Shown here in pieces: positions 1 through 64,000 of a DNA stretch of 64,000 nt. Position 1 is the first letter of the stretch; every line of letters starts with the position of its first letter. This stretch comes from Chaetoceros tenuissimus (Eukaryota > Bacillariophyta > Thalassiosirophyceae > Chaetocerotales > Chaetocerotaceae): positions 434,001-498,000 of the forward strand of contig BLLK01000062.1 of NCBI GenBank assembly GCA_021927905.1, read 5' to 3'. The notes below the pieces were generated by a model. It saw only the letters and a list, made by a program, of their open reading frames with translations. It searched no databases and was not told the origin of the DNA. Made by a program: the position numbers and the translations under genes.

Positions 1-1133
1 ATAGTGCGACTTTGCCGAAGGAGAGAGAAGAAGATCATGACATTGCTGAGAAATCTATTCAACCCAATCATACCAATACCGAATATCAATTTGCGAACAC
101 ATTTATTGAAGAGCAACATGCCATTATGAGCACGATCAAACTTTCAGCAAAGACAACAAACCATTCGCCTCAACAGCTAGCTAGCACCTCCACTGATGTT
201 ATGAATGTAAGTGATGATCAAGGGGACGCAAAATCTATGTGTGATTCAACAAATTTGGAGCAGACCTTCAAGCCAATCCATTTCAAAAAAACAAAGGACG
301 AAGTAGGCTTTCTAAAGGTCAAAGAGATCATTCATGGTATGATGGATGAAGGAGTAGAAGATCCCCAGAAGGAATTCTTCAAAAAGCACCCATCTTTAGC
401 AAACAAGTACGAGAAAGGTAGTATAAGACGTGGTGTTCACTCGTTCTGCAGAAACTATAATATCAAGAAGGCTAATGAAGAAAAGAAGAAGCAATCACTT
501 CTCCTTGTGCAGGAGAAACAAGGAATGCTTCATGCCAAGGCTAAGATTGGACTTGAGAAGTACTGTTCCTCTCTCAAGACTTCCGTGTCTTCTCCGGAAG
601 TTGAAGGAAAGATCCAAGCTGATGACAAGACCAAGCTCGAGGGAGCTATCGATGAGACTCTTCAGTGGCTTGACTCCAATCATTTTGCAGAGAAGGAAGA
701 GTTCGAGGAGAAGCAGAATACACTTGAGGCAATCGCTGCACCGTTGTTTGAATATTTGAAGGCTTTAGACACTAAAAAGTGCGTTGTCAATGAAGATACA
801 AATTTCACGCATCAATATGCCGATGAAAATGCATTATCAGAACAGAGCAAGCCTATCCAAATCACTGAGTTTGACAAGTTCCTCGAGGACAAGGCAAAAT
901 CACTAGCAGAATGGATCTTAGTTGAAATCATCAAAATTAATTCTGCAAATGTCAGGTCGAAATGCAAGGAGTATGCTGATGAGCTCATCAAGCTTGGATT
1001 CTACGACAAAGAGATGATGAAGAACTTTTGCACAGTCGAGATAATTGATTCCGAGGATTTTACATCATTCATGAAATTGGCGCATCGTCTGTCTTTGAAG
1101 AAATGGTTGTTGGAGCATGGGGCATCCAAGTGA
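1..1133 (+). CDS. 3' part of a repeat-domain protein, partial at left edge
   Basis: The frame is open to the first base, so the gene begins left of the window; what is visible is about 376 codons ending in TGA. It aligns collinearly, without an indel, to 22872-24004, the last third of the two-exon gene at 19634-24004. It carries one copy of the ~70-residue unit with the W-less core KVKEIIHGMMDEGVEDP (about nt 270-480), a charged helical stretch, and a C-terminal ~90-residue helical module ending KKWLLEHGASK that looks SAM-like. The function is not recognised. The absence of indels over 1.1 kb suggests a recent or selected duplicate. The similarity continues into the 3' flank to about 1815. 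Confidence 0.75.
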   Translation, partial: SATLPKEREEDHDIAEKSIQPNHTNTEYQFANTFIEEQHAIMSTIKLSAKTTNHSPQQLASTSTDVMNVSDDQGDAKSMCDSTNLEQTFKPIHFKKTKDEVGFLKVKEIIHGMMDEGVEDPQKEFFKKHPSLANKYEKGSIRRGVHSFCRNYNIKKANEEKKKQSLLLVQEKQGMLHAKAKIGLEKYCSSLKTSVSSPEVEGKIQADDKTKLEGAIDETLQWLDSNHFAEKEEFEEKQNTLEAIAAPLFEYLKALDTKKCVVNEDTNFTHQYADENALSEQSKPIQITEFDKFLEDKAKSLAEWILVEIIKINSANVRSKCKEYADELIKLGFYDKEMMKNFCTVEIIDSEDFTSFMKLAHRLSLKKWLLEHGASK

Positions 1134-1848
1134 GCAATCTATATATGAGTTCTGAGGGGAAATCAGAATTTAAATAATATGTCAAAATCTAAATATGTAA
1201 AATAGTAAGAATCGAATTGATGTGAAAGTTGCTTTTTTGACCAGGACTAAAATATCTAGCGATATCTAAAACAAGAGCGGAGAATAGAGAATTGAATATC
1301 AAATAGTGTGAGGTCAGAGGTGTAAAGAATAATTTACTGCATTACTTTGAAATACCGTAGAGATACTAAACCACACCTCTACCTAGACTTCACTTAAAGT
1401 GCCACAGGCTCAAGGATACGAAGAAAGGATTTGACATTCATATTTGCTTGGATGCATTTGATCGAAATCACTGATGCAATTTTATGCCCGCTTGAAATAA
1501 AATCTTTTACAGATCCATCGTGTACTATAGATTGTTCGACTGACCCATCTGTGACTCATAAAAGTATTGATATCAGCCAATCAGAGTCTCCGTGTCAATT
1601 TACACTCAATAGCCTCTTCAGAATAATAATGATAGTGTCCTCAATTTAGACCCTTGTTTCTAACTATAATACATGTTTTTACAAACCTACTCCACAGAGG
1701 ATCATAGAGCATTATCGGATCATGCTCAAAGGTAAACGAAGAATATGCTTATTTATCCACACTTAAGCCAAGAATATCACGGAAGCCCCGACACCTGACT
1801 CTGACAATCTCAGAGGGTGGGCAGAATTACCTTCTCTACATTCAGCAC
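1134..1848. repeat. 3' flank shared with 24005-24712 (segmental duplication)
   Basis: This stretch after the partial gene holds no convincing gene. Blocks such as AAAACAAGAGCGGAGAATAG and the stretch around CTAAACCACACCTCTACCT recur, with substitutions and small indels, at 24005-24712. The duplication therefore covers the gene end plus roughly 0.7 kb of downstream DNA and fades near 1815. Confidence 0.75.
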
Positions 1849-1997
1849 TTAATGCATTCGGAGATCAACATCAGACGCAAAGTTGTCTATCTGACTGGTA
1901 GACTCATTTATACCATCACTGATGAAGAATCCACCAAGGAGCTCCTTCTTTCCACCATTATACTTTTCTTTCATCTTTGGAAAGATACTCGAAGTAC
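1849..1997 (-). pseudogene. Small host reading frame interrupted by the copia insertion (3' part)
   Basis: On the minus strand a frame ending in TAA at 1849-1851 runs into the target-site duplication of the copia element. On the other side of the element, 9539-9608 supplies an in-frame ATG at 9608. With the target duplication counted once, the empty site gives an uninterrupted frame of about 72 codons containing the stretch KYNGGKKELLGGFF. The protein is not recognised, and a 72-codon frame could arise by chance. If real, it is a small or terminal exon disrupted by the insertion. Confidence 0.3.
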
Positions 1998-2002
1998 AGA
2001 GG

Positions 2003-2260
2003 TGACAGCTGCAGAAGGAGTCGTTTCGATTGAATCAATTGGTAGTTGTATTAGATAGATTGATGTAACAGTAAATCCCTTTATTACTATTAGTTCTTTT
2101 GAATTATAGATAGATGTAAAGATGAAGTTGAGAGATCCTCCATCTCTCTCTCTCAAGCACGGAGTGCTTGACACCAAACCAATCATCGAAAGCAATGGAT
2201 CCCAGCGATCACTATTCTTACCGACGACGTACAGACGCTCAGAAAGTCACTTTCATGTCA
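2003..2260 (-). repeat. 3' LTR of the first copia element
   Basis: 258 bp, identical to 9281-9538, with TGACA...TGTCA ends. The minus-strand purine tract GAGAGGGAG (2261-2269) abuts it, which marks this copy as the 3' LTR. Confidence 0.95.
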
Positions 2261-2269
2261 CTCCCTCTC
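2261..2269 (-). other. Polypurine tract of the first copia element
   Basis: GAGAGGGAG on the minus strand, directly inside the 3' LTR, the usual plus-strand priming site of LTR elements. The same nonamer lies inside the 3' LTR of the gag-only element at 47184-47192. Confidence 0.75.
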
Positions 2270-2322
2270 GAGCGAAATTCATATTTGAATGAGATTGCAG
2301 ACAAACATGAAAAGTCACATTA

Positions 2323-5300
2323 TTACCATCCCATCAGCATCTTTCTTAAAGTAGAAAACTGCAAGTGAGCAAGACCTTTTGTGAAGATATCAGCAATTTG
2401 ATCTTTGGTATCGACCTTCTTGATGACAATACCACCATCTCTACCTTGATCTTTAGATACGAACTGACGGAACCAATGATAATGTACGGCAATAGCTTTG
2501 GAACGAGGAGTAAGCAAAGGTAACTCCAGATTTGCCAAAGTCAGACATCCTACGTTATCTTCCCAAATTGTAGTGTGCATAGACGATAAGTCTTTCGAAG
2601 CTACTCCACAAGCTTCGGCAATCTCTGAGGCGATGTTCCTGATTGGGATCAGCTCCTTACAAGCCGTTGATAAAGCGATATACTCGCTCTCCATCGTAGA
2701 GCTTGCAATTACAGGCTGTAACTTGCTGCTCCATACGACAGGGGATCCACCAACCATGATCACGTAACCTGTACGAGACTTTACACAATGAGGATCTTGT
2801 TTATCCTCCACACTAAACAAACCAGCAAAATCAGCATCCACATAACAGTCAATGTCGAAAATGCCTACATCAGGATCCGGTTTGATGATTAAACCTTTAT
2901 CCCTTGTTCTGATCAAGTACCGACCAATCTTAATCAAATATTGAGCATGCAATCGAGTTGGACGGAAACTGTGTCTAGCACATTGATGAACTGCAAAAGC
3001 AATGTCAGGACGACTATTGTTGCATAAGTACATCATCATGCCGACCACACTAGGATAATTGAAGCCTTGATCGTAAGGATCTCCCTCTGAATCTTTTGGG
3101 AGAGGCTTGTTGGCTTCTGCGGGGATTTTAGTTCCATAAGAACTCTCAGAATCAAGTCCAAGTGCAACGATGACTCTATCGATCAGCCCAGCTTGAGTAA
3201 GATGAATTTCTTCAACACCTTCCTCATTCGGCTTCCGCTCCACCTTGATTCCTAGAAAACCGTCGACACTATCTTCAACTTCAAGTGTCATTTTCTCCTT
3301 GATTTTGTCAATAACTGCGTCGATCATGGCTCTATCCTTGGCCCAGAACAGACAGTCATCAACGTAGCATACACAAATCACTTCATCCGAAATGAAAAGA
3401 CACGGATCAAAGACACTCTGCTTCAATCCAGATCGCTCTAGATTCTTCTTCAGATGATTGAAAAAGTTCTTTGGACTCTGACGCAGTCCATAGCACGATC
3501 TATTCAGTCTCAAAACATGATTAGGTTTGAATTTCTCATGTAGCCCATACTCATTCAGAGTTTGCCAACCACGAGGCAAATCTACATGGACTACTTCATC
3601 AATTGGCGCCTGGCAAAATGCCGACACGTAGTCAACCTGAACTGAAGCTAAACCAAGTTGTAATGACAAGATAAACATCATTCTAATAGTTGACCACTGA
3701 ACCACGGGTGCAAAGGTATCGAAGAAATCAACTCCCTCTATTTGTTGGTCTCCACGAACACAGAATCTTGCTTTGAGCTTTCTGATAAGCCCATCGGGAA
3801 ATCTTTTGATCTTGAAAGCCCAAGTACTCTTTATTACATTCATGCCAGCTTCACGAGGTACTTGAGTCCAAGTATTGATCTTCTGCAAAGTAGTAATTTC
3901 CTTTGCAGACGCCTGCCAAAATCCTTCAGCATTGGGACCTCTCATTGCTTCATCGAATCTTGGATTATCATCAGCACTTGCACGAGCCGCAAATGCTAAA
4001 GTTGGGAAGTCACTCATATCCAATGTCTCCGGATCTTGAAGTACTTCCATACGAGCAAAGAATCTTCTAGCATCGTCATTGGCAAATTTATCCTTAGCAG
4101 ACAAGGCAGATACACTTTCCTCCCAAGACAATCCTTGCACAAAATGATTATCTAGATCAATTCTCTTCAGAGTAGTATTCTGATATCCTTCCGCCTCTGA
4201 GTGTGAGACAAAAGCCTTGCTAGTGCAAGCGGCTCCACAACTGTATAGTCCAGCAATGTCCCTTCTATTCCTCTGATTCGGACCACCAGGACGATCATAC
4301 TCCAATCTCTCAGGTGCATTCCTATTCCGTCTTGTACGGCGCATCCCTTCAGCTTGATCTCTTGCTTGATCGATTTCAGCAGGAGCTAAAGGAGGCAACT
4401 GAGGAGCAGGATTACCATTAGGAGCAGGAGTAGTAGCAGCATTCGGAGCTCCAGCAGGTGCTTGATTTTCAACCTGTACTTGGCGGCGATTCCCACCAAC
4501 CACAATAATACCAGGATCACGAAGAGCAGGTTGTCGAGCATTCGGATTTGGAACAACATTCCTAGCATGACGATGCATTCGTTCATTACGAGCTTCACGC
4601 TTATACCGAATCTCCTCCTCATTCAACCACTCATCATCCAAGAAGTCAGGCACTAGATCTTCATCCTGAACTTCATAATTAATTTCATGGGCACCTTCTC
4701 TAACAATGATTCTTTGCCAATCAACATCTTGAGCTACCTGTCTCTGCTGATCACGAGTACATCCTTCCACAGTCTCAAACTTATCGTCGTAAAGTACATG
4801 AAACTGCGTAGACAAATATCCTGATTTCGGATTAAGAATCAGTCCAGCTGAATTCGAGTGATCCTTTGAGTATCCCATAAACTTTCCTTGTCTCGATCTT
4901 GGACTCCACTTTGGAATCTTCTGACCATCAGCTAGTTTTGGATCTAGTACATAAGCAGGACAACCCCATACATGAGCACGGCGCAAATGATTGTAGCTAG
5001 GCACTTTGGATCCAGTCCACTTCTCTTCTGGACTTAAACCATCATCCATCGGCAAGTTATTCCACACCCAAACAGCATGGTCCATCGCCATTGGCCAATG
5101 TTCCAGCTTATTTTGCTTCGGCCAGAGCAAAGCCACGTGGATCAACATAGCTCTTGCCATACGAGTGATAGTACCAATATATCTCTCCGCTACTCCGTTT
5201 TGATGATGAGTATTCGAGGCACTGTACTGCAATTTCTGATCTTTATTTATACAGTCCTCCATAAAAGCCTTGGCAGCGAACACTCCATTGTCAGCATGAT

Positions 5301-7434
5301 ATCTCTGTATCTCAAACCCACAATCAGCAGCATCTCGCTCCAAATTCCGCTTGAAGACTAGAGTCTCTTCAGCCTTCAACGATACTTGATGAGTGATAAA
5401 TACTCTCTTCGAAGCATGATCAACCGCAAGACTTCCGCCACCATATCTCAATGCTTCTCTCTCTTTGCCAGCAGTATTATAAAGTCGTCCTCGATGTGGA
5501 ACAACATATTGGTCCAAAGAAACACATTCTCCAGGATTCAAATGGTTTCTCTGTAATGCCATCTCTTTCTTCGGATCGTTTGATTTCAGCTGACTATCAA
5601 TCTTTCTTTTCTTTAGATTTGATAACACACAAGAGTGGCACAACGGGATTGAACAGGACTTTACTCCAGCAGATCTCGATCTAAATACAACTGGAGGATT
5701 CAGCTCTCCATCAGACTGTCTCGAATCAAGAGGCAAGTCATGGTGAAGCAGCTTCTGTATGCGCTTCATATGCAAATGTCCCATCTTATTGTGTAATAAT
5801 CGAAGCTCCCTCTGAGCTTCTGTGAGCGTAGATCGATGCTCACCATTAACATAAGCTCTTTCCTTTGCATCCAACACTTCCATATCAGCTTTCACAAGAT
5901 TGAAACGCTCAACTACTGGTACCTCACGCAAGAACGGTGATAGATTTGACAGATTGAAATGTCCCTCGGATTGGAACAGAGTACTTTGTAGATGCGGATG
6001 TGATGATGGTAGCATTAGAGGCAAATTGTTGAAAGAATTGAATGGGAATGATAAGACCGGAGGTGTTGGTGTAGGTAAAGTTAAAGAAATGCCCAAAGCA
6101 TCCATCTCCAAGCGACCAGCATTGTGCTCACGAAAATGAAATTGGGGTGAATACAAGCGAATTGTAGCATCCACAACATGATAGGCTTCGGTGATGATAA
6201 CAGATTCAATACCATTTTGATCAGTAACTTCCCACCTAACTTTTCCAACACCAGCAATACGGCTATTAGCAGTGATCCCACCTATTGCCATATCTTTAAT
6301 AGGGCGATAAGAGGTGAAATCAGAGAGATGAGGTGATAGAGAACGAGAGGCACCAGTATCAATGACAATTGGCATCTCCTTGGCATTGATAGAGACTGCA
6401 TTACAGGCCTTCAAGTCTACCACAGCAAGAGGAACAATGCTTTCATACAGCATTCGATCCTGACACGAGAAAGGAGGTTCGATCATCCCTTCATCGACTA
6501 GTTGATCAAAGAGCTTATCATTGTTAACCAGTGCACGAAGACGATACACTTCATCCATATGGGTAGAACGAACTGTCTGAGGACGTTCAAACAATGAAAG
6601 CAGTCCGTGCATTTCAAGCACATCAATATTGTCAAGTAAGGACTGAATGCGAACAGTATCATTCGAAGCTGCCAACATGGAGGACTCAAAGAGTGAAGAG
6701 AGTCGGTCCAACTCAGCTTGGAACAATGGCTCATACAAGCTATCAACTTTAGCACATTCAGCAGCAATGACAGCAGCAGTAGCAGCAACAGCAGCAGCAT
6801 GTTCTTGAGCTTCACGAAGATTCCTTTCCAACTGAACACGATCACGAAAGGAAGTATTGGCAAAGAGAGCACGTCGACTACTGGGTGTCATAGCTCGATT
6901 GAGTCGTCGTTGGCGATCCCAATGACGCTTCCAGCGATCCCTCTTCCAGCACTGATTGATCAAGATGGTACGCCAACAGCACAGAAAGATTTGATCACCC
7001 AACAACGGAGATAAGATTCTAGCAGACGGAAACCAACCATCGACTAGAGATGGTAACTCAAACAAGAGTCGAGCTACAAACAAGGCACCATAGATTTCAG
7101 AAGCCTTGACGAATTGTTGTACTAGAACCGCACTAGCACAAACAATCCAAGAGCAACGCAAGCAACGAAGACGGTATATCCAATGATCAATGTCCAAATC
7201 ACCAAGCGCAACTCCAAAGTAAATCCCAGGACTAGCTACCATCAAGATAGGATCAGTAACCGTCCATAAAGTAATATAAAACGAAGTCTGTAAACCCTTT
7301 TCCACAGCTTCAAGATATGAATTGCAATAAAACAGTGCAGGCAACAAGCCAAGTACACTGTACCATGTAAAGATATGTAAATGAAAGAGGCTCCCCAAGC
7401 AAATCATAACCCCGAAATGCTTGCATTGGAGCAT
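2323..7434 (-). CDS. pol: copia Pol polyprotein
   Basis: A 1703-residue polyprotein. Residues 1-170 are unusually hydrophobic; 190-330 are helical and charged. A protease-type DTGAS motif lies near residue 360. The GAG-pre-integrase zinc region and a DDE integrase follow (LDQ, HADNG, VAERY). A copia-type reverse transcriptase with CYVDDC and a C-terminal RNase H with the WEDN motif complete the order. Pol follows gag within a few codons in the same frame, an arrangement compatible with termination read-through or re-initiation. This is an element gene, not a host gene. Confidence 0.93.
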   Translation of the reverse strand: MLQCKHFGVMICLGSLFHLHIFTWYSVLGLLPALFYCNSYLEAVEKGLQTSFYITLWTVTDPILMVASPGIYFGVALGDLDIDHWIYRLRCLRCSWIVCASAVLVQQFVKASEIYGALFVARLLFELPSLVDGWFPSARILSPLLGDQIFLCCWRTILINQCWKRDRWKRHWDRQRRLNRAMTPSSRRALFANTSFRDRVQLERNLREAQEHAAAVAATAAVIAAECAKVDSLYEPLFQAELDRLSSLFESSMLAASNDTVRIQSLLDNIDVLEMHGLLSLFERPQTVRSTHMDEVYRLRALVNNDKLFDQLVDEGMIEPPFSCQDRMLYESIVPLAVVDLKACNAVSINAKEMPIVIDTGASRSLSPHLSDFTSYRPIKDMAIGGITANSRIAGVGKVRWEVTDQNGIESVIITEAYHVVDATIRLYSPQFHFREHNAGRLEMDALGISLTLPTPTPPVLSFPFNSFNNLPLMLPSSHPHLQSTLFQSEGHFNLSNLSPFLREVPVVERFNLVKADMEVLDAKERAYVNGEHRSTLTEAQRELRLLHNKMGHLHMKRIQKLLHHDLPLDSRQSDGELNPPVVFRSRSAGVKSCSIPLCHSCVLSNLKKRKIDSQLKSNDPKKEMALQRNHLNPGECVSLDQYVVPHRGRLYNTAGKEREALRYGGGSLAVDHASKRVFITHQVSLKAEETLVFKRNLERDAADCGFEIQRYHADNGVFAAKAFMEDCINKDQKLQYSASNTHHQNGVAERYIGTITRMARAMLIHVALLWPKQNKLEHWPMAMDHAVWVWNNLPMDDGLSPEEKWTGSKVPSYNHLRRAHVWGCPAYVLDPKLADGQKIPKWSPRSRQGKFMGYSKDHSNSAGLILNPKSGYLSTQFHVLYDDKFETVEGCTRDQQRQVAQDVDWQRIIVREGAHEINYEVQDEDLVPDFLDDEWLNEEEIRYKREARNERMHRHARNVVPNPNARQPALRDPGIIVVGGNRRQVQVENQAPAGAPNAATTPAPNGNPAPQLPPLAPAEIDQARDQAEGMRRTRRNRNAPERLEYDRPGGPNQRNRRDIAGLYSCGAACTSKAFVSHSEAEGYQNTTLKRIDLDNHFVQGLSWEESVSALSAKDKFANDDARRFFARMEVLQDPETLDMSDFPTLAFAARASADDNPRFDEAMRGPNAEGFWQASAKEITTLQKINTWTQVPREAGMNVIKSTWAFKIKRFPDGLIRKLKARFCVRGDQQIEGVDFFDTFAPVVQWSTIRMMFILSLQLGLASVQVDYVSAFCQAPIDEVVHVDLPRGWQTLNEYGLHEKFKPNHVLRLNRSCYGLRQSPKNFFNHLKKNLERSGLKQSVFDPCLFISDEVICVCYVDDCLFWAKDRAMIDAVIDKIKEKMTLEVEDSVDGFLGIKVERKPNEEGVEEIHLTQAGLIDRVIVALGLDSESSYGTKIPAEANKPLPKDSEGDPYDQGFNYPSVVGMMMYLCNNSRPDIAFAVHQCARHSFRPTRLHAQYLIKIGRYLIRTRDKGLIIKPDPDVGIFDIDCYVDADFAGLFSVEDKQDPHCVKSRTGYVIMVGGSPVVWSSKLQPVIASSTMESEYIALSTACKELIPIRNIASEIAEACGVASKDLSSMHTTIWEDNVGCLTLANLELPLLTPRSKAIAVHYHWFRQFVSKDQGRDGGIVIKKVDTKDQIADIFTKGLAHLQFSTLRKMLMGW

Positions 7435-7446
7435 GGCTGACCCTAG

Positions 7447-9009
7447 TCACTGACCAGCATCTGTATCAGCCAATGCTGCGCTCAAGTTTGTTACGACGTC
7501 ATCATTCTCCAAAGCAACAGTACCAGCAGCAGATGGAGTAGGAGTATTATTCGCTAGATTTGCACGATTGTGATTTCCTCCTCTTCCTCCATCACCTCTT
7601 CCACCTCCTCCACCACGAGGACCTTGACGAGGCTGTGAACCACGATGTTCATCAGTGAAGTGTTTACTTCCTCCATTTGTCCAGCGACCCTTGATTGTAT
7701 TGCGAGATCCATCGGACAAGTTGCGCTTCACACACTTTCCACACCAATGAACAGTCTCATTGCCAACCTTCTTGGTCCAACGATTTGGATTAGACTGAAC
7801 TTTAGTACAAGTATCCGCAGATGGCGGAACGATGTCAGGATCCTTGCGATTATTATCCTGATTACGATTGTTTTGATTCTGGTTTCTCTGCTTGTGTGGA
7901 CATTCACGAAGCCAGTGATCCCCACCACAACCATGGCATGGACCCTTCTTCTTTCCACCAGACTCTTTTCCCAGAAATCCATGATTGCCTGGACCTTGCT
8001 CTTCAACTGCAGGAATCCAATCTTTCTCATGGAGCTTGTAAGTATCTGTGGCAACATTAAGAATCTCCATCCATGTGAGGCTCGATCCGGTACGATGTGC
8101 AAAGGTAGAGAAGCGATTGGCATTACTCTTCAAGATCCTGTTTACTGACATGTCAATCTCAAGCTTTGCAAAAGTGTCATTAAACTTCTTACAACTGGAA
8201 GTTTGAAAGATTTGGATCAAATTTAAAATGAAGTCTGTAGGCATGCGAAAGTTACCAGCATCAACAACTCGATAGATACGCTCGAAGTTGACACGAAGCT
8301 CATACACCATGGTGTGTACGTCCTCATTCTCATAATCAGTAACTTTAAGATTCTTCATAAACTCCCACAAGTCGTTTAATGCTTCTCTCGAGTTCTTAAG
8401 AAGATGGCTGATTAGTAGTACAAAGATAACTGGACCTCCATAAGCACCTTGATGGTTCTTCATTACTGCTTCTTCCTCCTTCAACAAATATTCCTTCATT
8501 GTGGTTGAACACGCTGTTAAAATGATCTCCTTGGACCAGTCTAGTTCTCTAGTCCATTCCTTTTCTTCGATGTTGCAGTTGATCCATGCTACGGAGTCAA
8601 AGATCTTTTCCTGATTTTCGAGTTCAACAAGAGCGTCTAGATTGGCAAAGAGATCAAGCTGATCCTGATCGCTTCTCCAACCTAGGTCAGGGTTCACCAT
8701 AGGCATCGATTCAAACCAGCTGTTCAAATCATACTTCTTAAGGCGCTTCAATAAGGACTGATTCAACCTGCGCATCGAAGCTGTAGTCTTGAAAGATTCC
8801 TTAGCTCGATCATCGTTACTCTTATGATTGTGAGAGATCTTCTCATATTGATAATCAAAAGGCTGTTCGATGCTATGTTTCATTATATCTTCTAGGTCCT
8901 TGTCATCTAAATTCTTCCTCTGGGACCTTGTTAGACTTGTAAAATCCGCTGAAATAGCAGATGGATCAAGTGGAATACTCCGGATGTTTGGGCTACTGAA
9001 ACCACTCAT
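7447..9009 (-). CDS. gag: copia Gag with CCHC zinc knuckle
   Basis: A 520-residue capsid-type protein upstream of pol. A helical N-terminal two thirds resembles the copia Gag (UBN2-like) region. It is followed by one CCHC knuckle, CHGCGGDHWLRECPH, near residue 360, then a Gln/Asn/Gly/Arg-rich tail with RGGGGGRGDGGRGG, which would bind nucleic acid. It starts at an ATG shortly downstream of the primer-binding site and leader. Assignment rests on position and the knuckle. Confidence 0.9.
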   Translation of the reverse strand: MSGFSSPNIRSIPLDPSAISADFTSLTRSQRKNLDDKDLEDIMKHSIEQPFDYQYEKISHNHKSNDDRAKESFKTTASMRRLNQSLLKRLKKYDLNSWFESMPMVNPDLGWRSDQDQLDLFANLDALVELENQEKIFDSVAWINCNIEEKEWTRELDWSKEIILTACSTTMKEYLLKEEEAVMKNHQGAYGGPVIFVLLISHLLKNSREALNDLWEFMKNLKVTDYENEDVHTMVYELRVNFERIYRVVDAGNFRMPTDFILNLIQIFQTSSCKKFNDTFAKLEIDMSVNRILKSNANRFSTFAHRTGSSLTWMEILNVATDTYKLHEKDWIPAVEEQGPGNHGFLGKESGGKKKGPCHGCGGDHWLRECPHKQRNQNQNNRNQDNNRKDPDIVPPSADTCTKVQSNPNRWTKKVGNETVHWCGKCVKRNLSDGSRNTIKGRWTNGGSKHFTDEHRGSQPRQGPRGGGGGRGDGGRGGNHNRANLANNTPTPSAAGTVALENDDVVTNLSAALADTDAGQ

Positions 9010-9268
9010 GACTGAAACTAGTTGTGTTTCTCACAAATTTATGTGTTCTTAGACGTTTGCTATGTGTTCTTCTTGCTAAAACGGTGCTTTCCTTTGTCTT
9101 GATCTGGCCGAATTAGCTTATGTTGATTCTTCACTATGTAGTGGTATTTGATTTTCTTCTAAGTCTATTCCCTTGGACCTACAAGCTAGTTGATGTGATT
9201 GATTGCAATATTTGATGTTGATGTTGATAATTCACTCTTGGTTATTCAATAGAAACAACGTTGTATTC

Positions 9269-9280
9269 GGGCTCATAACC
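9269..9280 (-). other. Primer-binding site (initiator tRNA-Met half-molecule type)
   Basis: The minus strand just inside the 5' LTR reads GGTTATGAGCCC. It is complementary to GGGCTCATAACC, the anticodon stem-loop of eukaryotic initiator tRNA-Met rather than its 3' end. Ty1/copia elements of the Drosophila copia type are known to prime with a cleaved half of initiator tRNA-Met. Confidence 0.85.
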
Positions 9281-9538
9281 TGACAGCTGCAGAAGGAGTC
9301 GTTTCGATTGAATCAATTGGTAGTTGTATTAGATAGATTGATGTAACAGTAAATCCCTTTATTACTATTAGTTCTTTTGAATTATAGATAGATGTAAAGA
9401 TGAAGTTGAGAGATCCTCCATCTCTCTCTCTCAAGCACGGAGTGCTTGACACCAAACCAATCATCGAAAGCAATGGATCCCAGCGATCACTATTCTTACC
9501 GACGACGTACAGACGCTCAGAAAGTCACTTTCATGTCA
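9281..9538 (-). repeat. 5' LTR of the first copia element
   Basis: 258 bp, identical to 2003-2260, followed directly on the minus strand by the primer-binding site. The promoter of the element is expected here. Confidence 0.95.
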
Positions 9539-9608
9539 AGAGGTATTGGTCGTAGCACAATTCACACAGAAGATCGTGTAGGAAAAACATCGGATCCACG
9601 TGATTCAT
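9539..9608 (-). pseudogene. Small host reading frame interrupted by the copia insertion (5' part)
   Basis: Minus-strand ATG at 9608 opens a frame that reaches the AGAGG target duplication and continues in phase at 1997-1849 on the far side of the element. There is no upstream in-frame start beyond a nearby TGA. Low support; see the entry for 1849-1997. Confidence 0.3.
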
Positions 9609-10069
9609 AATAGATCATAGTCATCGTCTGAAAATAAATATCAGTTATCACTGTTTACATCAGAGATAATGTGACTGTTTGAGAATTGCTACATCCTCTT
9701 TGAGTTGATTAGAACCTAGAGGAGTGTTTAGAAAAAGTGAAATTATGAAAAAAATGCCATGACTTCAGAATGTAGATGCAAATAATTGAATCAACTCCCA
9801 GGCGAATTCAATCGTAATCGTTTCATCGGAGCACATGATATGTAGTACTATATCCATTTATTATATTGACAGTCCTCATTTGTTATCATGATAAGAAGAA
9901 AGATCGTATTGAGTAGAACTACAACGAGTAAATAGAAAATATCCGTGTTGACGCGATGAGAAAAACAACAAAATATCTTGACATCGAAAGGCCTTTTCTG
10001 AGTGTTGACAGTACAAGTTCTCCACGTCATTGGGCTTGAAATACACAGTTGCGAGAGAGGAGTAGTAGT
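9609..10069. other. Intergenic, no feature seen
   Basis: About 460 bp of AT-rich sequence with stops in all frames. I see no gene, RNA or repeat in it. Confidence 0.5.
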
Positions 10070-10680
10070 ATGATTCTATCAAGTCTATTTCTAGAGTAGT
10101 AGCAGGTCACTACAAAAGATTCTGAAATGGATCGTCACTTTGCATGCAAGGTCTTGTTAACATTAAGCTGCCAATCAACTTGGAGTTTATTGGATACTGG
10201 GCATTTTACAAATGTGATCTCTCAAGCGCCTTTCTCCCTCCAAGGTGGTGTCATGTTGGAATTTGGGCGTTTTCAGAGAGTGCAAAGTTGACTATTGTTC
10301 ATGTTCCGCAGGATGTAGAGCTTGAGGATAAAGCTTTTGATGAAACAAAATTGATTGCCGACTCTCATTTTGGAGATGAAAAGAGTTACGACTACGATGA
10401 TGCTCACGAAGAAGCAGTACAGGAATGGGTCAAGAATATCAACAATGACGAAAAGTATGCTCTTCATAGAGCTTGTTGCTCCTTTCAACCTTCAAAACAA
10501 GTCATTTTTACCATCCTCGAAGAAAAGGGTATCGGGGCATTAAATATCGAGAATGGTAATGCAGCTGGTATCACTCCTTCTCAATACTTGAAGGAGAATC
10601 CGTAAGGTACGCGGATATTGACGAAATGGATATTATTCGAGAATATGTAATGAAGATGATGGGTGGAAGTGAAATCTAGA
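10070..10680 (+). pseudogene. Chimeric relic: Sel1-gene start joined to a BspA-type LRR gene end
   Basis: 10070-10145 matches the start of the Sel1 gene at 15256-15336 with many substitutions, but its ATG frame stops after nine codons. From 10144 the sequence encodes the C-terminal half of a BspA-like leucine-rich-repeat protein (IGYWAFYKCDLSSAFLPP, then EKYALHRACCSFQPSK and TPSQYLKENP). That frame ends early at 10605 because of a small insertion relative to the sister copy at 11162-11262, which reads through to KMMGE. The two halves come from unrelated families, so this is a junction of gene fragments, probably not functional. A 153-residue peptide from 10144 could still be translated. Confidence 0.7.
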
Positions 10681-11030
10681 TAAAGTGATTACTTTTATAT
10701 GTGTATAGCTATATTTTTGAACTACAATACTATGCATTATATCAAACTCACTCCTTGAACGTAAAACGTGTATTTCTTGCTACTTATTGTAGTAATTTTA
10801 ATAATACCAATGAGAAAAGAAATAGCCAAAGCTGGGAGGAACGAAATACTATCTTCAATTTAGTGATTTATAAAATTTCAGTATTTCAGCAACTCTTTAT
10901 CTTTTTTCATTAGTAGGAAAAATGAAAAGGGTGCAAAAGAAATATAGGACGGAATGCAATTGCTCGTCATTGGGTACCGTTTTTTCTCCTTCTTTCCTTT
11001 TCTTTTCTTTTCTCAGAAACATGCAAAGAT
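10432..11030 (+). repeat. Tandem duplication unit 1 of the LRR 3' end
   Basis: The stretch from AATATCAACAATGACGAAAAG to the pyrimidine-rich run before 11028 recurs next door at 11031-11620 with a 590-600 bp offset. The unit contains the last ~75 LRR codons plus about 350 bp of downstream DNA. Divergence and small indels show that the duplication is not recent. Confidence 0.8.
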
Positions 11031-11620
11031 GAAAAATATCAACAGCGACGAAAAGTATGCTCTACATAGAGCTTGCTGTTCCTTTCCACCTTCAAAACGA
11101 GTCATTCTTACCATCCTTGAAGAAAAGGAAATCGTAGCATTCAATATCGAGAATGCAGCTGGTATTATTCCTTCCCAGTATTTGAAGGAGAATCCGTATG
11201 CGGATATTGACGAAATGGATATTATTCGCGATTACACATTGAAGATGATGGGTGAAATCTAGATAAAGTAATTACATTTATATTTGTATAGCTATATTTT
11301 GTAATGCAATATATAATATACTATACCAAACTCACTCCGTGGGAGTAAAAAATGTATTAACTTCTTTTTACTACTTCTAATACCAAATACCAACAACAAA
11401 AGGAATAGACAAAGTCAGGAAAGAAAGACTTTCAATTTAGTAATTAATGTTTCAGTAAACTTTGCAATATCTACTCCAACAACTTTATATCTTTTTACAT
11501 CTGTAGGAAAAATGAAAAGGGTACGAAAGAAATGCGACGAAATACCATTGCTCGTCATTGGGTATCATTTATCTTCCTCTTCTTTTCTTATTTCCCTTTC
11601 TTTCCAGAGAGAAACATGCC
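11031..11620 (+). repeat. Tandem duplication unit 2, carrying an LRR C-terminal fragment
   Basis: Second copy of the 590-bp unit. It encodes KYALHRACCSFPPSKR through KMMGEI with a TAG at about 11260, that is, the C-terminal module of the BspA-like LRR family without any LRR. The frame from 10954 opens with a run that lies in the non-coding part of the unit, so a functional protein is unlikely. No third copy follows 11620. Confidence 0.75.
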
Positions 11621-12338
11621 ATATTGCGTTTCACTGTTTCACTTCTTCTTATTCACTCTTTACTTTAGTTGAACATAAATACACATCAATAGCCTCTTCA
11701 CATAGTCTCCACGTTGAAATCTTTTACACGGTTTGACCATAGCGAAAGGCAAAAGCGATAGCAAGCAAAGCAACAAGAAAGAGAACGAGGAATATACATA
11801 CTAGGATCATATAAGAATTTTCTAGGGATAGCTGAATTTGGAAAAGGAGAAAAGGAATATTGGTCTTTCCAGAAAAATGTAAGATACATAAGATATGGAT
11901 GCTTGAATTTTTGTGTAGCTTGGCTTGGCTTGGCTATTTGTCGGCTCTATTTCGTATTTTAATTTCTTCTCGAGACTTGCGTAATGAATGAAAGAGAAGA
12001 AGAACAAAAAGGATAGAGACTCATGAGATACGAAAATAGAAAGTGACTCTCGTTTGTATATGTGAAGGCCAAGTGCTGCTTCTCTTTTTATCTTTTATGA
12101 AATGGTCTCTCGATGGCCATTCAATGTTTTTTATTCATTTCATTCTTTCGTTTATCTCACCATTTTTATTCTTTCTTGGAAAAAAGTCTCGACTCTGAAA
12201 TCGACAAGCAAAACATATTTTCACTGCAATTAATTAAATAAGGCAAAGCAAAGTAGTCACTTTGAATATAGCAAGCAAACGAAGTATCAAAGTACAAAGC
12301 CGCGAATGTGTATAACAACTCCCTTTCTTCAACCTAAA
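11621..12338. other. Intergenic, no feature seen
   Basis: About 700 bp of AT-rich DNA with pyrimidine- and purine-rich runs. I recognise no gene or structured RNA. Confidence 0.5.
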
Positions 12339-13164
12339 ATGTCGGAACAACTATCATCTCTCCTTTCAAACTGCGACAATGAAAAACTCCTTTTGAAAAT
12401 ATAATCCGAGAAACATTGAATACACTACCAGGCAGTAGATTTCAATTCGCAATTCAATTACAACAAAAACTAGAAACTTCCAAAGAGACACTCACATCTA
12501 CACAACAATTGTGTATTCTATGTACCATTTACGATATTGGCAGTGGGGTGTCTAAACCAAAAAAGAAAAATCAGTATCGATTGCTACGAATGCTTTCTTA
12601 TCGTATCTTTTACAAAAGGAGGAATGTATTCAAACCTTATTGAGTGATGTTGATTTTAGGGGCAATCTAGCATTTTTACAACAGCTCAAGGCTTACAGTC
12701 ACAATCACAAGGATGATCAAGAGACTGAAAATGATTTATCGAGATTGGAAAAGAATCGCATCATTCAAAACTCTATGCAAGGATTTTATAGACCATCGCC
12801 TTTGTTTACAGCTGAAAAGTTGTTGGATGATGGGATATCATCATCCGTTATGCCGGAAATGAATCTACAATTTCTTCAAACGACATTTCCTACATTACGT
12901 TATCACTTGATACCGGATGCAAGTCATGATGAGGATGAAGAAAAGCCGTCACCGGATTTACTTTTGAAACAAATGTTTGTAGAACCTTTGGAAGTGGAGG
13001 CGGAAGAAACCGTTTTGAGTTATTGCGATTCCACAGGAAATGGATTAGAATTATTGACTCCGGAAATATAGTCGTTTTGTATTGAGAATGCTAGGATTCG
13101 TGAGGCACAGTGTTTATTCAAGATGTTGAAGGAACGAGGTAGTGGTAATTCAAAAAAGTTCTAA
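12339..13164 (+). pseudogene. Decayed gene of unknown function
   Basis: A trail of coding-like sequence in changing frames. It begins at ATG 12339 (MSEQLSSLLSNCDNEK), continues in another frame from about 12390 (IIRETLNTLPGSRFQFAIQL), and moves to a third near 12560-12640 leading into QTLLSDVDFRGNLAFLQQLK. It then stops at TAG 13069-13071, and the same frame stays open behind that for 30 more codons to TAA at about 13162. The hydrophobic-acidic patterning and continuity across breaks argue for one former protein of about 270 residues. At least two frameshifts and one nonsense codon make it a pseudogene unless the assembly is faulty. I do not recognise the family. Confidence 0.5.
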
Positions 13165-13538
13165 ACGAAATGTATCTACTGGAGCTGGAAAGAGAAATCA
13201 TAAAGACAAGGGAAAGAAATTATGTGTGTTTGTGACCGAGTGAGCCTTGTCTCGTCAGTGCGGATTGTAAAGTCAGAGGTACAAGTAAACTAATCCTTGC
13301 GATCGTTCTCATCCAATATAAATCATTTGCATGACACAAGAGTTTATAAGAAGAAACAAATTTGCTAGATAATTTACATTCAAAATTGTAATTGCTACTA
13401 GTTTACATGAAATAGAACAGAGATAATATAGGAAAATCCATTACCTCATCGCATGCAGTATAAAATGTATCAGTAATACAACTCAGTAGTTAAAGAATAG
13501 TGCAATGTCATATTCACAGGTCTTCTCCCGAGTTAGAA
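13165..13538. other. Intergenic, no feature seen
   Basis: 374 bp downstream of the decayed gene and of the minus-strand coiled-coil gene, so it holds two converging 3' ends. Nothing else is seen. Confidence 0.5.
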
Positions 13539-14495
13539 CTACTCAAGCCAGCCACGTCTGATGGTAGCTACATGCCAATATTCAAATGGTTCAACATCTT
13601 CAGGATAATCATCTGGAAGCTCGAATTCAAGTTTACATAATCCAAGTCTTCTTCCTCTACATACCTCCAGGATTTTGCCATTCCAACAAACGGGAACTTT
13701 TTCTTCGTCACAAACAGAGAAGACATGAACCTTCTGCCCTTTCTTGAATGGGCCTAACTTCGCAAGTTCTGCGTCCATGTCGGCAAGAGCTTGTTCGGTA
13801 TCCTGCTTGACATTGACAAGTTCTGCGTCCTTGTCGGCAAGAGCTTGTTCGGTATCCTGCTTGACATTGACAAGTTCTGCGTCCTTGTCGGCAAGAGCTT
13901 GTTCGGCATCCTGCTTGACATTGACAAGTTCTGCGTCCTTGTCGGCAAGAGCTTGTTCGGTATCCTGCTTGACATTGACAAGTTCTGCGTCCTTGTCGGC
14001 AAGAGCTTGGTTGGCTTCCTGAAGCTGTTCTCTAAGTGCTTGAACTGTTGCCTTTGCTTGGGTAAGTTTTAGCTCAATGACTTCTTTCTGAGCTTCTACT
14101 GTTTGAGCTCTGGCTTCTACTGTTTGAGCTCTGGATTCCGCGAGAAGAGCGCAAAGGATGGCTTTTTCATTATCAGCTGTGACTTCGGCAAGTTTTGCCT
14201 CTAATTCCTCCTTCGTCATGGCGGTGCCGTTAGTAGAAGGCATTGTCTCCTGCAAGTGTACAGACGAATCATTGATGGCAGGACTGGCCTCGACAGGGGC
14301 ATCAACAAGGTCGCCATTGACATCTTCGGTAAGTTCTGCCTCGAATTCCTCCTTGTTCTCCTCGGTTGTCTTTGAGGAGACGACGGCGTGAGTGATAACA
14401 TCACTGTGCTCGGTTGGGGTACTAGCATCTCCCATGTTGAAACAAGTTGGAGGAAGTGGTGAAAACGGAGATTCAGGTGGAGAACAAGCACTCAT
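13539..14495 (-). CDS. Coiled-coil protein with 18-residue tandem repeats and a Tudor/chromo-like C-terminus
   Basis: The first ATG on the minus strand is at 14495 (MSACSPPESPFSPLPP), giving 318 residues. After an acidic N-terminus, residues ~90-240 form a strong coiled coil that includes about four and a third copies of the 18-residue unit QALADKDAELVNVKQDTE (nt ~13770-14010). The last ~65 residues (GPFKKGQKVHVFS... to ...EYWHVATIRR) resemble a small beta-barrel of the Tudor/Agenet or chromo-barrel kind, as in histone or adaptor binders; this is inferred from pattern only. The coding repeats are nearly identical at DNA level, so copy number may vary among strains. No paralogue is present in the window. 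Confidence 0.75.
   Translation of the reverse strand: MSACSPPESPFSPLPPTCFNMGDASTPTEHSDVITHAVVSSKTTEENKEEFEAELTEDVNGDLVDAPVEASPAINDSSVHLQETMPSTNGTAMTKEELEAKLAEVTADNEKAILCALLAESRAQTVEARAQTVEAQKEVIELKLTQAKATVQALREQLQEANQALADKDAELVNVKQDTEQALADKDAELVNVKQDAEQALADKDAELVNVKQDTEQALADKDAELVNVKQDTEQALADMDAELAKLGPFKKGQKVHVFSVCDEEKVPVCWNGKILEVCRGRRLGLCKLEFELPDDYPEDVEPFEYWHVATIRRGWLE
13770..14010 (-). repeat. 54-bp coding minisatellite
   Basis: Four to five head-to-tail units of 54 bp, each beginning TCCTGCTTGACATTGACAAG on the plus strand and differing by one or two bases. 54 bp is 18 codons, so changes in copy number keep the frame of the coiled-coil gene. Confidence 0.9.
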
Positions 14496-15249
14496 GATGG
14501 ATGGTAGGTACTGCACAGTAAGTTGATGTGCTTTTATTTTTTATGTTTGCTTTGGCAAAGCAGCATTTTCCACACGAGGTGTCGCCGCTTTCTCTTGCTT
14601 ACACATGTGCTTTTGGATCTTTTTCCTGTTTGAGAGGTGTAGGTCGTAGGTCATTGGTTGGTGGGAAAGTTTACTCGGTATATTAGGTTAGGCTAATAGG
14701 TATTGGGACCCAGTATCGTAAAACGCTAAATTCTAGCTAGACATGACTGGTGAAATAGTGAGCTGAGCTTGGTTCCGACAACTTGACTGCCTGTAGCTTG
14801 AAATAGAATTAAGTGATTGTTACTATTTGCATCTTTTCGATTTTCGATATCAAATGTATTGGTTCTAGAATGAAGAATCAGAAATTGAAATAACAGAGTG
14901 AAAGAAGAATGGTTTTGAAAGAAGACATTACTACTACTATAGGAAGTTTCTATTTTATTTGTTTTCAGGTAAGTTAATCTATGTGTGCTTCAATAATAGT
15001 TTTTGAAAGATTTCCAGCCATGATAAGAAACTGTAAGCGACAAGCCTCTCCCAGAATGTATCTTAACCTAGATACGTCATAGTTGGAAGAATAGCTATCA
15101 AAGACGTCATCCATAACAATGACGACAGAATATAGGTATCATACCTTTGTTCTTCACCCTCCCCACAATTAAACACGCCCTCTCCTTCTATCTCCTAAGG
15201 CGCAGCCTAAGCAATCACACCTACATTAGGCACAGGTACACTGCCACAT
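14496..15249. other. Intergenic between divergent genes
   Basis: About 750 bp between the minus-strand coiled-coil gene and the plus-strand Sel1 gene. Promoters for both are expected here, but I can point to no specific element. Confidence 0.4.
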
Positions 15250-16890
15250 ATGAGTATGGTTCTAAGCAAGTCCATTTCCAGAGTAGCAGCAGGGCGCCAG
15301 ATTACTAGATTCAGAAATGGATCATCAATTTGCATCCTAAACGTACATTCAAGAAGCTATGCTCCTGTCAAAACTCCTTTCATAAACAATATTAACTTGA
15401 GTGACTCTCTCCGGCTATTCTCCACCGATAACAAGGCCAACCTCGGTCAAGAATATTATGAAAAGGCTAAACAACATTTACGTCAACATGAAAAATCTCT
15501 ACAAGAAAAACAACAACAACGAGAAAATCAACAGTACGACTCTAAAAGTGGATAACTAGTAGTTAAAAAGATTGTCAATCAAGTTCGTCAAGAGCGTAAA
15601 GAACAATTGAATGGAGTTGAAATTCATCACTCACAAAAGTCAAGGAGAAAGCGAATGATTTAGAGTTGGCAAAGGAGTATATGCAAATTGCTGCATTTCG
15701 GTATGGATTCAATCATGCCATCGTATCACTTGCCAATGATTTATTGACTCAACAAGATTTTAGTTTGGAAAAGGAGTTGAAACATGTTTATGGTTTAGAT
15801 CGCAATGATTTAGTTTTTGATTTGGGAGAGTTGCAACATTGTCCTAGTGGAGCTCATATAGCTATGAAACTGTATGAATTCGCTGGAGCGAATGATTGTG
15901 CTGAAGCGTGGTTTAATCTCGGTCATTTGCTTTGGACGGGACATGAAATTGAAAATAATGTAGAGAAAAGTATAGAAGCTGATGTGGAAAGGGCGATGGA
16001 ATGTTTTGAAAAGGCTGTGATTCTTGGTGATGACGATGCAAAATATTTCATGGGTGTGACGTATCTTGGGCAAGAAGAAGAAGATGTTGAATGCTATGAA
16101 TCCCTTCTAGATACAAGAAGAAAAGGTTTGCAATATATACAAGAAGCTGCTGATAATGGACATACAGGTGCACTATACTATCTTGCCCTATTGTATAGAA
16201 ATGGAGATGACGATTTGGAAATTCAACCGTCTCTCGATCTATTTCAAGAGTACCTCAATGAGGCATATGAGGCATGTGATGGTGGCGAAGCTGACTCTTT
16301 ATTCCTGAGAGGTCACTGTAGGTATCACGGTGATGATCAACATGTAGGTTTCGCTATTGAATATCCTGACTATGGAATTATGGATTGCGCAACACCTGCA
16401 ACGTACAATTCAGTCTTTTGGAGAATCAATGACAATCCTCTTGGTGTAACGCATATCGACATTCACGGTAATCAATACATTTTGAAGGAAGTGTATCAAA
16501 TGCCGCAGGAAATTCGAGCAATGACACCTGCCTCAACCGTACATGCAACTACCGATATTTACAGTGCTCGAGGCGATGGCTTCTTAGTTGTGGATATTAC
16601 AGATAACACTGTCGCATGTGAAATGAGAGGATATGACTATAGTAATGCAGGAAATGGTTCTTTGGATGTGACTAAATGGAAGATAGCCATTGATATATCG
16701 TGAGAAGTCTGTAAAAGATGTTACTATTGGACATGTTGTCAATCAAGCAATCAGCCAATGTGCTACTTCAATGGTGAATCGTGTCAAAGCTGTAAACAAA
16801 GGATCCACAAGAGCCCTTGGAAGATTGTATGTGCTCGGGCAGACTTTGCATCATGTTGACATTCTTTATCAATCACTCAAACCGGATTAA
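15250..16890 (+). pseudogene. Mitochondrial-type Sel1-repeat protein, interrupted
   Basis: ATG 15250 opens an Arg/Ser-rich presequence (MSMVLSKSISRVAAGRQITR) typical of mitochondrial import, then a Gln-rich helix. The frame meets TAA at 15553-15555, but the same frame remains coding-like to about 15660. The sequence then shifts frame and continues from 15666 for 345 codons with Sel1/TPR-like units (AEAWFNLGHLLWTG, GALYYLALLYRNGD, GEADSLFLRGHC). Near 16690 a further shift brings another 66 codons ending SLKPD. One nonsense codon and two frameshifts mark a pseudogene or a badly assembled gene. An intron could explain the first break, but I see no good GT-AG pair. Sel1 repeats act as protein-interaction scaffolds. 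Confidence 0.6.
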
Positions 16891-17247
16891 GCGAATAGGG
16901 TTTTAGATCAGCTCATTGTACTCACTTGGAGTCATCGCTACTTCTTTCAGGATCGAAAGCAGTTGCTCCTCAAAATTTTTTGCATTGGTTTATAGTCTAA
17001 TTACTTCAGTGAAAGTCCAAGACAGGCCACAAACCAGAAGAGGAGTAAATTTCTTTTATAATACAAATATAAAATTCTATACTCTACATTCTTTGTCGTA
17101 ATTACATCCTAACCATTGATATCTAAGTACCTAAATACAAGTAATGAACATATGGATATCCTAGAAGAGTGAGACTCTATCAGGTAAAAAGAAGCGATTC
17201 CCAAAGGAAGTGTATCTAGTCTCATGATAAGATATTACAAATAATAC
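16891..17247. other. Intergenic, no feature seen
   Basis: 357 bp between the end of the Sel1 relic and the end of the minus-strand LRR gene. Two 3' ends converge here. Confidence 0.5.
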
Positions 17248-18054
17248 TCATTCAACTTCGCCCATCATTGTCAGAATGTTTCTGGTAACCATCTTTGCGG
17301 CAATCTTCTTTTCGGTAACATCTCCTGCGTATGGATTTTCGCGCAAGTACTGAGATGGAGTGGTGCCAGCTTCGTTTTCGTCTTGGAAAGCTTGAAGGCC
17401 TTTCTCGTTCACAATGGCAAGAATATCTTCCAACTTTGGTTGGAAGGAAGCACAAATTCTGTGAAGAGAGTACTCCTCGCCTTTATTTAGGTGACTACAG
17501 ATGAGACTGTAAAATGGTAGATTAGTAGTAACTCGAATGCTTGGAATAAATGTGGGAGAAGGTGGTATTTTTGTTCCCTTTGGAACACAAATGATATCCC
17601 TGGGATTCCTTACAAATGCACAGACTTTCATTTCTTCACAATTTGGAGGAATGAATACACTTGAGAGCTTGTTATGAAGAAATGCCCCGGGTCCAATTAC
17701 TTTCAAGTTTGTCGTTGGAAGCTTGAGGTTAGAGATTTTGTTGCAAGCAAACGCAGCACATCCAACTTCAACCAGCTTAGAGTCATCTTGCATGATTACT
17801 CTTTCGATGCTGCATTTGAAGAAGGTGAGAGGAGGGATCACTTCGACATGAGGTTCAATAATGACTTGCTGCCAAGATTCTCTCTCTTTCCAATCATAGT
17901 GTAATGGTTGCCCATATTCCGAAGGGTCGGACTTCAACAGTGCCACCACAGGAACTCTCCCTGAGGAGGAAACCTTGGAACGAATTCTATCATCGAAAAG
18001 AATAGAACCATCGTAAAAGACAGTCTTTAGACCATCTACCATCTCAATTCTCAT
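17248..18054 (-). CDS. BspA-type leucine-rich repeat protein
   Basis: 268 residues from ATG 18054. The N-terminal region (MRIEMVDGLKTVFYDGSILF) and ESWQQVIIEPHVEVIPPLTF match the LRR family also seen at 48968-49792. The middle holds a few BspA/LRR_5 units (AFACNKISNLKLPTTN, AFLHNKLSSVFIPPNC). The last ~85 residues form the conserved C-terminal module (EEYSLHRICASFQPK, TPSQYLRENPYAG, MMGEVE) that recurs at 10432-10680, 11031-11262 and 48968-49792. Such proteins are thought to bind partners through the repeats; no catalytic motif is visible. The frame is intact and the start is the first ATG in a clean leader. Confidence 0.85.
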   Translation of the reverse strand: MRIEMVDGLKTVFYDGSILFDDRIRSKVSSSGRVPVVALLKSDPSEYGQPLHYDWKERESWQQVIIEPHVEVIPPLTFFKCSIERVIMQDDSKLVEVGCAAFACNKISNLKLPTTNLKVIGPGAFLHNKLSSVFIPPNCEEMKVCAFVRNPRDIICVPKGTKIPPSPTFIPSIRVTTNLPFYSLICSHLNKGEEYSLHRICASFQPKLEDILAIVNEKGLQAFQDENEAGTTPSQYLRENPYAGDVTEKKIAAKMVTRNILTMMGEVE

Positions 18055-19633
18055 GTTGGGCTTTGTGATGGAATGACTTCATGCCGCTAACTGTGGACTG
18101 TGGACTGAGATGCCTTGAAGCTACAGTACAGCTCTCTAATGTCTCACAGTCAACTGTTTCCCGTAACCTATTATTTCCGAATGAAATTCGTTGGTTTTGA
18201 TATTATTTTGCAATAATATCAAGACTCCAATCATCTTTCCTTTAAATAAAACGTCCAGAACTTTTTGCTCTTTCTTTCTTTTCACATTTCTTGAAATCAT
18301 TTTTCTCTTGAAGCTAATAAGCTAATAGAAAAGAACACCTTATTTCACTCTCCTACTACCTTCGCTTTCTCGAAAAACAATGATTTTCCTATTTTTGAAG
18401 CGTCTCCTCACGAAAACCCTTCTTCATCAACTAACAATCTTTCCTCGTGAGACTCATTATTATGAATCTTGACTACATTTTGGTAGGAATCTAGCTGGCT
18501 TCTGTATTGTTGTTTGGGGAAACCGTCCTCAAATGATGATTTGCATTCTTTTCCTGGCAATGTTTGTTTTGCCAATTTTAAATGTCAACTCTATTCAATC
18601 ACATAAATGAAAGTTACATCAGAGCCGAGTTTCTTCTTATTTACTAAATACTCTTTCCCCATGTTTTTCCAACTCAGCGGGTGACAATGATCATGATCCA
18701 TGGCACTGGTGGTAATTTTGTAAAAAAGTTTAAAAAAAGAATGAGAAGACCTCTAGACCTCTACTTTTCGACTACTCTACAATGGCAAAATTCTACGTCA
18801 TCCATGGGATTGCTGTTGTTTGGAAAAATCAGGAATGATGTGAATTAATTTTTCAACTCTTCCAATTTATTGAAAATAAAAATGCCTCTTTCTCATCATT
18901 CGTCTTGTCTAAATAGGCGCATAACCTAGTAGAACATTGAAAAAGTCGTAGGAACCGATGATTCTTCATAACTCTCTTCTTCTTTTGACCGCTATCCGAC
19001 TATCGCTTGAAATATTATTACAAGGCAATGACTTTCAGTTTTGAGTTCACATAACATGAACATGAACTTGAACATGAAAGGGTGTCGGAGCAACAACTGA
19101 AATTCTATATCTTGAAATCACATACATTCTTCTGACATAGTACCCATTTGCATTAGCCTCTACCCTTTACTTCTTATGATAGCTACAAACCATAAATATA
19201 TTTTTATAAAATTGTATTTATTCTAGAATCTAGAATGTTCAGGTACTATTGTTGTTGTACAATTTCTCATTTTAGAAATTAATACAAAATGAAAAACCAA
19301 TTCCTGTGAAAGAGGCCTTTTGACGTCCTTGCCTTCTGCTTTTTCGTCGTTACGAAAGATCCACATAACACATCCATCATGAAAGCAAGAAATGAAGCAA
19401 TTCAACTCCTCCTATCTTGAGTTCAATAGAATACTACATATCAGTCTAACCAGAATATTACCAGTACGCATATACGATAGATATACATTTGTACCATTAG
19501 CGTTTAGAGGGACGAGGGCGGCAGCAGTGAACAAGCAAGTCATCCAAGTTTCATTACGTACAGATTGCATCCATCAAAAGAAGGATAACTCGCTCGTCAT
19601 TGATATTCTTCGCATATAGGAATCAACTGAAAC
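18055..19633. other. Long intergenic stretch, no gene seen
   Basis: About 1.6 kb of AT-rich sequence between the start of the LRR gene (minus) and the start of the large two-exon gene (plus). Open stretches are short and lack protein-like composition. Promoters for both divergent genes must lie here. No repeats stand out. Confidence 0.45.
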
Positions 19634-22600
19634 ATGTCATCTACCGCCTATTCAGAGCTCAAAAGAGCAACTCAGTCTCTTTTTGATCAAAACCTAGAGC
19701 CGACTTTCGAAGCATTTCAATACTACTTCCCACATGTTATCAAGGACGAGATGCAGTTTTCATCTGTTACAATGAAAGTGGATTGGTTCAAACACAAACA
19801 TATAGAAACAGAGAGGCAGAAAGGCATCGATGTGACTTTGGTTCCTTTTCAAAGGCCAGTAACTGATACGGCTACTCACAAGAAATCTAGGAAAATAGCA
19901 GCTAATCGTGTGAGCCTATCACCGAGAAATGAAGATATATCCAATGCCTCACATCGCGGATGCAATGACGACGTAGAGAGACACGTTGCGGATGTAGCTC
20001 TAGGATCTGTGCATGAAGGGGGGTGCGATAGAGAGAGTATGACTATGCAAGAGAAGGACACATGTTGCAAGAGAAAGTTGAGAAAGATTTCTCTCGATTC
20101 TTCAACTGTATCTTTTGCTCCACGTGAATCCACTGAAGAAGAATCGATTGCTCCAAACAAAACAGAGGTTAAAGAATCATCGAGTGAATCTAGGGGAAAT
20201 GATTGTAATAAAGTACTTGATGCTAGTCTGACTACTTTACCCATCAAGAAGAGAAAATTTCATATGCTTCCCAGCAATTCTACTCGGCCATTGGATGAAA
20301 GCGAATCAGTTGAAGCGGTTGCTGATCTAGAAATGCAAACAGTTTCACAGTCACAAAGAAATTCTTTCACAGTTATAGATGAAGGTGTACTTTCTTCCTT
20401 TAGTGAACGGAGAAATATCGAGAAACTTCGTGGCACTCTGACAAAATCTCCGAATGAACAAGAGGCGGAAAAGGGGGTTCGTCCAGTAACACCAACAGAT
20501 GATGAGTCATCGCTAGGTTCCAGGAGAGGTCAAGCTTCGGAGACACAAGATGCATCTGTCAAGAAAAGAAAGGATCACGAGGCTAGTAATCACGACCAAG
20601 ATGAACTTGGAAAGCATCAACAGATACGCAAGAAGACCAAACTTCGTATCAAGATTTCAAAACCTCACATGAAGAAAAAGCAGCTCGATAAGATTTCTGC
20701 AGATAATTCTATTGTGAATACGGAGGCTCCTATGAAGGAAGGCCCTTCTCGTACTTCAAATGCTTGTGTAGTTTCAATTGCAGCTTCGAGATCAAAAAAG
20801 TCTGAAACAGCAAGCGCAGGAAGCATCTGTTCTGAAAATAATATCGAAATGGCCAAAGATGATTTATTAGACTCTTCGTTTCTACTGAGAAAGGAAAGTG
20901 CAAACTCTACTTTGTCCGCAAGCGGATATGAAAAACAACTAGGCACCTTGATCAATGACCCAATGCTAAAGTCTAGTAAGGACGAAGAAAGAAATATGAA
21001 AGCTACCTCAAATCATCAGCAGAAGACCGCGAGCAGCATTTCGAATGTAAGTACATTTAGTTTTGATCATTCGTGCACATCTCTACAAGCTCTCAATCTG
21101 AATGACCTTTGTCAATCTAATTCTATTATCGCTGCTAATAACTCAAATCTCCCATAGTCTCGACACGCTAGACTAAACGCAGACCATAGAACAGCCAATT
21201 CAAACCCACTAACGCAACAACATCACTTGCAACAATTGATGTCGTCATACCAACAGGCTGTAGCTACATATCATGTAGATGTTGTACACCCAATGATCTC
21301 AAGAGTTGAAGAGGACACAACTAAGCATCAGCATATTGATGTCCAGAATATACTTCAAGATGAAGCTGAAGCAGAAAACACATGTAATTCTACCAGTATT
21401 TCAAATCCTGAGGTGCTTGAATGTGATGATTCATTGAAGGCATGTCTAGGTACAAATACCATTCATGTAGAGTTGCCATCAAAGCCTATCCGTTTCTTGA
21501 AAGCAAATGACGAAGAAGGGTACAAGAAAGTCAAGGAGATCATTGAAGGAATGGTCGATAGAGGAATCCAACAGCCGGGAATCGAGTTCTATGAAAAGTA
21601 CCCAGATCTGACAAGCAAGTATGAGAAACAAAGTCTAGGAAAAGGAATTTCTTATTTTTCTACTAGATACAAGGCTAAGAAGGATGCTTTAGTAGGAAGC
21701 AAGGACTCGTCTTCACCTGTTGAGGACGATGCCTCTAAACATCATGATGTAAAAAATGCTGCTCTTCAAAATGAAACTCAAACACAATATTCTTTTGATG
21801 CAGCTATGGGATTGAATGAAGAGAGAACTGTGCCAGAAAAAATGAATACTTCGCTAAGGTCTAGTCAACTTGAAAACATCTATGATTCTGATGAAGACTA
21901 TATTGCGACTTTGCCGAAGGAAAGAGCAGAAATCTATGACATGGCTGGGAGGTCTATTCAACCTAATCACACAAATACTGAGTTTCAATTTGCAAACAAA
22001 GCTACAACGGCAACAACCAATTCGCCTCAACGACTAACTGCAATTGCTGAAATAGTTCGTAGGTCCAAGGCAAAGAAAGCAGCCACGGAATGGAAACAAC
22101 AGTCAATATCACATCCTCAAGACGAAGCAAGAAAGAGGCTTCTTATCCCTTTCAAAAAATGGAATGATGAAGAAGAATACATGAAGGTCAAGGAAATCAT
22201 TGAAGGAATGATGGATGAAGGCACCCGACATCCAGCTAGAAAGTTCTACAAAAAGTATCCAGAGCTAACAAGCAAGTATGAGAAACAAAGTCTATCAAGA
22301 GGAATTTCTCGGTTTTGTACTAATCACACGGCTAAGAAGAATGCTCTTTTACCGCAAAACAAGGACTCATCTTCACCTATTGAGGACGATGCGTCTAAAC
22401 ATCCGCATATTGATGATTCATTGAAGGCATGTCTAGGTACAGATCCCGTGCATGTCGAGTTGCCATCCAAGCCTATCCATTTCACAAAAGCAAATGACGA
22501 AGAAGGGTACATGAAGGTAAAGAGGATAATCGAAGGAATGGTCGATAAAGGAATCCAACAGCCGGGAATCGAGTTCTACGAAAAGTATCCAGATCTGACA

Positions 22601-24004
22601 AGCAAGTATGAGAGAAAAAGTCTAACAAATAGGATTTCTACGTTTTCTACTAAATACAAGGCTAAGAAGGATGCTTTACTAGGAAGGAAGGACTCGTCTT
22701 CCACTGTTCATGACGATGTCTCTAACCATCAGCAAATGGAGGTAAAAGATGCTACCCTTCAAGATGAAGGTGATATACAAACTTCATGTGATGCAGCCAT
22801 GAGATTGAATGAGCAGAATACTATGGAAAAGTCTAGTCAACTTGAAAACATCCATTATTCTGATCAAGACTATAGTGCGACTTTGCCGAAGGAGAGAGAA
22901 GAAGATCATGACATTGCTGAGAAATCTATTCAACCCAATCATACCAATACCGAATATCAATTTGCGAACAAATCTATTGAAGAGCAAGATGCCATTATGA
23001 GCATGATCAAACTTTCAGCAACAACAACCACGAATTCGCCTCAACAGCTAGCTAGCACCTCCACTGCTGTAATGAACGCAAGTGATGATCAAGGAGACGC
23101 AAAATCTATGTGTGATTCCACAAATTTGGAGCAGACCTTCAAGCCAATCCATTTCAAAAAAACAAAGGACGAAGTAGGCTTTTTAAAGGTGAAAGAAATT
23201 ATTCATGGTATGATGGATGAAGGAGTCGAAGATCCACAGAAGGAATTCTTCAAAAAGCACCCATCTTTCGCAAACAAGTACGAGAAACGAAGTTTACAAC
23301 TTGGTGTTCATTCTTTCTGCAGAAATTACAAAACCAAGAAGGCTAACGAGGAAAAGTATAAACAATCACGAATCCTAGTGCAAGAGAAACGGGAACTGCT
23401 TCGTGTCGAGGCTGAGAATGGACTTGAGAACTACTGCCACTCTCTCAAGACTTCCATCTCTTCTCCGGAAGTTGAAGGAAAGATCCAAGGTGATGACAAG
23501 ACCAAGCTCGAGGGAGCTATCGATGAGACGCTTCAGTGGATTGACTCCAATCATTTTGCAGAGAAGGAAGAGTTCGAGGAGAAGCAGAAGGTAATAGAGG
23601 CAATCGCTGCACCATTGTTTGAATATCTGAAGGCGTTAGAGACTGAAAAATACGTTGACAATGAAGAACCAAAGTCCACACATCAATGTATTGATGAAAT
23701 TGCATCATCAGAGCAGAACAAGCCTATCGAAATCATCGAGTTTGACAAGTTCCCCGAAAACAAGGCAACATCACTAGCAGAATGGATCTTAGTTGAAATC
23801 ATCAAATTTAATTCTGCAAATGTCAGGTCGAAATGCAAGGAGTATGCTGATGAGCTCATCAAGCTTGGATTCTACGACAAAGAGATGATGAAGAACTTTT
23901 GTACAGTTGAGATAATTGATTCCGAGGATTTTACATCATTTATGAAATTGGCGCATCGTCTGTCTTTGAAGAAATGGTTGTTGGAGCATGGGGCATCCAA
24001 TTGA
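19634..24004 (+). CDS. Large two-exon protein with four ~70-residue repeats and a SAM-like end
   Basis: Exon 1 19634-21046 starts at ATG (MSSTAYSELKRATQSLFDQN). The proposed intron 21047-21157 opens GTAAGT and closes CCCATAG, is 111 bp and phase 0. Exon 2 is 21158-24004. The spliced product is about 1419 residues. Read unspliced, the only stop between the two halves is the TAG that forms the acceptor itself. Exon 1 encodes a charged, Ser-rich region with a basic KKTKLRIKISKPHMKKKQ patch. Exon 2 encodes four units around KVKEIIEGMVDRGIQQPG (residues ~579-652, 798-868, 909-978, 1132-1202), two copies of a LENI..S..DY.ATLPKER linker, and a C-terminal SAM-like helical module. The repeats look like helical, possibly DNA-binding, units, but no family is recognised. 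The 3' third is duplicated at 1-1133. Confidence 0.75.
21047..21157 (+). other. Predicted 111-bp intron ending in an in-frame TAG
   Basis: Donor AAT|GTAAGT, acceptor CCCATAG|TCT. It is a multiple of three and in phase 0, so retention would add 36 residues and then terminate at the acceptor triplet. The two flanking frames are the same, which supports a single gene. Confidence 0.7.
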
Positions 24005-24854
24005 GCAATACATTTGTAATCTGAAGTCGAGGGGGAAATCAGAAATACTAAATGTCCAAAATCTAAATACTTATGTAAAATAGGACCAAATTGAGTAAAC
24101 GTTTCTTTTCTACCAAAGAACTAAAACATTCACATCTAAAACAAGAGCGGAGAATAGAGAACTGAACATCTAACAGTGTGAAGAAGAATGCACTTAGCAA
24201 TATTATAATACCGCAGCGAGACTAAACCACACCTCTACCTTGACTTCTGAAAAACATTACAGGCTCCATGCTGCAAAGAAAGGACATGATATTCGTATCA
24301 GATTGGATACATTTGATCGGAATCTCTGATGCAATTTCATACCCGCTTGAAATAAAAAGCCTTTACAGACCATCATTTACCACAACTGACCCATCTGTGA
24401 CTCATTCAGAGTATCCGTGTCAATTCATACTCAATGACCTCTTCAGAATTACAAGTTACAACAATGATGTCCTCAATTTGGACCCTTGCTTCTTACCAAA
24501 TCCTTTTACCTCTAGTGAAAACATTTCACTGAATATATGGTTTTACAATCCTACTCCGCATGATAATAATAGAGGATCATACAGTGGCATAATCGGATCA
24601 TGATCCGAGGTAAACAGAGAAGATACTTTTTTTCTATCTACACTTGAACTAACGATATCAGCCTCACCTACGAAAGCGCTGGCAACTGACTCTCATAATC
24701 TCAAAGGAACACATCAATAGGTAGGGAGCATTGCACAAACAGCAACTCTCGGCGATCTATTGCGTACCTCTCTCTTTGATACAATTCAGTCTTCTTGAAT
24801 ACACTAAAGTGATACATACAATATCATTACCCATAGATTCAAGATATATCCTAA
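24005..24854. repeat. 3' flank of the repeat gene, shared with 1134-1815
   Basis: 24005-24712 aligns with the flank of the partial gene at the left edge, with indels. The last 140 bp before 24855 have no counterpart and should hold the promoter of the next gene. Confidence 0.65.
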
Positions 24855-26066
24855 ATGAACATTTCTACCTTTCAAAACAATCTCCACTTCATCAAGAGTC
24901 TCTATTTCAACGAAGAATGGAAAGATAAGAAGTGTCGAGATGAAGTTCTAAGAGTACTTGAAGAAGCAAATGGAAAGATTGAAAAGGCTTTTGGAGAGTC
25001 AATTTGTGTGCTAAAGGATCATAAACCATCTCTTGAAGCTGTGGAAAAAGTAGCGAACAAGTTCCCATCAACACTAACCTACAGGAATGACAGGGGGAGA
25101 ATTCCCATCCAACATGCTGTTATCTCTTGCAATGGATATGAGTATGTACCAGTTCTGGCAGAGGAAGGTATGAAACATGAGGTAGGAGGTGAAGATGCAC
25201 GAGGTGGGTTGCTGATGGTAGATCCATATAAAAATTGGGGATTGAATACCATGCAATTGTTGGCTAGTGTTAGATCTTATGATGGAGAAGATGATGACGA
25301 CCGCCGCCACTCAGATGTGAAGAGGCTCAATTTGTTGAAAGAATTGCGGGAAATGGATCTACTACTAAAAAGAGATATTCAAGAACAGCACTTGCTGGCG
25401 TGTTCTTGCTGGAAGCTATCCCAAATGAGGTTTGAATACCTCGCAGACTGGGATAAAGATGCTTTGATTGAGACAAGGATTGGAAATGAAGAAATGATTC
25501 ATGTCATGTCATCACAACCACAGGAAATAATCGGTCTACTTTTGAAGGCTGGCTTCAAGTATCATCCCAATATCGGAGGATTGCTCTTTATTGAAGACGA
25601 TCAAGGAAATACAGCATTTGATCATTTGGTCAATGAGAAAGGAGTAGAAGTAGTCATGTCATTGCTACATGAAATACTTTCCCCAAACCGCGACTACCCT
25701 ATCCTGCATCACGTTTTCGTCAAGGCTCCACAGCACAAGGATCTCTTCATGAATAAGTTTCCTTGGGCTTATAGTTTGAAAGATCACAATGGTCGCACAC
25801 TTCACCAAGCCGTGCTAGCAGCAGGACCCGATGTCATGATTGCAAATGATATTTTACTTGCGACACTTACAGACGACCAGTTTCAAACACAAGATCCAAT
25901 CAATAATCTATACCCATTCGCAGCGATGGCGGTAGGGGAGCACGCAAATCTAGAGAAAATCTTTTATCTACTCCGTCGACAGCCATCAGTGATGGAGAGA
26001 CATTCGAGGTCTTCGAGTTGGAATTCTTGTGCATCTTTTCAATCGGAAGATGAATACCAACGATAG
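24855..26066 (+). CDS. Lineage-specific protein, paralogue of 33506-34678
   Basis: 403 residues from the ATG at 24855. It aligns along its length with the minus-strand protein at 33506-34678: a charged N-terminal helix, then KFPSTLTYRNDRGRIPIQHA, EYVPVLAEEGMKHEVGGED with GGLL, a middle helical part, LSPNRDYPILHHVFVKAPQH, PWAYSLKDHNGRTLHQAVLA and a C-terminal FYLLRRQPSVMER. The spacing of the R.PIQ.A and GR.L.QA.LAAGP segments resembles degenerate ankyrin-type helical repeats, but I cannot assign the family firmly. There is no signal peptide or membrane span. The frame is intact. Confidence 0.75.
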   Translation: MNISTFQNNLHFIKSLYFNEEWKDKKCRDEVLRVLEEANGKIEKAFGESICVLKDHKPSLEAVEKVANKFPSTLTYRNDRGRIPIQHAVISCNGYEYVPVLAEEGMKHEVGGEDARGGLLMVDPYKNWGLNTMQLLASVRSYDGEDDDDRRHSDVKRLNLLKELREMDLLLKRDIQEQHLLACSCWKLSQMRFEYLADWDKDALIETRIGNEEMIHVMSSQPQEIIGLLLKAGFKYHPNIGGLLFIEDDQGNTAFDHLVNEKGVEVVMSLLHEILSPNRDYPILHHVFVKAPQHKDLFMNKFPWAYSLKDHNGRTLHQAVLAAGPDVMIANDILLATLTDDQFQTQDPINNLYPFAAMAVGEHANLEKIFYLLRRQPSVMERHSRSSSWNSCASFQSEDEYQR

Positions 26067-26216
26067 CAGCTTTCACATAGATCGAGATGAACATTACATT
26101 CCTAGTCCATCTCGAGATGAATGTTCAAGTCAAAGTACACATCCTATCACTAAATAGTAACTTTATAAAAATTATTCTAGCAATACAATGTAAACTTGCT
26201 TCGTCAGGGTAGATAC

Positions 26217-29200
26217 CTAGTCAAGGATCTCGATGACATCATCTTCTTCACCACTTTCTCCACTCTTTACTTCAACACTGGAGTTATTAGTGTTTCCTGC
26301 AGTTTGGTCTTCTGGCAATGCAGATGTTGGTTCTGGAGACCGGTCCTTTACTTTTGGACGAGAATGTAGCTGAGGCAACAGGTCTAACTCACGCCACTTT
26401 TGGAATGCATTGGAGAGATAGACATCTCGTACAAAAAATAGCCTCACGTACGAGTTGGAATGTATTACACTTTTCAGCATATGCACAACTTTTGTGTAAT
26501 GAAATTTATCCACTAAAGTGTCATTTATAGCGACAAGAATGTCTCCAAATGCAGGATATTGTATTCCATTGCTGTCGGGCAGGGTTGCTTTATTTTCCGA
26601 TACCATAATTCTACCAGCAACAGGGAAAAATGATAGACGATAACTAGGTCCCTTGAAAAACATATAAAAGTGCTGGGGCTTGGATAATTGGAATGAACTA
26701 TGGACACTTGATGGTGGTGGAATTGTCCATTTGCTATCATTGTATCGATGAAAGAGAGTCTCTGAAGTTGTATTCTCTGTTGGATCTACCGGCTTAGGTT
26801 TGGCAGCTTTCGCTGTTGTCGCTGTAGTCTCCACTTGTACTTCGGTTTCATCCTCATCATCAGAGAGACAGATGATATCTTCTTCCTTCGCCTTTGGTTT
26901 CTTCCTTTCAAAATTCTGGGGCTCATCGTCAGGATCGTCATCTTCGTTACCTGCTGCTAGTTTCATGTCTTCTGTTGCAAGTTCTTCAATGTCGTGTTGG
27001 ATGGTATCCTCATTAGCCAGAGCATTGGCATCTTTCTTTTCTTCCACGTCTTCTGTATCACTATCCAGGTCATTTTCAGATTTTCTAAGAACAGCGTCAA
27101 CTTCGTTCTGGTAGGTAGTATGAACTACAATATCCATCATTTCCTGTCCTTCAACAAACTCTCCAAGCGCGCGGAACTTCCGTTTCAGCAATATCCAAAG
27201 TACTTCATCCAATGTGCCTTTGGCAATAGTGTACAGACATCTAACTCGGGCTTGTTGTCCAATACGATGACATCTATCTTCCGCCTGAATCATCAAGGCC
27301 GGTGTCCAAAACAACTCTGCAAACCAAATTGTAGATGCTGCAGTTAATGTAACTCCAACTCCGGCTGCAGTGATACCTAGTACAGCTACTCTCACCGTAG
27401 GATCATTTTGAAATGATGTAATTTGTTCCTGACGAAATTTAGGATTTGTTGATCCATCGATCTTGATAAACTTTGATTTACTTCCTTCATGGTTTGATAA
27501 ACCACCTTGCTCAACAAGTGCATCAAGAACATTGATATGGTGTGCGAAAATGCAAATTTTCGTATTGGTAGGATCATTTAGCCACAACTTGAGCATATCG
27601 ACAATGACTGGGATCTTCGCTGTTCCTGTCTGTCTAAATATTTGATTCAGAATAGCTTTCCGAGACGGTTCTTCATCTTGTTGTGGTTGCTGTCCAAAGA
27701 ACACATTTGATGACGGATCTTGAGGTTGAGGAAGATTTGGATTCATGAAGTTATTTTGCGGTACAACTTGCATAGGTTCTAGTTTTTGGTGTAAAAGACT
27801 CAATTTTCCTAAAAGACCTTTTCCGGTGCGAAGTGCTAGTAATCCTTCCTTGATTTGGTTGCTTAGCAATGGGTCCCGTAATTCAATGTGTACATTTTCG
27901 CGTAACTTGCTAGGCATATCTTTCAAAATATCATTTTTGAGTCGTCGGATCATGACAGTAGAAGTCAAAAGCGTGTGTAGTTCTGCAAAGCTTGGATCAG
28001 AGTATTTATCAACAGTGTATTTGCTATTGAATTCTTCCTCATCTGCCCACCATCCTTTATGTTCACCCAAAGCATTCAATTGAGGAAATAGCTCCTGGGG
28101 CCGTGAAAAAGCAGGAGTTCCAGAGAGCATCACTACTCGCTTTGCACTCTTGAGCAATGGCATCACACTCATTGTTCTCTTTGATTTCTTATTCTTGAGC
28201 ATATGACTTTCGTCCACAATGACACATTTGAATGAACCAGGTGTGAGCAACTCTTTCTTTGCGAGGTTTGCGACTAATCCATATGATAGTACAACCACTC
28301 TTGTATTCGGCTTCAACATTGGATCAGAAGAGGAAATCATGACGTTTATTTCTGATGGATCTAAAAGAGGAATGGTTGGCATAGGTTTGGATCGTTTGGA
28401 ATCCTGTTGATCAAAATCAAGTCTCCTCTTGTTTGAATATTCTCCATTGAATTCCAATTTCTTTTCCTCAGCTTCCGAATCCAAATCACCTACAAACAAT
28501 TTCTCTTCCTCCAATTGCTCCACTTTCCGATTGATTTCACTATCTTTTCCCAACCAATTTAGAAATTCCGCTTCCCAATGATATCTAGCCGTCGAGGGTG
28601 AAAGCACAAGAACAGGCCATTCGTCTTCATAACACGCCATGGCAGCAATCCCCTGTACAGTCTTACCCAACCCCATTTCATCCGCAATCAAAGCCTTTCC
28701 ATTCCTCTGCAATACAAAATCAACTCCACCACGTTGATACGGCGCTAAACCATTTGCCAACCCCGATGGAATCCCATGAGAAATCAATTCCTCTGGAGAC
28801 GGATAACCCCTTTCCGCCGCTGCTTTCCCCAAGGATGCGATTTGAATTTGATGATTTGGTATAGGTTCTACATATGTTTTTTGTTGATGACTCAAATAAT
28901 TGTAAAAGACTTGATAGACAGATAGTGGTATACGCCATTTACCATCTTCTAAAATGGCGGATTCACCCTTTTCTCCGTGATTTTTGACAATTTCCTTGAT
29001 GGGTTTTCGTATCCCCATGAGGGATGGTATAAAGTCATAGGAGTTTGTATGGTGCATAATGGCTGTGATTGTAAAGTATGAATTGGAGAGTAGGGATAAT
29101 CTATACGCTCGTACTTGGTCGGTATGGACTGGCATCGGTGCGGGTACTTTGTTTCGAGTGGGTAGCATATTTTGCCATGTACATTTCAAGTCTTGATCTA

Positions 29201-29600
29201 TAGCAAAGTTATATGGAGTCAGAATACTGACTTGATTCTGTTGCTGTTGTTGTTCTTGAGGTGGAGGCTTGTTGCCTTTTGTGACTCCAATGACTTCAAC
29301 TTCATCGTCACTGTCTTGTTCTTCTTGTTGTTGCTGGGTTTCTTGTTGCTGATTATTCATTTGCTCTGGAGCAATGTTGCTATTGTGTGCATGTTGCTGC
29401 TCATTCTCGCGTTCGTACATATGTTGACTAGCATCGTTAGTAGCAGCCTCTGCCAATGTGTTGTCATATGTTTGCAAGCCTTGTTGCTGTTGCTGCTGCT
29501 GCTGCTGCTGTTGGTTATGTTCAGCATGGACAAGAGTCTCATCATACTGCTGCTGTTGGACATGTCCTCCACTTCCTTCTTGATTCTGTTGCATTTCCAT
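26217..29600 (-). CDS. SNF2-family ATPase, SMARCAL1/ZRANB3-like, with PDZ-like tail
   Basis: 1127 residues. The N-terminus is Gln-rich, including a CAG/CTG run at about 29479-29520. The SNF2 core has a Walker A DEMGLGKT (~residue 313), DESH box (~463), SGTP, and a helicase C half with GITAAGVGVTLTAA (~743) and QAEDRCHRIGQ (~773). The region before Walker A (GLAPYQRGGVDFVLQRNGKA) and the compact core are those of the SMARCAL1/ZRANB3 annealing-helicase group, which rewinds DNA at stalled forks; the exact role here is inferred. Residues ~980-1060 (GRIMVSENKATLPDSN, FGDILVAINDTLV) look like a PDZ domain, which is not usual for this family. It shares a ~470-bp divergent intergenic region with the plastid gene. 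Confidence 0.88.
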   Translation of the reverse strand: MEMQQNQEGSGGHVQQQQYDETLVHAEHNQQQQQQQQQQQGLQTYDNTLAEAATNDASQHMYERENEQQHAHNSNIAPEQMNNQQQETQQQQEEQDSDDEVEVIGVTKGNKPPPQEQQQQQNQVSILTPYNFAIDQDLKCTWQNMLPTRNKVPAPMPVHTDQVRAYRLSLLSNSYFTITAIMHHTNSYDFIPSLMGIRKPIKEIVKNHGEKGESAILEDGKWRIPLSVYQVFYNYLSHQQKTYVEPIPNHQIQIASLGKAAAERGYPSPEELISHGIPSGLANGLAPYQRGGVDFVLQRNGKALIADEMGLGKTVQGIAAMACYEDEWPVLVLSPSTARYHWEAEFLNWLGKDSEINRKVEQLEEEKLFVGDLDSEAEEKKLEFNGEYSNKRRLDFDQQDSKRSKPMPTIPLLDPSEINVMISSSDPMLKPNTRVVVLSYGLVANLAKKELLTPGSFKCVIVDESHMLKNKKSKRTMSVMPLLKSAKRVVMLSGTPAFSRPQELFPQLNALGEHKGWWADEEEFNSKYTVDKYSDPSFAELHTLLTSTVMIRRLKNDILKDMPSKLRENVHIELRDPLLSNQIKEGLLALRTGKGLLGKLSLLHQKLEPMQVVPQNNFMNPNLPQPQDPSSNVFFGQQPQQDEEPSRKAILNQIFRQTGTAKIPVIVDMLKLWLNDPTNTKICIFAHHINVLDALVEQGGLSNHEGSKSKFIKIDGSTNPKFRQEQITSFQNDPTVRVAVLGITAAGVGVTLTAASTIWFAELFWTPALMIQAEDRCHRIGQQARVRCLYTIAKGTLDEVLWILLKRKFRALGEFVEGQEMMDIVVHTTYQNEVDAVLRKSENDLDSDTEDVEEKKDANALANEDTIQHDIEELATEDMKLAAGNEDDDPDDEPQNFERKKPKAKEEDIICLSDDEDETEVQVETTATTAKAAKPKPVDPTENTTSETLFHRYNDSKWTIPPPSSVHSSFQLSKPQHFYMFFKGPSYRLSFFPVAGRIMVSENKATLPDSNGIQYPAFGDILVAINDTLVDKFHYTKVVHMLKSVIHSNSYVRLFFVRDVYLSNAFQKWRELDLLPQLHSRPKVKDRSPEPTSALPEDQTAGNTNNSSVEVKSGESGEEDDVIEILD

Positions 29601-30072
29601 TTTGATGCGAAGATATAAATAGCCGTTTCCTTTCCTTCTATTATTTCTTCTTATACACTTTTCTTTACGATGTACAGTCTAGACTTTGTTCTAGTGAGTA
29701 TATTGTTTAATGAATATTGTCCATAGCTTTATTGTTACATGGTCCACGGTCCACGCGTTCTCGGTTCGGTTGTTTCATGTTTCCCTTACATGTTTGCATC
29801 AAATTTTGACACTTACGACTGAGCTAAAAGGAATATTTGACAGTGATTGACAGTATTCAAATCGTGAAATGAACTTCCTTCACTCTTTTCTGACCTTTTG
29901 TTTCTCTTTTTATCTGAAGATCTTCTTTCTCATAGATGGAAACACATTCAACATCACACATCATCTTTTCATCATCTCTCTCTTTCATCATTATCATCAG
30001 ACCTTATCATAACTTTCGATACTCGTAGTTCAAGCCCTATCAGTAAGAAAGGTTTCCTTCGAATACAACACC
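29601..30072. promoter_or_regulatory. Divergent intergenic region
   Basis: 472 bp separate the start of the SNF2 gene (minus) from the start of the plastid-type gene (plus), so both promoters lie here. No specific element is identified. Confidence 0.4.
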
Positions 30073-30931
30073 ATGGCCATATTTTACAACAACAAACTAG
30101 TCATTTTGACATTAATCTTAGGGACCGTTTCCGGATTCACCATTCCAAACAGACAATACACAAATACTCTACAGCAACAAACATCCACCATTACATCTAC
30201 ATCACTCTTTGCACAAAAAAAGAGACGTCGTCGTAAAGACGCAAGTCCATCATCGACCAACACACCCATCTCACAAGAAGAAGATGAATTACCAGATTTT
30301 GACTTGGTAGAAGATATCGACTTACAAGAAAACACACAACCAAAATCTACATCATCACCGGGAACTACATCCACTGGAAAATCCATAAATGTCAATGATC
30401 CATCGGTAATGGAAGCAATGAGATCTACAAAGGGTATGGAAAGTATCAGTGGCGGTGCATCCACCAAAGATTTATTAAGATCGAGAAATAGAGATTTGGA
30501 AGAGAAACTTGTTGTGAATGAAATTAAGGAGGATTTACCTTCTTTAGCGGATTATCGTCAGAGTAAAGGAAGTGATGTTGGTAAAAAGGCTGCTAGAAGG
30601 GAAGCGAGGATTGCAGCTGCTCTAGAGGCAAAGGGAAATGAAGCTGTGGAAGAAGAGAGTTTTTTAAGTAAACTTCCTTTTGTTGGAAAGAGTGATGGGG
30701 AAGAAAAGTCACCCATTAAGGTGAGTTATTTGTATAATGAATATGGATGTATGCTTTATTATTATATTCTCTAATTATATGTTTTTGTAGCTTTTGGAAG
30801 AGGGTACATGGGCTTGTATTTACATTCTAGTTGCGTGGGAAATTTACATCAACTCTCCACTCTTTGAGAGACAAGGATCTATGCCTCCGGTAGTTTTCAC
30901 TGATCCCATGACTATGACTTTTCTTCCTTGA
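30073..30931 (+). CDS. Predicted plastid-targeted membrane protein, two exons
   Basis: Exon 1 30073-30720, intron 30721-30790 (GTGAGT...TTTGTAG, 70 bp, phase 0), exon 2 30791-30931; 262 residues. The N-terminus is a hydrophobic signal peptide (YNNKLVILTLILGTVSGF) ending in V-S-G-F. This is close to the ASAF motif that marks diatom plastid preproteins, with Phe at +1 and a Ser/Thr-rich transit stretch after it. A basic KKRRRRK cluster and an acidic linker follow. The C-terminal exon holds one membrane span (WACIYILVAWEIYINSPLF). Family not recognised. Splicing is supported by the frame: without it the single-pass span is lost. Confidence 0.75.
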
Positions 30932-31247
30932 AATGATTGATGCATGGATTATTTGAATAGTAACTCTAAATATGATTGTTCCATTCTTTTACTACCTACA
31001 TACTCTTTTGATGCAAACGACTTGCAAACGTTCTTCATCTTGTGTTTCTGGTTTCATACTAATGTAGTACGTATGGCGTAAAGTTACGACTCGACGCTCC
31101 CCAAGAGACTATCGATGCAATAACGACAACACCCAACAACAACAAAAAAGAGCCGTTTTTGAACACACAACAATTGAAATTACAAAAACATACAATACTA
31201 TCTTGTAGCTCAAAAACTATATACATCTATACACATTTTAACTGAAA
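30932..31247. other. Intergenic, no feature seen
   Basis: 316 bp between two plus-strand genes. It should hold the terminator of the plastid-type gene and the promoter of the mannosidase gene. Confidence 0.45.
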
Positions 31248-33052
31248 ATGGCAATATCCAAACAAATACACTTGCGAAAAAAGGATCTGAGATTGCATCT
31301 TCTCAACTTGGCAATCGTTTCCTTCTTCTCCATATATTTTCTGGGATTAAAGAGAATATTGGAATATGATCAACAAGTTTCCACTTCAACAACACATCAT
31401 TCGCGAATGGCACAAGAAATTCAAAGTAAATACTTTCCAAGTGAGAACCTTTTCCCTAATGAATATTTTGGATCTGAGCATGTCGACAGTGATTTTCAAC
31501 CACAAGGCCCCAATCGTTTTTCCGAATGGAAAGAAGGTAACTCACCCTATAACGTGACTTTATTTCAACAAATGAAAAGTGACAACCTTGCAAGAAGTAG
31601 AAGACAACATGTCAAAGAAGCCATGACATTTGTTTGGGATAATTATCGCAAATACGCATGGGGAGCAGATGAATTGAAACCTACAAGTGGTAAGAGACAC
31701 GAACCTTGGGGAGCGATAGGTGTGACACTTGTAGATTCGTTAGATACTTTGATACTTATGGGAATGGACGATGAATTTCAAGAAGCTACAGAATGGGTAG
31801 CCAAGAATTTGGATTTTGACAAGAATCAAAAAGTGAGCTTGTTTGAGACGACGATACGATCTTTGGGAGGGTTACTCAGTGCTTATGATTGGTCCAAGGA
31901 TACAGTTTTTCTTGAAAAAGCAAAAGATTTAGGAGATCGTCTTGTCAAGGCTTTTGATACGGCATTTGTCGATGGTTTTCCTTTGAATTACATCAATTTG
32001 AAAACTGGAAAGACTGAATTTGCATCTTGGATGCGAAACAAAGTTTCACTGGCTGAAGTTGGTACATTAGCACTTGAGTTTCGTGATCTTTCCAAACATA
32101 CAGGAAATGAAACATATGCCAAAAAGTCGGAACATATTTTTGAAGTATTAAAAGAGATACAGCCCGATTCGGGATTGTTTCCGAAATTTTTAACTTCAAA
32201 CAAAGAGAAACATGTACAACTCAGTGGGAAGGACATTTCGTTTGGAGCAATGGGTGATAGCTTTTATGAGTACGAACTCAAAGTTTGGTTACAAGGAATG
32301 CGAAAGGAGAAAATGTACAGAGACATGTATGATAAATCTATTCAAGGTTTGCACGATGAAAAGCTCAAAGTGTCCAATAATGGTCTCACTTATATATTTT
32401 TGGATCAGAGAACTCAAGAAATGGATCATTTGTCGTGTTTCATGGGTGGTTTACTTGCATTGGGTGCATTCACTGATCCTCAAGGTTTTGATAGTACTCA
32501 GGCACAAAGGGATCTGAAAACAGCAAAAGCCTTGGCATATACGTGTTATCAAATGTATGCAAGTATGAAAAGTGGGCTTAGTCCTGAGTGTGTGAAATTT
32601 CCTTCAAGTGTCAAAGAAGTTCAAGAAATAAAGCCAATCTCCACAAGTCAATCGTACTACTTGCTACGTCCCGAGACGATAGAAACTTTCCTCATACTTA
32701 CTCGAGTGACTGGTGATCCAATTTATAGAGAATGGGGTAAGTGTTGTCATTGTATCATAAATTTCTCATGTTCTTCATGTCACTAGAGATTACTAACGCA
32801 ATTGACTAAATGCTTGCTTTGTAAACAGGTTGGGAGATTTTCCAAAGTATAGAAAAGTATAGCAAGACCACTTATGGCTACGGAACTCTTAAAAATGTAA
32901 ATATCGAGAAATCCATCATGGAGGATAAAATGGAAAGTTTCTTCCTTGGGGAAACCCTGAAATACTTTTATTTGCTTTTTGATCCAGAATCGAAAGTAGA
33001 TTTAGACAAGTATGTTTTCAATACAGAGGCGCATCCCCTACGCATTGAATAA
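31248..33052 (+). CDS. Class I alpha-1,2-mannosidase (GH47)
   Basis: Exon 1 31248-32736, intron 32737-32828 (GTAAGT...AAACAG, 92 bp), exon 2 32829-33052; 570 residues. A short basic cytosolic tail and one span (residues ~17-33, LNLAIVSFFSIYFLGL) give a type II Golgi/ER membrane protein. The catalytic domain is full length with the GH47 landmarks WGADELKP, VTLVDSLDTLILMGMDD, LFETTIRSLGGLLSAYD, LLRPETIETF and YREWGWEIFQSIEKY (restored across the intron). It also has the C-terminal TEAHP, whose Thr binds the catalytic calcium. It trims mannose from N-glycans after they leave the glucosidase steps. The splice site is fixed by the conserved WGWEIFQ. Confidence 0.93.
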
Positions 33053-33094
33053 TTTTGGTAGAATGACAATGTTTCTGTTTCAATGTGATGATGA

Positions 33095-33328
33095 TTCTTT
33101 TTCCATAAGCTAAAGACATTCGTCCAGGACTTTCGTTATTTCCAAGGAGGAAGCAATGAAGCAACCACATTCGAGGACGATATATCTTTTTCTCTAATGG
33201 CGTCAAGAAACACCGGTGGTGGATGTGGTGACGAAGAAGTACAGTACCATCTGATGAAGACCAATTTGCAACTGGTTGGGCGAAGGCATGAGATCCAGAG
33301 TCAGATTGTTACTACTACTTTACAATAG
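33095..33328 (+). other. Unassigned coding-like stretch downstream of the mannosidase
   Basis: After a TGA at 33092 the plus strand is open for 77 codons to TAG 33326-33328. Its composition is protein-like (TFVQDFRYFQGGSNEATTFE, HLMKTNLQLVGRRHEIQSQI). It lacks an ATG near its start and may be a terminal exon with an acceptor at TAAG/AAAG around 33109-33115, or a gene remnant. It is not part of GH47. Confidence 0.3.
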
Positions 33329-33505
33329 ATAGAGCAAAGATATTAAACAGCGCCTAACCCCCGACACTTTAGATTTACAGAATTTACACATCATTACGAC
33401 TTCATATTTCTACATATTTATCATTGACTTCAAAAGTAGAGCAAGTTGAGTTTGTTCAATAACATCATTTCTCTTTTGTTTCTTCTTCCCACCTGTCATT
33501 GTACC

Positions 33506-34678
33506 CTACATGGTGGTTCTAGTTGTACTGCGATCAAGTACACCAGGCTGTCGACGAAGCAGATAAAAGGACTTCTCCAAGTCACCATCTTCACCACTTG
33601 CTACCGCTGCAAAGGGATACAATTTAGTGACGGGGTCCTTTTCACATATCTGTTCGTCACTCATTGATGCGAAAACAGTAGCATCTACCACTTTTGGACC
33701 AGCCGCCAAGATAGCCTGAATGAGAGATCGATTGTTATGGTCTCGTAGGTTATACGCCCAAGGAAACCATTGCATGAAAATGGATTGTGCTTTCGGTGCA
33801 TGAACTAGTGCATGATGAAGGATGGGGAATTGCTGCGCTGGTGAAATTATCTCATTGAGAGCTACCATAGTTTCCTTTTCTCCATATTCTTCAAAAGCCT
33901 TTTCCACTGCTGCCTGCTGTCCATTGGTATCCTTCTGGAATAGATATCCAGCTTGTTCTGGGTGCAATTCTAGAGTGACTTTCAATATTGATTTCAAATG
34001 GCATAGATCCTTCAGACAATGGATCAAATAATGCATGAACGTTTTCCCCTCCATCAAAAAGCTTGAAATGTTATCAGGATCCAATTGTACTAAATACTTG
34101 AATCGCATTGGACAACAGGAGGAACTGTACCAAATGAGATTGTACTCTGATACATCTTCTTTCTTGAGAAGGCCGTCCATCTTCAATGACTCTAACATTT
34201 TGACAACATCTTCATCAAATTCTTTTTTAGTACCATAAGTAGCATGCACGTTCACAGCTTGCTGTAGTATATTGAATCTACCATTAGCATAAGATGGATC
34301 TGAAGTGAAAAGTCCTCCTCGACTCTCTTCTCCACCAACATTATGTTTCACACCTTCTCTTGCCAACAGAGGTATGTATTTATATCCATCTTTATTCCAT
34401 AGACATGACTGAATTGGAAGTCGATTCTTCGAACCCCCAATCTTCATTGCATCTGGAAATTTCTTCACTACACTCTCTATAGTACTCTCCTCTGGCTTGA
34501 AATTCCCAAGTCTATGAAGACTCTTTCCAAAATTTTCCGCTAGTTGCTCCTTTGTCGACTGAACAGTTTCCATGAAATCCTTCCAACATGTCTCATCCTT
34601 CCAGTCACCAATGATGTTTTCTCTGATGCACTTTAGCTGCATCTCGAGGTCGAGAATTTCTTGTGTAAGCGATGTCAT
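33506..34678 (-). CDS. Lineage-specific protein, paralogue of 24855-26066
   Basis: 390 residues from ATG 34678. Shared landmarks with the plus-strand paralogue are KFPDAMKIGGSKNRLPIQ, YIPLLAREGVKHNVGGEE followed by GGLF, ISPAQQFPILHHALVHAPKA, PWAYNLRDHNNRSLIQAILA and SFYLLRRQPGVLDR. Middle regions are more diverged and differ in length. It is probably a soluble helical-repeat protein; no catalytic motif is seen. The pair lies about 8 kb apart in opposite orientation, so a dispersed rather than tandem duplicate. It diverges from the kinase gene across a 424-bp region. Confidence 0.75.
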   Translation of the reverse strand: MTSLTQEILDLEMQLKCIRENIIGDWKDETCWKDFMETVQSTKEQLAENFGKSLHRLGNFKPEESTIESVVKKFPDAMKIGGSKNRLPIQSCLWNKDGYKYIPLLAREGVKHNVGGEESRGGLFTSDPSYANGRFNILQQAVNVHATYGTKKEFDEDVVKMLESLKMDGLLKKEDVSEYNLIWYSSSCCPMRFKYLVQLDPDNISSFLMEGKTFMHYLIHCLKDLCHLKSILKVTLELHPEQAGYLFQKDTNGQQAAVEKAFEEYGEKETMVALNEIISPAQQFPILHHALVHAPKAQSIFMQWFPWAYNLRDHNNRSLIQAILAAGPKVVDATVFASMSDEQICEKDPVTKLYPFAAVASGEDGDLEKSFYLLRRQPGVLDRSTTRTTM

Positions 34679-35102
34679 TGTAGTTTAGTAATGTGAGTGT
34701 ACTCTGAACCTCTATGGATGTGGTGAAGATAAGGACGGGTATATCATAGACTGAAAGATAGAAACCTCTCGTGATGGCTCTTCTTCTCTCTATTCTCGAC
34801 GTTTGATTTCCATTTCGTGTGCCACACTTTTGCTGTTCGTCATTGTACGTACATATCATGTGTCATTGACGTCTGTCGACGTTCTGTATCTTTCATAGCT
34901 GTCTATCTGCCTTGCCACAAATAAATAATGAGAGTAAGTACGTACTTACTACTTAGTATGCAAAGATATCATCGATCAGTATCGTAAAAACGTAAAAACT
35001 ACATCAGATCACGCATCAGTTACATAGATATGAAAACATCAACAAGTAATCAAAGCTCTTGCTTCATTAATTACAACAAAGAATTGCTCTCCTCTCTAAC
35101 TA
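34679..35102. promoter_or_regulatory. Divergent intergenic region
   Basis: 424 bp between two divergently starting genes, with AT-rich stretches and several TACGTA-like motifs around 34936-34950. Both promoters are expected here. Confidence 0.35.
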
Positions 35103-37514
35103 ATGTTGAGATTAAGAAACAATCGGCAATGGAAGGTAGCTGTTGCCTGTGCAGTTGGTACATCCATGGTTGCACTAACAGACTTGCTCCAAGAAGATAA
35201 AAAGAAAGATGGTGACACGCATCATGTCAATCCTTCTGATTCTTCCAAAGCATCTCCAAATAACTATACGAACCGATATCCCATACTAAAAGATATACCA
35301 GCTGCAATGTGGAATCGATCCACTGTTGAAATGTGTAAATGTGAAGGGATACAACCAACTTTTACTAATCAAAGTAGAGCAGCGGCACTCAATAGGAGAC
35401 AAACGATTCGTGTAATTAATAGTGCCAAAACTACACAACAGGATATGCGATTCAAGTATCAAACAAATTGGAAGCGTCCATTAGGAGAAGGAGCTTTTGG
35501 AACAGTTTATTTGTCCAAAAATCGCATCACGAAGGAAGTCGTAGCTATGAAGAAAATTCCAAAGCAATTGACGGACAATGCATCGTTTCAGAATGAAGTG
35601 AATGCTTTAGTTCGTGTGAGGAATAATGGAGGACATCCTTATATATGTGGCATGAAGGAGATTTTTGAAGATAAAAAGTATTACTACATGGTCTTGGATT
35701 TAGTTTCTGGGGGAGAGATGTTTGAGCATCTCATTACCCTTGGTGCTTATAGTGAGGCTGATGCCAGTCGTTTGGTCAAGGAAGTATCAGCTGCATTATC
35801 TTTTCTCCATGGTACAGGAATCGTACATGGAGATTTAAAACCAGAAAATTTGATGCTGTCAACTCAGAGAAAGGAAGATAGTACTGTCAAACTTGTTGAC
35901 TTTGGATGTGCCCAAATTTCAACCGATAGTGGACTGATTCTGAGCAAGGCTAGTGCCGGTAATACACCTGCATACTGTCCTCCTGAAGTATTGGAAAACC
36001 CAAAAGCACCTATTACTCCAGCTATGGATGTTTGGGGGCTTGGGATCATTCTCTATATCATGCTGACAGGTTTACATCCATTTGATTTAAATGGAAATGC
36101 TACTGATGACCAAATTGAACGTTTGATAAAACAACGACAAGCACCACCTTTACGAAATTCTCCAATTACTGCACACATGTCTGACTCTGCTATTGATGTT
36201 ATTGAAAAGTGTATAAAATGGGATCCAAAGGAGAGAATTACAGCCATGGAGTTACTCGAGCATCCATGGGTCAGAGGTATAACGGCTAGTGAAGAGACCA
36301 TTGCTGGATCATCCAAAAAATTAAGTATGTTTCGCGAGTTCAAAACTAAGCTTGAAGCCAAAGTATTTGCAGATTTTTACTCCTGGAGTGATGATCACAC
36401 TGATATTTCCAAGAAAACAGCACTTGTAGAAAGAGCCTTCCAGGCATTTGACTCCAAAGGACGAGGTTTCATTACGAGTAAAGACTTGAGGCGTTTGACA
36501 AAGAAAACGGCCACTGATGACAGTTCCGATCCTGTAGACGATGGACAATCAAAAAATTTATCGCTTTCTGGCTTTTCAAACATGCTAGGAGAGAATATGG
36601 TCAACAAGTATTTTCCACGAGGTCATGTAATGTACAAAGAAGGTGATATCGGCAATCACATGTATTTCATCAACTCTGGAATCATTGAAGTGACGACAAT
36701 AGATGGTTCCAAAGCTCGAAGATACCAAGGAGATTTCTTCGGGGAGGGAGCTTTGCTACACCCAAAAAAGATCCGAAGCGCTACAATTCAGTGTGTTACA
36801 CCACTTCATGCTATTGAAATCAGTAGAGAGTATTTCGAAAAATATCTAGCTTCATCAGGTCTAGCACTAGATTTAAAAGAAAAGGATCGTACAAGAAAGC
36901 GTAATAGAGCAAAGACTATATTGAGATTACAGAAAAACTTGAAACCTTTGCATTTCAAAAAGAATGATGTCATTTTCAAAGAAGGTTCTGAGGCTGAAGG
37001 ACTATTTATTGTTGAAAATGGAAGTGTTGATGTTTGCGTGCAGTCAAAGCGGGTATTTTCGAGTACATCTGGTGATATTGTTGGAGAGCACTCACTAGTC
37101 ATGAATAGACCAAGAAATACAACAGCAATATGCGCAAGTGATGACTGTCTAGTTTATGAAATGAAAGCTAGGGACTTTTATGAGCTGTATAATACTTCCA
37201 GACACATTAAAGCATCTCTACGAGAAGTTTGTTTTAGGCGTGAGTTCCAAAAAGCACTGGTGAAGAAGACCAAAAAGGAATTTCCAAGTGTTGACGATTT
37301 ACGCGAAGTCTTTGATGCAGCGGATATCGATCGATCCGGATGCCTATCCATTGAAGAGGGTGCAGATCTATTAAAATCATTTGACCCCTCTCTCACTGAC
37401 GAGGAAGTAAAGGAAGTACTTGCATCCCTAGATTTGGATTCCTCTGGCAAGATTTCCTTCAATGAATTCAAAATCATCTTTGGCATGAATGAAGCAAAGG
37501 CAAAGTCCATATAA
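35103..37514 (+). CDS. Calcium/cyclic-nucleotide protein kinase (kinase, EF, two CNBDs, EF-EF)
   Basis: 803 residues, one exon. The kinase domain spans ~120-390: GEGAFGTV loop (~127), catalytic Lys in VAMKKI (~148), HGDLKPEN (~242, HGD in place of HRD), VDFG (~265) and HPWV at the end. One EF-hand-like loop follows (FDSKGRGFITSKDL, ~447). Two cyclic-nucleotide-binding domains have intact phosphate cassettes: FGEGALLHPKKIRSATI (~503-576) and VGEHSLVMNRPRNTTAI (~613-692). A C-terminal EF pair DIDRSGCLSIEE (~736) and DLDSSGKISFNE (~776) has full calcium ligands. The kinase part is CDPK/CaMK-like. Signalling by both Ca2+ and cGMP/cAMP is inferred. A fragment of its EF end is copied at 50156-50325. 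Confidence 0.92.
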   Translation: MLRLRNNRQWKVAVACAVGTSMVALTDLLQEDKKKDGDTHHVNPSDSSKASPNNYTNRYPILKDIPAAMWNRSTVEMCKCEGIQPTFTNQSRAAALNRRQTIRVINSAKTTQQDMRFKYQTNWKRPLGEGAFGTVYLSKNRITKEVVAMKKIPKQLTDNASFQNEVNALVRVRNNGGHPYICGMKEIFEDKKYYYMVLDLVSGGEMFEHLITLGAYSEADASRLVKEVSAALSFLHGTGIVHGDLKPENLMLSTQRKEDSTVKLVDFGCAQISTDSGLILSKASAGNTPAYCPPEVLENPKAPITPAMDVWGLGIILYIMLTGLHPFDLNGNATDDQIERLIKQRQAPPLRNSPITAHMSDSAIDVIEKCIKWDPKERITAMELLEHPWVRGITASEETIAGSSKKLSMFREFKTKLEAKVFADFYSWSDDHTDISKKTALVERAFQAFDSKGRGFITSKDLRRLTKKTATDDSSDPVDDGQSKNLSLSGFSNMLGENMVNKYFPRGHVMYKEGDIGNHMYFINSGIIEVTTIDGSKARRYQGDFFGEGALLHPKKIRSATIQCVTPLHAIEISREYFEKYLASSGLALDLKEKDRTRKRNRAKTILRLQKNLKPLHFKKNDVIFKEGSEAEGLFIVENGSVDVCVQSKRVFSSTSGDIVGEHSLVMNRPRNTTAICASDDCLVYEMKARDFYELYNTSRHIKASLREVCFRREFQKALVKKTKKEFPSVDDLREVFDAADIDRSGCLSIEEGADLLKSFDPSLTDEEVKEVLASLDLDSSGKISFNEFKIIFGMNEAKAKSI

Positions 37515-37924
37515 CTTCTATACTATTGATTGAATTGAAAACTCTCATAAAATTGAAAATGATGCTTTCTTCCACTATTATCAGTTTTTAAATTTAAGAC
37601 ACCGTAACGCTTGCAGACACTTTTTGTTGAAATCAATGATGATGTTGCGATGGAAATTTCAGAAGAAAGAGAATTGATTGTGCTGAAGGAAGTAAAGTAA
37701 AAACAAAGCATATTTAATGGTTTGGCGCATATGTGAATATGAAAAAGAAGTTTTTAAAATCTTTAATCAATGCGATGACGACTGCGTCTATCATTGCAAT
37801 GCTGAACATCACAAGCTCGCCCTCTAGAGCCAATTGTAGCAAGATATTGAATGATGGTATGATAAGTTACTAAATATGGGATCCCTTATGTTCACGTTTA
37901 TTTTATCTTTATGCATACATCATC
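37515..37924. other. Intergenic between converging genes
   Basis: 410 bp between the 3' ends of the kinase gene and the HA-repeat/RING gene. No gene seen. Confidence 0.5.
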
Positions 37925-39868
37925 TCAAAATACAGCGTTCGTTATGCTCCCAATCAATACGTCTTTCCGCAGCCCCCGCTTGCTCTTGATCTTTACTCTA
38001 CATAATGGACATTCCTTGCCACTCTTGCTAATTGCCTGCTGAATGCATCGGTAACAGAACCGATGCCCACATTCAGGATTGATGTATGGATTATCAAACG
38101 GATCTAGACAAATTGGACATTCCAATTCCGCCTTCAATCCCTCTGACATGTCTTGTATCTCTTTCAACTTTTCAATGCTATAGTGTTGTTCTTCAGTTTT
38201 CTTCTGAAGTAAAGTCTTTTCTTCTTCAAGCTGCATAATACCTTCGCTTTGCTGTTGAGCTTTCATCTTATAATCATTGTTCTCTTGCTCTAGTCTCCTA
38301 AGTTTCTCTCTCATGCCTTCAGTTTTTTTCCAATACTCATGTTTCTCTTGCTCTAGTCTCATCAGATTCATCCTCATTTCGTCAGTCTTTTTCCAATACT
38401 CTTGTTTCTCTTGCTCTAGTCTCATCAGATTCATCCTCATTTCGTCAGTATTTTTCCAATACTCTTGTTTCTCTTGCTTTAGTCTCATCAGATTCATCCT
38501 CATTTCGTCAGTCTTTTTGCTATACTCATTCTTCTCTTCTTCAAGCTTCTTCAATCTCTTACTATGATTGCAAATTTGAACTTCACAAATATCTTCTCTT
38601 GGTCGTTTACGGTTTTCTTCGATTGCTGGAGATTTGACTTGATTGTGTGTCCTAATCTGCTCATGATTCGGTTTATTGATTTCCTTTCCAACACCATGAT
38701 GTTTCATTCTTATCTTTCTTGTTTCATTACTTGGAGGTGGTTGGTATTCGATCATGGACCAAACAAATCCAATAGATTCAAGTAGTTTGATTCGTTCTTT
38801 TGTTAGTGGAGTTGGAAGTCCTTTCAACATGTTTTTATATTGAGAACGTTGATGCTGTACCCAACTCCCGAGTTGATGAGGTTCATAGGACTTTGGAACT
38901 TTGCAATGTCCATGCTTTTCTTTGTATCGTTTCAGCACATCAAATGAATCATACCAATTGTAATCATCGGACCAAACAAATCCAATATCATCGAGCTTTT
39001 CGATACGTTCTTGCGACAATGTTAAATTTCTATATTGACAATGTTGAGTATTTACCCAATTGGCAAGTGGTTGATTCTCCCCATATGTTCTTGGTACATT
39101 GCAATGTCCATGCTTTAGCTTGTATAATTTCAGTTCTTCAAGTCTATCATTCCAAACATTGACATTTGGTTTTGGTCCCGGTGGTGCTTTCCAGCTGAAA
39201 CCGATAGCATTGAGCTTTTCGACACGTTCTTTCGACAATGTTGAATTATTATATTGAGAACGTTGTCTGTGTACCCATTTAGCAAGGGGTTGATTCTCTT
39301 TATACGCAGCTGGTACATTGCAATCGCCATGCTTTGATTTGTAAAGTTTCAGTGCTTCAAATTTAGTACACCAAAAATCATCTTTTGGTTTTGGCAGCGG
39401 TGGTGCTTTCCAACTGAACCCGATAGCATTGAGCTTTTTGATATGTTCTTCTGAGATATTCAATTTTCTATATTGTTTTCGTTGAGTGTGTACCCAATTA
39501 TCAAGTGGTAGATTCTCCGCATATATTTTTGGTACATTACAATCACCATGCTTTGACTTGTAAAATTTCAGCTGTTCAAGCCTATCATTCCAAACATCAT
39601 CTTTTGGTTTTGACGGTGTTTTCCAACTGAAACTGATAGCATCAAGCTTTTTGATACGTTCTTCTGGCAGTTTTAATTTTTCATTTTGAGAACGTTGTCT
39701 ATGCACCCAACTATAAAGTGATTGATTCTCCTTGTATGTAGTTGGCACATTGCAATTTCCATGTTTCTCCTTGTATTTACATAGTTCTTGAAATTTGTTG
39801 AGCCAAGCCATATTATTCTTTTCGGATTGCCGAAAACTATCATCTGCTCTTTTCAGTTTAGGAATCAT
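37925..39868 (-). CDS. Helicase-associated (HA) repeat and RING-finger protein
   Basis: The first in-frame ATG on the minus strand is at 39868 (MIPKLKRADDSFRQSEKNN); upstream the frame runs into a TAG without another ATG. 647 residues. Five HA domains in a row (~residues 15-400), each with the W....L..YK.KHG.CNVP core and a downstream WVH.QR motif. A coiled coil follows, built from four ~21-residue repeats of EYWKKTDEMRMNLMRLEQEK (nt ~38290-38530). A C-terminal C3HC4 RING has CPICLDPF, CGHRFCYRC and CPLCR (~residues 580-625). HA domains are common in algal proteins and may bind nucleic acid; the RING suggests E3 ubiquitin ligase activity. Both are family inferences. Confidence 0.88.
   Translation of the reverse strand: MIPKLKRADDSFRQSEKNNMAWLNKFQELCKYKEKHGNCNVPTTYKENQSLYSWVHRQRSQNEKLKLPEERIKKLDAISFSWKTPSKPKDDVWNDRLEQLKFYKSKHGDCNVPKIYAENLPLDNWVHTQRKQYRKLNISEEHIKKLNAIGFSWKAPPLPKPKDDFWCTKFEALKLYKSKHGDCNVPAAYKENQPLAKWVHRQRSQYNNSTLSKERVEKLNAIGFSWKAPPGPKPNVNVWNDRLEELKLYKLKHGHCNVPRTYGENQPLANWVNTQHCQYRNLTLSQERIEKLDDIGFVWSDDYNWYDSFDVLKRYKEKHGHCKVPKSYEPHQLGSWVQHQRSQYKNMLKGLPTPLTKERIKLLESIGFVWSMIEYQPPPSNETRKIRMKHHGVGKEINKPNHEQIRTHNQVKSPAIEENRKRPREDICEVQICNHSKRLKKLEEEKNEYSKKTDEMRMNLMRLKQEKQEYWKNTDEMRMNLMRLEQEKQEYWKKTDEMRMNLMRLEQEKHEYWKKTEGMREKLRRLEQENNDYKMKAQQQSEGIMQLEEEKTLLQKKTEEQHYSIEKLKEIQDMSEGLKAELECPICLDPFDNPYINPECGHRFCYRCIQQAISKSGKECPLCRVKIKSKRGLRKDVLIGSITNAVF
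38290..38530 (-). repeat. 63-bp coding repeats in the coiled coil
   Basis: Four near-identical units of 63 bp encoding 21 residues with the core TDEMRMNLMRLEQEKQEYWK. The multiple of three keeps the frame of the HA/RING gene. Confidence 0.85.
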
Positions 39869-40234
39869 GTTTTCGTCTAGGGGAAACAATTTCTTTTTTA
39901 TCAATAGACTCAGATGAAGATTGAGATTCTTCTTTGTATCGCTATACAAAAAGCTATTGAAAAGTAAACAACAGTACCTTTCCTAAGAAGCTAAGAAGTA
40001 ACTCTCAGGGCTAGTTACCACCTACGTACGTAGACTAGTAGATCAATCTATAAAAATGAGAAAAATACACATCTTGACACCTGTCAAAATTCAAAATGAC
40101 TCCAAGTAGAAGTCATCATCATCATTTCCTTGACACCGTTAGGACATTTTAACAATTCTGTTTTGATCTCTCTTGAACAAAATAGAGCATATCAAAAGTA
40201 CACAAAGATATGCAAAAGATACCGCTAGATCCAA
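39869..40234. promoter_or_regulatory. Divergent intergenic region
   Basis: 366 bp between the HA/RING gene (minus) and the peroxidase-like gene (plus), with TACGTACGTAG at about 40023-40033 as the only notable motif. Both promoters are expected here. Confidence 0.35.
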
Positions 40235-42415
40235 ATGAAGGTTTTCAAATTCCATTTCCTCGTTCTTGCGATCCATTCAGCATTTGCAGAAATCAATCCC
40301 CTAATTGCATCGGAAGATGAAAATGGGATCCCATATCTTCGTGGAGAAAATCATGTCATGGCAGATGGTGGATTTTTCAACGCAGCTCGAAACATCGTTG
40401 TATCGCTCTGGGTACTGAATGATGCCACTTGGGGTGCAAATGGTCTTGCAGCTGAAACTCCAGTGGTGATTCGAGCAACATGGACCCAGCAGGTTGTAGT
40501 GAGTCAGGTGATTGCTGCCACAAAGAAAGGTGGTATGCTCGATCGCTTTCGAAAGGCAGATGGTACTTTTGGTGTCCCAGATTATAAATTATTGGAGGAA
40601 GATTTGGATTGTTTGTACGATAATCACGAAGAGTTGGATAGATTTAGAGCTACAGGTGAGTTTATATTAAATTCTAGGTTTTGTTGAGTATTTGAAGTTG
40701 CAATTTCTGGCAGATAGTACTCACTCAAATAATTAGCGTCTGCAACGGCAATGAAGCGATGGATTGAGCATTCGTATCCTGAGTCAAGATGGAATTCTGA
40801 CATGTATCAATGGAGAGAAGATTTCTATGAACAGTTGAAATTGTCTTCTGGTTGAACACATGATATGCTTGTCATGTTTGGGCTTGAAGATGGATATGCC
40901 ATTGATGTTGATAACTATGATGAAACTAGCTTTTGCACTTCGGTCAGTCCGCAAGAAATCAGTGAAAAATCAGCAATGCAAATTAATGAATACGCTTGCA
41001 TGGATGGATGGAATGAATGTGGAACAACCAATGGCATGGGCTCATACGGTCCGCAGCCCTATAGGTACGTAGGAGCTAATAGAGGAATAGTTTTATTTTC
41101 ATAAGGATTGAGGAAGTGCTCACACAATTGCATATTATATAGCGACATTACTGGATATTATCCAATTCATGGTCCAAAGGAAAAGAAAAATATTCATCGT
41201 TGGAAGCCAATTCTAGAAACAGATGGGAGAGGATACTACACGAGACAAGAATTTGTTGTGCCTCACATTGGGGCAACGACTGATACTGTCTACTTGAGTG
41301 AAGAAGATCGTGAGAATATTCGAAAAGATTTCATGATGAAGCCGTATGATGATTATGAAACTTTGGCTTGTAATGTGTTGGAAAGGACAAAGAATATTGC
41401 AAATGATGAAAAGGAAAAGACTCTGATTGCTTGGTTTGATGATAAGTTGAACCTTGCTGCTGACACGACAGCTTATTTCATGTTTAATCCAGAAATGAAT
41501 TGGAAACTCGAAGATGTGGCATACTATTTGCAAGGATATATTATGTTGGAATACGACGGTATCATTGTAAATGTGAGTATCACACGTACTCGTAAAACTT
41601 TTCATGAGTTGTACTGTAGTAAACACAATGAAAACATATTGGTATTTCTAACAAATTCTTTTCTAATTCATTACTATAAAATTCTTTTCTAATTCATTAC
41701 TATACAGTGGGCAAGTAAAGTCGAGAATGATCACGTTCGACCAACTACAGTGGTCCAAGAGTTTTTATCAGGTGAAATGACAGACAATTGGGCAAGAGGA
41801 GTTGACGGGACATCTAGCTACCCAGCTGAACAGTGGACGCCGTACATTCGGGTGATGCCGCATGGAGAATATCCGTCTGGATCAGCATGTATTTGTACTG
41901 TAGTAATGAAATGGTCAGCAGCAGCTCTAGGCTTGGGTTATGATGAAGACTTTCCTATTCAGTACAGTCATGATGTTGGTAGTAACAAGTTCGAGCCTTC
42001 TCTACCCAAAGAAGCGTTTACTAGCCAGTATCGTAGTCACAAAGAGGTGGCTGATAAATGTGCTATTTCAAGAGTTGATGGAGGAATGCATTTTCCTGAT
42101 GCAATTGAGGCAGGTGATGCAATGTGCAGAGGTAAACTCGTATTTCGAAAAGGTGTGGCGTTTCAGAAGTACATTTGGACTGGTAATGAGGAGTTTCTAG
42201 ACGAATGGGGAGGAGTTGAAGCCTTTGGACATGTTGCCAGCAAGAAATGCCAGTACAATGCCAAATTGCCAAAGGGTGGACTGAAGAAAGGTAAAAAAGC
42301 CAACGCAGGAGAGAGTAAATTTGAGTGTTGTTGTGTTTACCAAGAAGACGAGCACGAAGTGCGAGAAGTAGTCCACCGTAGGTGGACTACGAGCACGAAG
42401 TGCAAGTCTACATAG
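40235..42415 (+). pseudogene. Vanadium haloperoxidase/PAP2-like protein, four exons, one in-frame TGA
   Basis: Exons 40235-40655, 40737-41064, 41143-41572 and 41708-42415; introns of 81, 78 and 135 bp are all GT-AG and phases agree. The N-terminus is a signal peptide (MKVFKFHFLVLAIHSAFA), so the product should be secreted. Exon 4 holds the three vanadate/phosphate-pocket motifs: K-x6-RP (KVENDHVRP), PSGSAC in place of the usual PSGH, and SRVDGGMHFPD. Haloperoxidases of this class oxidise halides with H2O2, and related PAP2 members are phosphatases; the substrate cannot be told. TGA 40853-40855 interrupts exon 2 at codon ~180 and the same frame continues (THDMLVMFGLEDGYAIDVDN). It is a nonsense allele, an error, or a recoded codon. 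The last ~20 codons are read from a hairpin repeat, so the natural C-terminus has probably been replaced. Confidence 0.72.
41653..41704 (+). repeat. 26-bp tandem duplication in the third intron
   Basis: AAATTCTTTTCTAATTCATT plus ACTATA occurs twice head to tail, directly before the CAG acceptor at 41705-41707. A recent slippage or duplication event that lengthened this intron. Confidence 0.9.
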
Positions 42416-42442
42416 TCAGAGTAACGTACGCGAAGCGTACGT
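42352..42442. repeat. Cluster of four perfect short hairpins
   Basis: GCAC-gaa-GTGC (42352-42362), GTAGTCCACC-gta-GGTGGACTAC (42368-42390), GCAC-gaa-GTGC (42393-42403) and ACGTACGC-gaa-GCGTACGT (42424-42442). Three have a GAA triloop; the last contains GCGAAGC, a known exceptionally stable DNA mini-hairpin. They lie between the peroxidase gene end and the LINE fragment, in the position of the LINE tail. Confidence 0.85.
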
Positions 42443-42443
42443 C

Positions 42444-43255
42444 ACCCCGACTTTTTGGTGCGCTTATTTTAGTCTAATTATTAGTGTCAAAAACGTCATC
42501 TAGCTTCCACCAGAATCTCTTTCCACCACCAACTAAAGAATGTGAATTAACACATGGCGCTCCAAAACAAAACTAGAAATAGTATCCCTCCGTCTCTGAA
42601 TATATTCTCGAATCGTAAATAAACTAGCATCCCTTAACACTTCCTCCATATTTGGATGTTCCCACGTTCCATCTGGTAATTGTCGAATATGCTTATGTGT
42701 AAGATATCGAGCAATTCTTCGATGAAAACGTTCTAGACGACATAAATGATACTTGGTAAGAACCCAAGTTTCCGAACCATACAAGAGCACAGCTTGGACA
42801 ACAGCTTTATAGAGATATCCCGCAATTCGCGAATCCATCCCCCGAGCATATAATATATGAAGAAATCTTCTCCATTTCAATCTACCTCATTGTAGCTGAT
42901 TATCAATTGCAGCCTCATCAGAATCATCCTCCACAATAATCCGACCTAAATATTTGAACAAAGCAACCCGTTGGATTTCGGCTTCTCCGATATGAAATGA
43001 AACATCATTTACTTTCTCAGCACGGCGCTTCAAAAGTTGATATTTCCTCAATCTCTCACTACGATCCACACATTTCTGTGATGACATGTGTCTTTCGTTG
43101 TGAACAGTCTTTCCAAATAAGCCACAGCTAACACACTGTGTGTGTGTGTAGTGCTCAAAGCTCGAAGAGCTTGTGGTCAGACCTCTCCAATGGAGGTCGA
43201 CCTTTCGCCAGTTAATTATTTTAACGGTTATTAATCTCCTCACAAAATGATTCAA
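42444..43255 (-). mobile_element. Non-LTR retrotransposon (LINE) 3' fragment
   Basis: Minus-strand frame 43255-42533 encodes the end of a LINE-type reverse transcriptase ORF: a Cys/His stretch (CVSCGLFGKTVHNERHMSSQ), FKYLGRIIVEDDSDEAAIDN, then after an in-frame TGA at 42887-42889 KWRRFLHILYARGMDSRIAG, VQAVLLYGSETWVLT and RFHRRIARYL. The YGSETWVLT and KYLGR motifs are typical of the region after the polymerase core. The catalytic core, endonuclease and 5' end are absent, so it is a 5'-truncated dead copy. Its 3' side runs toward the hairpin cluster. On the 5' side about 240 bp separate it from the LTR element. Confidence 0.75.
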
Positions 43256-43495
43256 TCAAGTTTCCACCAAACAGTTCTATTACGAACCGTTGACTGTCGG
43301 CATGCCTGATAAATAGGTCGGTGCATAACAAAACCAGGAACTGTGTCTCTTCTCTTTCTGATGATGATGAGTGTATGTGAATTGATAATAAATACGTAGT
43401 GAGGAAAATTGATAATGATAATTAGCGTGGTGTGAAAGAGGGGAATGTACTAAATCTATTAGGTAATTAAAAATTGTTTAAAGCAAAGTGCGCAG

Positions 43496-43619
43496 TGTGA
43501 AGATATGTACAATGATCAAGGATCACAAAATATACTTTAGCTTATAAATTACAATAATTACAACTAAACACGTTTTATCACGACTTAGCATTGGTCCGAT
43601 CAGAGGTTGGATCTTTACA
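43496..43619 (+). repeat. 5' LTR of the gag-only element
   Basis: 124 bp, TGTGAA...TTTACA, preceded by target duplication CGCAG and followed by the primer-binding site. Three differences from the other LTR. Confidence 0.92.
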
Positions 43620-43631
43620 GGTTATGAGACC
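43620..43631 (+). other. Primer-binding site of the gag-only element
   Basis: GGTTATGAGACC follows the 5' LTR directly. It is the same site as in the copia element at 9269-9280 with one difference, so it fits the anticodon region of initiator tRNA-Met. Confidence 0.75.
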
Positions 43632-43838
43632 GAATAACGTTACTTGTATCAAAAAGAAGTTTATTACGAAGAATCAGCTTGGTTTAGTTGAGAAGAGAGG
43701 AAAAGAGAAGGAATTAGAAAGATTTCCTCCGAAGTTCCTTGGTTTTCGGTTGAATCACAGCAGTCACAAAGCGTTGAAACAATTCGAATTTGCGAAGAGT
43801 TGCAACACCAGGTTCATTGAAATCAAAATTTCGAAGCA

Positions 43839-44453
43839 ATGAACGAACCAAACGACAACCAAAACCCAAGTGAAGCTGTTTATTTTGATTATCTTCACCC
43901 ATCCAACATGCCAGGTGCTTATGAAGAATTTAGAAATGATCATGCTGCCATGGAAGACAAGTTGATTGAGAAAGCGATTGCAAGGGTGGTGTCGAAGTTC
44001 GTTGAAAGCATTGGAAACAGTATGATTGAACAGATTCAATTCTTAGTTCCTTACCTTCTGATTTTATTTCTGATGATTGCGGTTTGGATCTTGCAAAGGT
44101 TGTTCCTCAAACGCCAATCTAGTGGAGTGCCAAGTGTAGAAAGCGTGAGAGAAGATTCGCGTGTACCTCCAGTGGTGAATGTCGATGACAACAGCTCAAA
44201 GAAGAGTTACGCAGGTAGATTGAAACTTAGCGTCTGGGATACTGAAGGAATTGATGTGAGAGATTTGACGATGGCAAAAGAGATTGCATATCAGAAGAAG
44301 TCCATGCTAGACAATCCGATGGATCTCACAACTCAAAACTTTGAGAAGCTTCGAAGAGCAACGAAAGATAAGGTTGCTACCCTTAGATTCAAGAAAGAAA
44401 TCAAATTTACCATTCCAACTCAAGACGAGGAAGGGAGACAATTGGCAACTTAA
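43839..44453 (+). CDS. Element-encoded protein with a membrane segment
   Basis: A ~204-residue frame starting with ATG (MNEPNDNQNPSEAVYFDYLH) 220 bp inside the 5' LTR. It has one strong hydrophobic span (FLVPYLLILFLMIAVWIL) and a basic charged C-terminal part that leads toward the gag-like region downstream. A membrane span at the start of a gag region is unusual for copia. No homologue is recognised. Element gene, fossil. Confidence 0.5.
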   Translation: MNEPNDNQNPSEAVYFDYLHPSNMPGAYEEFRNDHAAMEDKLIEKAIARVVSKFVESIGNSMIEQIQFLVPYLLILFLMIAVWILQRLFLKRQSSGVPSVESVREDSRVPPVVNVDDNSSKKSYAGRLKLSVWDTEGIDVRDLTMAKEIAYQKKSMLDNPMDLTTQNFEKLRRATKDKVATLRFKKEIKFTIPTQDEEGRQLAT

Positions 44454-44467
44454 TTCAAAATGCAAAA

Positions 44468-45520
44468 GTGATTCCTTACAAAAAGGTTCTAGAGCGTGAA
44501 CGAAGAGTTTGGTTTGGTGAGAACGAGTATGAAGCTGGAGATCACGATCGTCGTTTGAAGTCAAATGTACTTGGAGAGACATTGAAGGCATCTCTTAGTG
44601 CATCTGCTCGCACAACAATTGAAACAAATTACAAAGGAAAGTACGAGATTGAATTTGAAGGCCGAAAGTGGGTCAATGGTCCGTTACTTTTGTGGTGCGT
44701 CATGCAAGAAGTGAGTTTGGCACCATGGCAAGAAATAGACTCTTTGAAAGAGCAATTTCGCACTGCGACAATTAAAAATGATGTCAACAAGAGCCTAGAC
44801 TATGTTAGTAAGCTTGTGACACGTGTTCAGGAACTTGGTGGAGTGATCCATGACTCGGATATTGTCAGTAAAAAATATGCAATGACGGATATGATTACCA
44901 CCTTAGATGATCCAAAGATGGCGGAGTTTATACAATTCAGGAACGCATTGCGCCGTGAAGACCAGAAACTTACTGAGAAGGGGAAGCAAGGTCGTTCAAG
45001 TAATACTTTGATTGGCGAACTTAATGGTGAATATATTCGCATCTTTGGCGAATCAAAAGCTGAATTGAATGAGAAATCAAATGAATGGACTGAAGCACAG
45101 TCCAACAAGAAAGACGATATAGAAACAAAACTTTCTGAATATCCGAAAGACAAACTTGTAAAAGTACTTGCATTGTTAGTTCGTGAGGGAAGTAAAGAAA
45201 ACACAAATGATTCTAAACGTCCAGCTTGGAAAGAAGAAAAGCCGAAGGATGGCGAGAAAATTCGTACTGTCGATGGAGTTGAATATCACTGGTGCCCACA
45301 TTGCAACAAGGGAAACGGCATGTGGACCACCCATGCAAAGCATCTGACTCCAGAAGAGTTCAAGGCACAGCAGAAAGAGAAGGACAGATCAAAAGAAGAA
45401 GAGTCTTTGTTGAAACCTGATATTTCCGTCGATCGAACAAGTTTGAATAGCTTGCGTCGCGGAAACCTCTCATTTTTGGACTCAGACTCAGACTCAGACT
45501 CTGATGAGTCAAAAGACTAG
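44468..45520 (+). CDS. Gag-like protein with a zinc-knuckle-like Cys/His motif
   Basis: A ~350-residue frame, helical and charged (VQELGGVIHDSDIVSKKYAM, LDDPKMAEFIQFRNALRRED), as in copia Gag regions. It has a C-terminal CPHCNKGNGMWTTHAKH motif (C-x2-C...H...H) of the kind seen after the Gag helices of diatom copia elements, then an acidic Ser/Asp tail. It is distinct from the Gag of the first copia element. Fossil element gene. Confidence 0.6.
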   Translation: MIPYKKVLERERRVWFGENEYEAGDHDRRLKSNVLGETLKASLSASARTTIETNYKGKYEIEFEGRKWVNGPLLLWCVMQEVSLAPWQEIDSLKEQFRTATIKNDVNKSLDYVSKLVTRVQELGGVIHDSDIVSKKYAMTDMITTLDDPKMAEFIQFRNALRREDQKLTEKGKQGRSSNTLIGELNGEYIRIFGESKAELNEKSNEWTEAQSNKKDDIETKLSEYPKDKLVKVLALLVREGSKENTNDSKRPAWKEEKPKDGEKIRTVDGVEYHWCPHCNKGNGMWTTHAKHLTPEEFKAQQKEKDRSKEEESLLKPDISVDRTSLNSLRRGNLSFLDSDSDSDSDESKD

Positions 45521-45531
45521 GGCGGTATTCG

Positions 45532-46026
45532 TTGGGACTGCTCTTTTTGCAGTTATACCTAGCCCTTACCTTTGTATCCAACGTTAGCATTGCCTTTTGG
45601 CAGGATCTTTGGTCCAACAATTTACCAGATATCGTAGAAGTTGATATCGAAGAAGACAACTCCAATGCAGACTATTTACCATTATGCAAAACAAAGACTG
45701 AACCTAATACGGATGAGATCTTTGAGAGGGAGATGGAAGAATACAATAGCTCAGGAGCATCAGAGGGAGAAAATTTGAATCCCATTCAAGCCTCAACGAA
45801 CAGTGTTGAGCATAGAATCATTGAGAAAGCAACAAATACTACACCAACTGTCGAAGAACAAGTCAAAGAGTTACTTGCCACAGTTGAGATTTTAACTTCG
45901 AAGAGAAATGAATATCATTTAAGAGCCAGTCCGCGTAACAACGTACGATTTCTTGTGACAAATCCAAAAATGAAGTCTTCTTGCGAAACTCCAATGCAAA
46001 TACTCAATACATGTAATTATAACTAA
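45532..46026 (+). CDS. Element frame with a hydrophobic start, unknown
   Basis: A frame of ~164 codons after the gag-like region. It opens with a signal-anchor-like stretch (GLLFLQLYLALTFVSNVSIA) and continues acidic and helical. Its end runs into the first arm of the inverted repeat. No known domain; element-derived. Confidence 0.35.
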   Translation: MGLLFLQLYLALTFVSNVSIAFWQDLWSNNLPDIVEVDIEEDNSNADYLPLCKTKTEPNTDEIFEREMEEYNSSGASEGENLNPIQASTNSVEHRIIEKATNTTPTVEEQVKELLATVEILTSKRNEYHLRASPRNNVRFLVTNPKMKSSCETPMQILNTCNYN

Positions 46027-46605
46027 ATTAAAATGCGCATCGATTGAGGTACTTATTAGATTTGCGCATCGGGCCGTTTTCGAGTAACTAAACCTGCAAA
46101 GTCACCACTTCGTGATTGAAAATCCCAATTTTACGTGGGAGCAGTACGTAAACTTGGTTTCACAGAATCGAATTTCTTGTTTGATTTACTCTACCAGTAC
46201 AAAGTATACGTACAGAGCTTGAAACAGTCAACAAGAGGGATTTTATAGAGTCGAATGCACCTGAAAGCAAATACCTAGGCAAAAATCAATTACCATCATT
46301 AAAACAAGCGTATTCTATTTAGTAACAATGTATACTTCATCGATTTTGACAAGTTGATTTTCATCATGTATATGACGCCCAAATGAAGGGCATAATGTGA
46401 AAGACCCTCATTTATAACGGTTCATTACTCAAAAACGGCCCGATGCGCAAATCTAATAAGTACCTCAATCGATGCGCATTTTAATTTAGTTATAATTACA
46501 TGTATTGAGTATTTGCATTGGAGTTTCGCAAGAAGACTTCATTTTTGGATTTGTCACAAGAAAGTTGATTTACCCGTACGTTGTTATGCGGACTGGCTCT
46601 TAAAT
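45917..46605. repeat. Long inverted repeat inside the gag-only element
   Basis: Arm 1 45917-46094 and arm 2 46419-46605 are reverse complements over ~175 bp with a few substitutions and one ~12-bp indel, separated by ~325 bp. Part of the arms is coding-like, so this is an inverted duplication of element sequence, not a simple terminal repeat of a small transposon. Confidence 0.85.
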
Positions 46606-47244
46606 AAATCAATCAAGAGCAACAGAGTTTACGCTCTTGATAATGGAAGAATACAATATTTGCGAAGTAGAGAAAGACCCCCTATTTGGGAGCAGTTGGT
46701 AGAGCAAAACACCGAACATTATGGTGTTGTTGACCCAAGAACGGAGCCAACTAGTCTAGATTGGTCTAATCTACACCTTGAAGAATTAAAGAATAGGGAT
46801 GGAGTCTCATTCGGCAAGCCAGAAGGAGCCGACCATACTAGTCACAAAGCTGACGATACTGAGCAGTCCAACCCAGGTGCACCACAAATAAATGATGACG
46901 AGGAGGAGGAGTCGCGACCTTCTGAGTCGGAATCAGTTTTTCATCCTTCGGAAAGAACAGAGGGAGATGATAACAAAAACAAAACTAGATTGGAAAGTTT
47001 AGATCTAGATCAACCAAGGTTACGCAGAACACAACAAATACGAAAACTTCTGAATAGAAAGTTTTTATTTACTACTTTGAAGAATCATTATCGGGTGGTT
47101 TATGCAATCAAAAATAGATTGAAAAGCTTTAGATTTCCAGACCTTCCAATATCTTCGGAAGAAACTCATGGGATTGCAGGTCTGAGAGGGAGTGTGAAGA
47201 TACGTACAATGATCAAGGATCACAAAATATACTTTAGCTTATAA
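46513..47244 (+). CDS. Element frame, C-terminal region, unknown
   Basis: A ~240-codon frame that begins in the second arm of the inverted repeat and runs into the 3' LTR. It is acidic in the middle (DDEEEESRPSESESVFHPSE) and basic at the end (RRTQQIRKLLNRKFL). No integrase or reverse transcriptase motif. Fossil. Confidence 0.35.
   Translation: MHWSFARRLHFWICHKKVDLPVRCYADWLLNKSIKSNRVYALDNGRIQYLRSRERPPIWEQLVEQNTEHYGVVDPRTEPTSLDWSNLHLEELKNRDGVSFGKPEGADHTSHKADDTEQSNPGAPQINDDEEEESRPSESESVFHPSERTEGDDNKNKTRLESLDLDQPRLRRTQQIRKLLNRKFLFTTLKNHYRVVYAIKNRLKSFRFPDLPISSEETHGIAGLRGSVKIRTMIKDHKIYFSL
47184..47192 (+). other. Polypurine tract of the gag-only element
   Basis: GAGAGGGAG abuts the 3' LTR and is identical to the tract of the first copia element on its own strand. 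Confidence 0.75.
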
Positions 47245-47316
47245 ATTACAATAATTACAACTAAATACGTTTTATCACGACTTAGCATTGGTCCGATCAG
47301 AGGTTGGACCTTTACA
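47193..47316 (+). repeat. 3' LTR of the gag-only element
   Basis: 124 bp, three differences from 43496-43619, followed by target duplication CGCAG (47317-47321). Confidence 0.92.
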
Positions 47317-47815
47317 CGCAGATGTAGTAACTGATACAAACAATGCCTACACCAAAGAAATGTATGAATACAAATCTCTTGAATGCGGAGACGGGAGCTA
47401 TAAATCTGATCATATCATACGACAACTCTTAAAATGTTTCTTGCAAAGTCAGACGCACTCAAAGAATCGATGCCAAGCAGCGGTGCTGTAGTTTTTGTCA
47501 ACATTACACTTTCTTTAGAAATTTTAAAAAAGAGCGCGATCCTATTTTTATCTCCAATGACGCCCAAAACTCATTGCCGAGTCGTACTGACTAGCTACTC
47601 TAGCCACCATAAGAATCAATTTACTATTTACATCTAGATATATCATGCTGTAGGTTATAGCCCTCATTCTTTACATGGTGGAAAAGGGGAAAGCTGTCGA
47701 ATATTGGATATGGATAATGTGGTTTTGGATTTTTATTTATTTTCATTGCATTTGAAAAAAAAGCAATTCAAATTGAATATATTTTTCCTTGCCTCTACGG
47801 AAACATCAAACAATC

Positions 47816-47905
47816 AGAAAAAATATGTCTAATGAGGTGGATTTTCTGTAGCAGCAAAGGTCTTGTCATTATTTTTCTATGAAATAAAACCTACCAGTGC
47901 CATAC
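47816..47905 (-). pseudogene. Diverged copy of the small exon-like module at 57086-57160
   Basis: The minus strand reads a diverged version of the 24-residue tail seen near 57086-57160 (MALVGFIS here versus MALLGNIL there) but is interrupted by a stop. Similarity is by eye, roughly 60-65 percent at DNA level. Confidence 0.35.
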
Positions 47906-48147
47906 TGTACGTCAACATGATCGCTACGAGAAAAAAATAAAAAGTGAGGATTTCATAAGTCGCTACTTTTAAATCAAGTAGTTCCGATGGAGCTAAAGTT
48001 ATTTTGCGATAGGAAGAAGGAATGTTCCTTTTTGAAATTCGCTATCGAAGAAGAGTACTACAGTTCTCAAGCACGTACAATAGTCTGGATAGCTTTGGAA
48101 AATGTTCAAGCGTGACAAAGTAGAATCACTTTTTGAATGCGCAAGCC

Positions 48148-48174
48148 AGAGTAGGGAGAGTAGGGAGAGTAGGG
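48148..48174 (+). repeat. Three tandem 9-bp units
   Basis: AGAGTAGGG repeated three times exactly. Non-coding context. Confidence 0.9.
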
Positions 48175-48967
48175 TATTGAAGTTTCCAAGTTCAAACATT
48201 ATCTTCACTCGTCACAAAGAAAGCTTAGCTAGCCCACTTCCATTGCTCCATGTAGACGAACATACGATTTAATGCTAACATCAAAACAAATATCTCGAGT
48301 ACTTCCAGTAATGTTTTGTTGCTTGTGAACCCTTTGATTTACTTTTGGTGCCTTTCAACATCGCTTGCTGGTGATTGTAAAATTTACAAGAAGAAAGTGT
48401 TCGAATGCACTGACCCTATTAGTTAGAAGGACAAAGGCCGGGTTGAGTGAGTTGAGGTAGAGGTTTTCCGTAAAGCAAGTGTGACACATTGCATATTGCT
48501 AGAGAATACTTGAAGAAAAAAGTATAATTTTTCAAGCAAGAGATCATTTGGTAGAATGTAGATAGTACAATAATGCTGCTGCTAGCATCGTCGATGATGC
48601 CTCAGCCTAGTAAAAACACTACTACTACCATCATGTGTTTCGCTCAATCTGTATTATGAAGATAGATTTCCCAAATGCAATACTACTCATATGCATTCTG
48701 AGAAAATATGTCATGAATTCAAATGAAAATACATCCGCATTTCCATAGGATAGCATTAGAGAAAAAAGAGAAGAAGGAGAAGTGGAAGATCGAATAAAGG
48801 TTTCACTTTACGTTAAAACCGTTCAGTATCAAATATACGTACCCTACAAAACAACAAATTTCAATGCAACTCTCGCGTCATGACACACCTCTCTCTTCAT
48901 TAACGAATAACCTTTCCACATATATCTCTTTCATCCGACAGAGAGCCATTTGATATCATTGCAAGTG

Positions 48968-49792
48968 ATGAAGCGCTCAAGAAACCTCACCCGTGCAGAA
49001 TGGGATGCGATCGTAGAGGAGGGACCAGGAATGCGGATGTGGAAAGGGAAAATGACTCTCTTTTACAACGGAGAGAAGCTGTTTGATGACGAGAATCGAG
49101 AGTATCTTATGTACAGTAAAGAACAGAGAGAATCATGGGAAGTCATGATTGTACTTCCCAGAGTGAAAGTTATTCCTGGATTTACTTTCTCTTATTGCAA
49201 GAATGTCAAGACTGTCATTATGAGTGATTCTGTAAAAAGAATTGAAGGGGCTGTTTTCTCTAGTTGCGAGAGTCTTGAATACGTTCGACTTTCAAGAAAT
49301 CTGGAGCGCATTGGAATTATGGCATTCTCTTTTTGCAAATCTCTGACTTCAATCTTTATTCCACCATCCTGTAGACAGATTACTAGTGCATTTTGTGGTT
49401 GTACAAAGTTGATCATCTTGAGTGTTCCTCAACACACAGAACTTGGTGAAAATGTCATTGCTGCTACGGCATTGATTGAAGCTTCTCCATTCCGCACTGA
49501 AAGTTTAGGCAATTACAAGAACCAAGAAGAAGTGAATGCATGGATCAAGAATATACTTCAAGGAGATGAATTCGCTCTTCATCGGAAATGTTCCGCTGTC
49601 AATCCTCCTCTCGAAAACGATCTCGTTGCGATACTGAAAGAACAAGGTCTGCCAGGTCGCGATACATGGAGAAAGCCAAACTCAATTGGCGTCACCCCAT
49701 TGGAATACCTCGAGGCCAACCCATATGTAGAGATAGACGAGGAAAAGATTTTGAAGAAGTTTATTCTGGAAATGATGGGTGAGGTTGTCTAA
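48968..49792 (+). CDS. BspA-type leucine-rich repeat protein
   Basis: The first ATG is at 48968 (MKRSRNLTRAEWDAIVEEG), giving 274 residues. The N-terminal part contains MTLFYNGEKLFDDENREYL and ESWEVMIVLPRVKVIPGFTF, the family signature shared with 17248-18054. Then come four to five LRR_5 units (SYCKNVKTVIMSDSVKRIEG, SSCESLEYVRLSRNLERIGI, SFCKSLTSIFIPPSCRQI, CGCTKLIILSVPQHTEL). The C-terminal module is EFALHRKCSAVNPPLE, TPLEYLEANPYVE and MMGEVV. It has no signal peptide and is intact. It is probably a cytosolic or nuclear interaction scaffold; function unknown. Confidence 0.85.
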   Translation: MKRSRNLTRAEWDAIVEEGPGMRMWKGKMTLFYNGEKLFDDENREYLMYSKEQRESWEVMIVLPRVKVIPGFTFSYCKNVKTVIMSDSVKRIEGAVFSSCESLEYVRLSRNLERIGIMAFSFCKSLTSIFIPPSCRQITSAFCGCTKLIILSVPQHTELGENVIAATALIEASPFRTESLGNYKNQEEVNAWIKNILQGDEFALHRKCSAVNPPLENDLVAILKEQGLPGRDTWRKPNSIGVTPLEYLEANPYVEIDEEKILKKFILEMMGEVV

Positions 49793-50155
49793 TAGACTTA
49801 GTTTTACATATCTATATAACATTTCTTATCCAATGCAACACTTTCTCTTTTCAAAATCATATTTTTTCTTTTGAAACTATGAATCTCGAACCAATACTGT
49901 ATAGCAACAATGCCGTTTCAGAGATAAGTACGATGATACTTCATCGAAATGTATAATCTGAATAGATTGTAGAATGTAGATCATTGAAATTCTTTATTTT
50001 TGTGATTTACACTATTTCCATGTAAGTACTATAGTAACTAGACCTTGATTTCTAAATATTTTCATCCAAATGCAACATCATAAACTTTTTTAGAATCCTT
50101 GGCAAAACAAACTTCCATGCCCTGTTTTAAGTAGTAATCTGGCTCTAATCAACAT
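49793..50155. other. Intergenic, no feature seen
   Basis: About 360 bp of AT-rich DNA downstream of the LRR gene. Confidence 0.5.
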
Positions 50156-50325
50156 CTCTGGTAAAAAGACCAAGAAGGAATTCCTGAGTGTTGAAGATTT
50201 ACACGAAGTCTTTGATGCGACAGATATCGATCGATCTGGGTGCCTATCCATTGAAGAGGGTGGAGACCTATTAGTTTTGGTCAACGAGGAAGTAAAGGAA
50301 GTACTTGCATGCATCTCTAGATTTA
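50156..50325 (+). pseudogene. Fragment copied from the EF-hand end of the kinase gene
   Basis: Plus-strand sequence matches 37250-37440 of the kinase gene: KKTKKEFLSVEDLHEVFD, TDIDRSGCLSIEEGGDLL, EEVKEVLAC. About 25 bp between the two EF loops are missing and the frame ends soon after the match, at about 50346. It has no kinase or CNBD part, so it is a dead fragment. The parent is single-exon here, so the copy cannot be told to be DNA- or RNA-mediated. Confidence 0.85.
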
Positions 50326-50742
50326 CTCTCGTTCATGAATTCTCCTAGCTGCCCTTTCACTTTCAACCCACTGCCCCTTTTGATCTTCCATACCAAAGAG
50401 CACTGTGTAATAGATGCCTTTATGCTATATACAAATTAAGATGATGCTTCAGATCGGAGTAAGTCATTTTGTTTTTCAAGGAGGTTTAGTTGCTTATTGT
50501 TATCACCATTGACCATTACTAGACGTTTGTAAGCGCTTTTTATCTTTGATTTATGAGAATTCCGCCTTCAGCCACAAGGAAAGAAGAGGCAGCAACTTCA
50601 ACATTATAGACTTTTGATTTTTCAGCTTCGATTTAGTATTCTTGTTACGGCTGATTTTCTAACTAAAGCAAGGAACGGATTTGTCCAAGATTTGTTTGGA
50701 AACTCCTCGCTGATCAACAGACATACTACTATCATTTGATTT
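50326..50742. other. Intergenic, no feature seen
   Basis: About 415 bp between the EF-hand fragment and the 3' end of the ESF2-like gene. No gene seen. Confidence 0.5.
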
Positions 50743-51477
50743 TTATACCAATGATCCAATAACAGCTTTTGATGCAGCCTTATCACTGGTATCTTTGACG
50801 GCTTTGTTCTGTTTGAATTTTCTTGTCTTTTTCTTATCCTGATCAAGATCATCTTCAGCACCACGCTTCTTTCGCCTTTCATTAATTCTATCCATGACTT
50901 TGCCAGCCTCGACAAGGTTACTATACGCTTGATTCTCCTTACGAGCATTAACCATTTCAATGCGAAGCTTCTGCTCACGCACTCGTCTTTCATATGCAAC
51001 CTTTTCTGTCAAGAAATCCCATTGAAACTTCTTTAGGTACTTGAGATTCCATAAATCATCATAATGTACCGATCTTTTGTGGTTTGTTATGGGTGTATTA
51101 TTCAATGACGCAGCAACATTCTTTGCAACCTTTTTCTCTGCAAATTCAATCCACCCTTCTTTGTATCTCTTACTTCCACTTTTACCAGTAGCTTTTTGTC
51201 GTCTTTTCCTTGCACTTTTATCCTCTTCTTCTAGATAAACTCTTGTAACCTCTCCAAATTCTGAAAGAATTCTTCTAACTTTTGTAGGATCCATTCGCGG
51301 TGGAACTCTTGCGAGGTATAATACGCCTCTCTTTTTTAGTTTTGCATTAAAGTCTTCTGTTCGATTGAGAGACAGTTTGTATGGTTTCTTTTTGCTCTTT
51401 ACTTCTTTTTCATTTTCTGTTGCTTCGATCTCAGATTCTTGTTGATCCACAGCTATCTCTTGCTCGCTGTCACTCAT
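50743..51477 (-). CDS. ESF2: ESF2/ABT1-type pre-rRNA processing factor
   Basis: 244 residues from ATG 51477, intact, one exon. An acidic N-terminus and Lys-rich linker lead to an RRM at ~50-150 with [43 protein letters not shown] and [20 protein letters not shown]. These are the signature segments of the ESF2/ABT1 family. The yeast protein joins the small-subunit processome and stimulates the helicase Dbp8; mammalian ABT1 is the orthologue. A basic helical C-terminus follows ([20 protein letters not shown]), with a [11 protein letters not shown] nucleolar-type signal. Nucleolar 18S rRNA maturation is inferred from the family. Confidence 0.92.
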
Positions 51478-51910
51478 AGTGCTGATTGTTCGGGTGCTGT
51501 TCTAGATTCTGTTGTGGGTGATATGAATATATGGCCAAGTAGATTGGTTTATTGTTCCATCATATTTCATATTCATGTTTGATAATGTGCTTACCGTATG
51601 TTCGAGAGCTCGAGACTTTCACTGGCTCTGCTTCATTCATCTCTGGCGGCTATGTACTTTGCCAAATTAGGCTTGCCAATGATGACATACGTGGAAACTT
51701 GCTCTCAAATGATTCTTCCATGCGATGCTTATGATTATTATTTGATGATAAAGATCTAGCTATAATGATTATAAAAAGACAATGCTGTACTTCTATTATA
51801 AGCTGTTAATGACGCCACCCTAGCGACGTCAGAAGAAATTTAGCTAGGAAAATGACAATCTATTTTTAAGCGCATAAATTGCTGTATCTTTCATACTTCC
51901 CTTTTGATGT
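51478..51910. other. Intergenic, promoter of the ESF2-like gene
   Basis: 433 bp between the start of the ESF2-like gene and the end of the LRR gene, both on the minus strand. TGACGTCGCTA-like palindromes near 51812-51832 (GACG..., GACGTC) could be bZIP/CRE-type sites; this is speculative. Confidence 0.35.
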
Positions 51911-53008
51911 TTACTTCTTCTTCTTTGTTGCTGTTTTCTTTTTATTTGTCTTTTTCGTAGATGGTCTCATATCTCTACATTTTGGATCTGGAAGCCCCTG
52001 ACAACAAACGGTACAACAAGCACAAGGTACTTCTGGTCTTGCTCCAAGACAGTCTGATACAAGATGTTGAAGTTTCAAATCACATACTTCCTTTGGCATT
52101 TTACCAGCTACTTCATTGTCATTGATGTAAAATTCCTCTACAAAGTCATGGTTTGTAAGATCAATGCAGCAGGGTAAGGATTAGGAAACAACAACAAACA
52201 TCAAGTACTTACTTAATTTCTTCAACTTTCCAATACCAGTAGGGACAGGACCTGTAAGATTATTCGCATACAAATCAAGACTTTCAAGCTTCTTCAAGTT
52301 TTCAATAGAGGCCGGAACACGACCAAAGAAAAAGTTTCCAAATAATGTAAGTTCCTTCAAGTTTTTCAACAAACCAATTTCCTTTGGAATCGCTCCAAAC
52401 AAATCATTCATGTGTAGATTCAGTTTCTTCAATTTGCTCATTTTTTGAAACATTAATTGAGGAAGTACTCCCTGAAGCGAATTACCATTCAAGTCAAACT
52501 CAGTAACTTCAGTAAGATATCCAATTTCTGCAGGTATGATACCAGTCACCTTGTTGAAACTAAGATCTACAGAAGAAACGCGAGGCTTTCCCATATTGAA
52601 CAAAGATCGATTACATTTGATTCCATACCAATCACAGACATCAGCTTTTGAAAGCCATAAATCACTTCTAGTCCATCCTGGTCCCTTTGTGTTTGTATAT
52701 AAGTTGACAAGTGCATATCTTTCCAAGAATCTTGCTTTATTTCCACGAGGGTCCATCTTTCTCGGATCATCGTGAATCATCCAACACATGGATTTGTGTT
52801 GTGGTGAATCTTTGGATAAGATTGATGTCAGTGATGATGATTCAATTGCAAGTTTAATGATTGCATGTCCTCTCTTATCGTTATCTGCGACTGGTTGTCT
52901 ATTTTGGCAAATACGTGCATAGCGTTTTGTATCGATATTAAGCTTTGTCTTTGCCTCAATTTGTAGGAAAGAAAAAGCTACAAGAACAAAAATCTGAAAA
53001 GCTCTCAT
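51911..53008 (-). CDS. Secreted plant-type LRR protein with Cys-rich tail, two exons
   Basis: Exon 1 53008-52213 and exon 2 52137-51911 on the minus strand; intron 52138-52212 (GTAAGT...TTTGTAG, 75 bp). 340 residues. Signal peptide MRAFQIFVLVAFSFLQIEA. An N-terminal cap with DVCDWYGIKCN is as in plant extracellular LRR proteins. About five 24-residue LRRs follow (IPAEIGYLTEVTEFDLNGNS, IPKEIGLLKNLKELTLFGN, VPTGIGKLKKL, then across the intron EFYINDNEVAGKMPKEVCDL). A Cys-rich end (CACCTVCCQGLPDPKC) and a poly-Lys tail complete it. Splicing restores the last repeat and the cysteines. There is no kinase or membrane span. Likely extracellular or wall-associated; ligand unknown. Confidence 0.88.
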
Positions 53009-53799
53009 GATGAACTTTCTTTTCCCTGTATTTTAAAAGGATGCTTACAGTAGATATATCAATCAATTGAGTCGTCAGAGATGTTGGATATCTGAAAGAA
53101 AATCAAGAGAGAGAAAGATGCGATATCGGATACCTTATGTGATTGCATGGTCGCCACTTGGAATACATCACTATGTTTCCAATTGTCATGTTGGGATTTG
53201 TTTGAGTACATAGCTACTAGCTGGCGTCAAGTAACCCTAGCTAGCTAACTTGTCGTCGTCCTCTACATTCAACTTCAACTTTGAACTTTTATGACGTCAA
53301 TGATAGGAAACCGTTACTTTTCGAACGATTAACATTCTCAATCAATCAAGACTTCCAAAAGAGATATCAATATAATTGTTGTCTAGAATGGAAAACATAT
53401 TGAATATCAATTGACAAAAATAATGATTTTGCTATGATATATATTCCTCAAAAATGTTGTCCATGTATCCCAGAAAGAAGTGAACAACCACCTTGGTGAA
53501 GATTCGTAAGTTCAAGAAAGAGTATGTACATCCATACATCATGAGACCAGCTGTTTTAACATCTGCTGTAAGTACAATGAAGATCAATTTATCCGTTCCG
53601 GAGCAATGACGTCATATATTCCTTTGATTCTCTAGTGGTTCATGCGGACCTTACGTACCTGCCAGTCAGTCTGATGCTTCAACTTGAAGAGTGAACATTC
53701 CTGTTCTCACCTCTAAATTGAACAAGAAGCATCTCCTCTTCACGCCTTCCTCATAATATGTAAAAACACTGACACCGTCCCCAAAGACAACATTTGAAT
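53009..53799. other. Intergenic between divergent genes
   Basis: About 790 bp between the LRR gene (minus) and the next plus-strand gene. It contains ACCCTAGCTAGCTAACT near 53235 and TGACGTCA-type sites near 53292-53297. No gene seen. Confidence 0.4.
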
Positions 53800-54726
53800 A
53801 TGAATCAATCAGATTTACAATCAATTCTACCTTTGCTTTCATCTGCAAGAAGCAATTTAAACTTTGACATTCAAGATAACTCGGAAGCGTTAAGTTTGCT
53901 GTTTCGTAAGCACTCCCAAGAACAAGAAGGAACGCAATTGCAATGTATACTTCCCAGTCTGAAACTAGTACAGGCACCATCCAAAAGACGACCATCAGTA
54001 TCTCCACCTGATAAACGAGTACTACAACAGTCATGTGCGGAGAAACTGTCGCATCCAGTTGAGTTCAATTGTACTGATGTGCATTTAGCCCCTACGATAA
54101 TACGAGAGAACTTGGTGTCATCTGTTCTCTACCTCGTCAAGTCAAGACTGTCAAATTCACTCAAGGCATTCCTTCACAAGTCAAATGAAGTTTCAACGGC
54201 TCAAAAGCAAATCATGATGAATCTGTTTCTATCGCCCAAGGCTGTAAACTGTGAAACTATCATCACGTCGTTTCGTCCTTCTTTACTGCCATCGAGAATA
54301 GTCGAGACAGAAGATGATGTTGAAACCATGACAATCTGCTTCGAAGCAGCTATGGATGTGTCAATATTTGGTGAAGAGCCATTCACCATCAAACTTCGAT
54401 GTTCAGGGAATGCGGAATATGTTTCTCTTGATACTAACCAAGACTCCTCATCAAAAGTTAGATTCATCAGAGTTGGCCTCGATAGTAATGTACTTTTGCA
54501 ACAAATGATGAATCAGGCACGACTTTGCGCCAAGACTGCATTTCATAATGCTGCTAGTTTGGCAAATAACATCATGCAATGTTCAGATTTTTCATCTCCA
54601 TATTCAAGCTACGGATCTTTGCCATCGAGTGAGTCGATAAATGTTTCAAACATTGAAGGCCAAAGTAAGACGAAGGACATGGACATGCCTCCTCCACCTC
54701 CTCGAACAAAATCAGTCCAGAAGTGA
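53800..54726 (+). CDS. Unknown protein, 308 residues
   Basis: The first ATG is at 53800 (MNQSDLQSILPLLSSARSN). The sequence has an N-terminal helical part, a basic patch with SP sites (APSKRRPSVSPPDKR), a helical middle (SSVLYLVKSRLSNSLKAFLH), a predicted beta region (ETMTICFEAAMDVSIFGEEP, FTIKLRCSGNAEYVSL) and a Ser/Pro-rich end with PPPPPPR. There is no signal peptide, membrane span or catalytic motif. I do not recognise the family. The continuous 309-codon frame and even composition support a real gene. Confidence 0.65.
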   Translation: MNQSDLQSILPLLSSARSNLNFDIQDNSEALSLLFRKHSQEQEGTQLQCILPSLKLVQAPSKRRPSVSPPDKRVLQQSCAEKLSHPVEFNCTDVHLAPTIIRENLVSSVLYLVKSRLSNSLKAFLHKSNEVSTAQKQIMMNLFLSPKAVNCETIITSFRPSLLPSRIVETEDDVETMTICFEAAMDVSIFGEEPFTIKLRCSGNAEYVSLDTNQDSSSKVRFIRVGLDSNVLLQQMMNQARLCAKTAFHNAASLANNIMQCSDFSSPYSSYGSLPSSESINVSNIEGQSKTKDMDMPPPPPRTKSVQK

Positions 54727-54892
54727 ACAAGGCTTTGTAACACAGTATTGCATATATTTCAACTGTAATGATGTACAAAATTATGAACAAAGAAACATGA
54801 AAGAGCTTGGGCAGCTTTAACTTTTGTAATTCAAAATAAAACGAAATAAAATAGAAACAATTTTTCAAATATGTAAAAAGTGCCTACAGATC

Positions 54893-55111
54893 TTAGTAAT
54901 CAAGTCATCTTTTTCATCAGCTGCTTCTTTTGAGTTGGTTTTAGAACAACTAGATCTTATCTTTCAAATCACCATTCAATGTCCTGTCATCTTCTTGAGA
55001 TATTTAGTAATCAAGTCATCTTTTTCATCAACTGCTTCTTTTGAGTTGGTTTTAGAACAACTAGATCTCATCATTCAAATCACCATTCAATGTCCTGTCA
55101 TGTTCTTGTAA
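54893..55111. repeat. Two tandem 111-bp units at the end of the MYND gene
   Basis: 54893-55003 and 55004-~55111 match with a handful of substitutions (TAATCAAGTCATCTTTTTCA in both). The unit is 37 codons long and includes the last coding bases of the MYND gene, so the second copy is an extra, untranslated gene end. Confidence 0.9.
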
Positions 55112-56800
55112 CCTGTCATAAACAAAATCTCCCCGTAGGTATCCAACGCAAGATGTACTACACCAAGGCAGACTTTACCAACAAAGGAGACGCAAACCAT
55201 GACAGAGTTCTTTCCAAGCTTTGAACTCATAGCATCTATGAATCTCTTGATATTATGGTTGGTACTGAAAGCTACAAATCCTATGATATTCAAGTAAGGA
55301 CCGTTCACTCACCTTTTCTCCTTCGTTCAAGAAGTCCTTTGCATCTGTGACAATCTGAATTTTGGGTATGTCTTGTAATGCTGGGGGAATATCATGTCCT
55401 GAACAAGAGAAGTCAAGGTCAATAAACAATTCCGTAGTTTCAAGACCAGTCTCTACCGATGCCGCTTTGACTTTCTCAGTAATCAAATTTTGATGCTTGG
55501 TAAAAAATTTCCTGTTAAACTTCTTGTCTTTCTTGTATTCTTCATTTTGGAATTTCTTACAGTCTGCCTTATGATCTTTCCAATCTTTTACTTGACATTC
55601 CTTAGAACAATCTGTAATATGGATGAGCTTTGATTGATTCAAAAGTAAGATACAAAGAAATCACAAAGAATTTAGTACTCACATGGCACAAACTTGCATC
55701 TCGCACATACTAACAGTTGCTTGCTATGATCCACTGTTCTACATTTTGTACATGTATGTCTGAATATCGCAATGGCTGGATTTGGAATATGTGCATCAAT
55801 TGGTTTGAAACATGTCAGATCAATGAATCTCCCCAGTGTATATAAATCAGCCATTACGAACTCATTTTCTTTGCATGGACGGATACGACCTTGTAGAATG
55901 TCAAGAAGAGCATTATGAAAAGGAAATCCTTGTTTGAGCATTTTGTGCATACAGGCGGTTGGACAACATAAATTTTCGAATAAATTGTGGATGATGCTTT
56001 CTTCCACCTCATAAGATTCTTCCTCATCACAAAGTAACCATGGTATAATTGATATTTCGTAAAAGTTGTTCAAGAATTGCAGACCGATAGACAGTATCCA
56101 ATGCAACCAATTCGTAAATGCTATGATAAAGATAAATGTAACTCGATATCATTGTCTTAGATAAAGCAAATCTGGCTTTGATAGATATTTTCTTTGTATT
56201 TTTTGTTACATTCGCAAGACGCTTCATTAACTTGCAATAGCTTCTAGCCTCAGTTGTTTCATCAGCAGTCCAACCTACGATTATCATCATTACCGCCACT
56301 GCTGTATCTATAACATTTCCTCCAGTCAGAACACCTTGAATCGTTTCTGAAGTGATCGAAGATGTCACCATAGCCTCTGTGCGTCTTTGTGTTTGTTTCA
56401 GCCACTGCTTCAATGTAGGTCCCTCAAAAACTTTATCAAGTATATGTTCATGTTCATGGAGCATATCGAAAATGGTAAACACCCACATTCGTGGATCTTT
56501 GAAATACAAAAGATCAGCCTCGTTCCAGCTTTCTATATTCTCCCCAGCCTCCGCCAAGCTTTTCTCGTCCTTGAATAGTACTACTTCAGACATATTATTA
56601 ATCTCAGCATAAAAATACATAGGAAGTAATCGCTCTTCTCGTAATGTCAAGGAGTTTGGTTTATTTCCAAGATATCGAAGGTAAGCAGACAATTCATATC
56701 AATGATGGTCTCCATCAGCAGCTGCAGTACTAGGTTTCTTATCGTCAGCTCCTTTCCTGTTCTTTTCGCTACTAGATCTTGATGTATTGTCCTTTGTCAT
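55087..56800 (-). pseudogene. MYND zinc-finger protein, interrupted
   Basis: Minus strand. ATG 56800 (MTKDNTSRSSSEKNRKGADD) opens a frame that meets TGA at 56699-56701 and continues as YELSAYLRYLGNKPN for ~220 codons. Near 56040 the reading shifts by one into CDEEESYEVEESIIHN and on to CTKCRTVDHSKQLLVC. Intron 55682-55612 (GTGAGT...TTACAG, 71 bp) joins KFVP to YCSKECQVKDWKDHKADC, which together make a complete MYND finger of C-x2-C...C-x2-C...C-x3-C...H-x3-C type. The end near 55087 (GKVCLGVVHLALDTYGEILF) needs another junction that I cannot place in frame. MYND fingers bind Pro-rich peptides. One nonsense codon and one frameshift indicate a pseudogene or assembly errors. Confidence 0.65.
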
Positions 56801-57085
56801 GTTTCTTACATGATCTCAATGTAGTAATTTTATTGGGATAGAAGGTAGAAGCTTGACGGCATTTTTTAATTTTTGATGATGTTCTCATCAAGTGCCAAGT
56901 GCGGATCTTGTAAAAGGCATAGAAGGGAAGGAAACAGTGAGAAGTGTATCCACAGCATTCCACAGCCCAATTCATTTTTTCTTTCTTTTTTCCATTTGAA
57001 AATAAATACAAGTGAAGTTGTATTACAATGGAAAATATTTTTCCCAATCTTCTCACAAATATCATCTTATTCAGGAAAAAAATAT

Positions 57086-57160
57086 CTATTGTGGTGAATT
57101 TTCTTGAAGTTCAGATGTCTTCTCATCATTTTTAATCAAAATATTTCCCAGCAGTGCCAT
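57086..57160 (-). other. Small exon-like module with a diverged copy at 47816-47905
   Basis: The minus strand reads MALLGNILIKNDEKTSELQE and then ENSPQ-stop, preceded by TTGTACAG, which looks like a splice acceptor. A diverged copy lies at 47816-47905. No upstream exon could be identified, so it may be the tail of an unannotated gene or a shared non-coding sequence. Confidence 0.35.
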
Positions 57161-57615
57161 GATGGCTGTACAAGACGAAAAGAAGGAGTGATGAGTACAT
57201 GAAGCCACCTGGAGAGGAGAGTCAAACCAAGCAAAAGTCTGGAGCAACTTCAAAAAAAGCTCAAACCGTAAGGTATGATGTCTTTCCGAAAACACTCGGC
57301 ATATAATCAGGTCAGATCAGTATTCATGCACGTTCAAATAGTATTATTTTCTTGTCACAAATGAAACTTGAAACGGCTGATTTTTCTACTTTCTATCAAA
57401 TGTTTGCTTCATGGTCTGGTCACAGCAAGAGATTGAGATGAAGGTGGTTAGGGCAAAGGTTACACAACTCTGATGATTAGGCACGCGGCTTGTTTCATCC
57501 AATGTTTTCCTTGTATGCCACGATCTTCATTCATTATTTGGTACTTCCTTCATTCATGTTGGTGGTGAATGAAAGAAAGAAGATAGCAAGACAATTGCTA
57601 AATATAAGTCGCTTA

Positions 57616-57663
57616 CTAGGGTTAGGGTTGCAACCCTAGCAAACCCTAACCCTAGCTAGGGTT
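57616..57663. repeat. Telomere-like perfect inverted repeat
   Basis: CTAGGGTTAGGGTT (57616-57629) and AACCCTAACCCTAG (57642-57655) are exact reverse complements with a 12-bp spacer that itself carries CAACCCTAG, followed by CTAGGGTT (57656-57663). The words are TTAGGG-type telomere repeats in head-to-head arrangement. Confidence 0.9.
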
Positions 57664-58307
57664 GAAATGAAAGACTGTATTTGATTCTGATATCATCGGA
57701 GATGCAAGGTTCAAGATTTTAGCATGTGTGTTACTTGTAGGTGGTTGCCATTTGTTATTTACTTCCTTGATGTAGGTGTTTCCTGAGAGAAGATAGCGAG
57801 TTGATTAAGGTTGCATTGTAACCCTAACCGTAGTTGCAACGTTTGGAGAATGAGATCCTTTTATCATGATGAGGAATTTCTAGATTCTAGGACAAAGAAG
57901 AAATGCTACTATGTGCTGCAAGTTTGTATTCATTATATTTTCGCTCCTTGTTCTTATGTTGATCGGTGATGACTACGTACAAGTTAGAGGATTGGTGGTT
58001 AGGATTTCAAATTAGGGTACTAATTCCATTCCTCTGTCATGGAATGAGTGATGCTTTGACTTTGTATCAATCGGAGATGTACGTATGTGAATTTGGTACC
58101 ATACAAAGTGGGCTTTGCTTGTTCTGCTGTGATGGAGAGTCTGTGCCATGTCGCGTTGACATGGGGAGACAGGGAGACAAAAATGGAATGAATCAGCATC
58201 TTCTGGGTTAGGGTAGGTTCACATTAATGGATGGCAACATGCCTACAGCAGTGAATAGTTAAAAACAAGAAGGGCTTAAGTAACTGTTTTAGAAAGAGAA
58301 CTTTTCA

Positions 58308-58426
58308 TTTTAAAAAGCAGGATGACACTGCCCATCTGGCCAACCAAATCACAGCTTTGTTTTAAAAAGCAGGATGACACCAGTCGAGAACCTATCAGAG
58401 AGCAGCTTTGTTTTAAAAAGCAGGAC
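58308..58426 (+). repeat. Three spaced copies of a 16-21 bp motif
   Basis: TTTTAAAAAGCAGGATGACAC at 58308-58328 and 58360-58380, and TTTTAAAAAGCAGGAC at 58411-58426, at 51-52 bp intervals. The two later copies are preceded by CAGCTTTG, so GCTTT...AAAGC can pair. Possibly the remains of a 52-bp minisatellite. Confidence 0.85.
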
Positions 58427-58599
58427 GTTAGAATTCACTTGAAGAGCGATTTCTTTTCACACAAACAGAGACTCTAGGCCTACGAGAAACTGCTTGCTGT
58501 TGATACGATAGCGAAGGGGACAGCACCAATCAAATGCTGTACGCTGTTCGTGAATGAGTTAAATAATATTGATAAGAAGCTAACTAAGAGAACGAGTTA

Positions 58600-59119
58600 G
58601 ATTCGGAGTGTATTTTGATTGTGAGCTTATAGTTAGTTGACTATTGTTTGAGTTCCTCCGAGCTTGATTGAACTTCAGGTGTCAAGTAATCAGACACTAG
58701 CGTCTCGAGTGGATTGGCCAATGAAAAATAAATGCTTGACACTTTCTTTGAAGTTTCAATTCGAGCTCTGCTATTGGACGGACTCAAACTTACGTACTCG
58801 GTATCCGAAGTATGTACTTGTGTATAATCTTTACTGATGAGCTTGTAAAGTAATGTATTGTAGTTGGATGTTCTAACTAATAGATAGTTGATATGTAAAT
58901 TTGGCAAATGTAGTTTTGTGACAAATGACGTGACAGCATCGCTATGAATGCTTTCAGGCCATTTCTTGATTGGTGTGACGTCGAACATTGAACTTCAACG
59001 CCTGTCATTGAATGGAGATATAGAAATATGAATATTATGTAAGTGCGAACAAAGAGGTTGATGATTAGAGTGCCCTTTTACAGTTAGCTTAGCGATTGTT
59101 AAGAAAGTCAAGTCTGACT
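58600..59119 (-). repeat. Probable 3' LTR region of the second copia element (ends not defined)
   Basis: It lies on the 3' side of pol. A minus-strand purine run GGAGGGAGAG (59120-59129) looks like the purine tract, so the LTR should begin just below it. The other LTR is outside the window, so the boundaries and target duplication cannot be read. A 115-codon minus-strand frame at 58641-58988 lies inside and is not recognised. Confidence 0.45.
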
Positions 59120-59129
59120 CTCCCTCCAA
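59120..59129 (-). other. Probable polypurine tract of the second copia element
   Basis: GGAGGGAGAG on the minus strand 30 bp after the pol stop, in the position expected upstream of a 3' LTR. Confidence 0.55.
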
Positions 59130-59159
59130 TGCTAAACTAATTGTTATGGGCGCAATGAG

Positions 59160-62100
59160 TCACCAGCCTTGTACTAGCTTGCGAATTCGGACAAAGTCTT
59201 TCTCTGGAAGATTCTTGGTGAGGTAGTCAGCTTCTTGAGTTTCTGTTGGACAGTAGATTACGGAAATGTCGCCGTTGCGAACATGTTCCCAGAAGAAGTG
59301 ATATCTGGCTAAGTAGAATCGAGTTCGACTAGTGATCCGTTGCTCAGTTGCAAGACGTAGAGCAGATTGATTGTCTTCGTGGACAGTGGTTAGAATGGAG
59401 TCAGGATTAGTGAATTCTGGCACATTCAAGGAGAGACACATCTCTTTGAGAAGAGTGTGTACTGGAATAAGAGCTCGCATGGCTTGACTGAGAGCATAGT
59501 ACTCTGCTTCAGCGGTGCTGAGACAGATGCAGTCCATAAGTTGATATTTCCAGATAAGAGGATATCCACAGAACTTAATGATGTAACCAGCACGAGAACG
59601 AACTGAAGAAGTCATTTCAGGTGGATCTATGTTATACAATCTGCAGAAGTTTGCGTCTACAAAGCAATCTAGAGATAGTTTCTTAGGTACTCGAAGAATA
59701 GTACCATTGTTGATGGTGCCTTTCAAGTAGCGAATTATTCTCTTTACAGCTGCTGAATGGGATTGTTTAGGACTATGAGTGAAGTGAGTAACTTGCAATA
59801 CAGCTACGGTAATGTCTGGTTGTGTGTTATTGCTCAAATAGAGGAGCATACCTACGACACTTGGGTAACTCCATGGCTCTGACATAGGGACTCCCTCTTG
59901 GTCGATCCCTAAGTCTTTATTTAAGGCAGGAGTTGAAGCTACTGTACAGTTGTTCATGCCTGTGGCGAGGAGAATCTTCTTGATGAGGCCTGATTGGTTA
60001 GCTAAAGTGCTACCGTCAGGTAGATTGGTATATTTGATACCAAGATATTCGGCAAAGGATTCTTCTTTAGTCAAAGTGAGGCCGTGACTTTCAATGTCAG
60101 CAGCAAGTTTGTCGATGTCATTGGGATTGAGGGCTGCGACTCCCAGGTCATCAACGTAAATTATTACAAAGATGTTCTTTCCGTAGAAGAGGCAGTCATC
60201 GACATCGGATTTGATGAGTCCAAGTTTTTTGAAGACAGATCTTGCTAGGTTGTAGAATAGACGTGGAGCCCAAATACTTCCGTAGATGGACTTCAGAAGC
60301 TTTAGGCATTGGTTTGGTTTTTCACCTAAGAAACCTCGAGGTATATGCATATAGGTTTCTCTTGGGTTATCAGCTTGAACGAAGGCATTCGAAAAATCAA
60401 AGGTGCATGTGGTGTAGCCGATGTATTTGGAAATCGTAAGGAAAAGTCGAATGGTGATTGGCGAGACAACTGGAGAATATGTATTCTTGTCGTCTTTGGT
60501 TTCCATCAGATCACCTCTGAGGTATATTCGTGCTTTGTATTTCTTAGGAGTTCCATCGGGATAACGTTTTAAACAAAACACCCATGTACATGGGATGATT
60601 TTGTGCCCTTGTTGTTGTACTTTGTTTTTGTCAACCTCAACCCAAACGTTGTGGTTTTCAAGTTCAGATATCTCGGCTTCAGCAGCTTTCATCCAGTCTT
60701 TGCGTTCCGGAGTTTTCATGGCTTGGTCATAGGAGAATATATCCGGATCTTTAACTGCTCTGGCAGCAAGGACCTGAGGCTGAGTGCTGAACATAGTTGG
60801 AATGGCAGTTTCAGTAGGATAAGCACATCCGATGGCGGAGAAGTAGACATGGAATTGAGATGCAGGTGGCAAAGACTCATTTGATAGTGGGATCATCTCT
60901 GGATCTGGAGATGACGTTGCAGTTTCCACTCGTTGTTTACGTTTGGTTGTGACTAGAGTCCAGTCTTCTTCCGTTGGATTTCCTTTGGCAAGGTACATTT
61001 TACCCTTGAGCTTGGGTGTCAAGCGTTGAGGAGCCTTTGAAGTTCGAGTAGATCTACGTACATTCGGAGGGGTGATTGTAGTAGATGTAGATGTTGGAGT
61101 GGATGATACTTTTCCAGTTGGAGACTCCATGGACGAATCCGAAAGCGGTATTGACGAAGCAGTAGAAGGAGTAGCTATCACCGGAGGAGATGTTGGTGTG
61201 GTAGTAGTTGGATCTACAGCAAATCGAGGAGCAGCTGGAGTTTGAAGTCCAAGATTGTCATTGGTAGCCCTTGGTGGTGCTTCATTCCCTCTATTGGACA
61301 AGAACGATGGCGACGACGAAGCACTTGAAGTGTGCCGAGGCAAAGGAGTGAGAGTAGCATGATCCGGAGAAGGTTTAACTACAGGAGCAGACGAAGGCAT
61401 AGGCTGACGAGGGCGAGATTCTAAGCGGTCGAGAATCCGAGAAGTGTGCTGTGCATGAGCAGCTTGATCGTCTGCATCTGAAAGCAGTTGCTCCAGATCA
61501 GTTAACGTATCATAATCATCTTCATCTAGTACATATTGTAAAGAAGAATCACCAAAGAGCTTGTTCCATTCATCGGAATTGAAGTCTGGAAGTTGATCTG
61601 GAGAACTACCGACAGTTGCAAATTGATCATCGAAGACAACATGGAACTGAGGTGTGATAGAGCCTGTGGTGACGTTAAGGATGAGTGGAATGTCACTTGC
61701 ATACTTGCGAGCATTGCCAAGATACATTCCTCTAGTAGAACGAGGCTTCCACCAAGGAATCTTCATTCCATCTTGTAGGCGCTTTTCAAGAACATAAGTA
61801 GGAGAACCCCAAACGTGAACTGAATTGAACCGTTCAAGTTGAAAGCTGCGTCGAGTAAAGATATCCTGTGGTGATTGACCGGTGCGTGCATTTGGCACAT
61901 GATTCCACAGCCATACAGCATGATTGACTGACATTGGCCAGAGACTGCTATCAGCAACATCTGGCCAGTGAATAGCGGCATGAATCATTTGTGCTCGAGC
62001 AATAGACATGATGGTAGCAATGTGTCTTTCAGCGTGGCCATTTTGATGGTGAGCACCAACGCCAGCATATCGTTGAATTTGATGCGTAGCATTGAGATGC

Positions 62101-64000
62101 TGTATGTATTCGACGCTTGTAAATTGGCGACCATTGTCACTGAGATACTTTGCAGGGACAACACCTTGTTCTCGGCAGAAGTTTTCATACGCAACCTTTG
62201 CTTGTAGAGTAGCATTCGCAGTGAGAACTGACTGGAACTCAATGTAGACGTAGCTGGAGGCTTGGTCTACAAAGATGCTGCCACCGACAAATCGGTCTCG
62301 TTGTGATTCACGTCCTCTAGTGTGGAAGAGACGACCCTTTTGGCTGCATATAAAGTGATCTACAGAAACTTCTTGACCCAGAAAAAGGTTGTCTGCGCGA
62401 AGAACTCCCTCTCTATCTTTGTTTACAACTCGAGTTGTACCTGGTTGAGAGTTACGGCGTTGTTTGGCATAGATACACGCAGCGCAAAGAGGAGTGGGAG
62501 CTTTGGAAGCAGAACAATGACGACGAGCAGTGCCTTCAGTCTTAGCGAGACGGCCAGTAGCGAGAACTTGTTTGACTCGATCAAAACCGATGTGACCAAG
62601 ATGGTTGTGCCATTTTACAAGTTCCTTTTGCGCATCAGTTAAATTGAGATTGTCGGCTGAAGTAGCAAAGGTGGCAACTGGTTCGGCATGAGTGACAAGA
62701 ATGCTTGGTCTGGTGGGGGCAGCAGAAGAAGAGAAAGTTGTATCTTCAATGTCATCGTCGGTGGACAAGACAGTATCATCATCATCGGCTTGATCCTGTA
62801 GAGCATTGATACTGGTCCTAATATCTTGAAAGAGAGCTTGCTCAGCCCTGTTATGAGCTAGTTCACGGAGAAGTTTTCTTTCTTCATGTAATGTAGACAG
62901 TGCACACTTGATTTGACTGATTCGTTCAATGTGAGCAGAAGCTAGTTTCATGTTAGCAGTAATTGCTTCCATGGTTTTGTTTTGAACTAAAGGATGTTCA
63001 CTTGGATCATCAAGGTAGTCTTGTATTTTGGTTTGAGATGTTTCAAGTGCTTCTGTACTGAGTGTGATGTCTTGAAGGAACTCGAGTTCAGCGTTGTGGA
63101 TCCGATCCATTTCACTTTCAATGTCGATGCGCTCATTATCAGTCCGGCGATCCAGCTGAGGAACAGGTGGAGGAACAGGTAGAGGTACAGGTGGCCAAGG
63201 TGGAATGGCATCACTCATGATTGGAACTTCAGTACCGTCACTACGTCTATGAATGAAAGCTACTGTGGCTACATTGGTTGTTACTGTTCTAGGTATACTG
63301 GAGGAGTAAGAGTGAGTAGAATTATTATTATCAATTGGTTCGTCATCATCGACTTGATTATCATATGTGAAAGAAAGACATTCATCGTCATTATCTATGA
63401 TAGCCTGAATTAGCGCATCGGCTGCATCATGATCTCCTGCTTCTATGTCACATCGAAGTGCTAGTCGAAGTGCTCTTGAATTTGCGATACGATCAAGGAG
63501 ATCTTGTAGTGATGCAGAGGTTGCATCATCACTAGAACTGAAAGTCGGAGATGGAGGTGCACTTGATGGAAGGCTCCAGTTGTGTGGTATGGAAATATCA
63601 TTGTCCATAGAGTGCGCAAATGGAGGATTATGAGCAGTTGTAGCAGCAAGTAAAGATTCAATTTCACTGTCAGTGTCAGAAGGATCTCCATCATCGATAT
63701 CTGGATCGGCAACAGTGACTTGAACATTGAAGATACGAGGATCTGGAATTTCCATTATATCACTGTCAGCGTCACTATCATCCTCAGGATCGGCTACGGC
63801 AATACGAGGATCGGGAATAGGAACGATATCGCTATCAGTACTCATGTTGTCATCAGTGTCGGCATCTGGATCGACTGGTGGAATGATGTCTGGAGGTGGT
63901 ACAAGATTGTGACGGTCGAGGTTAGCTTGAATATTTTCAATGTAACGAAATTCTCCTAGTACATGTTCAGCATTGTTACCACAAAAGAAGTTTCCTCCAA
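59160..64000 (-). CDS. pol: copia Pol polyprotein, partial
   Basis: The frame ends at 59160 and is open to base 64000; an internal ATG lies at 63845, from which 1561 residues follow. The first ~400 visible residues are acidic and low-complexity with a twice-used IPDPRI motif, then helical. From ~410 come the GAG-pre-integrase zinc region (WHNHLGHIGFDRVKQVL, CAACIYAK), DDE integrase (VDHF, LSDNG, HAERH), a Pro/Ser/Thr-rich linker, reverse transcriptase with IIYVDDLGVA, and RNase H with VHEDNQSALRLA. No protease motif is visible, so it must lie beyond the edge if present. Confidence 0.9.
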   Translation of the reverse strand, partial: GGNFFCGNNAEHVLGEFRYIENIQANLDRHNLVPPPDIIPPVDPDADTDDNMSTDSDIVPIPDPRIAVADPEDDSDADSDIMEIPDPRIFNVQVTVADPDIDDGDPSDTDSEIESLLAATTAHNPPFAHSMDNDISIPHNWSLPSSAPPSPTFSSSDDATSASLQDLLDRIANSRALRLALRCDIEAGDHDAADALIQAIIDNDDECLSFTYDNQVDDDEPIDNNNSTHSYSSSIPRTVTTNVATVAFIHRRSDGTEVPIMSDAIPPWPPVPLPVPPPVPQLDRRTDNERIDIESEMDRIHNAELEFLQDITLSTEALETSQTKIQDYLDDPSEHPLVQNKTMEAITANMKLASAHIERISQIKCALSTLHEERKLLRELAHNRAEQALFQDIRTSINALQDQADDDDTVLSTDDDIEDTTFSSSAAPTRPSILVTHAEPVATFATSADNLNLTDAQKELVKWHNHLGHIGFDRVKQVLATGRLAKTEGTARRHCSASKAPTPLCAACIYAKQRRNSQPGTTRVVNKDREGVLRADNLFLGQEVSVDHFICSQKGRLFHTRGRESQRDRFVGGSIFVDQASSYVYIEFQSVLTANATLQAKVAYENFCREQGVVPAKYLSDNGRQFTSVEYIQHLNATHQIQRYAGVGAHHQNGHAERHIATIMSIARAQMIHAAIHWPDVADSSLWPMSVNHAVWLWNHVPNARTGQSPQDIFTRRSFQLERFNSVHVWGSPTYVLEKRLQDGMKIPWWKPRSTRGMYLGNARKYASDIPLILNVTTGSITPQFHVVFDDQFATVGSSPDQLPDFNSDEWNKLFGDSSLQYVLDEDDYDTLTDLEQLLSDADDQAAHAQHTSRILDRLESRPRQPMPSSAPVVKPSPDHATLTPLPRHTSSASSSPSFLSNRGNEAPPRATNDNLGLQTPAAPRFAVDPTTTTPTSPPVIATPSTASSIPLSDSSMESPTGKVSSTPTSTSTTITPPNVRRSTRTSKAPQRLTPKLKGKMYLAKGNPTEEDWTLVTTKRKQRVETATSSPDPEMIPLSNESLPPASQFHVYFSAIGCAYPTETAIPTMFSTQPQVLAARAVKDPDIFSYDQAMKTPERKDWMKAAEAEISELENHNVWVEVDKNKVQQQGHKIIPCTWVFCLKRYPDGTPKKYKARIYLRGDLMETKDDKNTYSPVVSPITIRLFLTISKYIGYTTCTFDFSNAFVQADNPRETYMHIPRGFLGEKPNQCLKLLKSIYGSIWAPRLFYNLARSVFKKLGLIKSDVDDCLFYGKNIFVIIYVDDLGVAALNPNDIDKLAADIESHGLTLTKEESFAEYLGIKYTNLPDGSTLANQSGLIKKILLATGMNNCTVASTPALNKDLGIDQEGVPMSEPWSYPSVVGMLLYLSNNTQPDITVAVLQVTHFTHSPKQSHSAAVKRIIRYLKGTINNGTILRVPKKLSLDCFVDANFCRLYNIDPPEMTSSVRSRAGYIIKFCGYPLIWKYQLMDCICLSTAEAEYYALSQAMRALIPVHTLLKEMCLSLNVPEFTNPDSILTTVHEDNQSALRLATEQRITSRTRFYLARYHFFWEHVRNGDISVIYCPTETQEADYLTKNLPEKDFVRIRKLVQGW

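Follow-up and report, generated by a model that had tools for sequence, protein, structure and literature searches.

The gene under study is located on the forward strand of a 64,000-nucleotide stretch of the Chaetoceros tenuissimus genome (the window, C48:434001-498000). Exon 1 (19634..21046, 471 codons) starts with an ATG at 19634 and encodes a divergent N-terminal repeat, followed by a Ser-rich and basic region of low constraint, whereas exon 2 (21158..24004) comprises 948 codons plus the stop. The intervening sequence (21047..21157) is a predicted 111-bp spliceosomal intron of phase 0 that runs GTAAGT...CCCATAG, with the GT at 21047 and the AG of the terminal TAG ending at 21157, and without an in-frame stop ahead of this acceptor TAG. 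By sequence it has the features of a U2-type intron, namely GT...AG ends, a conserved position and a reading frame that is kept once it is removed. The exon, intron and stop coordinates of an earlier sequence-only reading, together with the 111-bp length, the phase and the TAG acceptor, are exact to the base, as are the 1419 codons of the spliced product (471 + 948) and the 507 of the intron-retained form, both of which were recomputed. The frame within the intron is open for 36 codons before the TAG, which is only mildly unusual, as a frame this open arises in 16.6% of 20,000 trials with a shuffled intron interior.

A search of the genome (41.03 Mb, 68 contigs) places exon 1 at eight sites, comprising three on C48 (tandem copies A and B and the window copy), two on C16 (genes Y and X), one each on C34 and C54, and a small duplicated piece within copy A. 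In five copies (A, B, window, Y and X) a GTAAGT...AG stretch occupies the same place. The intron is 111 bp and identical across the three C48 copies, 111 bp and 76% identical in gene Y, where the acceptor is AAAG, and 77 bp in gene X, given an acceptor picked by eye from the alignment. Whatever acceptor is picked, the two open frames flanking the gene X intron are out of phase and splicing is therefore required to join them; we consider this mismatch the strongest single argument for splicing. In addition, a single stop-to-stop frame of 983 codons in the C34 paralog encodes the N-terminal repeat together with three more repeats and the C-terminal domain; the similarity of this paralog to exon 1 spans residues 4-92 (E=4.8e-9). 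In the C54 relative a likely intron, read by eye as GTAAGA...CAG, is of phase 1 and interrupts the gene at a different place. An in-frame stop between the frames might also be expected of two separate same-phase genes with independent products, a reading that we regard as highly improbable, given that a single frame of the C34 paralog covers both ends of the protein and that the gene X frames can be joined only by splicing. Indeed, the shared intron site, the phase of gene X and the single C34 frame support the initial proposal of a single gene, and the 111-bp intron that very probably joins the two frames is small and ordinary.

The same reading had suggested that splicing acts as a switch between a short and a long product. 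This is not supported by the paralogs, since the intron codon at which retention would end translation varies among the copies. It is codon 37, the acceptor TAG, in the three C48 copies, codon 4 (TAA) in gene Y and codon 11 (TGA) in gene X. Thus, no particular short tail is kept, and neither a conserved stop nor a conserved tail, as would mark a regulated switch, is found in the retained forms of the C48 copies, Y and X. Regulated retention, yielding a functional 507-residue short form beside the 1419-residue long form, would be in keeping with an intron that is a multiple of three in length, open up to its acceptor TAG and identical in the three C48 copies. However, this identity reflects a very recent duplication and not necessarily selection; the 5' flank, exon 1 and intron of the window copy and copy B differ by two bases and one edge gap in 1758 columns. 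Moreover, the donor GTAAGT is consensus-like, any phase-0 intron of 3n length that ends in TAG yields such a stop by construction, and TAG acceptors are present in other introns of the genome. Introns of 76 and 71 bp, both GTAAGT...TAG, are inferred in two of its Hsp70 genes (three loci tried, nine donor words admitted); the locus L046 gave a single match, hence no intron, and the L047 intron is the most plausible of three candidates. The window intron has the same configuration as the 3n phase-0 TAG-acceptor introns of Yarrowia, which, in the portion of that study considered here, stop at the TAG if not earlier, with 93.7% of the 3n introns there containing a stop in frame (PMC2911113). We therefore give the regulated switch very little credence; retention would rather lead to a truncated product only, probably a target of surveillance.

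The four repeats that had been noted in the protein were found by profile search, each of ~65-70 residues, at 21485..21679 (R1), 22142..22336 (R2), 22472..22666 (R3) and 23144..23338 (R4), all on the forward strand. For comparison with known families, a profile of 33 units was assembled from 38 listed (domain E up to 1e-9) by leaving out six (a close duplicate, a unit with the same sequence as window R3, another interrupted by the lid described below, an N-terminal copy and two weak units from L018) and adding window R3. The N-terminal stretch of exon 1 (19637..19744, forward strand) is probably a fifth, divergent copy. In those rounds of the iterated profile search that preceded the inclusion of N-terminal copies (later rounds contain such copies), it scored E=2.5 (round 1) and 5e-4 (round 2), against 0.03 and 5e-7 for its C16 relative, and the C34 match covers the same region. 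The best whole-sequence PDB match of the 33-unit profile, a PPIase at E=0.0024, is unconvincing, with a best domain at 0.18. ANTH appears for two of the 33 units searched singly (best E=0.0025), in a table from which cut-offs are absent, and HTH_DNAJC9 in the C34 protein (E=0.00048) falls under its cut-off. One repeat of gene Y had no relatives among GTDB genomes and viral contigs.

Between the N-terminal repeat and the intron, a basic stretch (codons 329-353, 20618..20692, forward strand) is a candidate for nuclear or nucleic-acid contact. It sits within the part of exon 1 that is most alike to gene Y, is partly kept in X, and has a nonsense codon in place of its first codon (329) in tandem copies A and B. 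Ten proteins with distantly related repeats were scanned, where two have BRCT and one WW (L017:4033-4719, L020:3478-4461 and L043:2933-4309). By analogy, the basic stretch and the occurrence of BRCT in two of these ten suggest that the window protein may have a nuclear role.

The protein terminates in a domain that is conserved across the repeat family (23768..23995, forward strand). This had been described as a SAM-like end, a designation that is not confirmed, as no SAM profile or PDB structure is among the matches listed. Comparison of the domain with known families and structures found none that matched, its profile had no relatives among viral contigs, and the NCBIfam search returned nothing near a cut-off. 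Likewise, the papers listed for diatom repeats, SAM and Hsp70 do not deal with this subject, judging by titles and the starts of abstracts. The earlier remark that no family could be named for the protein is incomplete, in that residues 1220-1288 are a fragment of an Hsp70 lid.

This lid segment (23402..23608, forward strand) corresponds to residues ~538-606 of a C16 Hsp70 gene, with 189 of 207 bases (91%) identical to C16:3648319-3648525. It was searched for in the source genome, the PDB, Pfam and NCBIfam. When exon 2 is the query, Hsp70 accounts for 16 of the 17 PDB sequences listed (best E=7.8e-14), with matches limited to exon-2 residues 732-827; the C-terminal part alone, at a looser threshold, gives Hsp70 in 16 of 20 listed. 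Pfam HSP70 passes on the gene Y lid (23.5 bits against a cut-off of 20.6) and is not called on the window's own copy. We take donor residues ~538-606 to cover the last part of helix B and the helices up to E, so that the segment has the same course as this part of the Hsp70 SBD-alpha lid (PDB 2p32, 3lof, 1ud0 and 2lmg), and helices C-E of PF00012 are present by sequence. The mapping follows the lid helix scheme in the consulted part of PMC3696110. In contrast to a whole Hsp70, the window protein has no ATPase domain, with no Pfam Hsp70 match to PF00012 in exon 1 or exon 2. It also lacks the start of the lid and the beta-sandwich peptide-binding subdomain, the match beginning past the pocket at donor residue ~538, as well as an EEVD/EEID-type tail, ending instead in the repeat family's own domain. 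The lid is embedded between a repeat and this other domain. Without ATPase domain, pocket and tail, the window protein cannot act as an Hsp70 chaperone.

At the protein level the lid is found at seven places in the genome, four within the repeat family (window, A, B and Y) and three within Hsp70 genes, and is 80% identical to the C16 Hsp70 and 45-46% to the other two. The C16 Hsp70 gene (3646705-3648660) is intact and encodes 650 residues, the last of which are EEID. Gene X (from 3649461) and then gene Y (from 3654162) lie behind it in the same orientation, and the lid of gene Y has 96.5% DNA identity to this Hsp70 gene across 200 bp. In gene X, the C-terminal domain and one repeat are present, and no lid was found. 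Copies B and Y share ~4 non-Hsp70 residues just ahead of the lid, as well as the 3' junction and the sequence beyond, so that a single capture event is likely on the basis of these common junctions. Comparison of the copies indicates that, after the capture, the terminal part of the last repeat disappeared from gene Y.

The window gene is part of a tandem array, and the 3' end of copy B, which starts upstream of the window and has a lid, occupies window positions 1..1133 on the forward strand. The blocks on C16 and C48 match together with their flanks, with 75-87% identity for sequence other than the repeats. Long stretches of the C48 copies are 99.5% identical, and the region of the window gene is 93.7% identical to that of copy B. 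The location of the Hsp70 gene on C16 suggests that this contig came first in the order of copying. Two further sets of repeated sequences are found on this contig. A 348-bp unit is present in ~8 repeats, 99.7-99.96% alike, upstream of copy B (C48:426997-429783) and once upstream of the window gene (window 18304-18654). Further downstream, a minus-strand open frame (37925-39982) contains degenerate direct repeats of ~500-750 bp, 71-72% alike, at 38832-39775.

Gene Y carries a second in-frame insert (L012:6145-6690, C16:3659145-3659690), which has 89% protein identity to an open reading frame at C14:682685-683221 and closely similar DNA over the ~600 bases compared with this C14 gene. It matches no Pfam family over the cut-off. 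A search with this insert yields 29 places in the genome including Y, none of them on C48, so that it is absent from the window gene; the many other members would point to insertion into Y rather than out of it. The repeat family seems prone to taking in foreign segments, as far as these two cases indicate.

Constraint on the coding sequence was estimated as dN/dS by NG86 with 300 bootstraps, the ranges of which are given in brackets. Between the window copy and gene Y, the ratio is 0.19 (0.07-0.44) for the lid, 0.20 (0.06-0.51) for R4 over 50 codons and 0.15 (0.06-0.38) for the C-terminal domain, compared with 0.69 (0.53-0.94) for exon 1. The lid thus looks constrained between the two fused lineages, to judge from substitution patterns. 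It is not special in this respect, because the linker after the lid is about as low at 0.26 (0.09-0.73). Relative to the donor, the lid ratio is 0.34 (0.16-0.80) for the window copy and 0.17 (0.02-0.44) for Y. The comparisons with copy B carry little information, with 0.53 (0.22-1.30) against the donor and 0.84 (0.34-3.85) against the window copy, and show no clear constraint. Gene conversion from the Hsp70 gene to Y could inflate the apparent constraint on the lid.

The last of these comparisons would also suit a decaying or pseudogene array in which the lid is a functionless passenger, as would the weak constraint on exon 1 (0.69). Copies A and B have the nonsense codon at exon 1 position 329 in common, which is one of the two base differences between copy B and the window copy and indicates that the array may be partly decaying. 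Copy A is also disrupted by an internal duplication in which the last part of exon 1, the intron and a portion of exon 2 are repeated (L009:2617-8354). Near-identical tandem copies can be mis-assembled, so that the nonsense codon common to A and B is provisional. Against decay, neither the window copy nor gene Y has an interruption of its frame once spliced, and the dN/dS intervals for lid, R4 and C-terminal domain lie below 1 between them. We consider a passenger lid in a dying array unlikely.

Rather, we favor with fairly high confidence an account in which the window gene is a one-intron member of a repeat family with a captured Hsp70 lid, in a block that was copied between contigs and tandemly duplicated. 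The family protein would consist of a divergent N-terminal repeat, a Ser-rich and basic region, four repeats and the conserved C-terminal domain, encoded with one phase-0 intron. A common ancestor of the window gene and gene Y would have gained, in frame, ~70 codons that originate in the 3' portion of a gene for a cytosolic Hsp70, the probable donor being the gene found today on C16 beside X and Y. A copy of the block would then have passed from one contig to another and multiplied in tandem on C48, in the direction and order that the location of the Hsp70 gene suggests. New genes assembled from pieces of other loci are described for Oryza (PMC9199173) and Drosophila yakuba (PMC5460883), and the window gene likewise contains a piece from another locus. 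As far as the portions of these two reports used here go, it differs from such chimeras in that the piece lies within a long exon, at a distance from any intron border, that the donor is a chaperone gene and that Y holds a second piece from yet another locus.

By analogy with Hsp70 itself, the lid helix bundle may serve a nuclear repeat protein as a self-association module or as a docking surface for Hsp70. Human Hsp70 truncated in its C-terminal part is unable to dimerise (PMC4255253), whereas oligomerisation of Hsp70 has been placed in the linker and substrate-binding domain (PMC3696110), according to the parts of these papers drawn on here. No lid-only Hsp70 fusion was found among the open-licence papers listed, which in one case were 8 of 325. 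We would only tentatively, and with rather low confidence, go on to suggest that the Hsp70 C-terminal helices are a portable module, selected within a nuclear repeat protein, where they self-associate or recruit or titrate Hsp70, in a family that is still gaining segments. To our knowledge, Hsp70 lid helices are otherwise known only as parts of whole Hsp70-type chaperones. With a probable donor and its recipients residing in one genome at 91-96.5% DNA identity, the birth of a chimeric gene, its constraint and its function become directly testable, and the same loci could show whether the Hsp70 lid bundle acts alone.
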